Positions 1-38,907 of a stretch of DNA of 38,907 nt are shown one piece after another (the stretch's first letter is position 1; every line of letters begins with the position of its first letter). The translations under genes and the position numbers were made by a program. The DNA comes from a virus. The notes under the pieces were generated by a model, which saw only the letters and a list, made by a program, of their open reading frames with translations, was not told the origin of the DNA and searched no databases. The stretch is from IMG/VR virus record IMGVR_UViG_3300046665_000771, positions 1 to 38,907 of that record, one strand, 5' to 3'.

Positions 1-426
1 TTAGACATGGCTGCGCACTGTGCTGGTGATCACGCCCCAAATTGATAACTCATCGCCTTCAAGAACGTAGCGCGCCGGGTATTTGGGGTTCTCAGAAAGC
101 AGAACTATCTCCCGGCCGCGCTTGCACAGGCGCTTGCAGACGGGCTCATTGTTCAGCAGCGCCACCACCACATGCCCATGGGCCGGCTCAATGGCGCGAT
201 CCACCACCGCGAGGTCACCATCGAAGATCCCAACTCCCTGCATGCTTTCTCCGGTGATGGCTACCAAGTACACATGCGGCGCACGGATATTCAGAACCTC
301 ATCCAATGAGATGTGCTGCTCAATGTGATCCGCTGCCGGCGAAGGAAAGCCAGCCGGAACCTGGAACGAGCACAAAGGCAGCTTCGCGCCTAGCTCAGCA
401 ATGGGACCTAAAATGGTGAAGCTCAT
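1..426 (-). CDS. umuD: UmuD-like SOS mutagenesis autoprotease (polymerase V subunit)
   Basis: A 141-residue S24-family protein with no DNA-binding N-terminus, the size of UmuD. The nucleophile Ser61 lies in GESM and the general base Lys98 in VCKRL, matching UmuD Ser60/Lys97. Ala25-Gly26 sits where UmuD cleaves itself. In the family, RecA-stimulated cleavage gives UmuD', which joins the Y-family polymerase UmuC for translesion synthesis. The stop codon is the first base triplet of the window, so a downstream umuC would lie just off the left edge (not visible). The ATG at 426 is 17 nt from a LexA box. It is divergent from the SRAP gene. Whether it belongs to the host or to the phage cannot be decided here. 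Confidence 0.92.
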   Translation of the reverse strand: MSFTILGPIAELGAKLPLCSFQVPAGFPSPAADHIEQHISLDEVLNIRAPHVYLVAITGESMQGVGIFDGDLAVVDRAIEPAHGHVVVALLNNEPVCKRLCKRGREIVLLSENPKYPARYVLEGDELSIWGVITSTVRSHV

Positions 427-443
427 GATGCGGCCTTTACATT

Positions 444-463
444 TACTGTACGAATGTACAGTT
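444..463. promoter_or_regulatory. LexA (SOS) box between umuD and SRAP
   Basis: TACTGTACGAATGTACAGTT is a near-perfect CTGT-N8-ACAG palindrome of the E. coli/Pseudomonas LexA type. It sits 17 nt before the umuD start and 63 nt before the SRAP start, so it can repress umuD directly and possibly both divergent genes. Confidence 0.9.
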
Positions 464-526
464 AACTTTGTAGGACGCTTGCGGTCAATTTATCTGTAGG
501 GGATTTCGACAGACGGAGAGGTGCGT

Positions 527-1228
527 ATGTGCGGACGATTCGTGCAGTACGAAGGGATGGCGATCTTCCTTGAAGAACTGAGCCCGCAGATAGAGCTGTT
601 CAGCGGTTACGACGCTCAGCCTATTGATCGATATAACGTCGCTCCGTCGACGCGGGTGCAGTTGCTGCACGCCGCAGAGAATGGACTGCATATTGATGCC
701 GTCAAATGGGGATGGGCGCCGTTTTGGGCCAAGGGCAAACGCCCTGACCCAATTAACGCACGCGTAGAAACGGTCACCTCGGGAAAGTTCTTCAAACAGC
801 TTTGGCCGACTGGCCGAGCCTTGGTCCCGAGTGAAGGGTGGTATGAGTGGGTCAAAGACCTGGACGATCCGAAGAAAAAGCAGCCCTACTTCATTCGCCT
901 GAAGAGTCAGAAACCGATGTTCTTTGGCGCACTCGCCCAGGTTCACCCCGGCCTAGATCCCCATGATGGCGACGGATTCGTAATCATCACCGCCGCCAGT
1001 GACCAGGGAATGGTAGATATCCACGACCGCAAGCCGTTGGTGCTTACCCCTAAGCATGCTAGAGAATGGATTGATCCCAGCCTTACTCCGGGCCGCGCCG
1101 AGGAAATAGCGAAGGAATGCTGTCAGCCTGTTGATGACTTTGAGTGGTATGCGGTAGGCAAAGCTGTTGGTAACGTGAAAAATCAGGGGGCTGATTTACT
1201 GCTGCCCGTGCTGCCGGAGGACTCTTAA
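527..1228 (+). CDS. SOS response-associated peptidase (SRAP; YedK/HMCES family)
   Basis: A 233-residue SRAP-domain protein. The family covalently traps abasic sites in single-stranded DNA through the N-terminal Cys2. The start must be the ATG at 527, giving Met-Cys-Gly-Arg-Phe, because Cys2 has to become the N-terminus; an upstream in-frame GTG at 521 would bury it. GGAGAGG at 515-521 is well placed for 527. Conserved residues visible are Cys2, Asn77 in NARVET, Glu107 in GWYEW and His166 in IHDR. It is divergent from umuD with a LexA box between them, and convergent with the adenine methylase, with stops 6 nt apart. Confidence 0.93.
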   Translation: MCGRFVQYEGMAIFLEELSPQIELFSGYDAQPIDRYNVAPSTRVQLLHAAENGLHIDAVKWGWAPFWAKGKRPDPINARVETVTSGKFFKQLWPTGRALVPSEGWYEWVKDLDDPKKKQPYFIRLKSQKPMFFGALAQVHPGLDPHDGDGFVIITAASDQGMVDIHDRKPLVLTPKHAREWIDPSLTPGRAEEIAKECCQPVDDFEWYAVGKAVGNVKNQGADLLLPVLPEDS

Positions 1229-1234
1229 CGAGCG

Positions 1235-2029
1235 TCAGAACAGCCCCCCTAACGCCGCCGGCTCCCAGTTCATGATCACAAGTTCGCCGCTAACCTCGGC
1301 CTTACCCTGCCGCTGATTTTGATTGCAGTACCGAATGTCCACGGTCTCAAAATGAAAACCGTCGAACACCTGCCGAATGTCAGGATGGTCATTGATGCTG
1401 ACCATGACCTTCCCTTTGCAGCGCCGCATGAAATCGGCCATGCGCTCGTAATTCTCAAAGGGAAAATCCACGCCATAACCGGCGGTCTGCCAGTAAGGCG
1501 GATCCATGTAGTGGAAGGTGTGGGCACGGTCGTAGCGTTCAGCGCAGTCCAACCAGGGCAGGTTTTCAACGTAGGTGCCAGAGAGCCGCTGCCAGGCGGC
1601 CGAGAGGTTTTCCTCGATCCGCAGCAGGTTGATGGCCGGACCGGTAGTCGCGGTACCAAACGTCTGTCCTGTTACCTTGCCGGCAAAGGCATGGTGCTGC
1701 AGGTAGAAAAACCGAGCGGCGCGTTGGATGTCAGTGAGGGTTTCAGGGCGGGTCATCTTCTGCCACTCGAACACCTGCCGAGAACTGAGCGCCCATTTGA
1801 ACTGGCGTACGAATTCTTCCAAGTGGTTCTGCACAACGCGGTACAGCGTCACCAGGTCGCCGTTGATGTCATTGAGGACTTCAACCGGCGCGGCCTGGGG
1901 ACGCATGAAGTAGAGCGCGGCACCGCCGGCAAAGACTTCGACGTAGCATTCGTGCGGCGGGAAGAGCGGGATAAGGCGGTCGGCCAGGCGGCGTTTGCCG
2001 CCCATCCAGGGGATGATGGGTGTGGACAT
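1235..2029 (-). CDS. Orphan DNA N6-adenine methyltransferase (Dam/D12 class)
   Basis: A 264-residue D12-class methylase that transfers methyl from S-adenosylmethionine to adenine N6. Visible motifs are the N-terminal PWMGGKRRL, the AdoMet motif I region YVEVFAGGAALY (29-40), LNDINGDLV (52-60) and the catalytic DPPY at 176-179. No restriction endonuclease is nearby, so it is an orphan, probably used for self-protection or regulation. It lies downstream of the lysis genes, but a hairpin and its own LexA box about 19 nt upstream suggest separate, SOS-induced expression. The recognition sequence cannot be read from the protein; GATC is not assured. Confidence 0.92.
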   Translation of the reverse strand: MSTPIIPWMGGKRRLADRLIPLFPPHECYVEVFAGGAALYFMRPQAAPVEVLNDINGDLVTLYRVVQNHLEEFVRQFKWALSSRQVFEWQKMTRPETLTDIQRAARFFYLQHHAFAGKVTGQTFGTATTGPAINLLRIEENLSAAWQRLSGTYVENLPWLDCAERYDRAHTFHYMDPPYWQTAGYGVDFPFENYERMADFMRRCKGKVMVSINDHPDIRQVFDGFHFETVDIRYCNQNQRQGKAEVSGELVIMNWEPAALGGLF

Positions 2030-2047
2030 CTAAAAGCAAGACCTTTG

Positions 2048-2063
2048 CTGTATGAATAAACAG
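2048..2063 (-). promoter_or_regulatory. LexA box upstream of the adenine methylase
   Basis: CTG-TATGAATAAA-CAG matches the CTG-N10-CAG LexA consensus with an AT-rich core. It ends 19 nt before the methylase ATG at 2029, where it would overlap the promoter. Confidence 0.75.
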
Positions 2064-2137
2064 TGCTAGGCTCGCTCCGCTTTGTGCACGAAGCAGGAGC
2101 CTTGGCTGGACTTGCAGGGGCAATCTGCGGGAAAGGT

Positions 2138-2171
2138 GGCCGGGCTGGATGTTGACGCATCCTGCCCGGCC
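2138..2171. terminator. Strong hairpin after the lysis genes
   Basis: GGCCGGGC (2138-2145) pairs with GCCCGGCC (2164-2171), extended by GGATG/CATCC. A CTCCTTTTACTT tail lies on the plus side and CCTTTCCC on the minus side. It sits 7 nt beyond the Rz stop and probably ends or attenuates the late transcript; direction is ambiguous. Confidence 0.6.
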
Positions 2172-2178
2172 GCTCCTT

Positions 2179-2721
2179 TTACTTCGGTGTGGAAACTTCT
2201 TTTGCGTAAGCCTGACAGGCCCGCAGGGCGATCAATCCTTGGTCGCCGGCATCGGTGATTCCGATAATTCGTTGAGCATGCGCTGGGTCAAGTTCGGCTC
2301 TTGTGGTGCCATGAACCACGCGGCCGGTGGCGGTGGTGGTTGGCACTGAACAGCTGCCGGTGGCATCGGTGGCGGCGAGTACGACCGACAGCCGCAGATC
2401 AGCAGTAGCCAGGCGGTCACGCAGACGAGCCTGCTTGGTTTGCTCATTGGTCAATTCCTTGTGGTGGGTTTCGTCTATGCTCTGCAGGCGCTGTTCCAGG
2501 GCCAGGCGCTTGTCCTGCTCGGTACGCTGCAGGGCAGCAGACGCCTGGGATAACTCATTGAGGGTGTCCGCCTGCAGCCGGGATTGGCGCTCCAGCACGC
2601 GGCCATAACGCCAGTCCTGGGCAGTCCAGACCAACGCCGCAGATCCGGCGCCCACCATCAACAACAGCACGCCGGTAGCAGCGATACGGAACTGCGCAGG
2701 GATCAGGTCGAAGAGACGCAT
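2179..2721 (-). CDS. Rz: Inner-membrane spanin Rz
   Basis: A 180-residue protein with an N-terminal membrane anchor (about residues 12-33, AATGVLLLMVGAGSAALVW). A long charged coiled-coil follows, rich in Gln, Glu and Arg, and then a C-terminal Cys-containing tail. This is the layout of i-spanins, which join the outer-membrane partner Rz1 and fuse the two membranes in the last step of lysis. The ATG at 2721 is chosen over an upstream in-frame start because the membrane segment then falls at the N-terminus, and because it overlaps the endolysin end by 19 nt. Rz1 is encoded inside it in another frame. Confidence 0.85.
   Translation of the reverse strand: MRLFDLIPAQFRIAATGVLLLMVGAGSAALVWTAQDWRYGRVLERQSRLQADTLNELSQASAALQRTEQDKRLALEQRLQSIDETHHKELTNEQTKQARLRDRLATADLRLSVVLAATDATGSCSVPTTTATGRVVHGTTRAELDPAHAQRIIGITDAGDQGLIALRACQAYAKEVSTPK
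2232..2447 (-). CDS. Rz1: Outer-membrane spanin lipoprotein Rz1, nested inside Rz
   Basis: A 71-residue reading frame lying wholly within Rz in a different frame. A short basic start and hydrophobic stretch end in the lipobox I-C-G-C, so the mature lipoprotein begins at the second Cys. A proline-rich run (PPPMPP, QPPPPP) follows, the hallmark of Rz1 o-spanins. AAGGAA lies 7 nt before the ATG at 2447. It is expected to be lipidated, anchored in the outer membrane and paired with Rz across the periplasm. Confidence 0.88.
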   Translation of the reverse strand: MSKPSRLVCVTAWLLLICGCRSYSPPPMPPAAVQCQPPPPPAAWFMAPQEPNLTQRMLNELSESPMPATKD

Positions 2722-3266
2722 AACACCGCCCTCGCCCTGGCCCACAGCTGCAGGCGTTCCTCCAGACCGTTGAGGCCGCCATTGATCCGGCGGGTGATGG
2801 TGTTGAACTGCTCCTGATCCGCTAGGGCATTCAGCCCGTTCACCGACCAAAACCACGCCGCCGACTCTGCCGCCCATTGCGGCTGCTCGAGCAGCTCCGG
2901 TGTGCGCAACAATCGCTCATCGCCGAACAGCGCCAGGCTGCAACGCAGGTAGTTATCGTGCCCGGTGACCTGGATCAACCCACGGCCACGGTAACGCTGA
3001 CCGTCCCCATCGGCTTCCGGGGTATTGCCGAGCTTGGCCGCCAGAGAGCCGGTGTCGTATTTGCTGAGGTACTGATCGCTGCCCAGTTCGCGTACGTACT
3101 GCAGCTGACCCGATTCGTGTCCGACCTGGGCGAGGAATGCGGCCTGGCGCTTGGGTGTATCGATCTTCCTATTGGTCATCGCTGCGTTTAAGGCAGATAC
3201 AAAAACGCCCGCTTGGCGGCGGGCGTTGGGCATGATGAGATTAATCTGATCAATAGTCACCTGCAT
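2703..3266 (-). CDS. Endolysin, glycoside hydrolase family 19
   Basis: A 187-residue GH19 (chitinase-fold) muralytic enzyme that cuts the glycan of peptidoglycan. The family signature FLAQVGHESGQ is present with acid Glu51 and second acidic residue Glu60, followed by RYRGRGLIQVTG and the C-terminal NTITRRINGG. There is no signal peptide, so release depends on the holin, which in this phage is encoded far upstream beside terminase. It overlaps Rz by 19 nt. It lies at the end of the late operon after tail gene D, separated from D by a reverse-strand moron. Confidence 0.92.
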   Translation of the reverse strand: MQVTIDQINLIMPNARRQAGVFVSALNAAMTNRKIDTPKRQAAFLAQVGHESGQLQYVRELGSDQYLSKYDTGSLAAKLGNTPEADGDGQRYRGRGLIQVTGHDNYLRCSLALFGDERLLRTPELLEQPQWAAESAAWFWSVNGLNALADQEQFNTITRRINGGLNGLEERLQLWARARAVLCVSST

Positions 3267-3357
3267 GACAAACCCTCATATAGTCGAAAATATCAATTTG
3301 CAACATCCATAAAAATCCTTTACCAATAGATTTCACCTAAGACACGGAGCACATGAG

Positions 3358-3792
3358 ATGACCCTCCTAAACATCATGGATACAGATGTTGTCGCATTTG
3401 AGCTAATTAAGAATCAACGTCAATGGCGGAACATTAAGCAAAATTTAAACGACGCTTTTGAGCACTGGCAGCGACTTTCAAAAGATCACCTAAAAGAATT
3501 TCTCTCTCTTGACCCACATAACCAAATGACTCTTGAACTCACAGGAAGAGCAATAGATAAAAGCTTCCGCCTCTCGCTCACGCCTTTTCTTTTAGAGAAA
3601 TCTTTCTTTGGAAGACTCAGAGTTTTTTTGCCTAAGGCCGGCACGGCTGAAGAACTTATAATTGCAGAGTATCTACTAGACAATGATGGGAACATCTCGA
3701 CTCAAGAGACTGGCCCCAAAATCGACCGCGAAACCAAAAACCCCAACTACACTCTACTCATGAATATCATTCACGAAGTGTTGAGGCACTAG
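3358..3792 (+). CDS. Hypothetical moron protein, opposite strand to the late operon
   Basis: 144 residues, not recognised. It is visibly AT-richer than the tail and lysis genes on either side and is encoded on the other strand, which suggests a separately acquired cargo gene expressed in the lysogen. GGAG at 3346-3349 is 8 nt from the ATG. The nearby ATG at 3353 is out of frame and stops at once. The protein is soluble, mixed alpha/beta in composition, with many Lys/Glu/Leu and no membrane segment or signal peptide. Its stop codon overlaps the stop of gene D within the palindrome CTAG. Upstream (3267-3357) is a 90-nt AT-rich stretch suitable for its own promoter. Confidence 0.7.
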   Translation: MTLLNIMDTDVVAFELIKNQRQWRNIKQNLNDAFEHWQRLSKDHLKEFLSLDPHNQMTLELTGRAIDKSFRLSLTPFLLEKSFFGRLRVFLPKAGTAEELIIAEYLLDNDGNISTQETGPKIDRETKNPNYTLLMNIIHEVLRH

Positions 3793-4832
3793 AGTTCTAG
3801 CACCTTAATTTCTTTTGTTTTTTTCTTTGTCGATTTCCCTGTATTTGATTTGCCTTTCTTGCCGGCGTTGCACTCTACCGTAGTGCTCCAGCCGGCCTGG
3901 GTGAACACCTGTTCCACCGAGTCCACGAGAAAGTCCCCATCCAATCCGTCCTTGAAGCCCTGCGCATTGATGTGGCGCTCGGCGAATAAGTCGGTGCGCC
4001 CCACCATCTCCAGTCGAACCGCTGCCGTAGAACGATTGAACGCATTCAGCCGCGCCTTGGCGGCCTGTTCCGCTGCAGACTTGTTGGGATGGATATGTCG
4101 GTCGGTATGGACCGGCGGCATGCCTTCCGGCACGTTATCGTTGCCTAGCTCCAGGGTCACCAGTTCGCCGCTCTTCTTGTTCTGGTAGCGCGTCTTGACG
4201 GCCTTTTGCGTGGCTCGGTCAGCGAAGCGAAACTGCCAGCGGCTGACGTCGCTTTTCGTGATGGTGACCACACCGAGGGTTTTGCCACTCGCGCTCTGGC
4301 CCGCCTGACGCTGCATCACCAGCAACTTGCCGTCAGCGACCTTAGCGGTGCAGTCGTATTGCTTGGAGAGACGGGTGATGAAGTTGAAGTCGGACTCGCC
4401 GATCTGGTCGACCCGGTGCACTACCGTGGTGATGGAACAGACCGGTTGCCAGCCATTGCGAGCCGCCACGTCAGCGACTATCTGCGCGAGGGTGACGTTC
4501 TCCCAACTACCGGTGCGGGTAGTTTTTCCGGATCCACGCATGTCGCTGGCTTTACCGCGAATCACGATGGTGTCCGGAGGGCCGGATGCTTCGACCTCAT
4601 CCACGACGTATCGGCCGAGGCGCGTCAGACTGTTGCCGGCGTAGCCCAGGTAGATCTCAATGGCGGCACCACGCTTGGGCAGTGAAACCGCACCATCGCG
4701 ATCATCGATACGCAACTCGAAGTCATCCGACTCCATGCCAGGTTTATCGACGGTGCGTAGGGACAGCAGGCGGTCGTTGATCAGGGCCGTGATATCGGTC
4801 CCGTCAGCAACAATTCTAAAAGTTGGTTTCAT
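3789..4832 (-). CDS. D: Tail protein D / late control protein (baseplate hub)
   Basis: A 347-residue phage late control D family protein. P2 gpD forms the tail hub (gp27-like) holding the spike gpV. The N-terminus (FRIVADGTDITALINDRLL) and the central region (DDFELRIDDRDGAV, GKASDMRGSGKTTRTGSW) fit the family, as does position after U and X. The C-terminus is Lys-rich (KKGKSNTGKSTKKKTKE). The ATG at 4832 follows a terminator-like hairpin whose tail merges into the ribosome-binding site. Confidence 0.9.
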   Translation of the reverse strand: MKPTFRIVADGTDITALINDRLLSLRTVDKPGMESDDFELRIDDRDGAVSLPKRGAAIEIYLGYAGNSLTRLGRYVVDEVEASGPPDTIVIRGKASDMRGSGKTTRTGSWENVTLAQIVADVAARNGWQPVCSITTVVHRVDQIGESDFNFITRLSKQYDCTAKVADGKLLVMQRQAGQSASGKTLGVVTITKSDVSRWQFRFADRATQKAVKTRYQNKKSGELVTLELGNDNVPEGMPPVHTDRHIHPNKSAAEQAAKARLNAFNRSTAAVRLEMVGRTDLFAERHINAQGFKDGLDGDFLVDSVEQVFTQAGWSTTVECNAGKKGKSNTGKSTKKKTKEIKVLEL

Positions 4833-4850
4833 CTCGATACCCTAGAAACG

Positions 4851-4877
4851 ACAAAGCCCCGCAGTGCGAGGCTTTGT
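4851..4877 (-). terminator. Intra-operon terminator-like hairpin before gene D
   Basis: ACAAAGCCCCGCA (4851-4863) faces TGCGAGGCTTTGT (4865-4877), giving a 13-bp stem that contains one G-U on the minus-strand RNA. The T-rich tail runs into the start region of D. It is one of five such modules in the late operon. Confidence 0.6.
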
Positions 4878-4912
4878 CATGAACAGCTACTCAAATATTT
4901 GACTCACAACCA

Positions 4913-5119
4913 TCAATCCCACAGCTGCACCGTTTCGTCCGTGACTGGTGGAAGATCCGGAAAGACAATCAGCAATCCGGCCATAAGCGGTTGCGGCTGG
5001 TCGGCCAACCCTTGGTTGTGAGCCAGTACGGCCTCCACCGTGCCATTCAGGTGCCCGTAATACTGATTGCATAAGGTATCCAGTACGTCGCCGTCAGACG
5101 TTCTGCAGGTCATCGCCAT
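4913..5119 (-). CDS. X: Tail protein X (LysM-like)
   Basis: 68 residues when started at the ATG at 5119; the next in-frame ATG is at 5113. GGAG 9 nt upstream supports 5119, and the in-frame TTG at 5128 lies too close to it. P2 gpX is a small tail protein with a LysM-like fold, required for tail completion. The family pattern is seen in GDVLDTLCNQYYG, then NQGLAD and LLIVFPDLPP. It overlaps the end of U by 26 nt, indicating translational coupling. The segment 4878-4912 before gene D is short and empty. Confidence 0.85.
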   Translation of the reverse strand: MAMTCRTSDGDVLDTLCNQYYGHLNGTVEAVLAHNQGLADQPQPLMAGLLIVFPDLPPVTDETVQLWD

Positions 5120-5939
5120 AACGTACAAACTCCAGAGTGAACATTTGTTTGCGCGGGATACCGCCCTGCAGCAGCGCGCTCTGCTCTTCGTCGAGGCTCT
5201 TCAGGCACCAGGTGCCCAACACTTCTCCGTAGCCGGTGGTAAGGGTCAGTGGCAGCAACTGGGCACCGATGCTGCGCAGGGTGTCCAGTTGCTTAAGTCC
5301 GCCCTTGAACCCGGGAAAGATTGAGCCTTTGAGTGTCATTTTCTCCTCGCCCATACCGATGGCCTGCTGCGCCGGCCGACGGCTGAGACGCTCTTGCGAG
5401 GCCCAGCGAAACTCCGTCTGCCGGCGTAACTCGTCGAAGGCCGCCGTATCCAGGTTGAAGTAATACGGTTGCGTGTTCGGTTTGAGCGGCTGGATGATCA
5501 ACAGGTGTGGAAACGGTTTAACCGCTTCGGCGAGTGGCGTTTGCGACAGCCCCAGCGCTTCGGTCGGAAAAATGTTCGCCAGTTGCGGACTGACCTTGCC
5601 CGCCACCTGATTGATCGCAGCGCCCGCCTTAGCGGCTTGTTCCTTCAAAACACCCAGTCGCTCGTCAATCTGCGACGCCGCCCGTGAAGCCCGGCTGTAG
5701 GTTTCCACCACAGCGCCGACCTTGGCCTGGGCAGCACCGACACCCCGCATAACCCGCTGCAGCTTTTCCCCTACGCCGTCAGGAATGAACGGCACGTTTT
5801 CAAGTTCAGCGGCTGCACCCGTGATTTCACTGATAGCGCCATTCACCGGCCCGAGCATCCCATCCAAACTACGCCGGCCCGCTTCGCCCGCACTGACCAG
5901 GTATTTGAAACCTGATTGCATCTGCTCCAGGTATTCCAT
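5094..5939 (-). CDS. U: Tail protein U with long N-terminal extension
   Basis: 281 residues. The C-terminal half, from about residue 140 (PHLLIIQPLKPNTQPYYFNL, then RRQTEFRWASQERLSRRPAQQ, LKGSIFPGFKGG, MFTLEFVRYGDD), matches the P2 gpU family, which is normally about 160 residues. The first 130 residues (EITGAAAELENV, VETYSRASRAASQIDERLGVLKEQAAKAGAAINQ) are a helical, probably coiled-coil extension. gpU lies at the head-proximal end of contractile tails. It is 9 nt downstream of the tape-measure gene and overlaps X. Confidence 0.85.
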   Translation of the reverse strand: MEYLEQMQSGFKYLVSAGEAGRRSLDGMLGPVNGAISEITGAAAELENVPFIPDGVGEKLQRVMRGVGAAQAKVGAVVETYSRASRAASQIDERLGVLKEQAAKAGAAINQVAGKVSPQLANIFPTEALGLSQTPLAEAVKPFPHLLIIQPLKPNTQPYYFNLDTAAFDELRRQTEFRWASQERLSRRPAQQAIGMGEEKMTLKGSIFPGFKGGLKQLDTLRSIGAQLLPLTLTTGYGEVLGTWCLKSLDEEQSALLQGGIPRKQMFTLEFVRYGDDLQNV

Positions 5940-5948
5940 GGTCCCTCC

Positions 5949-8900
5949 TTATGTATGGGCATCGTCGTAAAGATTGCGCCGGGCTTCCTGCTGCGCGGCG
6001 TCACTGAGTGCGCGCTGCATCAAAGGCAGCAACTGCTGAACAAACTGCTGCGGATCCTTGGCATCGCCCTCGACCGTGACCGGCATGCTCAGCGAGTAGC
6101 TGAACTTCTGGTCCACCCGTGCCGGGTCTGGCTTGGGTACTGCGGGCGCTTGAATAACGATGTTCGCGGGTTTGGAAGCAGCAGGCGCCGCCAACGAGCG
6201 CGTCACGTCACCCAGCGCGGGTCCCATTGGCATCATCATGGGAGCTACTGACTTCGGTGCTGCAGCAGCGATTAGAGGCTGTCGACGGGTTTGAGTGTCG
6301 ACAATACTGCTTACCGGCGTAGATGCCGCCTGGAACAACGGTCTCGCGACAGGTGGCACGGGAGCGACAGCCGTTCCAATATCTGGCGCAGCAGGTGCCG
6401 TCGAGCGAGTCACGTCACCCAGCGCTGGTCCCATTGGCATCATCATGGGAGCTGCTGGCTTCGGTGCTGCAACAGCGATTAGAGGCTGTCGACGGGGTTG
6501 AGTGTCAACAATACGGTTTACCGGAGTAAACGCCGCCTGGGAAAACGGTTTGGTGACGGGTGACACGGGAGCGACAGCCGTTCCAATATCTGGCACAGCA
6601 GGCGCAGCAGGTGCCGCTTCGACCACAACGGCAGCGGGTTGCCGGACCAAGCTGTTCGCGATAGTCGCCAGACTGGGTACAGCAGGGCCAGGTCTGGGAG
6701 CCAACAGCATCGGCGTAATCGGTGCAGCGGGCTCTTTGGGTTTATCACTGCCAAACATCGACAATCCTGCCCACCCGCCCAGCTGCTGCCCTCCCATGCT
6801 GCCAAGGTAAGCACCCACCATGCCGCCGATGGCTGTGCCTATGATTGGCACCACCGAACCAATAGCCGCGCCAGCAGCGGCGCCCGCCATAGTGCCTGCG
6901 AGTGTCCCCGCAGCTTCACCATAGCCTTGCGCCTTTTCGTCCTGAGTTTCAGCGGTCAGGTAGGTATTGAGCACCATGCTGCCCGCTTCAACCAGGGAGG
7001 CACCTGGAACTGCTTTGACCGCTTTCCCAACCTTACCGACGCCTCCGGCGACCGAGGTCAACATCTGTTTGCCGGGACTCGGCACGACAGGAGGACGAGG
7101 CACTGGAAGAGGCAGTCTGGGCGCCGGTGACGGTGCGGTAACCGGCGGTGGCAAAGTTCTAACAACCGGGCTGCGCGGCGGAACCGAAGATCGCCGTGCT
7201 GCTGCAGACGCCTGCACCGGGCCAACTGGACGAGGTGGCCGTGGCGGGGCGGCTGATCTTCGACGCGACGGTCGAGAAGTAGGCTGGCTTCTGTTCCGCG
7301 GCCGTCCCGGGCGTCTATCACCCATGCCGCCCATGGATGCCATGTTAACGACGAATACACGTCGAACCCCGCCATCCCCACCACCGGCAGATTCAGCTCC
7401 GCCCTCTGCCCCCACAGCATCCTGAATCATCGATACGACATCCAAACCCGTAGCGACTGGATCGAACCCACCGGCCTTCGGATCAGCCCCCTCCTCCAAG
7501 CTCTCCTTACCTCGGACAGCGGCGACGGCTTTCAGTCCTTTCTCAACCACCGACAACGCGGTTCCGGCCTTTCCCTTGACGCCCCCCTCACCGCCCCTTG
7601 CATCCGCATTGGTGACAAAAACCTTCTGTACGCCACCCGTTTTTCCACCCAGACCACCACGGGCCAGGTTGAGCAGCCCCTTGCCGATCTTGAATGTCTG
7701 AAACGCCGCGACCGCCGCGCCAATTGCACCAATAGCCACTGTCGTCCCGCTGACGATTTTCGGGAACTCATTGGCAAGGCCCGCCATGCTGTTTCCAACC
7801 TTGGTCAGACCATCGGCCGCCAAATCGGTGAGAGGCCGCAAGGCATCACCGAGACTGGTCATCGTCGCTTCCATGCTCGATGTCGCAGCGCTCCATTTGG
7901 AGTTGGACGTTTCGCGGGCCTTCGCCGCGTCGGCTTCGATCTTGGCCTTGCCATCGGTCTCCTTGATGGTGGTCATGTTGTCCTTGATCGTGTTGCCGTA
8001 CTTGATCTGCGCGAGCAAGCCGTCACTGGCACTCTGGTCACTGACGATGTTCGCCAAGCCAGCCGCCTGAATCAGCGCGACCATCGCCTGCTCTTCCTCG
8101 GCGCTGCCGTCCTTGGATGCCTTGATCTTGGCCTTGAGCGCCGCAACCTTTTTGGCCGTGGCAGGATCCTGTTTTTGGATCAACTGCTCGCTGAGCATGA
8201 TGAAGGCTTCGACCGGGTTGGACGCCTTACCGCTTTTGGTAGCCGCCAGGATCGAGCCCGCCAGGTCATAACCCTGCTTTGCGAACCGCTCCTGGCTGGT
8301 GCTGCTGATCACTGCGTTGAGCAGGTTGTTCATGTTGGTCGCGGCGGCCGCCGCGTCCTGGGTTTGCGAAAACTGCGACTGCAGGCTCGCACCCAGAAAA
8401 CGCACGGCCTCCGGGCCTTCCATGCCCAGACGCTTGATCGTACCGAGCAGGGCCGGCATGTACTTGGCCATGTCCTTGGGACCGAACGCGCCAATGTCGC
8501 CGGCGGCGGCCACCTGGCCAAGCATAGCGCCCATGTCTTCCTTCTTGACCCCGGCCTCCTTGAAAGCGCTGAACAAGGTGGCGATGGTTTCCGCTTCCAT
8601 GCCCTGGCCGTCGACCAGGTCAGCAATCAGCGGTGCATAGTCCACCGACTCCTCCCAGTCGATACCCTTCTCGATCAAGCCACCGACCGCCCGGGCCAAA
8701 GCCTGCTGGCCCATGCCTTTTTTCGCGGCCACTTCGCTGATTTTATTCGCCATCTGCTGTTCGGCGTCTGTGCCGGCGGTGTGTGCCCATAACGCCATTT
8801 GCCGGATTTGCGTCTGATAGTTGGCCGAAACCTTGGTGGGAATAGCGATTAGCGCAGTGGCGGCCGCCGCCTTCCCCAGCGTGCCAGTAAGCCCCTCTTT

Positions 8901-9257
8901 ACCCTCCTTGATTTGGGAGTACCCGGTGGCTTTCAGATCAGCCCTACGGGCGACTTGCTCCATGGTCTGGTAAGCCTTGGCAAGATTGCGTACCTCGACA
9001 CCCTGTTTCTTCAGGGTGCTGAGGTTTGATTCCAATTTGCGCAGCAACGTGCTGGCACCAGCGGCGCCGCTGTCGTTGGCCTTCTTCCATTCTTCCCGCA
9101 GACGAATAGTGTCGCCAATCGTGCGCTGCAGCACCCGAGCCTTGGTGCCTTGGGCTTCGAGTTGCTTGATTCGCCCCTGGACATCCTTGAACGCGGTGCC
9201 AACCGTAGAGCTGACGGCGCCGCCAATCACCAGGCCGAGCGCGAGTTTGTTTGCCAT
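5949..9257 (-). CDS. T: Tail tape measure protein (gpT-like)
   Basis: 1102 residues, the longest gene here, as expected for the protein that sets tail length. An N-terminal coiled coil (FKDVQGRIKQLEAQGTKARV) leads into a TP901/P2-type tape-measure core at about 115-400 (ALIAIPTKVSANYQTQIRQM). An Arg/Pro/Ser-rich low-complexity stretch follows at about 640-730. A Gly/Ala hydrophobic segment (IGSVVPIIGTAIGGMVGA) at about 785-825 is suited to membrane passage. Two 69-residue tandem repeats lie at about 883-1020. The tail ends with FVQQLLPLMQRALSDAAQQEARRNL. GGGAG lies 8 nt before the ATG. Confidence 0.93.
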   Translation of the reverse strand: MANKLALGLVIGGAVSSTVGTAFKDVQGRIKQLEAQGTKARVLQRTIGDTIRLREEWKKANDSGAAGASTLLRKLESNLSTLKKQGVEVRNLAKAYQTMEQVARRADLKATGYSQIKEGKEGLTGTLGKAAAATALIAIPTKVSANYQTQIRQMALWAHTAGTDAEQQMANKISEVAAKKGMGQQALARAVGGLIEKGIDWEESVDYAPLIADLVDGQGMEAETIATLFSAFKEAGVKKEDMGAMLGQVAAAGDIGAFGPKDMAKYMPALLGTIKRLGMEGPEAVRFLGASLQSQFSQTQDAAAAATNMNNLLNAVISSTSQERFAKQGYDLAGSILAATKSGKASNPVEAFIMLSEQLIQKQDPATAKKVAALKAKIKASKDGSAEEEQAMVALIQAAGLANIVSDQSASDGLLAQIKYGNTIKDNMTTIKETDGKAKIEADAAKARETSNSKWSAATSSMEATMTSLGDALRPLTDLAADGLTKVGNSMAGLANEFPKIVSGTTVAIGAIGAAVAAFQTFKIGKGLLNLARGGLGGKTGGVQKVFVTNADARGGEGGVKGKAGTALSVVEKGLKAVAAVRGKESLEEGADPKAGGFDPVATGLDVVSMIQDAVGAEGGAESAGGGDGGVRRVFVVNMASMGGMGDRRPGRPRNRSQPTSRPSRRRSAAPPRPPRPVGPVQASAAARRSSVPPRSPVVRTLPPPVTAPSPAPRLPLPVPRPPVVPSPGKQMLTSVAGGVGKVGKAVKAVPGASLVEAGSMVLNTYLTAETQDEKAQGYGEAAGTLAGTMAGAAAGAAIGSVVPIIGTAIGGMVGAYLGSMGGQQLGGWAGLSMFGSDKPKEPAAPITPMLLAPRPGPAVPSLATIANSLVRQPAAVVVEAAPAAPAVPDIGTAVAPVSPVTKPFSQAAFTPVNRIVDTQPRRQPLIAVAAPKPAAPMMMPMGPALGDVTRSTAPAAPDIGTAVAPVPPVARPLFQAASTPVSSIVDTQTRRQPLIAAAAPKSVAPMMMPMGPALGDVTRSLAAPAASKPANIVIQAPAVPKPDPARVDQKFSYSLSMPVTVEGDAKDPQQFVQQLLPLMQRALSDAAQQEARRNLYDDAHT
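6197..6610 (-). repeat. Two tandem 207-bp repeats inside the tape measure gene
   Basis: The same sequence recurs at an exact 207-nt offset, for example GTCACGTCACCCAGCG at 6202 and 6409, and GGAGCGACAGCCGTTCCAAT at 6361 and 6568. The unit encodes 69 residues including DIGTAVAPV, IVDTQ, RRQPLIA and MMMPMGPALGDVTRS. The frame is kept, so each copy adds 69 residues. Confidence 0.93.
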
Positions 9258-9295
9258 ATCGTGGCTCCCTGTAGCGAGTGATTACGGCGGGTGGC

Positions 9296-9437
9296 TCAAT
9301 CCGAGAGCCACCAGACCATCTCGGCAAAAGGCATGGCCTGGATCTCAGCGGCGGAAAATCCGGTTTCCGCCGCCAAGCGCTTGGCCGCCAGTTTCAGCAG
9401 CGCGGGGTTAAACCCCGTCGTCCTGCACCAGGCGAAA
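9296..9437 (-). CDS. Candidate frameshift extension of the tail assembly chaperone (E')
   Basis: In the +1 frame relative to gpE there is an open stretch reading AWCRTTGFNPALLKLAAKRL, then AAETGFSAAEIQAMPF, then AEMVWWLSD, ending at TGA 9298-9296. It has no ATG, GTG or TTG start before its conserved-looking part and fills the gap between gpE and the tape measure, where tailed phages make a frameshifted chaperone. The gpE sequence TAT TTT CGC (TTT at 9437-9435) allows tRNA-Phe to slip from TTT to TTC. A second option is GGG-G just before the gpE stop. A hairpin-like CGGGGTTTAACCCCG overlaps that stop. The shift would be +1 (or -2), unlike the -1 of P2. Confidence 0.6.
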
Positions 9438-9716
9438 ATAACCGGCCTGCAGGCGGTGGTAGTCCACCAGCTTCAGACCCTCCAGGTCCTGCTGACCGGC
9501 TTCGCATAGACCGGCGAACAGCATCAGCTCGCGCTGCTCTTCGTCGTCGCCCGAGGCACGATCCGCAGCACGCACTTCACGCACCGTGGGTGAGCGAATG
9601 GTCAAGGTATCGACCTTGACGCCATTGACCTCCGAGGGCCGAGACAAGGTGATGGTGGCGTGTTCGGCGGTCAGCTTGAGCCAGGTGGGAATCTTTTTCA
9701 GTTCAGGGGTAGCCAT
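9408..9716 (-). CDS. E: Tail assembly chaperone gpE
   Basis: 102 residues matching the small phage tail-assembly (gpE) family: LKLTAEHATITLSRPSEVNG, TLTIRSPTVREVRAADRASG, LMLFAGLCEAGQQDLEGLKLVDYHRLQ. The chaperone holds the tape measure during tail assembly and is not kept in the virion. It sits between the tube gene and the tape measure, the standard place. Its last about 60 nt are also open in the +1 frame, allowing the frameshifted form. Confidence 0.85.
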   Translation of the reverse strand: MATPELKKIPTWLKLTAEHATITLSRPSEVNGVKVDTLTIRSPTVREVRAADRASGDDEEQRELMLFAGLCEAGQQDLEGLKLVDYHRLQAGYFRLVQDDGV

Positions 9717-9728
9717 TCGATTAATTCC

Positions 9729-10232
9729 TTAGAGGCCCAGGTCGCTTCGCATAGAGGCCAGTTGATCCACACCGTCGATCACGCGGATCGCGGCGACCAT
9801 GTCGATTTCGTAAATGAGGCGGCCAGCGATTTCCAGCTTGTAATAGCTGACCGCAATCGAGTATTTGAACTCAGCCTTGTCACCGGGCTTCCAGTCGCCC
9901 GGATCCAGCTCCTTGAGCATGCCTCGCAAGGTCGCCACCACTGCTGTGGTCTGCCCTTTCTGCCCCTTGAAGGATCCGCGATACACGCCGTTGAAGGCGG
10001 TTTGATCTGCCAGCCCGAAGAACTTCATGGATTCGCGGCGCACGCCGTTGGTGGTGAAGGTAGCTTCCATCTTCTCCAGGCCGACATCCATCTCGATGGG
10101 GCCAGCCATGCCGCCGCCACGGTATTCGTCGGTCTTAACTGCCAGTTTAGGCAAGCCCAGACTGGGCACGTCGCCGGTAAAGTTGATGCCGTCGACGAAC
10201 AGGTTGGTGTTGTAAAGCACTTGAGGAATCAT
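9729..10232 (-). CDS. FII: Major tail tube protein FII
   Basis: 167 residues of the P2 FII contractile-tail tube family. The N-terminus reads MIPQVLYNTNLFVDGINFTG and is followed by LGLPKLAVKTDEYRGGGMAG, EMDVGLEKMEATFTTNGV and YKLEIAGRLIYEIDMV. It polymerises into the inner tube through which DNA passes. It follows the sheath gene by 12 nt and precedes gpE, the P2 order FI-FII-E. Confidence 0.94.
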   Translation of the reverse strand: MIPQVLYNTNLFVDGINFTGDVPSLGLPKLAVKTDEYRGGGMAGPIEMDVGLEKMEATFTTNGVRRESMKFFGLADQTAFNGVYRGSFKGQKGQTTAVVATLRGMLKELDPGDWKPGDKAEFKYSIAVSYYKLEIAGRLIYEIDMVAAIRVIDGVDQLASMRSDLGL

Positions 10233-10244
10233 TGAGCGGCCTCC

Positions 10245-11417
10245 TTAGGCAGCGGTTTCCAGGACTTCGGTGAGCCACTGATTGGTGACCTCGACCCGGA
10301 AAATCGGGTTTTCGGCGGGCGGCACGTCGGTGAAGCGGATGTTCCAGTACACCTTGCCCTGCTCCAGCTGGCTGACGGTGTTCAGCTCGGTGTCGGCAAA
10401 CACCTCGAAGTTGATCACCGCGCCCTGGTTTTTGAGATCCTGCATAAACGCCTGCAGGCCGTCGGTCACATCCTTGATGTAGGTCTTGGTAATGCCACGG
10501 TCGACCGCCCATTTGTGCCCGGCCAGGATCGCGTCCATGACGATATCGACGGTGCGAACACGGGTGACAAACGCCCACTTGGGGTCTGACGACAGCGTGC
10601 GGTTACCCCACAAGCGGTAACCGCCATCGCGGATAATGGTGGTGATATTGGCGTTGTTGAGCAGGTTGGCTCGGCAGGTTTCGTCGCCATCCAGAAACTC
10701 GACTGGGCGCGAAGTACCGGTGATGCCGACAAACTCCTTGTTTGAAGGCGACGACCAGAAGCCGTACTCAGCATCCGTCCAGGCGAACAAACCAGCAGCG
10801 AAGGCCGAAGCCGGCGCATTGACTGTTTTGCTTTGCACCGTGTCCCACAACTGCACGCCCGGATCGACCAGGAAGCAGCGCTTGCTGCCGAACTCTTGGG
10901 CATAAGCCATGGCAGCTTCGTCTGTGGTATTTGGCCCGTCGAGGAGCGCCATGGCCCGCAGCTTGCCGGCCAGAGCATCCAGCGCAGTCGCAACCGCCTG
11001 GGTCGCGGTATGGCCTGGCGCAATCAGCAGCCGGGGCTGTGCGTTGAAGCGGCTTTTGCCGTCAAGCAGCGCCTGCATACCGGTGCGCTGCCCGGAAGCC
11101 AGAACACCGCCAATAATTGAGGAGGTCTGCTGGGCAGGGTCTTCAACTTTGGCAACACCGCAGCCGATGACCACGGCTTTCGCACGAACAAAAATCGCCT
11201 TGCACGCCCGCGTGATCGCCGAATCTTCACCCCAGGCTGCAACCGCCTCGCGCTCACTCGTGATGAGTTTAAGTTCGTTGGCTTTGGCCGTAGCACCTGG
11301 GCCAGCGACAAAGGTGTCGCACAGTCCGATGATGGACGACGACGGCAGCGCAATGGTCCGTGCCCCGGTATCGACCAGGGTGACAGTAACGCCGTGAAAA
11401 CGACCGGAAGAGGCCAT
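10245..11417 (-). CDS. FI: Contractile tail sheath protein FI
   Basis: 390 residues from the ATG at 11417. A longer in-frame reading to 11636 is rejected because it crosses the fibre-chaperone gene and a terminator, while GGAG lies 10 nt before 11417. Sheath-family features are FHGVTVTLVDTGARTIALPS, SIIGLCDTFVAGPGA, WTDAEYGFWSSPSNKEFVGI and the C-terminal FVTRVRTVDIVMDAILAG, with INFEVFADTELNTVSQLEQG and VYWNIRFTDVPPAENPIFRV. It forms the contracting outer sheath and proves a myovirus-type tail. Confidence 0.95.
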   Translation of the reverse strand: MASSGRFHGVTVTLVDTGARTIALPSSSIIGLCDTFVAGPGATAKANELKLITSEREAVAAWGEDSAITRACKAIFVRAKAVVIGCGVAKVEDPAQQTSSIIGGVLASGQRTGMQALLDGKSRFNAQPRLLIAPGHTATQAVATALDALAGKLRAMALLDGPNTTDEAAMAYAQEFGSKRCFLVDPGVQLWDTVQSKTVNAPASAFAAGLFAWTDAEYGFWSSPSNKEFVGITGTSRPVEFLDGDETCRANLLNNANITTIIRDGGYRLWGNRTLSSDPKWAFVTRVRTVDIVMDAILAGHKWAVDRGITKTYIKDVTDGLQAFMQDLKNQGAVINFEVFADTELNTVSQLEQGKVYWNIRFTDVPPAENPIFRVEVTNQWLTEVLETAA

Positions 11418-11443
11418 AGTGCGAGTTCTCCAGAAATGACAAA

Positions 11444-11461
11444 GCCCCGCATTTGCGGGGC
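11444..11461 (-). terminator. Terminator-like hairpin fused to the sheath ribosome-binding site
   Basis: GCCCCGCATTTGCGGGGC forms an 8-bp stem with a 2-nt loop. On the minus strand it is followed by TTTGTCATTTCTGGAG, the last bases being the sheath Shine-Dalgarno. Confidence 0.6.
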
Positions 11462-11484
11462 CTTCAAGGGTTAAACAACGGATA

Positions 11485-11513
11485 CAAAAAACGCCCCGAT
11501 GAGGTGGGGCGTT
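11485..11513 (-). terminator. Intrinsic terminator after the fibre chaperone
   Basis: On the minus strand ACGCCCC (loop ACCTCATC) GGGGCGT is followed by six T residues. The stem overlaps the stop of the chaperone gene. It is a good Rho-independent terminator inside the late operon, so read-through is required to reach the sheath. Confidence 0.75.
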
Positions 11514-11943
11514 ATGGTGTTTGCTCAGCGATCCAAACTGGTACCGGGGGTCGATGTTCCTGATCAGGAAAGTTCGACGATTGCGGCCAATCCCGCAGAA
11601 GCTGCAAATACTCAAGCAACTGACCGTATTGGTCATTAGTCAGGCTGGCAGGGATAGACAATTCCAACTCGTCGCGATGTCGCTCTCGCAACCACTTCAC
11701 ACGCTCAAGTTCGGCGTCGCGCCAAAGCCTTTCCTGACTGGATACCATGTCTGGATCTACGACCGGATCATTCAGAACTGGCTTACCGTCTGCATCAACA
11801 GCCATGACCTTGCCACCATTTTGTCCCCTTAACAGGTACCTGAATTGCTCGTCTGTGATCTCGACGACATCGTTCGGCAACATCGCCTTAGGGTAATTCG
11901 CCGTGTTGTAAAAGCCCTGTGTTGATGGACTCATGTACTGCAT
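11512..11943 (-). CDS. Tail fibre assembly chaperone (Tfa/gpG-like)
   Basis: 143 residues. A Tfa-type N-terminus (STQGFYNTANYPKAMLPNDV, then VEITDEQFRYLLRGQ, KVMAVDADGKPVL) is followed by a helical C-terminal half (LWRDAELERVKWLRERHRDE) and DQYGQLLEYLQLLRDWPQ. Such chaperones help trimerise the adjacent fibre. It follows the fibre gene by 8 nt and precedes the sheath, as G does in P2. Confidence 0.88.
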   Translation of the reverse strand: MQYMSPSTQGFYNTANYPKAMLPNDVVEITDEQFRYLLRGQNGGKVMAVDADGKPVLNDPVVDPDMVSSQERLWRDAELERVKWLRERHRDELELSIPASLTNDQYGQLLEYLQLLRDWPQSSNFPDQEHRPPVPVWIAEQTP

Positions 11944-11951
11944 AGGAAACC

Positions 11952-13394
11952 TCAGCGACCGATGGCGATATAAGAGGGAGTAGACGTGTTTGAGGCATGC
12001 GTGTTGGTAATTTTGACTTGCGTCAAACTCGCTCGATACGCGTTGAACGTAGACATAGCGGTACTATCCGAACCGTCATAGAACGCGATAGCTCTAAAAA
12101 AGCTTGTGGTGAATGCGTTGGCCATTGTCAGTTGCGTAGAGACACCCGGAAGTAAGTTATTCCCTCCGATGCCCCAGTTGATAATCAGGCCGCCTAACCA
12201 GGTAGGAAATACAATTCCGCCGGTCTCCCCCCACACAACAAAAAAACCCCACTTGAGTTTTTTCGGCGTGACAATCGTCGTGTCATCCACGCCAGCATTG
12301 ACCAACACCTGAGTGGCTGCACGTGCAATGCCTGCGGCACTTTCGGTCGCTTGAATGACTTTCGCGACAATCGCCTGGAACACCCGCAGTGCACTCATCG
12401 GCTTGTTCGTGTCGGCCCCGGTTTCCGCCTCCTGCTGACTGGCAAAGGTTACACCGTAGCCCGCCAGACTCGTCGGAACACCAGTAAGTCCGCCCCAGGG
12501 AACGCCGCTCAAGCCTGTACCGGTACCGGTAATCGGTCCCGAGATGTACACACCATCTGCTTTCACCCGTACACCGTAGCCGAACTGCCACGGTGCACTG
12601 CTTAACCCCATGTACACCGTATGTACGGAGTCCCCATTACCCCAGGCGCCGACGCCGGAAAGGATGGCTCTCGACTCCCTGGACACGGCGTGAAGACCGC
12701 CCGCCCAACTGGTGGAGTCCGTCGCTACGGTCGTGATGCTACGGGCATTAATCAGGTTGATTGTCCCGGTGACGTCGCCGCCTGAATTACTCAGAGCATC
12801 AGTGATGCCGTACCCGGCCAGCGTTGTCGGGTTATAACCCGCGACTACTATGCCCCGACTGTTGATCTGGACTTTGGTGTAGGTGCCGGGGGGTTTGTTT
12901 AGGGGGAATATCGTGGTAATTGCGGAGTCGACATAAGTGCGAGTCGCCAGCACAACACTTGGATCAATTTTCAACTCGACGTTGGCGGTGTTGCTGACAA
13001 TCAGGTTCATGCGAATGACCTGGGTTCGCCCGGAGCCCTGAGTCAGCAGAGGCTTGAAGCTCGGCGCACAGTTCGCTACAGCGACCAGATCACCCGCCGC
13101 ATCGTAGAGCCCAATTTCGCGAATCCACCAACCGCCGACGTTTTCAGGAATCACCTGTTCGGCGATGATGATATTGGCGTTTCCGGGATCAACCTTCACC
13201 TGATTCAGCGGTGCGCGTCGGTTCTCATGAATCAGTTTTGTCTGTTGCTCGCTGGGAATCGGATCAGCTCCGTTCGCATCTCCAACGCCCATTTTGGCGA
13301 AGGTCCAGGGAACGCCCAAGGCGTCGGCGTTTGCCTGTTTGGCTTTACCGACCGCGGTAAGAATGGCGAAGAACTGGCTATTTTGGTCTGTCAT
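11952..13394 (-). CDS. H: Tail fibre protein (gpH-like)
   Basis: 480 residues. Residues 1-150 (QFFAILTAVGKAKQANADAL, RAPLNQVKVDPGNANIIIAE, GGWWIREIGLYDAAGDLVAV) are the baseplate-attachment fibre domain of P2-like phages. The middle carries short fibre repeats (LAGYGITDALSNSGGDVTG, LAGYGVTFASQQEAETG). The C-terminal 90 residues (GLIINWGIGGNNLLPGVSTQ to TSTPSYIAIGR) resemble a gp53-like receptor-binding tip. It recognises the host surface. Its stop overlaps the start side of gpI by 4 nt. Confidence 0.93.
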   Translation of the reverse strand: MTDQNSQFFAILTAVGKAKQANADALGVPWTFAKMGVGDANGADPIPSEQQTKLIHENRRAPLNQVKVDPGNANIIIAEQVIPENVGGWWIREIGLYDAAGDLVAVANCAPSFKPLLTQGSGRTQVIRMNLIVSNTANVELKIDPSVVLATRTYVDSAITTIFPLNKPPGTYTKVQINSRGIVVAGYNPTTLAGYGITDALSNSGGDVTGTINLINARSITTVATDSTSWAGGLHAVSRESRAILSGVGAWGNGDSVHTVYMGLSSAPWQFGYGVRVKADGVYISGPITGTGTGLSGVPWGGLTGVPTSLAGYGVTFASQQEAETGADTNKPMSALRVFQAIVAKVIQATESAAGIARAATQVLVNAGVDDTTIVTPKKLKWGFFVVWGETGGIVFPTWLGGLIINWGIGGNNLLPGVSTQLTMANAFTTSFFRAIAFYDGSDSTAMSTFNAYRASLTQVKITNTHASNTSTPSYIAIGR

Positions 13395-13996
13395 GGGTAG
13401 ATGTCCATGGTGTCGATGGTGTGTTCACGACCGCCCAGGCGGACGTAGCCGCTGACCTCGATGTCGCGTTGCATTGGGGGGTACACGTCTATTTCGTCAC
13501 CGTCGGTGACGCAAACGCCGATATGGACATGGCCGGCCGTTTCCAAGCTGATCGCCAGGCCGGTCAGATGGCGGCTGACCGGCTTGGCGTCATCAATCAG
13601 CCAAGTCAGCTCCTGATACATTTCTTCGGTAATACCGGTATCAAGCACGCCCACCTTCAGCGCAAACGTGCCAGGTACGCCCTTGGGCGTTGTCTGCCAC
13701 CACTCCTGCACTTCAATCAGGTAACCAAGCGGCTCGACCACCCGTCGCAAGGCGCCGATCGTGCCTTTGTGGGCATGAACATAAAACGCCGAGCGAATGG
13801 CTGATCGCTTGATAGCTTCTGACCAGTTGTTGTCCCAGCGGTCCACCGACCAGGCCCAAGCGAGTTGATGCAGCAGGTGCGCCGGGCAAGTGTCCGGGTT
13901 GTACAGCTCCCGCAGGGGGACGTCAGTCACTTCATCGGTGGCGGCTTCAATGGCCCGCTCCAGCTGGGTGCTGTTAATCGGCAGCAGGCTGTTCAC
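13391..13996 (-). CDS. I: Baseplate protein I
   Basis: 201 residues if started at GTG 13996, which overlaps the J stop (GTGA) and has GGGGG upstream; in-frame starts further upstream lie inside J. P2 gpI-type features are NSLLPINSTQLERAIEAATD, LLHQLAWAWSVDRWDNNWSE, YVHAHKGTIGALRRVVEPLG and YLIEVQEWW. With J and W it builds the baseplate wedge. It overlaps the fibre gene by 4 nt. Confidence 0.9.
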   Translation of the reverse strand: MNSLLPINSTQLERAIEAATDEVTDVPLRELYNPDTCPAHLLHQLAWAWSVDRWDNNWSEAIKRSAIRSAFYVHAHKGTIGALRRVVEPLGYLIEVQEWWQTTPKGVPGTFALKVGVLDTGITEEMYQELTWLIDDAKPVSRHLTGLAISLETAGHVHIGVCVTDGDEIDVYPPMQRDIEVSGYVRLGGREHTIDTMDIYP

Positions 13997-14880
13997 GTAA
14001 CGGCCCCCTTTTTCACGGTAAAGCCGACGCAATAGGCCGCCTGGTACTGGGTCACCTTGATGTCCCGCCAGTTGAGCAAGTCCACACGACCGACACCGCT
14101 AATGTGCAGTTGCGCATCAACGGCCGAGCGTGGCACTTCAACACCCAATCGCCGCCGCGGATTGATCCAGTCACGCAGACGCTGTTCGGCTGTCGCCAGT
14201 ATTGCTTCGTTTTCAGAACCGGTGCCTGACATGTACAACACTGCATCAACGCGATATTCGATCACCTGGGCACTTTGAACAGTGAGGCGATCCCCTACCG
14301 GTCGAATGTTGTCATCGCTGAGGTATTTCTTGACTACATCCAGCAGCGCCTGGTCGGCCACCCCATTGCCTTGCAGGTGCAGCACCGTGACCACCACTTC
14401 GGCAGGAGACGGGCTTTCAGCCGTGGCATCGGCCACCAGCGCCGACGCGTTGCGGGCATGCAAAATGTAGCTGTTACGCGGGCCGGCCGTGGTCAGACCT
14501 TCGTACACCAATTGCACCCGCTCGCGCAGGGCATCGTTGGATTCCATCACCCGGGGTGTCGGGGGTACGGTGTTGAGGTTTTCCTCCTGGATCACCAGGC
14601 GTTTCAAACGGACGTTGCCAGCGAGCTGATCGAGATCCCCATCAATGGCGTAAGCCAATAGCAGCGCCTTGGCCCCGTCGTTCACCCGCGCCCGGTTCTG
14701 AATGCGACGGTACACGCCCAGCTCCAACAGCTTGACCACAGGATCGCTTTCCAGCTCGGCGGTCCAGTTGTCGCCCATGTACAAACGAAACGCGGCCAGC
14801 TCCTCAGCGTAGGCTTGCTCAAAGTCGAGTTCCTCCAGCACAGGCGGCGCCGGCAGCGCTGATAAATCCACAGTGCTCAT
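13993..14880 (-). CDS. J: Baseplate assembly protein J
   Basis: 295 residues of the gpJ/Mu gp47 baseplate wedge family: DLSALPAPPVLEELDFEQAY, RLYMGDNWTAELESDPVVKL, LLAYAIDGDLDQLAGNVRLK, RERVQLVYEGLTTAGPRNSY and VVTVLHLQGNG. It overlaps W (ATGA) and I (GTGA), so W-J-I are translationally coupled. Confidence 0.95.
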   Translation of the reverse strand: MSTVDLSALPAPPVLEELDFEQAYAEELAAFRLYMGDNWTAELESDPVVKLLELGVYRRIQNRARVNDGAKALLLAYAIDGDLDQLAGNVRLKRLVIQEENLNTVPPTPRVMESNDALRERVQLVYEGLTTAGPRNSYILHARNASALVADATAESPSPAEVVVTVLHLQGNGVADQALLDVVKKYLSDDNIRPVGDRLTVQSAQVIEYRVDAVLYMSGTGSENEAILATAEQRLRDWINPRRRLGVEVPRSAVDAQLHISGVGRVDLLNWRDIKVTQYQAAYCVGFTVKKGAVT

Positions 14881-15203
14881 GCGGTGACCCTCACTAGCGC
14901 TTTATCGCCTTTGAACAGGCCCTTGAGTTCAAACTCGATGCGGCCATCCAATACAGCCACCACTCGAACCTGGCTGATGCTCAGCCGAGGCTCCCAACGC
15001 CCCAGCGCCCGGGCCACTTCAGCCTGCACCGCGCTTTTCCAGCCCTCGGTGACGGGCAGGTCGACAAAACGCCGCAACTGGCTGCCGTAATCCGGCCGGT
15101 GCCGGCGGCTGCCCAGTGGCGTTGTCAAAATGTCTTCAATCGACTGCTGCAGATGCTCAATGCCGGAGATGGGCAGCCCAGTGTGGCGATCCATTCCGAT
15201 CAT
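14877..15203 (-). CDS. W: Baseplate protein W (gp25-like)
   Basis: 108 residues of the gpW/T4 gp25 lysozyme-fold baseplate family: MDRHTGLPISGIEHLQQSIE, DILTTPLGSRRHRPDYGSQL, VDLPVTEGWKSAVQAEVARA and LGRWEPRLSISQVRVV. It is the conserved wedge core that links the baseplate to sheath contraction. It is coupled to J by ATGA. Confidence 0.95.
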   Translation of the reverse strand: MIGMDRHTGLPISGIEHLQQSIEDILTTPLGSRRHRPDYGSQLRRFVDLPVTEGWKSAVQAEVARALGRWEPRLSISQVRVVAVLDGRIEFELKGLFKGDKALVRVTA

Positions 15204-15208
15204 CTGGG

Positions 15209-15451
15209 CTACTCCGGTAAGGGTTCAAGGTCAGGGTGACGTTGGAGAAAGTGGTATTGATCTGGTGTGGTGGCTACCACTAACCCCTTGGCAACGGCGA
15301 AGCTCTGGCCTTCAGGCGATATCAGGGTGCGCGAGGTAAACACCTTGTCGCGAAAGGTCCGAGGCAGATCAGGGGCTTTGGGTGGCGGCTCTACCTTCGC
15401 CGCCATTGGCTCGACCACGGGCGGCTGCCCGTCCGGCTTTGGCTTGTTCAT
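15209..15451 (-). CDS. Small hypothetical protein between V and W
   Basis: 80 residues, function not recognised. The N-terminal 30 residues are Pro/Lys-rich (KPKPDGQPPVVEPMAAKVEP) and probably disordered. The rest is compact (DKVFTSRTLISPEGQSFAVA, KGLVVATTPDQYHFLQRHPD). A good Shine-Dalgarno (TCTGGAG) and tight packing 5 nt before W support a real gene. Its location between spike and wedge suggests a baseplate accessory. It is preceded by a terminator-like hairpin. Confidence 0.75.
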   Translation of the reverse strand: MNKPKPDGQPPVVEPMAAKVEPPPKAPDLPRTFRDKVFTSRTLISPEGQSFAVAKGLVVATTPDQYHFLQRHPDLEPLPE

Positions 15452-15470
15452 AAGGGCACTCCAGAAATGA

Positions 15471-15491
15471 AAACGCCCGCACGCAGCGGGC
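15471..15491 (-). terminator. Intra-operon terminator-like hairpin between V and the 80-residue gene
   Basis: GCCCGC (15475-15480) pairs with GCGGGC (15486-15491). On the minus strand it is followed by GTTTTCATTTCTGGAG, so the T-run leads straight into the next ribosome-binding site. Confidence 0.6.
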
Positions 15492-15507
15492 CGAAATAGG
15501 CGATGAA

Positions 15508-16071
15508 TCAGTGTTTGTGGTTCGCGGTATTGCCGCCCGCGTCAATGATCTTGCCGGCGCCGTTGATATCACCCGACACTGTCAGTGGCCCGGTGATCGT
15601 CACATTGCCGGTGAGCCCTATATCCCCGGCTACCACCGTGACGGCGCTTTCAGTGACGGTGGCTACGGTGCCGCCGACCTTGATGGTGACGGTCCCGGAA
15701 GGCAGCGTGATGCTGTAGCTACTGGCCTGCCAGTCGTAGACCAGCGAGCCGCCATCGTCAAAGCGCCACACCTCGACGTGATCGCGATTGTCCGGCGGCG
15801 GGCCTGCATCCCCGTACAAGCCTGGGATAAACGTGCCCATCGCCGGGTTGCCGCTGGGATTGAACAACTTGCCCTGCTCGCCCAGGCTGGGCACTCGCCA
15901 GTGGCGCGCCTTACCGGCGGCTACGCTGTGCCAACGTACCCACGCACTGGTCCACTCCCCCGCCCTCACACGAACAACAGGCGGTGATGCAGTGGTATCG
16001 ACGGCGGCCACCACGCAATCCATCAACATGGCGGCGATCATGCGGTCGCTCTCGCCGCTGGCGTACCTCAC
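15508..16071 (-). CDS. V: Baseplate assembly protein V (membrane-piercing spike)
   Basis: 187 residues. The OB-fold N-terminal half ([60 protein letters not shown]) is followed by a repetitive beta-helix ([38 protein letters not shown]). The chain ends in His185-Lys186-His187, an HxH metal site like that binding iron at the tip of P2 gpV. The GTG start at 16071 overlaps the previous stop (GTGA); an in-frame ATG at 16041 is the alternative. Confidence 0.92.
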
Positions 16072-16598
16072 TCCAAGCGCTCCGGCGCGACGTACCGATC
16101 TCGGCTGCCCGGGCCGATTTCGGGGCTGACACCGATCAGCAGCGTTCCCGGGGGCTCATCCGGCCAGGGCCATTCCTCGGCGCCGAGATAGATCGTCTGA
16201 TTCCACTCCACCAGCCAGACGATGTAGCCATCCAGCTCAGGGCGGGTCCAGTCCTGCACCGCTTGGATAAACTCGGCACATTCGATTTCCAGGCCCCAGT
16301 TCTGCGCCCGCAATAACACGATCAGTTGGGTCGCTAGCTGCACGACCTGACGGTGATGATCGGGCCGAATCGGATCAACAATGATCCGCGCTTCGAACTT
16401 GCAGACCAGGGTGGTTTCACCCGTTCCGAGATCAGTACCTGGCTCGATCTCAGACATCTCCAGGAACACCGCCGGCAAGGCAATGTGATCCTCAATGTTC
16501 GGCCAGGCCGCAACGCTTTGAACACCCGACAGGTGTTGCTGCAGGTGCTGCTCGATAGCTTGATAAAGTTGGTCGAGGCTCAACGTTTCGTCAGACAC
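16068..16598 (-). CDS. Putative tail terminator-like protein at the head/tail module junction
   Basis: 176 residues, not firmly recognised. It reads [20 protein letters not shown], then [39 protein letters not shown], and the Trp-rich end [20 protein letters not shown]. The pattern of an N-terminal helix and a central DP-helix-strand resembles the Mu gp37/lambda gpU-type tail completion proteins. Its position directly after the Z-like gene is where lambda has U. It overlaps the Z-like gene (8 nt) and V (4 nt). Function is assigned by position only. Confidence 0.6.
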
Positions 16599-17247
16599 GC
16601 GGCGTCCCCTTCAAATACTTCTGCAGTTCAAAGTTGAGTTCCTGCGTGAGGATCTCCAGCAGGCGTTCATCGGCACGTTTTACCCAGGCATCGAAGTGCG
16701 GTCGCACTTGCTCCAACGACACCTTGGCTTTTGCCAGGGGGAAGCGGTTGTCGTTTTCCTCGACAAAGCCCGAGCGTCTACCACCCTGAGCGGCGTCCGG
16801 GTAGTCGGTGGTATTGAAGTGTTTGCTGGACGTGCGGATCCAGATATCCGCGTTACTGCCGTAGACCTTCTTGAAGAAAGCCCCCTGGTAACGCCGACCG
16901 GTAACCGAAACACCGGCGCCGGTTTGCCGTGCCCGGCCAGTGCGACTGGCTTCAATGGCATTGATGCCGAACCACAACTTGCCGCGCATATCGCCGCCAG
17001 TCACCGGATACGCCCGAAGACGTTGCCGGACAGCACCGATGGCGATGCGCTCCTGCCTGCCGACAGCCCGCGCAATGTGGGTGCGAAGCCAACGGATTGT
17101 CTTGTTGATTGCACGCCGCTGGGCGGCCGCCGCTGCCTTAGGCACCAGCTCGCCGAACTCTTTTAGAGCCTGAACATGCACCGCCGACGGCTGGATAGTG
17201 AGCATCCCACCGTCGCGCTTCTGCTGGCTATAGCTGCCGATGCTCAT
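16591..17247 (-). CDS. Minor tail protein Z-like (tail completion)
   Basis: 218 residues resembling the lambda gpZ family: ALKEFGELVPKAAAAAQRRA, INKTIRWLRTHIARAVGRQ, GKLWFGINAIEASRTGRARQ, VTGRRYQGAFFKKVYG and the C-terminal ILTQELNFELQKYLKG. In lambda, Z acts in tail completion and connection to the head. The ATG at 17247 overlaps the FII-like stop (ATGA). Basic and helical at the N-terminus. Confidence 0.75.
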   Translation of the reverse strand: MSIGSYSQQKRDGGMLTIQPSAVHVQALKEFGELVPKAAAAAQRRAINKTIRWLRTHIARAVGRQERIAIGAVRQRLRAYPVTGGDMRGKLWFGINAIEASRTGRARQTGAGVSVTGRRYQGAFFKKVYGSNADIWIRTSSKHFNTTDYPDAAQGGRRSGFVEENDNRFPLAKAKVSLEQVRPHFDAWVKRADERLLEILTQELNFELQKYLKGTPRV

Positions 17248-17564
17248 GGCCGCTTCCTCAAAATCAAGGCCACCAGGCCATTACCATTAGGCTCAAGCTG
17301 CAGCAGGTCATAGTCGCCGCCGCCATCCAACGCCGGCAAGTCAACACTGACCCGTAAGCCCTTCACCAACCCGTCCGAATCCTTGATGCGGATCTCGAAG
17401 CGCGGTTCCCGCAGGCCGGTGTTGAGCTTGCCGAATTGGGGCTGTTTCCAAGGCGCCGAGAACATCCCCAGCACCGGCTCGGCGCGACCTTCGATCATGG
17501 CGCTGTCGCCCAGGGTTTCAAAGACCACGTCGTCGATGTCGTCGATCAGATCGCGGAAGGCCAC
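17244..17564 (-). CDS. Head-tail joining protein (lambda FII-like)
   Basis: 106 residues from GTG 17564, which follows the capsid stop by 2 nt and has GGAG 8 nt upstream. The in-frame ATG at 17606 would run 40 nt into the capsid gene. Sequence AFRDLIDDIDDVVFETLGDS, MIEGRAEPVLGMFSAPW and SVDLPALDGGGDYDLLQLEP fits the small beta-rich attachment proteins of lambda type. It sits between capsid and Z-like gene as FII does in lambda. Confidence 0.75.
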   Translation of the reverse strand: MAFRDLIDDIDDVVFETLGDSAMIEGRAEPVLGMFSAPWKQPQFGKLNTGLREPRFEIRIKDSDGLVKGLRVSVDLPALDGGGDYDLLQLEPNGNGLVALILRKRP

Positions 17565-17566
17565 GG

Positions 17567-18562
17567 TTACATCTCCAACAGGATCTGCGCCCGAGGTCGT
17601 GTGCACAGGTGCAGCGGGTTGGACTGGGCTTCACCGGCCACGCCCTTGCCAAACTGCATTGGCTCGATCTTGCTGTAGTACGGGATGCCCTGGGTGTTGA
17701 CCGTTTCCATGTAGTCGGCCGGCGCGAAGGACGAGATATACAGATCCGGCACACCCTCTGGGATCAGCAGGGCCTTGTCGTCGTGAACGAACGCAACACC
17801 GGCCACCTTGCCGCGATAACGCTCCCAGACGATCCCACCGAACTCGAAGCTTTCACGGGCATCGCCACGCAGGGATGCGGCCTGCATGGTGTTGAGGTAG
17901 GTCTCCTTTACCGACTTATGCACGATGAGCTTGTTCCAGAAGTTCTTGCCACACATCGCGCGGGAGCCGCTACTGGTGACGCTGCCGAGGGCTTCCTCCT
18001 GCATGTCCAACGCTTCGCCGCATTTGACCCGCAGCTCGGTGTCTGGACTGTTCAAGCCCATCTGAAGCTTCTGACGATTCACACCGAAGGATTTATAAAT
18101 GTCCAACAGGACCGTCTTGCCATCGGCGTCCAGCACCTGCCCGTTCAACGCGCCCATGCGCTGGAATTCGTGAGTGGCATCCAGCTGTCGTCGGGCCTTC
18201 GCCAGGCGCTTGTTGACCACATCCTGCACGGCCTGCAATTCGCTGCGGGTACCGAAGGCGCGAATGCCCTGGATCTCGTCAGCCTTGATGGTGAAGCGCT
18301 CTGGCAGGTGCACAGTGTTGAATGGGATCAACGTGCGCTTGGTCCCGCCAACCACCAGACCAGAGGTGCCGCGCTCGCCCGATGGCACCAGGGCCAGGGT
18401 GTCGCCGTCTTTCTCGATCTGCACGGTCAACGTGCTGATGCCCTCTTCGCGGAATAGGCCAAGGCTGCTGATGCGGCCCGGCAGGTATTCCTGTTCATTG
18501 ATTGCAGCAGTCAGCGAGGAAACGCTGAACGCATCGTCTTCAAAAATGGCGATATCGGCCAT
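17567..18562 (-). CDS. Major capsid protein (lambda gpE family)
   Basis: 331 residues with the lambda gpE-family layout: AFSVSSLTAAINEQEYLPGR, ISSLGLFREEGISTLTVQIE, TKRTLIPFNTVHLPERFTIK, ADEIQGIRAFGTRSELQAVQ, VCGKNFW-type segment SRAMCGKNFWNKLIVHKSVK and SSFAPADYMETVNTQGIPYY near the end. It assembles the icosahedral shell. It is preceded by the decoration gene and a terminator-like hairpin. Confidence 0.95.
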   Translation of the reverse strand: MADIAIFEDDAFSVSSLTAAINEQEYLPGRISSLGLFREEGISTLTVQIEKDGDTLALVPSGERGTSGLVVGGTKRTLIPFNTVHLPERFTIKADEIQGIRAFGTRSELQAVQDVVNKRLAKARRQLDATHEFQRMGALNGQVLDADGKTVLLDIYKSFGVNRQKLQMGLNSPDTELRVKCGEALDMQEEALGSVTSSGSRAMCGKNFWNKLIVHKSVKETYLNTMQAASLRGDARESFEFGGIVWERYRGKVAGVAFVHDDKALLIPEGVPDLYISSFAPADYMETVNTQGIPYYSKIEPMQFGKGVAGEAQSNPLHLCTRPRAQILLEM

Positions 18563-18581
18563 GAGGTACTCTCCAGAAACG

Positions 18582-18604
18582 AAAAATCCCGCACTTGGCG
18601 GGAT
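18582..18604 (-). terminator. Intrinsic-terminator-like hairpin between decoration protein and capsid genes
   Basis: ATCCCGC/GCGGGAT (7 bp, loop ACTTG) is followed on the minus strand by a T-run and CGTTTCTGGAG, the capsid ribosome-binding site. It could set the ratio of decoration protein to capsid mRNA or be an antitermination target. Confidence 0.65.
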
Positions 18605-18624
18605 GGATATATGAGGTGAACGCC

Positions 18625-18963
18625 TTAGCGGACGATCACGAAATGGGCGGCCAGGGCCTTTTCGGCGGCGGGGTCGAGGCCGGTCAAGTGCGCTTCGCTA
18701 ACCTCGGCCAGCCGTACGATGGCACGACCACGCCGGGCCACATCGGATTCACCCAGCGGCCCATAGAGGATCGCGACGGCGTTCTCGGTGCCGTCCTCAG
18801 CAGTGGGCTGGTATGGGGCAAACTCGCCAGTGAGGGTGACCAAGCCGAGGATCTGGCCTGGCTCCAGGGCTGCACCTGCCGCGACGTTGATCGCTTCGCG
18901 GGAAATATTGCCGGCGCCTTCGGACAGCAGGAACTCACCTGCATGCATCGATTCAGTTTTCAT
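18625..18963 (-). CDS. Head decoration protein (lambda gpD family)
   Basis: 112 residues, the length of lambda gpD (110). It shows the N-terminal flexible arm and the core LLSEGAGNISREAINVAAGA, LEPGQILGLVTLTGEFAPYQ, GTENAVAILYGPLGESDVAR and AIVRLAEVSEAHLTGLDPAA. Trimers stabilise the expanded capsid. It overlaps the protease stop by 4 nt. Confidence 0.94.
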   Translation of the reverse strand: MKTESMHAGEFLLSEGAGNISREAINVAAGAALEPGQILGLVTLTGEFAPYQPTAEDGTENAVAILYGPLGESDVARRGRAIVRLAEVSEAHLTGLDPAAEKALAAHFVIVR

Positions 18964-20102
18964 GTTCTTGCTCCTTTCGAGTTGCCGTTCTGTGCCGCCT
19001 GACGGGAAGCCCAGATTGATTGGGTGTCGACCTGTTTGGCCTTGATAGTGGGTGCTGGGTCGTCGTCCAGCGGCAGACTGTTGTCGATCTCAAAGCCACC
19101 ACCGTTGCCCACCAGTTTGTCGAACAGGCGAGCCCTTACAGCGGCTTCGTCCAAGCCAGCAGAGATGAACTCACCGGTCAGCTCCGGCAGTCGTGCCGCG
19201 ACACAAAGACCGTGCAGCGCTTTCGCCCTGGTCAGCGCAGCCTGGACCACCGCCTCGCTTTCCAGCTTGGTAGTCGCGAGCAGTTGATCCACCAGGTTGC
19301 TGATGCCCGCCGCCGCACACCCCTGAGTGACTATCAGCGCCAGCATGGCCGCATCCAGCACGGGCGCCGGTTCCGGTGAATCGTCAGGCTCTGGCGGATC
19401 CACCTCGGGCTCTTCATCCATCTGCGCGAGTAGCTCGGCCGGCGCATGCTGGAACCGCTGCAGCACACTGCCCTGGCCGAGACAGGCTTTGACCTTGAGA
19501 CCATCACCCACCTCATCCGCCAGGCCCAACGCCACCGCCTCATTGGCTGTGAGCCAAGTCTCAGCGTTGACCATACGCCGCAGCTCGGCCTCGTCGATAT
19601 CCGGCGCCTTGGACTTGTAGGCCGCGATAATCGCTTCCAGGGTCTGGTCCAGCACATCAGCGACCCGACGGAAATCTTCGGCATCACCACCCGCATAGGT
19701 GTAGGGGTTGTGGATCATCAACATGGCGTTGGCCGCGATCACCACCCGGTGAGCGCCGCAGACTGCAACACTGGCCGCGCTGGCTGCCAGGGCGTCAATA
19801 CGACCGGTACAGCGCTCGCCCAAGCGCGATAGAGCGTTGTGGATCGCCAGCCCGTCGAACAGGTCACCGCCAATACTGTTGAACGCGACAATTACCGGTG
19901 AAACACCGTTATCCATGGCGCGCAGGTCCTGTACGAACTGATTGGCGGTAACGCCCCAGGTACCGATCTCGCCGTACACGAACACTTCGATAGTGTGTTG
20001 CTCGGCTTCGCCGCTAGCCCTGAGGGTGTACCAACTTTTATCCGCGACGTTTACCTGCTTGCCAGCCTTGTCATAGATGCGCGGTAGCGCTTTTTTACTC
20101 AT
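18960..20102 (-). CDS. Head maturation protease, ClpP type, with C-terminal scaffold-like region
   Basis: 380 residues. Residues 1-205 form a ClpP-fold serine protease: NSIGGDLFDGLAIHNAL (oxyanion region), Ser108 in LAASAASVAV and His131 in MLMIHNP. At the third catalytic position (NAETWLTANEAVALGLADEV) a Glu stands where ClpP has Asp. The remaining 175 residues start with the acidic Pro-rich linker EEPEVDPPEPDDSPEPAP. They are helical and may serve as scaffold, as in lambda C/Nu3. An in-frame ATG at 19421 (Met228) could start a separate scaffold, though its Shine-Dalgarno is weak. Overlaps portal by 4 nt. Confidence 0.9.
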   Translation of the reverse strand: MSKKALPRIYDKAGKQVNVADKSWYTLRASGEAEQHTIEVFVYGEIGTWGVTANQFVQDLRAMDNGVSPVIVAFNSIGGDLFDGLAIHNALSRLGERCTGRIDALAASAASVAVCGAHRVVIAANAMLMIHNPYTYAGGDAEDFRRVADVLDQTLEAIIAAYKSKAPDIDEAELRRMVNAETWLTANEAVALGLADEVGDGLKVKACLGQGSVLQRFQHAPAELLAQMDEEPEVDPPEPDDSPEPAPVLDAAMLALIVTQGCAAAGISNLVDQLLATTKLESEAVVQAALTRAKALHGLCVAARLPELTGEFISAGLDEAAVRARLFDKLVGNGGGFEIDNSLPLDDDPAPTIKAKQVDTQSIWASRQAAQNGNSKGART

Positions 20103-21580
20103 GGTTGTTCCTTGTCATCGATCACTTCGATGGCTTCAAGAGTCGTGTAGTTGAGGCCGAAGTCTGTAGCCCTGGCGAGGTCGGCGGCGTTTTCCGCATC
20201 GACCGTTTCCGCGTCATAGCCGGTACGCAACACCATCTCGCTGCGAGAGGCAAAACCCGCCTGCACTTCCATCCTCCGCGCCTGAACGTCCTGCACCGGC
20301 TGAATGTAGGCCCAGCCTTGCGGTACCCAACGCGTGCGCAGGTATTCGCGGCGCCGTTGCGCGTAGTCCTCCAGCACAAGGGCGCCAGACAACACCGCCA
20401 TGTCCATCCATGCTGCCCGCACCGGGCGACAGAGCTGATGCACATAAACGCCAAATTGGAGTTGCTCCAGGCGCCGCCGGAACTCGTTGAGTACAACCCG
20501 TAGCGCCCTGTCGTTAACCTCCCGCATGTCGCCGGTGAGGATCTCGTATGGCGTGCCCGAACCTGCCGCCGCAGCCATCAGTTGCTGCCGCATAAAATCC
20601 GGGTAGTTGTTGCCGGCGTCCGGTGGCTTGGAAAACTCAACCTCCTCACCAGGTGCCAGCTCCTGCATGGTGCCGGGCTCGAGCGCGACCATCGGCGTGA
20701 AGCCGTCGCGGTCGGTAACCAGTAATTGCCCTGTGACAGGATCACGGGGTGTTTGCCCTGCATCGGGCGGCGGCCTGCTGATGAAACCTGCGAACAGGTT
20801 GGCAACCTCTTGGCGGAACAACACGGCATCGTCGTAGTTGTCCAAACTGCGAAGACGCTTCAGCACCGGCGCCAAGCGCGGAACACCACGCAACTGCCCG
20901 GGCTCGACCGGTTCAAAGATGTGCAACACCTGTGAAGCTGGCACTCGCACCAATTGGTTGTAACCGCTGTTCAACGATGAAGAATCGCGAGGGTGCGAGC
21001 GATACATCCAATAAGCCACGCGCTTGCCGGCCGGGTTGAACTCAATCCCGGCGCGGATGATGTTGCCGTTTTTGGTGGTCTCGAACTTGTCGTGTGGGAC
21101 AAATTCCGGGGCCAGGGTCTGCAACTGCAACGGTACCGCCAACCCTTCATCCAGGCTGCGAGGACGTAACCGAACAAAGCACTCGCCTGCGGTTTCAACG
21201 GTGCGAGCGACCAGCGCTTGCATCCCATAGAAGTCTGTCAGCTCGTCGGCGTCCGCTTCGTCCACCCAGTCATCCCACAGCTGTTGCTTCACCTTCCGCA
21301 GCGCTGCGTCATCGGTTGTCGGCCGGGGTGTGATGCCGGTGCCGATCAGATTACTGACACGCTTGTCGATGACATTGAAGGCGTATGGATCATTGCGCAC
21401 CGCCGCCCGCGAACGAGCGCGCAGGTTTCGCAGCGCCGGCGTATTGATGCTGTTGATGCCGTTGTCGCTGGCTTCCCAGCTCGCCGAACGGCGGCCCTCC
21501 CCGGCGCCTTCGTAGCTGGCCTTGATGTTCGACGGAAGCAAGAATCCACTACGCGAGAGCGTCGGAAATTGTCGGGCCAT
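20099..21580 (-). CDS. Portal protein (lambda gpB family)
   Basis: 493 residues of the lambda portal family. It forms the dodecameric DNA channel at one capsid vertex. Recognisable parts are NLRARSRAAVRNDPYAFNVI, DKRVSNLIGTGITPRP, AGKRVAYWMYRSHPRDSSSL, HIFEPVEPGQLRGVPRLAPV, LKRLRSLDNYDDAVLFRQEV and LTGDMREVNDRALRVVLNEF. Its start overlaps the gpW stop and its end overlaps the protease start (ATGA). Confidence 0.95.
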   Translation of the reverse strand: MARQFPTLSRSGFLLPSNIKASYEGAGEGRRSASWEASDNGINSINTPALRNLRARSRAAVRNDPYAFNVIDKRVSNLIGTGITPRPTTDDAALRKVKQQLWDDWVDEADADELTDFYGMQALVARTVETAGECFVRLRPRSLDEGLAVPLQLQTLAPEFVPHDKFETTKNGNIIRAGIEFNPAGKRVAYWMYRSHPRDSSSLNSGYNQLVRVPASQVLHIFEPVEPGQLRGVPRLAPVLKRLRSLDNYDDAVLFRQEVANLFAGFISRPPPDAGQTPRDPVTGQLLVTDRDGFTPMVALEPGTMQELAPGEEVEFSKPPDAGNNYPDFMRQQLMAAAAGSGTPYEILTGDMREVNDRALRVVLNEFRRRLEQLQFGVYVHQLCRPVRAAWMDMAVLSGALVLEDYAQRRREYLRTRWVPQGWAYIQPVQDVQARRMEVQAGFASRSEMVLRTGYDAETVDAENAADLARATDFGLNYTTLEAIEVIDDKEQP

Positions 21581-21786
21581 CAGATCCCTTTGCCTCCGTG
21601 GGTAAGCCGAACCACGCGAGAGCGGGGTCCGGCGGCCTGGATCAGCGACGTGCGAATCTCGTCGCGGGCCTTGAGCAGTTCGTCGATGGAGCGGTACTCC
21701 ACCGTGCGGTCGCTGTAGCGCACGGTCTTTTCACCGCGTGCGATGGCGCGCTCGATGACTTCGAGGTGCTTCGGGGTAAACGACAT
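21580..21786 (-). CDS. Head-tail connector gpW (lambda type)
   Basis: 68 residues, exactly the size of lambda gpW. It reads FTPKHLEVIERAIARGEKTV, RYSDRTVEYRSIDELLKARD and EIRTSLIQAAGPRSRVVRLT, the helix-hairpin-helix pattern of the family. It is placed between the terminase large subunit and portal as in lambda. Starts 1 nt after the terminase stop. Confidence 0.92.
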   Translation of the reverse strand: MSFTPKHLEVIERAIARGEKTVRYSDRTVEYRSIDELLKARDEIRTSLIQAAGPRSRVVRLTHGGKGI

Positions 21787-21787
21787 A

Positions 21788-23812
21788 TCAATTTCTCTTC
21801 AGATAGCCGCTGGTGGAACGACGGCGTTGCGGGGGTGCGGCAGGTCGCGATTGGGCGACAGGTGCAACCGCTGCCGGTGATGGAAGCGACTGACGTGCCG
21901 CAACCGGTGCCGGTGTTTCGTCAGCCTCGACGCGTTTGCCCTGCACCGGCTTTACGCCCACCACATCGTCGAACAAACCGGACTGAGCCAGCGCTTGTCG
22001 CACCCGCTCCCAGTCGTGCTCCTGGTACCGGTTGATGCCGAGGTAGTGCGCCATTGCCAGGCAGTACACCATCAGGTCGAGCGCTTCGTTGCGCTCTGCC
22101 TTGCCCTTGACCCACTCGATACGCTTATAGCCTTTGACGTATCGGGCGACCTTGCGCTCGGCAACGCACTGGGCGAAAAACTCGTCCGGCAGGTCGTTGG
22201 CAAAGTGCAGCGAGCCTGGGCCATCCTCGAAGGCGTAGCGGTTGTAGATCCAGTCCTTCGCGGTGTCGGTGCCGACAAACCACAGCTCGGCGCCGCCGCG
22301 TTCGGTCTGGCCCTTCCAGGTCACGTCGACCATGGACGGCCGCTGAGCAATCACCGGTTTGCCGGGCTTGCTCGCGCCCTTGATGGCGAAGATGTTGCGC
22401 CAGCGCCGCACACGGCAGAACTGGTATACCTCGTCAGTGTGATGACCGCCGGAGTCGACGCCCGTCGCCAGGATCGCCAAACCGACACCGCAGGGATGGC
22501 GGTATCGAACCTTGAGTTTCTCGTCCAACACCGCCCAGGTGCGCTCATCGGCAGGGTCGCCCCAGATCACCTGGTGATCGACCACCCAACGCTCCATGCC
22601 AACACCGAAACCCATCACCATCAGCTCCAGGCGGTTGGCCTGAACGTCGACGGCGCCGGTCAGCATTAGCACGCCCACTGGCATGCTGCCGAGGGTGTAG
22701 GTCTCCAGCCGTGCCCGAGCGACCAACACCTCAGCCTTGGTCTGCTCTTGCGCACTGTCCCATACCTTGGCGAGACGGGTGTTGTAGAACACCTGCATCA
22801 AGCCCATGTCGCCCTTGGCCTGGGCCTTCTTGGCGTCTTCGAACTCCTCGGCAAGGGAGGCCCAGTCCTTCCAACCAATCGGCGAGTACAGGGCGTTGAG
22901 GTGGAAACCCACCGTCTTGCCGTCGCCGCTGCCATGGGCACGCCACTCACCACGGGCGAGCATCTCGGTCTTGTGATGCTCCTCGATCAGCACATCACAT
23001 TCAGGCGCAGCGCACTGGTAGTGAACCGTGCTGTAGTCCTTGCTGTAGAGCAGCCGCTCCCATTCCAACACCTGCATATGCCCGCAGGTGGGACATGGCA
23101 CGTAGTAGTAACGCTGGTCGCTGGACTCGAACAAGTCCGAGATCCGCGATGCGCCCTTGATCGTCGGCGAGCTGGAGAAGTAGATCTTGGCGTTGCGCCC
23201 GAAGTTGGTAGCACGCGTTTCCGCCAGCACGATGGGGTCACCTTCCTGGCCGACGTCGTTCTCCCAGCGGTCAACCTCGTCGCCGTAGATGTAGCGTGCC
23301 GACAGCTCGGACAGGTTGGCCGCAGAGCCCGCCGTCGTAACGTACAAGGCGCCGCCCTCGAACTCCTTGGTGTCCATGGTATTGCGGGCATCCCGCGAGC
23401 GGCTGGCCGCTACCCGCTTTGCCAGCTCCGGGGTTGCCTTGATCGTTTTGCTTATCCGCCCGGAAACACGCTTGGACAGGCCCAGGCTGGGCAACAACGC
23501 CAAGATGTTGGACGGCGCCATATGGATCAGGCCGCCCATCCAGTTTAAGGCGATCTGCGTTTTCATCAGCTGCGAAGCCACCATGGTGACCACTCGCCGG
23601 CACGGGTGCGCCGGTGACAGGCACCGCATCGGCTCTCGGGCATAGGGCGTCCGGTCGGTGCGGTACTGGCCCGGTTCAGGCGCGCCAGTGTCTCGCGGGA
23701 TGCGCATGTACTCGTCGGCCCACTCGTCGATCCAGAGGTCTGGGTCGGGTCGTAGCCCACGGAAATACGCCTCACGGTACGCACGGTCACCGTCAGGAAA
23801 TTCCGTGGTCAT
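21788..23812 (-). CDS. Terminase large subunit (lambda gpA family)
   Basis: 674 residues; lambda gpA is 641. The ATPase/nuclease that cuts concatemers and packages DNA. Features are VTMVASQLMKTQIALNWMGG (Walker A region), RYIYGDEVDRW (Walker B), YFSSSPTIKGAS (coupling motif), a Cys pair CPTCGHMQ and CAAPEC resembling a zinc ribbon, and the nuclease segment LMLTGAVDVQANRLELMVMG. The C-terminus after about 620 is Pro/Ala-rich. The gpA type implies cos-end packaging. Confidence 0.95.
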   Translation of the reverse strand: MTTEFPDGDRAYREAYFRGLRPDPDLWIDEWADEYMRIPRDTGAPEPGQYRTDRTPYAREPMRCLSPAHPCRRVVTMVASQLMKTQIALNWMGGLIHMAPSNILALLPSLGLSKRVSGRISKTIKATPELAKRVAASRSRDARNTMDTKEFEGGALYVTTAGSAANLSELSARYIYGDEVDRWENDVGQEGDPIVLAETRATNFGRNAKIYFSSSPTIKGASRISDLFESSDQRYYYVPCPTCGHMQVLEWERLLYSKDYSTVHYQCAAPECDVLIEEHHKTEMLARGEWRAHGSGDGKTVGFHLNALYSPIGWKDWASLAEEFEDAKKAQAKGDMGLMQVFYNTRLAKVWDSAQEQTKAEVLVARARLETYTLGSMPVGVLMLTGAVDVQANRLELMVMGFGVGMERWVVDHQVIWGDPADERTWAVLDEKLKVRYRHPCGVGLAILATGVDSGGHHTDEVYQFCRVRRWRNIFAIKGASKPGKPVIAQRPSMVDVTWKGQTERGGAELWFVGTDTAKDWIYNRYAFEDGPGSLHFANDLPDEFFAQCVAERKVARYVKGYKRIEWVKGKAERNEALDLMVYCLAMAHYLGINRYQEHDWERVRQALAQSGLFDDVVGVKPVQGKRVEADETPAPVAARQSLPSPAAVAPVAQSRPAAPPQRRRSTSGYLKRN

Positions 23813-23815
23813 AGG

Positions 23816-24418
23816 TCAGCTCGCCGTCATCGCTCGTTCAAGATCGGATGAGGACATGCGTTCAGCCTCTTCCAGTGATTTACGGAGTGTCGCCGTCAGG
23901 TGTTTTTCGATGTCCCAAGGGTCGGTCATGGCTGCCAGCTTGTGGGACAGCTGGGGCAGCAGGCCGAACAACTGGTCACGCAGATGTCGCCCCGCGTTGT
24001 AGGCACCAAGCTCTACCGCGTCCCTGGCGACCAGCGAGCCCTGAGCCTTGTGCAACTCGATCTCGGCCAGTTGCGCCAGGTTGTGTTCGCGCATGGCGCG
24101 AGCTTTCTGGAAGTCGTGGCCCTTCGCGCCGCCGGAGATAAGCTGCTGCGGCGCAGCCGTGTTAGTCGGCTCGGTCAGGGGGGACAGTTGACTGTAAACG
24201 TCACGCTGGATCCGGTCCTGCTGGTGTCGAGCCGCGACGGCAGCCTTGCTGGGGTCGGCGGTTTCGAGGATCAGCGCTTCTGTTGCCAGAACGTCCACCT
24301 TCTTGCCATCCGGCGAAAGCACCAGACGGTTGTTGTCTTTCAGCCAAGTGATGTAGCTCGGCGTCCTGCCGATGCGAACCGCGAAAGCGCTTTTAGACAG
24401 GAACAGTGGATCCGTCAT
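23816..24418 (-). CDS. Terminase small subunit (Nu1-like DNA recognition)
   Basis: 200 residues, lying 3 nt before the large subunit. The N-terminus FLSKSAFAVRIGRTPSYITW is a winged-helix-type DNA-binding segment. The second half (KARAMREHNLAQLAEIELHK) is a long helix for oligomerisation and large-subunit contact. AAGGAGG lies just upstream. It should bind a cos-linked site; the TTGAAA repeats directly before its start are a candidate. Confidence 0.88.
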   Translation of the reverse strand: MTDPLFLSKSAFAVRIGRTPSYITWLKDNNRLVLSPDGKKVDVLATEALILETADPSKAAVAARHQQDRIQRDVYSQLSPLTEPTNTAAPQQLISGGAKGHDFQKARAMREHNLAQLAEIELHKAQGSLVARDAVELGAYNAGRHLRDQLFGLLPQLSHKLAAMTDPWDIEKHLTATLRKSLEEAERMSSSDLERAMTAS

Positions 24419-24623
24419 AAGCCCTCCTTTTCAACGGCTTTTCAATGGAAACCTTTCAATTTCAATGGATTGAATTTCAGTAAGCTGGCAGCCCGCCCGC
24501 TAACGCTTTCCCGCGGGTTTCATGCCCCGTGTCCCTCAAATGCCGCCAGGGTCCCCGGCGACTTTCGGTGCACCACTTTGAGGCTCGCCGCTACAGGCCA
24601 CGTATTCCGTGGCCTCCAGCGCA
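24419..24623. other. Intergenic region with possible cos site
   Basis: 205 nt between holin and terminase small subunit with no gene. Lambda-like phages keep cos here. The part 24520-24620 is GC-rich with short palindromes (GGTGCACC; CCACGTATTCCGTGG). The part next to terminase is AT-rich with repeats. Exact cohesive ends cannot be read from sequence alone. Confidence 0.4.
24429..24465 (-). repeat. Four TTGAAA repeats before the terminase small subunit
   Basis: TTTCAA on the plus strand (TTGAAA on the minus) at 24429-24434, 24440-24445, 24454-24459 and 24460-24465, two of them abutting. Candidate small-terminase binding sites, analogous in position to lambda cosB R sites. Confidence 0.5.
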
Positions 24624-24968
24624 TCATGCCTGACCGCTACCCGAGGGCGGCACATCGCACACGCCCAACCGCTTGGCGGCCCAGCGTTCGTACAAGCCAA
24701 TCGCGACATCAGCACCGGCCATCGCCGTGAGGCAGCCAATGCTGCCCGCCGCCAGTACCGACATGCCCGATGCATGTAACAACATCATGGTGGAGAGCCC
24801 ACAGACCACGCAGGCACCAGACCGAAGGAGCAACCGGCGAATCAATGACCATCCGCTTACCCCGGCTTTGTCTGCCCGCCATGCCTCGCCCGATATCCCG
24901 CCGACCAGGGACAGCACGATCACCATCCAGATCGGCATATCAATAAGCGCTTGCTGCTCGTTCGTCAT
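24624..24968 (-). CDS. Holin (three membrane segments)
   Basis: 114 residues from the ATG at 24968; a longer in-frame reading upstream crosses a terminator and is rejected. GGGGTAGGG lies just upstream. Membrane segments at about 13-30 (PIWMVIVLSLVGGISG), 50-67 (GACVVCGLSTMMLLHA) and 70-90 (VLAAGSIGCLTAMAGADVAI), with a short charged tail, fit a class I holin that opens the inner membrane for the endolysin. It is the first gene of the late operon, far from endolysin and spanins. Confidence 0.8.
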   Translation of the reverse strand: MTNEQQALIDMPIWMVIVLSLVGGISGEAWRADKAGVSGWSLIRRLLLRSGACVVCGLSTMMLLHASGMSVLAAGSIGCLTAMAGADVAIGLYERWAAKRLGVCDVPPSGSGQA

Positions 24969-24987
24969 CGCCCTACCCCATAAACGC

Positions 24988-25012
24988 AAAAACCCGGCGC
25001 AATGGCCGGGTT
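24988..25012 (-). terminator. Intrinsic terminator in front of the late operon
   Basis: AACCCGGC/GCCGGGTT stem with 6-nt loop (CATTGC), followed on the minus strand by TTTTT, 20 nt before the holin start. A terminator between the late promoter region and the first late gene is the layout of lambda tR', bypassed by Q. Confidence 0.75.
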
Positions 25013-25495
25013 CAGTGTGGTGGTGTGTCCCGCTGCTTGCGGTCGCACCTATCGAAGATGGGTACTTTTTACAGGTGGATTTTACTGGCAGCAAGCGGGT
25101 TTTAATGCCATGGCGCAATACGGGTGCAATACAGGTATGACGCAGGTGCAACACAGGGACAACGCATTCAATCGGCTATCGCTTCTGGTGCCCTGTCCTG
25201 CCTGTCCCACTATTCAGAATCGAAGTAGGACAGCTACAGCCGCCTAAATTCGGGGCTTTGCCCAACTGTCCTACCTTATTTAACTTTCTCTTGTGTATAG
25301 AGAGAAAGCTAAAAGCACGCGTGCGCGCCATGGGCGCGACTACGTGCCCGCTATGCCCATGTGTGCGTGGGGCGGGTGAAGGTTGGACGGTAGGACAGCC
25401 CAGCAACGGCGCGGCCTGCGCCTGTCCAACTGCGCTAAATGCGAGTCGGACAAGGCCGGACAGTAGGACAGAGGCACGCGAAGTGACGCCGAGGG
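25013..25495. other. Non-coding late control region
   Basis: About 480 nt between the late terminator and the candidate late regulator. It has no convincing gene; a minus-strand frame starting at 25499 (ATGA overlap) encodes repeat-driven low-complexity protein. It contains the GTAGGACAG cluster, an AT-rich patch near 25275-25315 and a GCGC-rich patch near 25317-25375. The late promoter is expected here but I cannot place it. Confidence 0.5.
25193..25471. repeat. Cluster of GTAGGACAG repeats in the late control region
   Basis: The 9-mer GTAGGACAG occurs at 25225-25233, 25390-25398 and 25463-25471, and inverted (CTGTCCTAC) at 25266-25274. Relaxed TGTCC forms lie at 25193, 25202 and 25422. The first exact copy and the inverted copy face each other across 32 nt. 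They lie in the non-coding stretch 25013-25495, which otherwise holds AT-rich and GCGC-rich tracts. Confidence 0.75.
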
Positions 25496-25861
25496 TCATG
25501 CAGCTTTCCCCATCAGCATCCCTTGAATGAACACATGGGCGTCATGGAGTCGCATGTAATAGGTTCTTGAGCTGCAGGCGCAGTGCAACAGCTTCTGCGA
25601 GAGAAAGCTTTCATGGTTGCAGTAGTGCTCCCAAACGACCAGGGCAAGACGGGGCGGCAGGTGCTTCTTGACGATCAGCTCGATATCCACCGATTCATCC
25701 AGCAGCACCCGACTGCCGCGAGTGCCGCGTATCAGCTCACCCTTGCACTCCATCAGCATAGCGATCATGTTGCCGCCACTCGGCCCGCCAGTGTTCTCCG
25801 GCAAAGGCGAATGCAGATCCTGCGCCCACAGCTTGAGCATCTCGTCGATTCGCTTAATCAA
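25496..25861 (-). CDS. Candidate late regulator (antitermination Q / ArpU-like)
   Basis: 121 residues if started at TTG 25861, which has GAGGAG 7 nt upstream and overlaps the primase stop; ATG 25840 is the alternative. The C-terminal part, LALVVWEHYCNHESFLSQKL then LHCACSSRTYYMRLHDAHVF, looks like a sigma region 4-type helix-turn-helix as in phage Q/ArpU/RinA late regulators. It is the last gene of the Cro-started operon and sits directly before the late region and its terminator, as Q does. Function is inferred from this pattern and position. Confidence 0.55.
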   Translation of the reverse strand: MIKRIDEMLKLWAQDLHSPLPENTGGPSGGNMIAMLMECKGELIRGTRGSRVLLDESVDIELIVKKHLPPRLALVVWEHYCNHESFLSQKLLHCACSSRTYYMRLHDAHVFIQGMLMGKAA

Positions 25862-28070
25862 AGCAAGGCTCCTCCACCACGGTCTGCTGCAATGCAGACC
25901 CGCGCCCCCAAGTCGCCGGCTTCTGATAGGACCAGGGCCGAACACCGCTCTTGGCCAACGCCGGCATACGCTTCTTCCGCCATCCCAGCCGATGCATGAT
26001 CGCCCCGACCCGCATCTGTTCGGGCTTGCCCCAATGGCCGAAGTCCAGCTTCAACGCTTGGCTCAAGATCTCGTTGCCGGTGGCGGTTTCGCCGATCTGC
26101 GACTCCTCCAACCAGGTCAGAATCGGGCCTTCCCACTCATCAACCACAAAGCGCTCGTCCTGGGCCTCCGTGAACATCCGGGTTTCATCCTTGGTCACCC
26201 ACCAGATATCGCCCGCCTCAAAGCAGAACAGCGCCTCAGCCCAAAGCTGGTCGCGGATCTCGCGCAGTTTCTCCAGATCGACCTTGTTACAGAACACTGG
26301 CCAGTAACGACGGTTGCCTGTGGCGTCCTTAAGGTATTCCTCTTGGTTGGTAGTACCCACGAACACACACTGGCGTGGCACGTCGTTCGTTCTGCGGCCG
26401 TAGCTCTCGCGGTAGGTGTCGGTGGACGCCGAAAAAAACTGCTTGGCCTTGGTGCTTTCAGCCTTGTTGAAGCTGTCCAACTCCCCCAGCTCGACTATCC
26501 ACTTGCCACGAATGGCCTGAAAACTGTCCTTGTCGCCGAGGGCAAAGGGCGTGTCCATAAACCACTCGCCGCCGAGGACGCCCATTGCGGTGGATTTGCC
26601 TTCACCCTGCCCGCCTTCGAGGATCATCACCGAGTCGGCCTTACAGCCCGGGCGCATCACACGGGCAACCGCCGAGATCGGCCAGCGCTTTCCGACCTTG
26701 GCCGAGTATTCGGTTGCCTGGACGCCCAACACGTCGGTCAGCCAGGTTTCCAGCCGAGGCACGCGGTCCCATTCCAGCTTCTCCAGGTACTCGCGCACCG
26801 GGTGAAATGCATGGTCGTGGGCAACAACGCTGACCGCTTCGATCACATGGGACGCCTTCACCCGCAAGTTGTACTGCTGCGCGAGCCACTTCATTACCCG
26901 CATGTCATCGATGTCGGCCCAATCGCCGGCACCGCCGCCAAAGGGCGCAGACCGCAGCTTGACGATCTTGGAGCTGAACACGCTGTAACCGATCACGCCG
27001 GCCCAGCGTTCGTCATTGCCCAGGATCAGTTCGACGTTTTGCATGTGCGCGATCAGGGAGCCGTTTTCGGTGCGGGCGAGTTGGTCCCTCCAACCACCAG
27101 CTGCAGGAGGCTTGACCACTGCGAGCACTTGGCGGCGGACGGCCTCCAATCCCTCGGAGACATGCAGGTCGTTGAAGTCGGTCCACTTGATTTCACGCTG
27201 GCCGGAGAAGACTGGTGCGACTACCTGGCCACCAACGATCAGTGCGGCGTTATTAGCCTTTTCTTCGCCTGGGTTCCAAGGATCGCCGTTGGGGCGCTTG
27301 GTCTTCCAGTCGTCGTCACGACAGATAATCAGCGGGCAGCCCGGGAAGCGCTCGCGCATGGCCTTGGAGACCGGCAACAGATTGCCCGCATCGAAGGCGA
27401 TGGCGACCGTCAGCGAGGTCGCCATGTGCAGGCTGGCGCCTGTGGCGTAGCCCTCACACACCAGCACCGGCTCACCCGGCTCAGGGTGCGGGCCGATCAA
27501 ATGAAAGGCGCCCTCTTTCGACATACCGTAGGGCCAGTAGGCCTTGTCACGCCCGGTGTCTTCCTGCTTTGCCGGGAAGATCACCTGTAGGCCAACGACC
27601 TGGTCGCGCACGTTGCACATAGGCACCAAAAATGCGCCGGTACGTGGCGCATAGCGAACCTTGAAGCCGACGATTTGCTTTCGATCCAGGTAGGCGCTCT
27701 TACCCTTCTCGGGCATGCGCTTGAACAGTGCCGCTGCACGGCTGGCCGCTCGACGTGAGGCATTCGCCGCGACCTCGGCAGCCTTGCGCTTGGCCTCTTC
27801 CTGGCGAGCGCGCATGACTTCGCGCTCCTCAGGGCTCATACGTCCAGCCTTGACCTTGATCTTCTGAGACTCACCGGACCGCCAATCACCGAAGCTGCCG
27901 AAGATCAACGTTCCGTTCTTCTCGGTGAGATGCTCGTGGACCACGTACCAGCCGTTTTTTTCCTTGCCCTTATCCTGGGAGGTTTTGCAACGGGTCAGCT
28001 TGCCGAACACCAAGGGTTGATCAGGCTCCAAGCCGTAATCAGAGAATTGATTGAGTACCTCATCGAGCAT
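25854..28070 (-). CDS. Replication primase-helicase (Toprim plus VapE ATPase)
   Basis: 738 residues. An N-terminal part with PEKGKSAYLDRKQIVGFKVR and PYGMSKEGAFHLIG is followed by a Toprim domain (about 200-255: VLVCEGYATGASLH with catalytic Glu, then LIICRDDDW). A VapE/SF3-like ATPase follows with Walker A LEGGQGEGKST at about 483-493, Walker B-like WIVELGELDSF and FVGTTNQEEYL. It should start phage replication alone or with host polymerase. It is the main gene of the operon starting at cro; 11-nt overlap with the TraR-like gene. Confidence 0.92.
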   Translation of the reverse strand: MLDEVLNQFSDYGLEPDQPLVFGKLTRCKTSQDKGKEKNGWYVVHEHLTEKNGTLIFGSFGDWRSGESQKIKVKAGRMSPEEREVMRARQEEAKRKAAEVAANASRRAASRAAALFKRMPEKGKSAYLDRKQIVGFKVRYAPRTGAFLVPMCNVRDQVVGLQVIFPAKQEDTGRDKAYWPYGMSKEGAFHLIGPHPEPGEPVLVCEGYATGASLHMATSLTVAIAFDAGNLLPVSKAMRERFPGCPLIICRDDDWKTKRPNGDPWNPGEEKANNAALIVGGQVVAPVFSGQREIKWTDFNDLHVSEGLEAVRRQVLAVVKPPAAGGWRDQLARTENGSLIAHMQNVELILGNDERWAGVIGYSVFSSKIVKLRSAPFGGGAGDWADIDDMRVMKWLAQQYNLRVKASHVIEAVSVVAHDHAFHPVREYLEKLEWDRVPRLETWLTDVLGVQATEYSAKVGKRWPISAVARVMRPGCKADSVMILEGGQGEGKSTAMGVLGGEWFMDTPFALGDKDSFQAIRGKWIVELGELDSFNKAESTKAKQFFSASTDTYRESYGRRTNDVPRQCVFVGTTNQEEYLKDATGNRRYWPVFCNKVDLEKLREIRDQLWAEALFCFEAGDIWWVTKDETRMFTEAQDERFVVDEWEGPILTWLEESQIGETATGNEILSQALKLDFGHWGKPEQMRVGAIMHRLGWRKKRMPALAKSGVRPWSYQKPATWGRGSALQQTVVEEPCFD

Positions 28071-28287
28071 GGCGGGCCTTCCTGGCTTCGTCGATGGACT
28101 GGCATGTCACACACTGGGTGCAACCAGGGATCGCAACACGGCGTGCCAACGGGATCGGCGTGTCGCAGCTTTCACAGAACATGAACGAATGTGCAGCGGT
28201 GGCCGTTTTATTCGCATTGCGCGCTGCAAGGGCCTGATCCATCCGCTCTTGCACCAGGTCGTTGGCAAAATCGATAACGTCAGCCAC
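28060..28287 (-). CDS. TraR/DksA-type C4 zinc-finger protein
   Basis: 75 residues from GTG 28287, with GAGGT 8 nt upstream. A helical N-terminus (VIDFANDLVQERMDQALAA) leads to a zinc finger C-x2-C ... C-x2-C in FCESCDTPIP, IPGCTQCVTC. TraR-like proteins enter the RNA polymerase secondary channel and mimic DksA/ppGpp, so it may bias host transcription during lytic growth. It overlaps both neighbours, CII-like (8 nt) and primase (11 nt). Confidence 0.9.
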   Translation of the reverse strand: MADVIDFANDLVQERMDQALAARNANKTATAAHSFMFCESCDTPIPLARRVAIPGCTQCVTCQSIDEARKARHAR

Positions 28288-28798
28288 GGTCGGTACCTCG
28301 CGTAGTCTGGTTGACGTATTTGGCGCGGTTGAACATCCCCAGCAGCCCCTGAATACCGCGAAACACCTGCAGGCGAATCTCGGCCAGTTCCTGATCGCTG
28401 ACGACACCGTCGCCGATGCTCTTGGCCCACGTATCAGCCAAATCAGCCACCTGCCGGAAGTACGAGGCAATACCCGTGGTGAGGGTCTCGGGCATGTCAC
28501 TGGTATAGGTTTCGGCCAGCTCCTGCCATGTGGTATCGCCGACCAGGGCATGCACTGCATCAAGAATGCGGCGATCCTTGGTCAATTCGAGGATCTCGCC
28601 GAACTCCTGAATGTTCACGGTGTGAGACGGATGGGTAGGAGACAGCTTGTGCTGCAGCGTGGTGGCATTACGGCCTGTGGTGGCAGCGATTGCGGCGGCA
28701 CCGCCGGGATAGTCCCGTGCGGCGTGGTACAGGGCTAATTCGAGCGTCAGGACTTCCCTTTGCGCTCGATCAACACAGCTTAAAGCTATTCGGCTCAT
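28280..28798 (-). CDS. Phage regulatory protein CII family (CP76-type)
   Basis: 172 residues. The N-terminus carries a helix-turn-helix pattern LALYHAARDYPGGAAAIAAT, TGRNATTLQHKLSPTHPSHT. The C-terminal helical half (IASYFRQVADLADTWAKSIG) fits the P2-type CII/CP76 regulator family. It sits in the cro operon where lambda has cII, and is likely to influence the lysis-lysogeny choice. AGGA lies 4 nt before the ATG, unusually close. The structured RNA locus lies on the opposite strand just upstream. Confidence 0.8.
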   Translation of the reverse strand: MSRIALSCVDRAQREVLTLELALYHAARDYPGGAAAIAATTGRNATTLQHKLSPTHPSHTVNIQEFGEILELTKDRRILDAVHALVGDTTWQELAETYTSDMPETLTTGIASYFRQVADLADTWAKSIGDGVVSDQELAEIRLQVFRGIQGLLGMFNRAKYVNQTTRGTDRG

Positions 28799-28880
28799 GG
28801 CATTATTCCTACAAGGTTGCCAGTGCCCCGCGACATGCAGTGGTGGTACATTTGCCGCGTGGCTTGAAAGGGCCCAAAAC

Positions 28881-28981
28881 GCCGGCTAGATCTAGGGATC
28901 GAACCGGCACCGTGCCGAGGCGAACAATCCGTTGTTCACCTCTGGCGCAACAGCTGCCTAATCTGTGGTGGAAAAGGCAGC
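28881..28981 (+). ncRNA. Candidate C4-type antisense RNA
   Basis: Three successive helices lie in about 100 nt. Stem I is GCCGG (28881-28885) with CCGGC (28904-28908). Stem II is GTGCC-AGG-GAACAA, tetraloop TCCG, TTGTTC-CCT-GGCGC (28912-28948). Stem III is GCTGCC (28953-28958) with GGCAGC (28976-28981). A three-stem RNA in a phage immunity region, upstream of a short ORF whose Shine-Dalgarno it can pair with, is the layout of P1/P7 C4 antisense RNA and its prophage relatives. CACCTCT (28937-28943) is complementary to AGAGGTG (29018-29024). Family membership is from recognition, not a covariance search. Confidence 0.6.
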
Positions 28982-28984
28982 AAC

Positions 28985-29004
28985 CCAAGACATCCGTGTC
29001 TTGG
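28985..29004 (+). other. Perfect hairpin with TCCG tetraloop
   Basis: CCAAGACA-TCCG-TGTCTTGG, an 8-bp perfect stem directly after the C4-like RNA. It has the same TCCG loop as stem II. It may be a processing site or 3' boundary of the RNA; there is no T-run, so it is not a terminator. Confidence 0.7.
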
Positions 29005-29007
29005 TAG

Positions 29008-29059
29008 CGCGGTAAAGAGAGGTGGTTAGCATGTGGTGTGCACGCAACTCTTTATCGCG
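29008..29059 (+). promoter_or_regulatory. Stem-loop presenting a Shine-Dalgarno and ATG
   Basis: CGCGGTAAAGAG (29008-29019) pairs with CTCTTTATCGCG (29048-29059), 12 bp with one G-U. The loop holds AGGTGG and the ATG at 29031. Opening or blocking it, for instance by the C4-like RNA, would control translation of the ORF starting there. Confidence 0.6.
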
Positions 29060-29417
29060 ACCCAGCAGCACTGTGGTGGTGTGTGCCGGGAGAAACTGGG
29101 CGGCCCTTGGGTCGCCTTTTTTCTATCTACGCTGCAGCTTTCTGCGGGGCCGATGCGGTGAGCAACCAGGCGGCATCAAACGCGTTACCCTTCTGCTTTG
29201 CAGCGTTCGCCAAAAGTGCGGCGTAATGGGTTTCACCGGTGTAATCGGTGCGGGGAAGACTGGCAGCCAAGCGCCATTTATTGAGCGCCTGATAGCTCCT
29301 TTCACACACCTTGGCGGCGGCTCCAATGCCGCCTACTGCTTCAAATGCAAACGCGATGGCGTTCGGAAAATCTGCGGGGTCCAACATGGCAACCTCCATT
29401 TATCAACTCACGGTTGA
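29031..29417 (+). CDS. Possible Icd/Ash-like short protein, antisense to cro
   Basis: 128 residues from the ATG at 29031 with GAGAGGTGG 5 nt upstream. It is Cys/Arg/Ser-rich (MWCARNSLSRPSSTVVVCAG, RNWAALGSPFFYLR) and for most of its length is the reverse of cro, so the later part may be open by chance. The start signals are much better than the coding character. By position after the C4-like RNA it corresponds to the icd leader ORF of P1. An intrinsic terminator lies inside its early codons, so it may be only a short attenuation leader. Ends next to the cI operators. Confidence 0.35.
   Translation: MWCARNSLSRPSSTVVVCAGRNWAALGSPFFYLRCSFLRGRCGEQPGGIKRVTLLLCSVRQKCGVMGFTGVIGAGKTGSQAPFIERLIAPFTHLGGGSNAAYCFKCKRDGVRKICGVQHGNLHLSTHG
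29099..29122 (+). terminator. Intrinsic terminator on the plus strand, antisense side of cro
   Basis: GGCGGCCC (29099-29106) pairs with GGGTCGCC (29109-29116), followed by six T. It would stop plus-strand transcription 68 nt into the ORF at 29031 and before cI. It ends 5 nt before the convergent cro stop. Confidence 0.75.
29127..29387 (-). CDS. cro: Cro-like repressor
   Basis: 86 residues from ATG 29387 with GGAGG 5 nt upstream; ATG 29399 would lie upstream of that site and is less likely. Helix-turn-helix segment FEAVGGIGAAAKVCERSYQA, LNKWRLAA as in small Cro/YdaS-type regulators. Divergent from cI across paired operators. Expected to shut off cI and tune the operon with CII, TraR and primase. 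The promoter is likely TTGCGC-16-TAATAT on the minus strand, overlapping the cro-proximal operator. Confidence 0.82.
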   Translation of the reverse strand: MLDPADFPNAIAFAFEAVGGIGAAAKVCERSYQALNKWRLAASLPRTDYTGETHYAALLANAAKQKGNAFDAAWLLTASAPQKAAA

Positions 29418-29474
29418 TATTAACATCAACTGACTATTGCGCAACCCCTGTGAGAGTATCAACTCATGGTTGAT
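29402..29474. promoter_or_regulatory. CI/Cro operators between cro and cI
   Basis: Two 17-bp palindromes, ATCAACTCACGGTTGAT (29402-29418) and ATCAACTCATGGTTGAT (29458-29474), with a half site ATCAAC at 29425-29430. The first overlaps the cro leader and promoter. The second overlaps the cI start codon. Confidence 0.88.
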
Positions 29475-30191
29475 AAGAACGAGCTACGGGCAGCTTTCTC
29501 GGCGCGCCTTCACGAAGCACTTGACGATGCCGGTGTACGCACCCGGGGTCGTGGTGTGGATATTCATAATCATCTGAAAGCCGCCGGCGTGACCAAAAGC
29601 ACTCAGGCGGTCAGCAAGTGGCTAAATGGCGATGCCATAGCTGAGGCTGACAGCATGGTTGTACTATGCTCGTGGCTAAAGGTACGGAGGGAGTGGCTCG
29701 AATATGGCGTACTGCCTAAAGAGCAAACGGGAGACAGCAACGTCCACCAGTTTGGCACGAGGGACGAGAGTAACGTCAGCGAGGTGACGCGGCGTTTTGG
29801 AAAAGTGCCGTTGATCTCATGGGTTCAAGCAGGGGCTTGGTGTGAAGCAAATTTTGATCAGCACGACGGTGAGTCATGGCTATCCTGTCCGGTGCCCATC
29901 AGTGGAAGCGGCTATGCACTGAAAGTATTAGGGGATTCAATGACAAATCCTGGACCAGGTCGCAGCTACCCTACCGGATGCATAATATTTGTAGACCCCG
30001 AAGCAGAAGCCAAAACGGGTGACCGCGTTATTGCGAGGGTTCCACGCACCAACGAAGCCACATTCAAAATACTCGTTGAGGATGCTGGGCGTCAGTATTT
30101 AAGGCCTATAAATCCGCAATATCCAGTCATTGATATTACGGAGGAAACGCACATCTGTGGAAAGGTTGTAGGTTCATTCATCCCTGAATGA
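29466..30191 (+). CDS. cI: CI repressor, LexA-like self-cleaving
   Basis: 241 residues. The N-terminal domain has a helix-turn-helix (HNHLKAAGVTKSTQAVSKWL, about 34-54). The S24 protease domain has cleavage site Ala122-Gly123 in WVQAGAW, nucleophile Ser158 in LGDSM and base Lys201 in ATFKIL. It keeps the lysogen by binding the ATCAAC-N5-GGTTGAT operators and is expected to cleave itself with RecA after DNA damage. The ATG at 29466 lies inside an operator with no good Shine-Dalgarno, as in the leaderless lambda PRM transcript. Convergent with the KAP gene. Confidence 0.93.
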   Translation: MVDKNELRAAFSARLHEALDDAGVRTRGRGVDIHNHLKAAGVTKSTQAVSKWLNGDAIAEADSMVVLCSWLKVRREWLEYGVLPKEQTGDSNVHQFGTRDESNVSEVTRRFGKVPLISWVQAGAWCEANFDQHDGESWLSCPVPISGSGYALKVLGDSMTNPGPGRSYPTGCIIFVDPEAEAKTGDRVIARVPRTNEATFKILVEDAGRQYLRPINPQYPVIDITEETHICGKVVGSFIPE

Positions 30192-30221
30192 TCAAGTAGG
30201 CAAGCTATCCCATAAAATTAA

Positions 30222-31613
30222 TCAGTCAAACGCAAAGTTCGATAGCATGTCTATACGATTTAAAATATTCTCTAGGGAAACACCATTACCATACCGACCA
30301 TGATGCTGAACTAACTCTAAGACCCTAGCTGCGTACCTCAAATTTAGATCTGAAATTTGGACAAGATCAACTACCTTATTGAGTTTGGCAATCCTACTAT
30401 CAGCCCAAGCCTTAGAAGTACGCGACTTCCCTGAAATAATCAGTGCCTCTATGTATTGCCTAGCCCAAATAGCGTGATCGTCCTCACCAGAAATCACAAT
30501 CTCTAAGACGGCTAAAATCTCATCACCACCAACTCCTGACTTAGAGAAGTTAGCGTACACAGTGGAATGATTATCTTTAATATACAGCAAGAAAACCACA
30601 AACTCCGGATAGAAATACTGACTACTTGGAACAGTCAACGAAATCAATTTAATTTTGGAAAGCAACTGCTCAACACCCCTGAGCGACATCTGCCGCCCAA
30701 CTATATTCAAAGTGCTCAGCAAGTGCTCTCTATCGTAGGCAGTATCACCCGTATTTCTAGCTGCAAAATAATCATCCAACTCAAGATGAGCGAATAAGTG
30801 ATTAATGAAAAAATTCACTCCTACAGAAGGCAAAGTAAACTCAACATCAATAAAGCGCTTTAGATACCCCAAAGCATCAAATTCAGCCCCATAAACAGCT
30901 TTGACACTATGGGCAAGTTGGACTTTATCGAGCGCCAGTACAAACACCAACCCCTCAATATCCAACAAATGCTTAATTCGCTCTAATAACTCGATTGCAT
31001 ACGTAGGCCGGCACCGATCAAGCTCATCTACAAACACATAAAGTTTCTCTGCTTCTCCATCACCACCCTTTAAAACTTCAGCAACATTCTTCTTGAACTC
31101 GGCAATAGCCTTCTTGTTATTTGCGTAAGCCCCTATAACATCTTTTGAAAGAGCCTCCGTAAACTTTGCAGCCTCATCCTCCACAAGCTTATCGGTATCT
31201 AAAAGCCCAGCAGTCGCGATTTTTACCGCAACAGGGATTCCTCTTCTCAGAATATGAGCTCCCGCCTCCTTTGCTTTGGTCCAGGCTTGAGTCTTTTTAG
31301 AATTACCCTTTAAAAAACCTGACAACCCCGAGTTCATCTCACCAAGAAATGCCAACAAAGGATCCACAGCAAAGTCAGTTTCCCATGCGCTAAAGTAAAC
31401 TGACTTGCAGCTTGAAGAATTTAAATTTGCATGAAGCATTTTCAGATAAGTTGTTTTACCTGCCCCCCAAGGGGCATTCACAGAGAGCACAATAGGTGAT
31501 GAAACGTTCTCCAGTAGTCGAGTTAGATTTTCAACACTATCACGTCGATTCAATTTATCGTTCTGGAATATATCATCTTGGGGAATTTCCAAAGTAGCAC
31601 TTTTAAGTTTCAA
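30222..31613 (-). CDS. KAP-family P-loop NTPase, probable phage-exclusion moron
   Basis: 463 residues. Walker A APWGAGKTT at 47-55, an aromatic FSAWETD typical of KAP proteins at 74-80, and Walker B LYVFVDELDRCRP at 191-203. A weakly hydrophobic segment GIPVAVKIATAGLL lies between them; the C-terminus is helical. KAP NTPases (for example PifA, which blocks T7) are membrane-linked and often act in phage exclusion. The gene starts with TTG at 31613 behind GAGGGA and is clearly AT-richer than its neighbours. It lies next to cI, where lambda keeps rex, but on the opposite strand with its own upstream region. Confidence 0.85.
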   Translation of the reverse strand: MKLKSATLEIPQDDIFQNDKLNRRDSVENLTRLLENVSSPIVLSVNAPWGAGKTTYLKMLHANLNSSSCKSVYFSAWETDFAVDPLLAFLGEMNSGLSGFLKGNSKKTQAWTKAKEAGAHILRRGIPVAVKIATAGLLDTDKLVEDEAAKFTEALSKDVIGAYANNKKAIAEFKKNVAEVLKGGDGEAEKLYVFVDELDRCRPTYAIELLERIKHLLDIEGLVFVLALDKVQLAHSVKAVYGAEFDALGYLKRFIDVEFTLPSVGVNFFINHLFAHLELDDYFAARNTGDTAYDREHLLSTLNIVGRQMSLRGVEQLLSKIKLISLTVPSSQYFYPEFVVFLLYIKDNHSTVYANFSKSGVGGDEILAVLEIVISGEDDHAIWARQYIEALIISGKSRTSKAWADSRIAKLNKVVDLVQISDLNLRYAARVLELVQHHGRYGNGVSLENILNRIDMLSNFAFD

Positions 31614-31740
31614 TTATTAAATCCCTCTAATGTCTCGATTTTTACAGACAACCAGAATTAATCCGGCAAGTGAGCAATCAATTTTTGACCATATCACTCA
31701 GTAGCAAGCAGGGCTATACAAGGATAGCTAAACGCCATAC

Positions 31741-31781
31741 ATCAACCAACGGTTGACGTTTAGCAACCAATGGTTGATATT
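31741..31781 (+). promoter_or_regulatory. CI-controlled early promoter with two operators
   Basis: ATCAACCAACGGTTGAC (31741-31757) and AGCAACCAATGGTTGAT (31762-31778) match the cro/cI operators. Between and over them lie -35 TTGACG (31753-31758), a 17-nt spacer and -10 GATATT (31776-31781), so CI binding would cover the promoter. It serves the plus-strand operon starting at 31817. The rest of 31614-31740 is AT-rich leader of the KAP gene. Confidence 0.85.
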
Positions 31782-31816
31782 AACCTCACTCTTCCACCAC
31801 AGAGCGAGGCAACACC

Positions 31817-31993
31817 ATGCACACCACAGCCACCCTGCACGTCCACCCGGCCGTTGCTAACCCCTTCCGCATCTTCGAGATTCGCCGCCTAGCGCAAGAT
31901 TGCGGGTGCACCTTCATCGCATCCAAACCCAAGCTGAAAGAGCGCACCACACCCGCACCGTTCGATCCTAACGGCGGAGGGCACGCAGCATGA
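31817..31993 (+). CDS. Small hypothetical protein, first gene of the plus-strand early operon
   Basis: 58 residues, short enough to be missed by length filters. It reads MHTTATLHVHPAVANPFRIF, EIRRLAQDCGCTFIASKPKL and KERTTPAPFDPNGGGHAA. GAGG precedes the ATG and the stop overlaps the next start (ATGA), so it is translationally coupled. A CGC pair might bind metal, but no function is recognised. Confidence 0.7.
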   Translation: MHTTATLHVHPAVANPFRIFEIRRLAQDCGCTFIASKPKLKERTTPAPFDPNGGGHAA

Positions 31994-32580
31994 GCAAGTT
32001 CAAACTCGACAACCGTACCCTTGCCCTGCTGCATGCTCAGGTCAATCTCAGCGAGACTTTCAACCACACGCTGCGCACCACACCACGGCGCGATGTGCTG
32101 GCTTTCCGCCTGAAAGTCGAACGCAGCAAAGCCGACACGCACTTCACCGTTGAACTGGGCACCGAACGCCACACGCTGACCCTGACCAACAGCAAAAAAA
32201 TGCACCTTAAACTGGCCGACTTCATCGAAGAAATCGCCAACGGCCCGCTCGATCCCAGCAAATCGCCCGAATCACTGCCGGCTCTCCACGCAAACCGTCG
32301 CTACGGCACGTTTGATGTTGAACACAAGCAACAAGTGTTCGAGCTGGTACGCACCGGCGGCGCGATCAGTCTCGATCTGGGCTTCGAGCAGCCCATTTAC
32401 CTGGCTGTTCACCGCAACAAAACCCGCTCCGGCATCACCACCATCATGGGCATCGGCGTGAAGTCGCCGCGCACCAAGTGCTTCACGGTATACGGGACCG
32501 ACGTCGAGCTGTACGGCATGGTCGTCGAATCCATCATCCACTTGGCCGCCGCAGCTACACCTGCCGCGCACGCAGCGTAG
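31990..32580 (+). CDS. Hypothetical early protein
   Basis: 196 residues, not recognised. It is soluble, alpha/beta, with DVLAFRLKVERSKADTHFTV, LTLTNSKKMHLKLADFIEEI and QVFELVRTGGAISLDLGFEQ. It ends in an Ala-rich tail. No catalytic motif, membrane segment or zinc site is seen. It is coupled to the preceding 58-residue gene and sits 9 nt before the KilAC-like gene, under CI control. Confidence 0.75.
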   Translation: MSKFKLDNRTLALLHAQVNLSETFNHTLRTTPRRDVLAFRLKVERSKADTHFTVELGTERHTLTLTNSKKMHLKLADFIEEIANGPLDPSKSPESLPALHANRRYGTFDVEHKQQVFELVRTGGAISLDLGFEQPIYLAVHRNKTRSGITTIMGIGVKSPRTKCFTVYGTDVELYGMVVESIIHLAAAATPAAHAA

Positions 32581-32589
32581 GAGGCCGTG

Positions 32590-32874
32590 ATGGAACGTAG
32601 CCTGGAAAAAGCCGCCAAGTACTTCGGCATCACCCGCCCCAAGCTGATCGCGCTCATGCGTGAAAAGGGCTTGCTCAACGACCGCAACTTGCCGGCCTTC
32701 CCCGTCCGTGACCGTGAGTACCTGCGGATCAAGAACGGCAACTGGTACCACGAGACTGCCGGCATGCAGTACAGCCAATCGACCAAGGTCCGGCAAGCCG
32801 GCATGCCCTGGCTCGCCGAGCAACTGGGGCTCGAACTGCCGGCCATTCCGGCAGACAACCGTGACGTGGCCTAG
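32590..32874 (+). CDS. KilAC/antirepressor C-terminal-domain-like protein
   Basis: 94 residues from ATG 32590, GGAGG 5 nt upstream. LEKAAKYFGITRPKLIALMR, EKGLLNDRNLPAFPVRDREY and TKVRQAGMPWLAEQLGLELP are the pattern of the KilAC (ANT) domain at the C-terminus of phage antirepressors. Here it stands alone without the usual Bro/AntA/Rha N-terminal domain. It may modulate repressor or be a truncated antirepressor. Overlaps the next gene by 14 nt. Confidence 0.75.
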   Translation: MERSLEKAAKYFGITRPKLIALMREKGLLNDRNLPAFPVRDREYLRIKNGNWYHETAGMQYSQSTKVRQAGMPWLAEQLGLELPAIPADNRDVA

Positions 32875-33079
32875 GGAGTACGCCCGGCAGATCGTCGCCA
32901 TGCGCACACGCGAGGAGCGCAACGCCGCGCTCCTCGAAGTGCCGGAGCATCTGCGGGAGCTGACCAAGCGTCATTGCCTGAATGCCTGGAACCATCCATC
33001 ACGACTCAAAAGCAAGGAGGCCGAGGCCAATGAGCAACACCAGTCAAACACCGCTGCGGCTGCAACCCGCGCCAGATAG
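32861..33079 (+). CDS. Small hypothetical protein
   Basis: 72 residues from GTG 32861; ATG 32900 is the alternative but would cut off the charged start TWPREYARQIVAMRTREERN. It continues AALLEVPEHLRELTKRHCLN and AWNHPSR. The helical, Arg-rich pattern is common for small phage early proteins; function is unknown. It overlaps both the KilAC-like gene and the PrtN-like gene, which supports operon membership. The start codon has no clear Shine-Dalgarno. Confidence 0.6.
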   Translation: MTWPREYARQIVAMRTREERNAALLEVPEHLRELTKRHCLNAWNHPSRLKSKEAEANEQHQSNTAAAATRAR

Positions 33080-33347
33080 CGCGACCGTCGAGATGCTGCA
33101 TCAACTCTTCGGAGACGTGCTTATTCCACTGGAAAAGCTGCGCGTGCACTACTTTAAGAACCTCAATGAAAAGACATTCATCGAGGCGATCAACGCCGGT
33201 CGCATCCAACTGCCGGTGACCACTCTGGACCACAGCGCCAAGGCATTGAGGTACGCCCACATCAAACACGTAGCGGCCCTGATCGACATCCGCGCTTACC
33301 GAGCAGATGAAGACATGCCGCGTCCAGAAACCGACTCAACCGAGTAA
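33030..33347 (+). CDS. PrtN-family pyocin activator homologue
   Basis: 105 residues from ATG 33030 with AAGGAGG upstream. TVEMLHQLFGDVLIPLEKLR, VHYFKNLNEKTFIEAINAGR, IQLPVTTL and ALRYAHIKHVAALIDIRAYR match the PrtN family, whose founder switches on R/F/S-pyocin genes in P. aeruginosa. In this prophage it is expressed from a CI-repressed promoter, so it appears on induction. Whether it acts on phage promoters, on host pyocins or both is unknown. Confidence 0.82.
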   Translation: MSNTSQTPLRLQPAPDSATVEMLHQLFGDVLIPLEKLRVHYFKNLNEKTFIEAINAGRIQLPVTTLDHSAKALRYAHIKHVAALIDIRAYRADEDMPRPETDSTE

Positions 33348-33403
33348 GGCCAGTAACCCCCTACGGCTGCCACCACCAGCCAACAACACAAGGAGCACAC
33401 CAC

Positions 33404-33802
33404 ATGACTGCAATTCAAATATACGCACTGATCAGCATCGTTATCGCGCTTGGGATCCTCTACTGGGTCGGCTACAAGGGCGGCTTAACGGATGGTCGAG
33501 CCGAGGGCTATGAGGATGGCCATGTTCAGGGCTTTATGGAAGGGATGGACCAGGGCGAGTCAGCAAGCGCTACCGAACTTGAGCAAGTCACCGAACGATG
33601 CCGGCGCCTGCAACTTATCTTGGATCTTCAACCACAAGATCGGCTCACCCTGTTATCCATCGCCGAAAAGCTCAAGCTTGCGGCTGACACCTTCCGAGCA
33701 GTGAGATCCGAGAGCCAGGCAACGCAAGCACTAGCCTTGCGCGACAAGGCTCTGAGCATGGCTGCCCTGATGGATCCGTTCACGCTGGAGGATGCAGCAT
33801 GA
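33404..33802 (+). CDS. Hypothetical membrane-anchored protein
   Basis: 132 residues. An N-terminal membrane segment (QIYALISIVIALGILYWVGY, about 4-23) is followed by a Gly/Asp/Glu-rich stretch with repeated xG motifs (GRAEGYEDGHVQGFMEGMDQ) and then a helical region (LTLLSIAEKLKLAADTFRAV). AAGGAG lies upstream. Not recognised; the anchor and helix could place it at the inner membrane during early infection. Overlaps the HD gene by 4 nt. Confidence 0.72.
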   Translation: MTAIQIYALISIVIALGILYWVGYKGGLTDGRAEGYEDGHVQGFMEGMDQGESASATELEQVTERCRRLQLILDLQPQDRLTLLSIAEKLKLAADTFRAVRSESQATQALALRDKALSMAALMDPFTLEDAA

Positions 33803-34341
33803 ACTTCATCTTCACCTTCACCGGCAAGCACTTCAACGTCTATGAGCCTGAAGTCGACATGATCGACCCACGGGATATATCGCACTCGTTGGCCCACCTG
33901 TGTCGCTTCAACGGGCACACTCGCGAGTTTTACAGCGTGGCACAACACAGCTGCATCGTCGCCGAGCTGGTGCCGGAAGAACACAAGTTGGCGGCCCTGC
34001 TCCACGATGCGACCGAGGCGTACCTGGGCGATATGACCCGGCCACTTAAACAGTGGATGCCCGACTACCGAGGATTTGAGGACGTCGTATGGGGACGCAT
34101 CTGTGAGCGCTTCGACCTGGCCTTCAATCTACCCGCATGCATACACCAGGCTGACCTGATTGCGCTGGCCACCGAGCGCCGCGACCTCATGCCAACCGAT
34201 CCGGTTATCTGGGATTGTTTGGTCGGCATCGAGCCCATGGTTGAAACCATTCGTCCATGGCCTGCCGCAGAAGCACGCAACACCTACCACCAACGCCTGA
34301 TGGACCAACTCGCTATCGAACACCGGAGGAAAGCGGCATGA
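33799..34341 (+). CDS. HD-domain phosphohydrolase (YfbR-like)
   Basis: 180 residues with the metal-binding HD pattern: FYSVAQHSCIVAEL (His50), ALLHDATEAYLGDMTRPLK (His69-Asp70, Asp78), and downstream HQADLIALATERRDLM. HD proteins of this type are 5'-nucleotidases or nucleotide phosphohydrolases, so it may adjust the dNTP pool during replication. Start and stop overlap neighbouring genes (ATGA both sides). Confidence 0.88.
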   Translation: MNFIFTFTGKHFNVYEPEVDMIDPRDISHSLAHLCRFNGHTREFYSVAQHSCIVAELVPEEHKLAALLHDATEAYLGDMTRPLKQWMPDYRGFEDVVWGRICERFDLAFNLPACIHQADLIALATERRDLMPTDPVIWDCLVGIEPMVETIRPWPAAEARNTYHQRLMDQLAIEHRRKAA

Positions 34342-34583
34342 AGAACCAACAGAACAGCACCGGCGCCTTGTCCGCTTTGCTCCGCACAGCAAATGGTGGC
34401 AACACGCTAGAAACAAACAGTCTCTGCTGCGCAGCAGTAGGCATTATTGCTCCCCCCAGCGCCACTGCCGAGGCACTTATACCCCACGAAAAGCTGCGCG
34501 GAGCAGCGCTCAGTGATGCAACGCTAACCGCTCCAACACGCCCGCTCGCGCAGCCTGCCGAGGGGTATAAAGCCGTACACCAT
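34338..34583 (+). pseudogene. 5' part of an ORF apparently broken by a moron
   Basis: The ATG at 34338 overlaps the HD stop (ATGA) and begins KNQQNSTGALSALLRTANGG, NTLETNSLCCAAVGIIAPPS, ALIPHEKLRGAALSDATLTA. The frame has no stop until 35279, but beyond about 34583 it is only the reverse of the membrane-protein gene, with a different composition. The simplest reading is that the moron inserted here and removed the natural end. Product unknown. Confidence 0.4.
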
Positions 34584-35201
34584 TCAAATGGTAGGCAGAA
34601 TTTCAGGCAAAGCTACTCCGGCTCCTGCAGCCATTCGCCTGAGCGCCATCACCGCTCGATTCTTAGCCAGCTCCATGTAATAACGGTCACGATTATCGTA
34701 TGTCGGATCATCCAGATATCTCTCCGTATGATCCCGTACATCATTGACTGCATGGCGCAATTCCAACCAACCAAGTGCTACTTCAGAAAGAGGGACCTGA
34801 ATAAAACTGACCTCCTTCAAGAGCAGCTCGCACTCTCTAAGCGACCCCAGAAGCTTTGTTACCACATCGTCCTCGGGGCGATCCTGGTCGATGTAGCTAT
34901 ACGTGTTCACAGAAACCTCGGCTGCGTACTTGGCTACGCCATAGATCTTCTTAAGCAATTCATTTTCTCGATCACGCTCAGCACTTCTCCGCTCATTGCT
35001 TTCACGATTCGCAACCCATACAGCGATCAGGATTGCGGCAACGGAGCCAACTGCTTGAACCCAAGCAGGTGCGTCTTTCATGACTCCAAAAGCTTCAAGC
35101 ACCGTAAACAGCGCCCATCCCAAAGCACCTATTGCTACAAAAATCCATACTCCCCACGCGGTGGCGATACACATAGAGAGAGAAGTTTTAAACCCTTTCA
35201 T
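34584..35201 (-). CDS. Membrane-protein moron with cytoplasmic helical domain
   Basis: 205 residues, encoded against the surrounding operon. Two membrane segments at about 13-40 (WGVWIFVAIGALGWALFTVL) and 44-64 (AWVQAVGSVAAILIAVWVAN) are followed by a charged coiled coil (NRESNERRSAERDRENELLK) and a helical C-terminal domain. AT-richer than neighbours. GAAAGGA lies upstream. No family is recognised. Opposite strand, composition and membrane anchoring suggest a lysogen-expressed exclusion or conversion gene. Confidence 0.75.
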   Translation of the reverse strand: MKGFKTSLSMCIATAWGVWIFVAIGALGWALFTVLEAFGVMKDAPAWVQAVGSVAAILIAVWVANRESNERRSAERDRENELLKKIYGVAKYAAEVSVNTYSYIDQDRPEDDVVTKLLGSLRECELLLKEVSFIQVPLSEVALGWLELRHAVNDVRDHTERYLDDPTYDNRDRYYMELAKNRAVMALRRMAAGAGVALPEILPTI

Positions 35202-35275
35202 ACTGCTCGCGTCCTTTCACCTTGCCGAGTTACGAGATTGCCCGCTTTGCGCTCTATCGTCCATGGAGATCAAGC

Positions 35276-37021
35276 ATGACGTCCGTCCAACAAAGCCCAA
35301 TTGCAGCAACAGTGAAAACTCAATTCAGTATCAACCTCGCCGGCGAGATCCGCGTTGACCTCTTCGCTGGTGGTGGCGGCGCAACCATGGGCCAGGAGAT
35401 GGGCACTGGCATACCGGTCGATATCGCCATCAACCATAACCCTGACGCCATCAGCATGCACAAGCGCAACCACCCGAGCGCCGAGCATTACATCACCGAT
35501 GTCTACGACGTGTGCCCGCGCCTGGCAACTCGCGGCCGTCCAGTTGCGCACCTGCACGCCAGCCCTGAATGCACCCACCACAGCCTCGCTGCCGGCGGTC
35601 AGGCGCGCAGCACCACCAGCCGCTCGCAGTCATGGGTTATTCTGAAATGGGGAGGCCAAGTCAGCCCCCGCATGATCACGATGGAAAACGTCGTGCAGAT
35701 CCTCCAGTGGGGGCCATTGATCGCGAAGCGCTGTAGCAAGACTGGCCGAGTGGTACGCCGTGACATGACTGTCGCTGCAGACGGGGAGCGAGTACCGGTA
35801 CAAGATCAGTACCTGGTGCCCGACCCCAAACGTAAAGGGAGAACCTGGCGCAGATTCGAAAGCATCCTGCGGTCAATGGGCTACGACCTGATATACGGAA
35901 AGCTCAAGGCTTGTGACTTCGGCGCCGCAACTACCCGCGAACGCCTGTTCCTGATCGCACGTCGAGACGGCCGACCACTGCGCTGGCCGGAGCCTACACA
36001 CTTTAAGAACCCGGGCAAGGGACAGTCGGCCTACCGCACTGCTGCCGGCTGCATAGACTGGTCAATCACATGCCCGAGCATATTCCTCAGCAAGGACGAG
36101 GGGCGTGCCGCAGGCGTCAAACGACCACTTGTGAACAACACGATGGAGCGTCTGCGCAAAGGCGCCAAGCGCTACGTCCTCGAGCACAAGAACCCGTTCA
36201 TTATCAGCGTGAACCATAGCGGCAACGACCTGGCGCGGTGCCAGTCCGTGGAGCATCCGGCAAAGACCATCACCGGCGCGCAGGGATTTGCCCTTGTCAC
36301 ACCACAGCTCGTCCCCTTCATCACCGAACATGCCAATAGCAGCATCCAGCGCAACATGCCGGGTGATGACCCGTTGCGCACTATCTGCAGCGGAGTAAAG
36401 GGCGGGCATTTTGCCCTGGCCGTGGCCTATGTCGCTCAGCACAACGGAGGATACAACGTGACGCCGGGGCATCATCCGGTAGATCCGCTGACCGCGATCA
36501 CCACCACAGGCAGCCAGCAACAGATCGTCACCGCACACTTGTCGACACTCCGCAGGAACTGCGTCGGTCGGGCAATGGACGAACTCGTGCCGACTATCAC
36601 GGCAGGCGCCGAGCATCACGCCTTGGTGGAGTACAGGCTCGCTCCAGAGATCGAGGCCGGCGCGATGCGTGTCGCTGCCTTTCTGATGGGCTACTACGGT
36701 ACCGATAACACCTACGATCTGCGAGATCCGGCAGCGACCATCACCACACGAGACCGACTGGCACTTGTCACGGTGACGATTCAAGGCACGCCCTACGTGA
36801 TCGTTGATATCGGTATGCGTATGCTCACCCCTCGTGAGCTTTATCGCGCTCAGGGTTTCCCCGACAACTACGTTATTGACCGTGGACACGATGGCAGGAA
36901 GTTCAGCAATAAAACCCAGGTGCTGATGGTGGGTAACTCGGTGTCGCCGTGGCCGATGATGGCGCTTATTAGTGCCAACAAAGACATGGACGTAAGCGAA
37001 ATGATGGGAGAGGCGGCATGA
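35276..37021 (+). CDS. Orphan C5-cytosine DNA methyltransferase
   Basis: 581 residues from ATG 35276 with GGAG 7 nt upstream. Motif I VDLFAGGGGATMG at about 25-37, motif IV HASPECTHHSLAAGG with the catalytic Cys (SPEC rather than the usual PPCQ), motif VI MENVVQ, motif VIII GAATTRERLFLIARR, motifs IX-X LTPRELYRAQGFPDNY and MVGNSVSP. The region about 325-500, where target recognition is expected, holds five degenerate P-x-x-TIT ... ALV repeats. No restriction partner nearby. Likely protects phage DNA; target unknown. Confidence 0.93.
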   Translation: MTSVQQSPIAATVKTQFSINLAGEIRVDLFAGGGGATMGQEMGTGIPVDIAINHNPDAISMHKRNHPSAEHYITDVYDVCPRLATRGRPVAHLHASPECTHHSLAAGGQARSTTSRSQSWVILKWGGQVSPRMITMENVVQILQWGPLIAKRCSKTGRVVRRDMTVAADGERVPVQDQYLVPDPKRKGRTWRRFESILRSMGYDLIYGKLKACDFGAATTRERLFLIARRDGRPLRWPEPTHFKNPGKGQSAYRTAAGCIDWSITCPSIFLSKDEGRAAGVKRPLVNNTMERLRKGAKRYVLEHKNPFIISVNHSGNDLARCQSVEHPAKTITGAQGFALVTPQLVPFITEHANSSIQRNMPGDDPLRTICSGVKGGHFALAVAYVAQHNGGYNVTPGHHPVDPLTAITTTGSQQQIVTAHLSTLRRNCVGRAMDELVPTITAGAEHHALVEYRLAPEIEAGAMRVAAFLMGYYGTDNTYDLRDPAATITTRDRLALVTVTIQGTPYVIVDIGMRMLTPRELYRAQGFPDNYVIDRGHDGRKFSNKTQVLMVGNSVSPWPMMALISANKDMDVSEMMGEAA

Positions 37022-37290
37022 AAAAGGCTTTACCGAACCCGACAATTGACGGGGTTTGCCTGAAGGCGACAGTCAGCACCGGCTTCACCGTTACTAGCCC
37101 TGACGGGAAACCGGCTCAAATGGCCATCGTGGACGAGCAAGGCAACATCTTAGCCGCAGGCGATGACGTCTCATGGGCGGCATGGCGTGTCTGCGTAGAG
37201 GTACAAGAAAACTTCTGGGAGGGTCAGGGGCACCTGGTTGTTCACGCCAGGCCGCCGGGGCAACTGACCAGCAAAAAACTTGCCGCTTGA
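37018..37290 (+). CDS. Hypothetical protein, last gene of the plus-strand early operon
   Basis: 90 residues, coupled to the methylase by ATGA. It reads LPNPTIDGVCLKATVSTGFT, VTSPDGKPAQMAIVDEQGNI and WRVCVEVQENFWEGQGHLVV. Beta-rich and soluble; not recognised. Its stop abuts the integrase stop in the palindrome TGATCA, so the operon and integrase are exactly convergent. Confidence 0.7.
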   Translation: MKKALPNPTIDGVCLKATVSTGFTVTSPDGKPAQMAIVDEQGNILAAGDDVSWAAWRVCVEVQENFWEGQGHLVVHARPPGQLTSKKLAA

Positions 37291-38907
37291 TCAAGACGGG
37301 CGGTCACTCCCGGCCGCCCATGCCCCTGTGCGTCGCTCGATCCGCATCCAGCGGCGCTGCCCTGACTTGGCAATAAGCAACACATCAATATGCTTGCGCC
37401 CCTCTGGCACAACTCCACGAATATAAATGACTATCTTTTCAAACGTGTCCATCATCAACTGACGTACCTTTTCCCGCGCTTCTACTTCTTGATTGTCGAC
37501 GCCCTCAGCCAGATCCAGCCAGAGACCGGCATCCGCCGGTAGTTGCCGTGCGGCGATGCTGACTAGCGCCCTCTCAGCCTGCTGAACTTCCGCCTTTGCT
37601 GCCTGCTGTTGCTCTTCCAGTTCCCTAGCCTTGCGGACAAATACCATCGGGGTGGCCCCTTCGCTCTCCCCCGCCAACAATGCCTCAGTCACGCGGGACA
37701 ACTGACGCTCCAGGTCATCAACCAACTTGCGAGCTGTCACCAATCGCCCCCGTAGATCCTGCCCGTCATGTGCAGGCTCCTGCAGGCGCTGGAGATTGAT
37801 CTGGTCAGAGCAATACGCCATCAGCGCTCGCTCAATCGGAACGATGGTGACACTGCCAGCGGTACACCCTGCCGCATTCATGTTCGAGACGCAGACCAGC
37901 CGGCGATTACAATCCCTCAACTTCCCTTCAGCCGAAACTTTGACCATTTGATTTACACCGGTCATCGCGGTCCCACAGTAGCCACACCAAGTCATGCCGA
38001 TCCCTGTAATCACGCCAGGTATTGCACCTTTTGGGCGGCGCCGACTGCGCTGTGTAGTCAACACCTGTAGCTCGTCGAACTCCAGATCAGACATCAGCCG
38101 CGGATAGTAGTCAGGCAGCTCGTAAGCCTCGCCCTCCACAGACAGCCGCTTGGTCCCTTTCAATGCCGGCAGCTTGATCAGACGATATAACTGCTGAACA
38201 TTTGCCCCCAACGCGTCGATTTTGTAACCGCGCTCAACGAGCAGACGGTGGGTCCGATCCGCCCCCAAACCTTCCCGGTACCTATCAATTGCGAATCTGA
38301 CGATCTCGACCCGCTCGGGAATCAGCTCCCAGTCCGATCCAGTCCAGTTCAACCAGCCAGGATCGCCACCATTGCGGATCACACCTCGATAGGTGCCTGC
38401 GATCCACCCCTCACACTGCCGGCGAATCGCAGCTTTCACCCGTTTGCTCTTGGTATCGCTCTCTTCGTGCGCACGGATCATCACCAGTAGGCTGTAAACA
38501 AGATCCATGGGCTGAGCCTTCAGTTTCTCCCTGTTGTATTCCCTTCCATCACTGGCAGTCACCACCGTGATGCCGGCATTAATGATCTGCGCCAACTGTG
38601 CCTGGGCCTGGATAGGTTCCGCACGGCTCAGCCGGTCCAATCCCTCTACAACCAACACCGACCCTGCCGGAATACGTCCCTCATCAACAGCCAGTAGGAA
38701 CACACCCAGCGCCCCCTGCTTGATGTGCTTCTGGTGGAACGCAGACAAGCCTTCGTCCTTCATTGACAACGTGTCATCCAACACCAGGCCATGCTCTGCC
38801 GCCCACGACTTTGCGTACTGCAGTTGACGATCAGCACTATGACCCAGGGCCTGCTTCGGATCTGAGAATCGCGTATAACTGTAGACTTTCGCCCCATTCA
38901 TCGACAT
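37291..38907 (-). CDS. int: Large serine integrase
   Basis: 538 residues. The catalytic N-terminal domain has YSYTRFSDPKQ with nucleophile Ser15 and VEGLDRLSR with the conserved arginines. A recombinase domain (RVKAAIRRQCEGWIAGTYRG) follows, then a zinc ribbon (CGYCG ... C ... C at about 305-355) and a long coiled coil (ARELEEQQQAAKAEVQQAER) that controls excision direction in this class. It catalyses attP x attB recombination through a Ser-DNA link. The start codon is the last triplet of the window, so the promoter and nearby attachment site lie outside. Confidence 0.95.
   Translation of the reverse strand: MSMNGAKVYSYTRFSDPKQALGHSADRQLQYAKSWAAEHGLVLDDTLSMKDEGLSAFHQKHIKQGALGVFLLAVDEGRIPAGSVLVVEGLDRLSRAEPIQAQAQLAQIINAGITVVTASDGREYNREKLKAQPMDLVYSLLVMIRAHEESDTKSKRVKAAIRRQCEGWIAGTYRGVIRNGGDPGWLNWTGSDWELIPERVEIVRFAIDRYREGLGADRTHRLLVERGYKIDALGANVQQLYRLIKLPALKGTKRLSVEGEAYELPDYYPRLMSDLEFDELQVLTTQRSRRRPKGAIPGVITGIGMTWCGYCGTAMTGVNQMVKVSAEGKLRDCNRRLVCVSNMNAAGCTAGSVTIVPIERALMAYCSDQINLQRLQEPAHDGQDLRGRLVTARKLVDDLERQLSRVTEALLAGESEGATPMVFVRKARELEEQQQAAKAEVQQAERALVSIAARQLPADAGLWLDLAEGVDNQEVEAREKVRQLMMDTFEKIVIYIRGVVPEGRKHIDVLLIAKSGQRRWMRIERRTGAWAAGSDRPS

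Follow-up and report, generated by a model that had tools for sequence, protein, structure and literature searches.

Locus and Gene Order

Which RNA is encoded in the gap between the CII gene and the cro-like gene of this virus, and on which mRNAs might it act? The DNA analyzed (the window, 38,907 nt) comprises positions 1-38,907 of the IMG/VR virus record IMGVR_UViG_3300046665_000771, and its relatives are Pseudomonas prophages. A sequence-only reading had proposed that 28881-29004 of the plus strand encodes a C4-like antisense RNA that is directed against a Shine-Dalgarno (SD) sequence on its own transcript. The surroundings of the gap are organized as follows:

28280-28798, minus strand: CII-family activator (Pfam Phage_CP76, PF06892; phrog_101)
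Gap between the CII gene and the cro-like gene, 328 nt: holds the predicted structured RNA
29127-29399, minus strand: cro-like gene (weak PHROG/NCBIfam matches and position)
29466-30191, plus strand: cI-like repressor, peptidase S24 (domain and PHROG matches)
30222-31613, minus strand: KAP-family P-loop NTPase

As an insertion that separates cI from the opposite early operon, the KAP NTPase gene is accessory by position and possibly defence-related. The opposite early operon is located on the plus strand. Its first gene encodes 58 aa and starts at 31817 (T1). Further genes of the operon are one with a KilAC/ANT domain, one that is PrtN/excisionase-like, one of 132 aa at 33404 (T2) and one for a cytosine methylase. 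On the minus strand, an ORF of 149 aa (25496-25945, phrog_4300) occupies the position of a late antiterminator, and the gene found in its place in Halomonas phage H4907 is annotated as an antitermination protein.

The Gap Encodes a Predicted RNA with a Conserved Structure

Fold prediction yielded four consecutive hairpins (H1-H4) on the plus strand at 28881-29004, as the sequence-only reading had described, and two of them, H2 and H4, indeed carry the same UCCG loop. The fold of 28860-29130 had an energy of -122.3 kcal/mol (z = -4.5 versus shuffles). In 38 diverse relatives two-sided changes were found at 16 pairs, compared with a mean of 9.0 after shuffling, and none of the 500 shuffles was as high. 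In the same relatives the covariation score was 0.134 versus 0.079, and the predicted structure outscored every slid register. The fold is thus real and more than a product of chance. The inner part of H1 was misaligned in the A2 alignment (20% paired), and its backing comes from earlier alignments only.

The four helices turned out to be part of a longer unit, for which the borders 28881 and 29004 are too short. The whole gap could be aligned in more than 140 loci, and the conserved unit extends from an inverted repeat and a promoter-like element (28798-28853) through an intrinsic terminator (29098-29122). The parts are:

28798-28822: inverted repeat TGGCATTA-N12-TGCCA, candidate CII site; half-site centres at 28800 and 28820, 20 bp apart
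28845-28853, plus strand: putative extended -10 element TGNTACATT (TGGTACATT in the window), the -10 itself at 28848-28853; read from the sequence
28858-29122, plus strand: predicted sRNA of about 265 nt (promoter-like element, conserved multi-hairpin fold and terminator)
28881-28908, plus strand: hairpin H1 (fold and alignment)
28912-28948, plus strand: hairpin H2 with UCCG loop; several pairs changed from A-U to G-C
28953-28981, plus strand: hairpin H3 with the loop seed UCUGUGGUGGAA at 28962-28973
28985-29004, plus strand: hairpin H4 with UCCG loop; closing pair changed from A-U to U-A
29008-29059, plus strand: long hairpin H5 with the apical-loop seed CAUGUGGUGUGC at 29030-29041
29061-29090, plus strand: hairpin H6 with a third GUGGUG loop, CACUGUGGUGGUGUG (fold and alignment)
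29098-29122, plus strand: intrinsic terminator GGGCGGCCC-TTG-GGTCGCC followed by a T run; ends just before the stop codon of the cro-like gene

The most conserved runs include TGGCATTA and TTGCCAGTGCC of the inverted repeat. TACATTTG (28847-28854, in the extended -10) and TCTGTGGT in the H3 loop were invariant across the relatives, the H5 loop GCATGTGGTGTGC was identical in 146 of the 154 loci with a readable loop, and the terminator stem and the T tract were kept. Near-identical loops of the GUGGUG type are present in three hairpins, i.e., H3, H5 and H6. At two loci (L158 and L159, about 5400-6003) the unit of inverted repeat, extended -10 and hairpins is duplicated in tandem; the distal copy lacks a CII start codon, yet it retains the inverted repeat and the -10. 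Because the promoter-like element, the hairpins and the terminator form a conserved and duplicated unit, the RNA is most likely a discrete plus-strand transcript of about 265 nt, with a putative start at about 28858.

The minus strand also folds, and the mismatches that separate A-U from G-C states in H2 and H4 (28912-29004) are mostly A.C on the plus strand, which corresponds to G.U on the minus strand. Therefore the lytic-operon transcript may fold as well. It is nevertheless very improbable that the functional fold serves the cro-CII transcript as a leader or for anti-termination, because only the plus strand has the invariant G.U pairs of H0, H2, H3, H5 and the terminator, the terminator and the extended -10 are located on that strand, and the covariation of the loops with plus-strand mRNAs described below needs a plus-strand RNA as antisense partner.

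Two further candidates were rejected. The short ORF antisense to cro that had been pointed out before is present, but in many relatives it is cut to 7 codons. Its peptide (MWCAR...RNWAALGSPFF) had no Pfam/NCBIfam match and no convincing phage match; the 7-codon form is that of the syringae-type clade, and the conserved codons underlie the hairpins, the H5 seed and the terminator. A tRNA or tmRNA was not found in spite of a T-arm-like GGTTCGATCCC on the antisense strand.

The RNA Does Not Belong to the C4 Family

The proposed C4 reading, in which the RNA would, like that of P1/P7, be directed in cis at the SD 29018-29024, draws on the presence of several hairpins and on a 7-nt complementarity, over a distance of 75 nt in the window, between CACCTCT (28937-28943) and AGAGGTG (29018-29024). 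The complementarity exists, but it is not kept. Among 71 non-redundant relatives that were scored for it, 7 of 7 pairs were intact in only 12, and 35 had at most 4 pairs; this SD is therefore not the conserved target. In addition, the downstream ORF is often shortened. The C4 model RF01695 had no match in the window, neither at the gathering score nor at E<=10, and a Rfam covariance search of 28700-29200 at E<=10 returned only a CRISPR repeat family at chance level. The negative result is meaningful because the same model detected true C4 elements in two relatives: over 20 related records there were two matches, with 87.2 and 63.4 bits, both away from this locus. The true elements are found in L082 (1501-1586) and L083 (527-611), and one of them adjoins a possible host flank.

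The genes downstream also differ from the P1/P7 arrangement. On the plus strand the RNA is followed by the terminator, the antisense of cro and then cI, and no icd or ant gene is present on the transcript. The idea of an antirepressor operon survives in so far as the opposite operon contains the KilAC/ANT-domain gene, but the pairing involves other genes of that operon. A C4 RNA acting in cis can thus practically be dismissed. What held up of the proposal was the kind of molecule, an antisense RNA directed at translation starts, while family and cis target did not; the conserved targets are T1 and T2, in trans.

A CII-Type Promoter Is Likely to Drive the sRNA

The perfect inverted repeat occurs at 28798-28822 and at one other place in the window, 25086-25110. 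Nearly all relatives have the repeat at these two positions and nowhere else, and Pseudomonas phage Haddon and Halomonas phage H4907 show the two-site pattern as well. By its name and description, the Pfam family of the CII in the window (PF06892) is the one to which the CII of phage 186 belongs. The candidate promoter is located between the cro-like gene and the CII gene and is convergent with the lytic promoter. According to a study on phage 186, the halves of the inverted repeat to which its CII binds are at -38 and -58 of pE, a distance of two turns (PMC6593788). The half-sites of the repeat in the window would be centred at about -58 and about -38, positions that depend on the inferred start at 28858. 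Because the repeat has the geometry of 186 pE and the two-site pattern is found in nearly all relatives, activation of the sRNA promoter by CII is likely. A sigma-54 promoter at 28840 was also considered, but only the minimal TGG-N9-TGC fits by eye, and the extended -10 was preferred.

Position and inferred CII site would also fit an establishment transcript of the pE/pRE type of which this RNA is the leader; the transcript would serve cI, the gene downstream in the same direction, and the folds and the terminator would tune the read-through. We regard this as quite unlikely, since a strong, conserved terminator separates the RNA from cI and since the trans covariation requires an antisense function. 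Partial read-through might occur alongside.

The Conserved Loops Are Complementary to Two Distant Translation Starts

The loops of H3 and H5 match sites in the opposite early operon, at distances of 2.8 kb (T1) and 4.4 kb (T2) from the element:

31786-31816, plus strand: hairpin CCTCACTCTTCCACCACAGAGCGAGG in the T1 leader; its loop (31792-31803) is the site matched by H3
31817-31993, plus strand: T1, first gene of the operon, 58 aa, phrog_35204
33395-33406, plus strand: T2 site GCACACCACATG, directly 3' of the SD AAGGAG and including the start codon
33404-33802, plus strand: T2, 132 aa with an N-terminal hydrophobic segment, phrog_28176

The H3 loop (28962-28973) is complementary to the T1 leader TTCCACCACAGA (31792-31803) at 12 of 12 positions. 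The H5 loop (29030-29041) is complementary to 33395-33406 of T2, again at 12 of 12 positions and across the start codon, and it has also a perfect 11-nt complement in T1 codons 1-4 (31818-31828). At T2 the pairing takes in the spacer and the start codon and reaches up to the SD, while at T1 the first codons and the leader loop beside the SD are paired. The T2 site was identical in 105 of 132 T2 homologues.

When the duplex energies were calculated for 363 candidate starts in the window, T2 was the lowest and T1 the eighth, so that T1 would not be convincing by this ranking alone. Over all loci, CACCAC between SD and ATG had 301 matches, compared with 67 for the next independent permutation of its letters; CACACC (298 matches) is an overlapping reading of the CACCAC sites. 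Most of the SD-CACCAC-ATG starts belong to T2 homologues (113 loci). Further ones, for which BLASTP revealed no link to T2, are those of another cro-like gene in 10 loci and of a 160-aa gene in 2; one cluster was the antisense of the element itself and was discounted. In L038 and the nine further loci with this other cro-like gene (at about 5435), its start reads GGTACACCACATG, and the sRNA may therefore also target cro in that immunity type.

The leader motif of T1, CTCTTCCACCACAGAG, was kept in more than 100 loci, although the operator/promoter directly upstream is of several unrelated types. Because the motif is constant and its upstream region varies, the motif goes with the sRNA rather than with the immunity type. 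A supposedly unrelated gene behind the T1 leader in L057 and L110 was dropped as a case, because both genes are homologous to T1 and only their start has diverged.

The sRNA is at the same time complementary to about 265 nt of the CII-carrying transcript, and it shares its general region with regulatory antisense RNAs of other lambda-like phages. It could thus be an OOP-like cis-antisense RNA, which by its full complementarity to the cro-CII leader would destabilize the lytic transcript and limit CII. As the sole function this is rather unlikely, because it leaves the conserved loops and their covariation with the distant targets unexplained, but it may act in addition.

Loops and Targets Covary in Trans

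The seeds and their targets change together between relatives, clearly for H5-T2 and moderately for H3-T1. With the usual H5 loop, T2 has GCACACCACATG (105 loci). Four loci (L060, L117, L120, L165) have the H5 loop UUUGGUUU (GCATTTGGTTTGC), and in all four T2 has AAACCAAAUG (GCAAACCAAATG). In three of the four the T1 codons are changed as well, to ATGCAAACC. The four loci may be one lineage and would then represent a single set of events. Further matched changes were found in L204, with the loop GCATGTGGTTTGC and GTAAACCACATG at T2, and in L214, with the loop TTGGTTTGCTCC and GGAGCAAACCAA at T2; at T1 of L214, the loop GCTCTGTGGTAG is accompanied by CTACCACAGAGC. Good H5-T2 complementarity was lacking in L071, L102 and L208.

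Own pairs of H5 and T2 (87 distinct pairs) had a mean run of 11.49, compared with 10.60 (sd 0.10) for swapped pairs, a difference reached in 0 of 20,000 permutations. With the pairs grouped into 16 classes, p was 0.0008; as the permutations ignore shared ancestry, the independent events are fewer than the loci.

For H3-T1 the support is weaker, because the core hardly varies; the permutation of own versus swapped pairs resulted in p = 0.026. The L121 clade carries the H3 loop CUCUGUGGUAAG (CTCTGTGGTAAG), and six of the eight leaders found there have CTCTTTACCACAGAG, a form that occurs with no other loop type. In Halomonas phage H4907 both the H3 loop (CCGUGGUGGGGUA) and the leader (TACCCCACCACGG) are changed and match perfectly over 13 nt, and in Pseudomonas phage Haddon the perfect H3-T1 pairing comprises 15 nt. 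Judged from sequence comparison, pairing of the loops with the distant translation starts is strongly supported.

A Second Terminated RNA at the Late Leader

After the other perfect TGGCATTA-N12-TGCCA repeat (25086-25110) comes a short RNA, RNA2, which has a terminator and precedes the holin gene (repeat and RNA together at 24985-25110, minus strand). The sRNA loops have a complement in the RNA2 linker ACACACCACCACAC. Among the 63 unique RNA2 linkers of the relatives, 47 had CACCAC, versus 4 in shuffles, an enrichment. The own H6-RNA2 pairs were no better than swapped pairs (p = 0.98), and a role of RNA2 as a sponge is therefore only speculation. A wider scheme, in which the CII promoter would produce a multi-loop riboregulator (and not, or not only, a repressor mRNA) that shuts the opposite operon, and in which RNA2 as its sponge would complete a two-RNA lysis-lysogeny switch, is offered as a tentative and rather doubtful possibility.

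Distribution of the Element

In a strict search with a covariance model built on H3-H5, the element was found in 35 of 199 sampled Pseudomonas species genomes, and all 16 regions taken from this search had a CII homologue in the same stretch. It is also present in sequenced isolates, i.e., Pseudomonas phage Haddon and its relatives and Halomonas phage H4907, the CII of which is 42% identical. The phage isolates carrying the element were reached only via the CII protein search; with the intergenic region as DNA query no match was obtained among phage isolates. Rfam 15 has no family for the element, and no description was found in the open literature, a search in which subscription journals were mostly outside the coverage.

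Proposed Role of the sRNA

Taken together, the RNA is probably a CII-activated, trans-acting antisense sRNA that lowers the translation of the early operon in Pseudomonas/Halomonas lambda-like prophages. Its transcription would run rightward and converge with the lytic operon. The promoter, in the gap between the CII gene and the cro-like gene, is most likely activated by CII, and the RNA would end before cI at a terminator of its own. The H3 loop would pair with the leader hairpin of T1, and the H5 loop with the start codon and the SD-adjacent spacer of T2 as well as with the first four codons of T1. The most likely consequence is that ribosomes are kept from binding, which would reduce expression of the operon. 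Because the products of the early operon are typical of lytic growth or excision, the sRNA would help to establish or keep lysogeny.

The opposite sign of regulation has also to be considered. The T1 leader hairpin carries GAGCGAGG, a part of the SD, in its 3' arm, and its opening by the sRNA could therefore in principle activate T1. Activation by pairing with T1 and T2 is unlikely, since the H5 pairing covers the start codons of both genes and abuts the SD of T2, which is the usual layout for repression. If the proposal of a repressing sRNA is true, it adds a riboregulatory arm to the lysogeny decision of these phages and assigns a regulator to otherwise uncharacterized early-operon genes. 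Phage trans-acting sRNAs for which several phage targets have been proved comparatively are few, and this one is widespread; the natural variants of loops and targets provide ready-made matched and mismatched pairs.

Comparison with Known Systems

Like the C4 RNA of P1/P7 (RF01695), the sRNA is a phage antisense RNA with several hairpins that displays complementary segments in loops and is directed at translation starts of an early operon, which here also has a KilAC/ANT-domain gene. In contrast to C4, it has no covariance match and has a predicted promoter and terminator of its own, its target is in trans in another operon, and at least two starts are met by repeated seeds. P22 sar is comparable to the function proposed for the sRNA, as a phage-encoded RNA that controls early-operon translation, but it pairs with ant only and has no repeated loops. 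In lambda, paQ is a CII-activated antisense RNA and OOP a short terminated antisense RNA near cII (reviewed in PMC12197685). Both are encoded in cis and have extended complementarity to one gene, whereas the predicted sRNA uses short seeds in trans against other genes.

With 186 pE and lambda pRE the candidate promoter has the position between cro/apl and cII in common, convergent to the lytic promoter, and the CII of 186 belongs to the same Pfam family. The half-sites are likewise two turns apart at about -38/-58 (PMC6593788). The difference is in the product: pE of phage 186 drives cI, while the candidate promoter in the window is followed by antisense loops and a terminator before cI.
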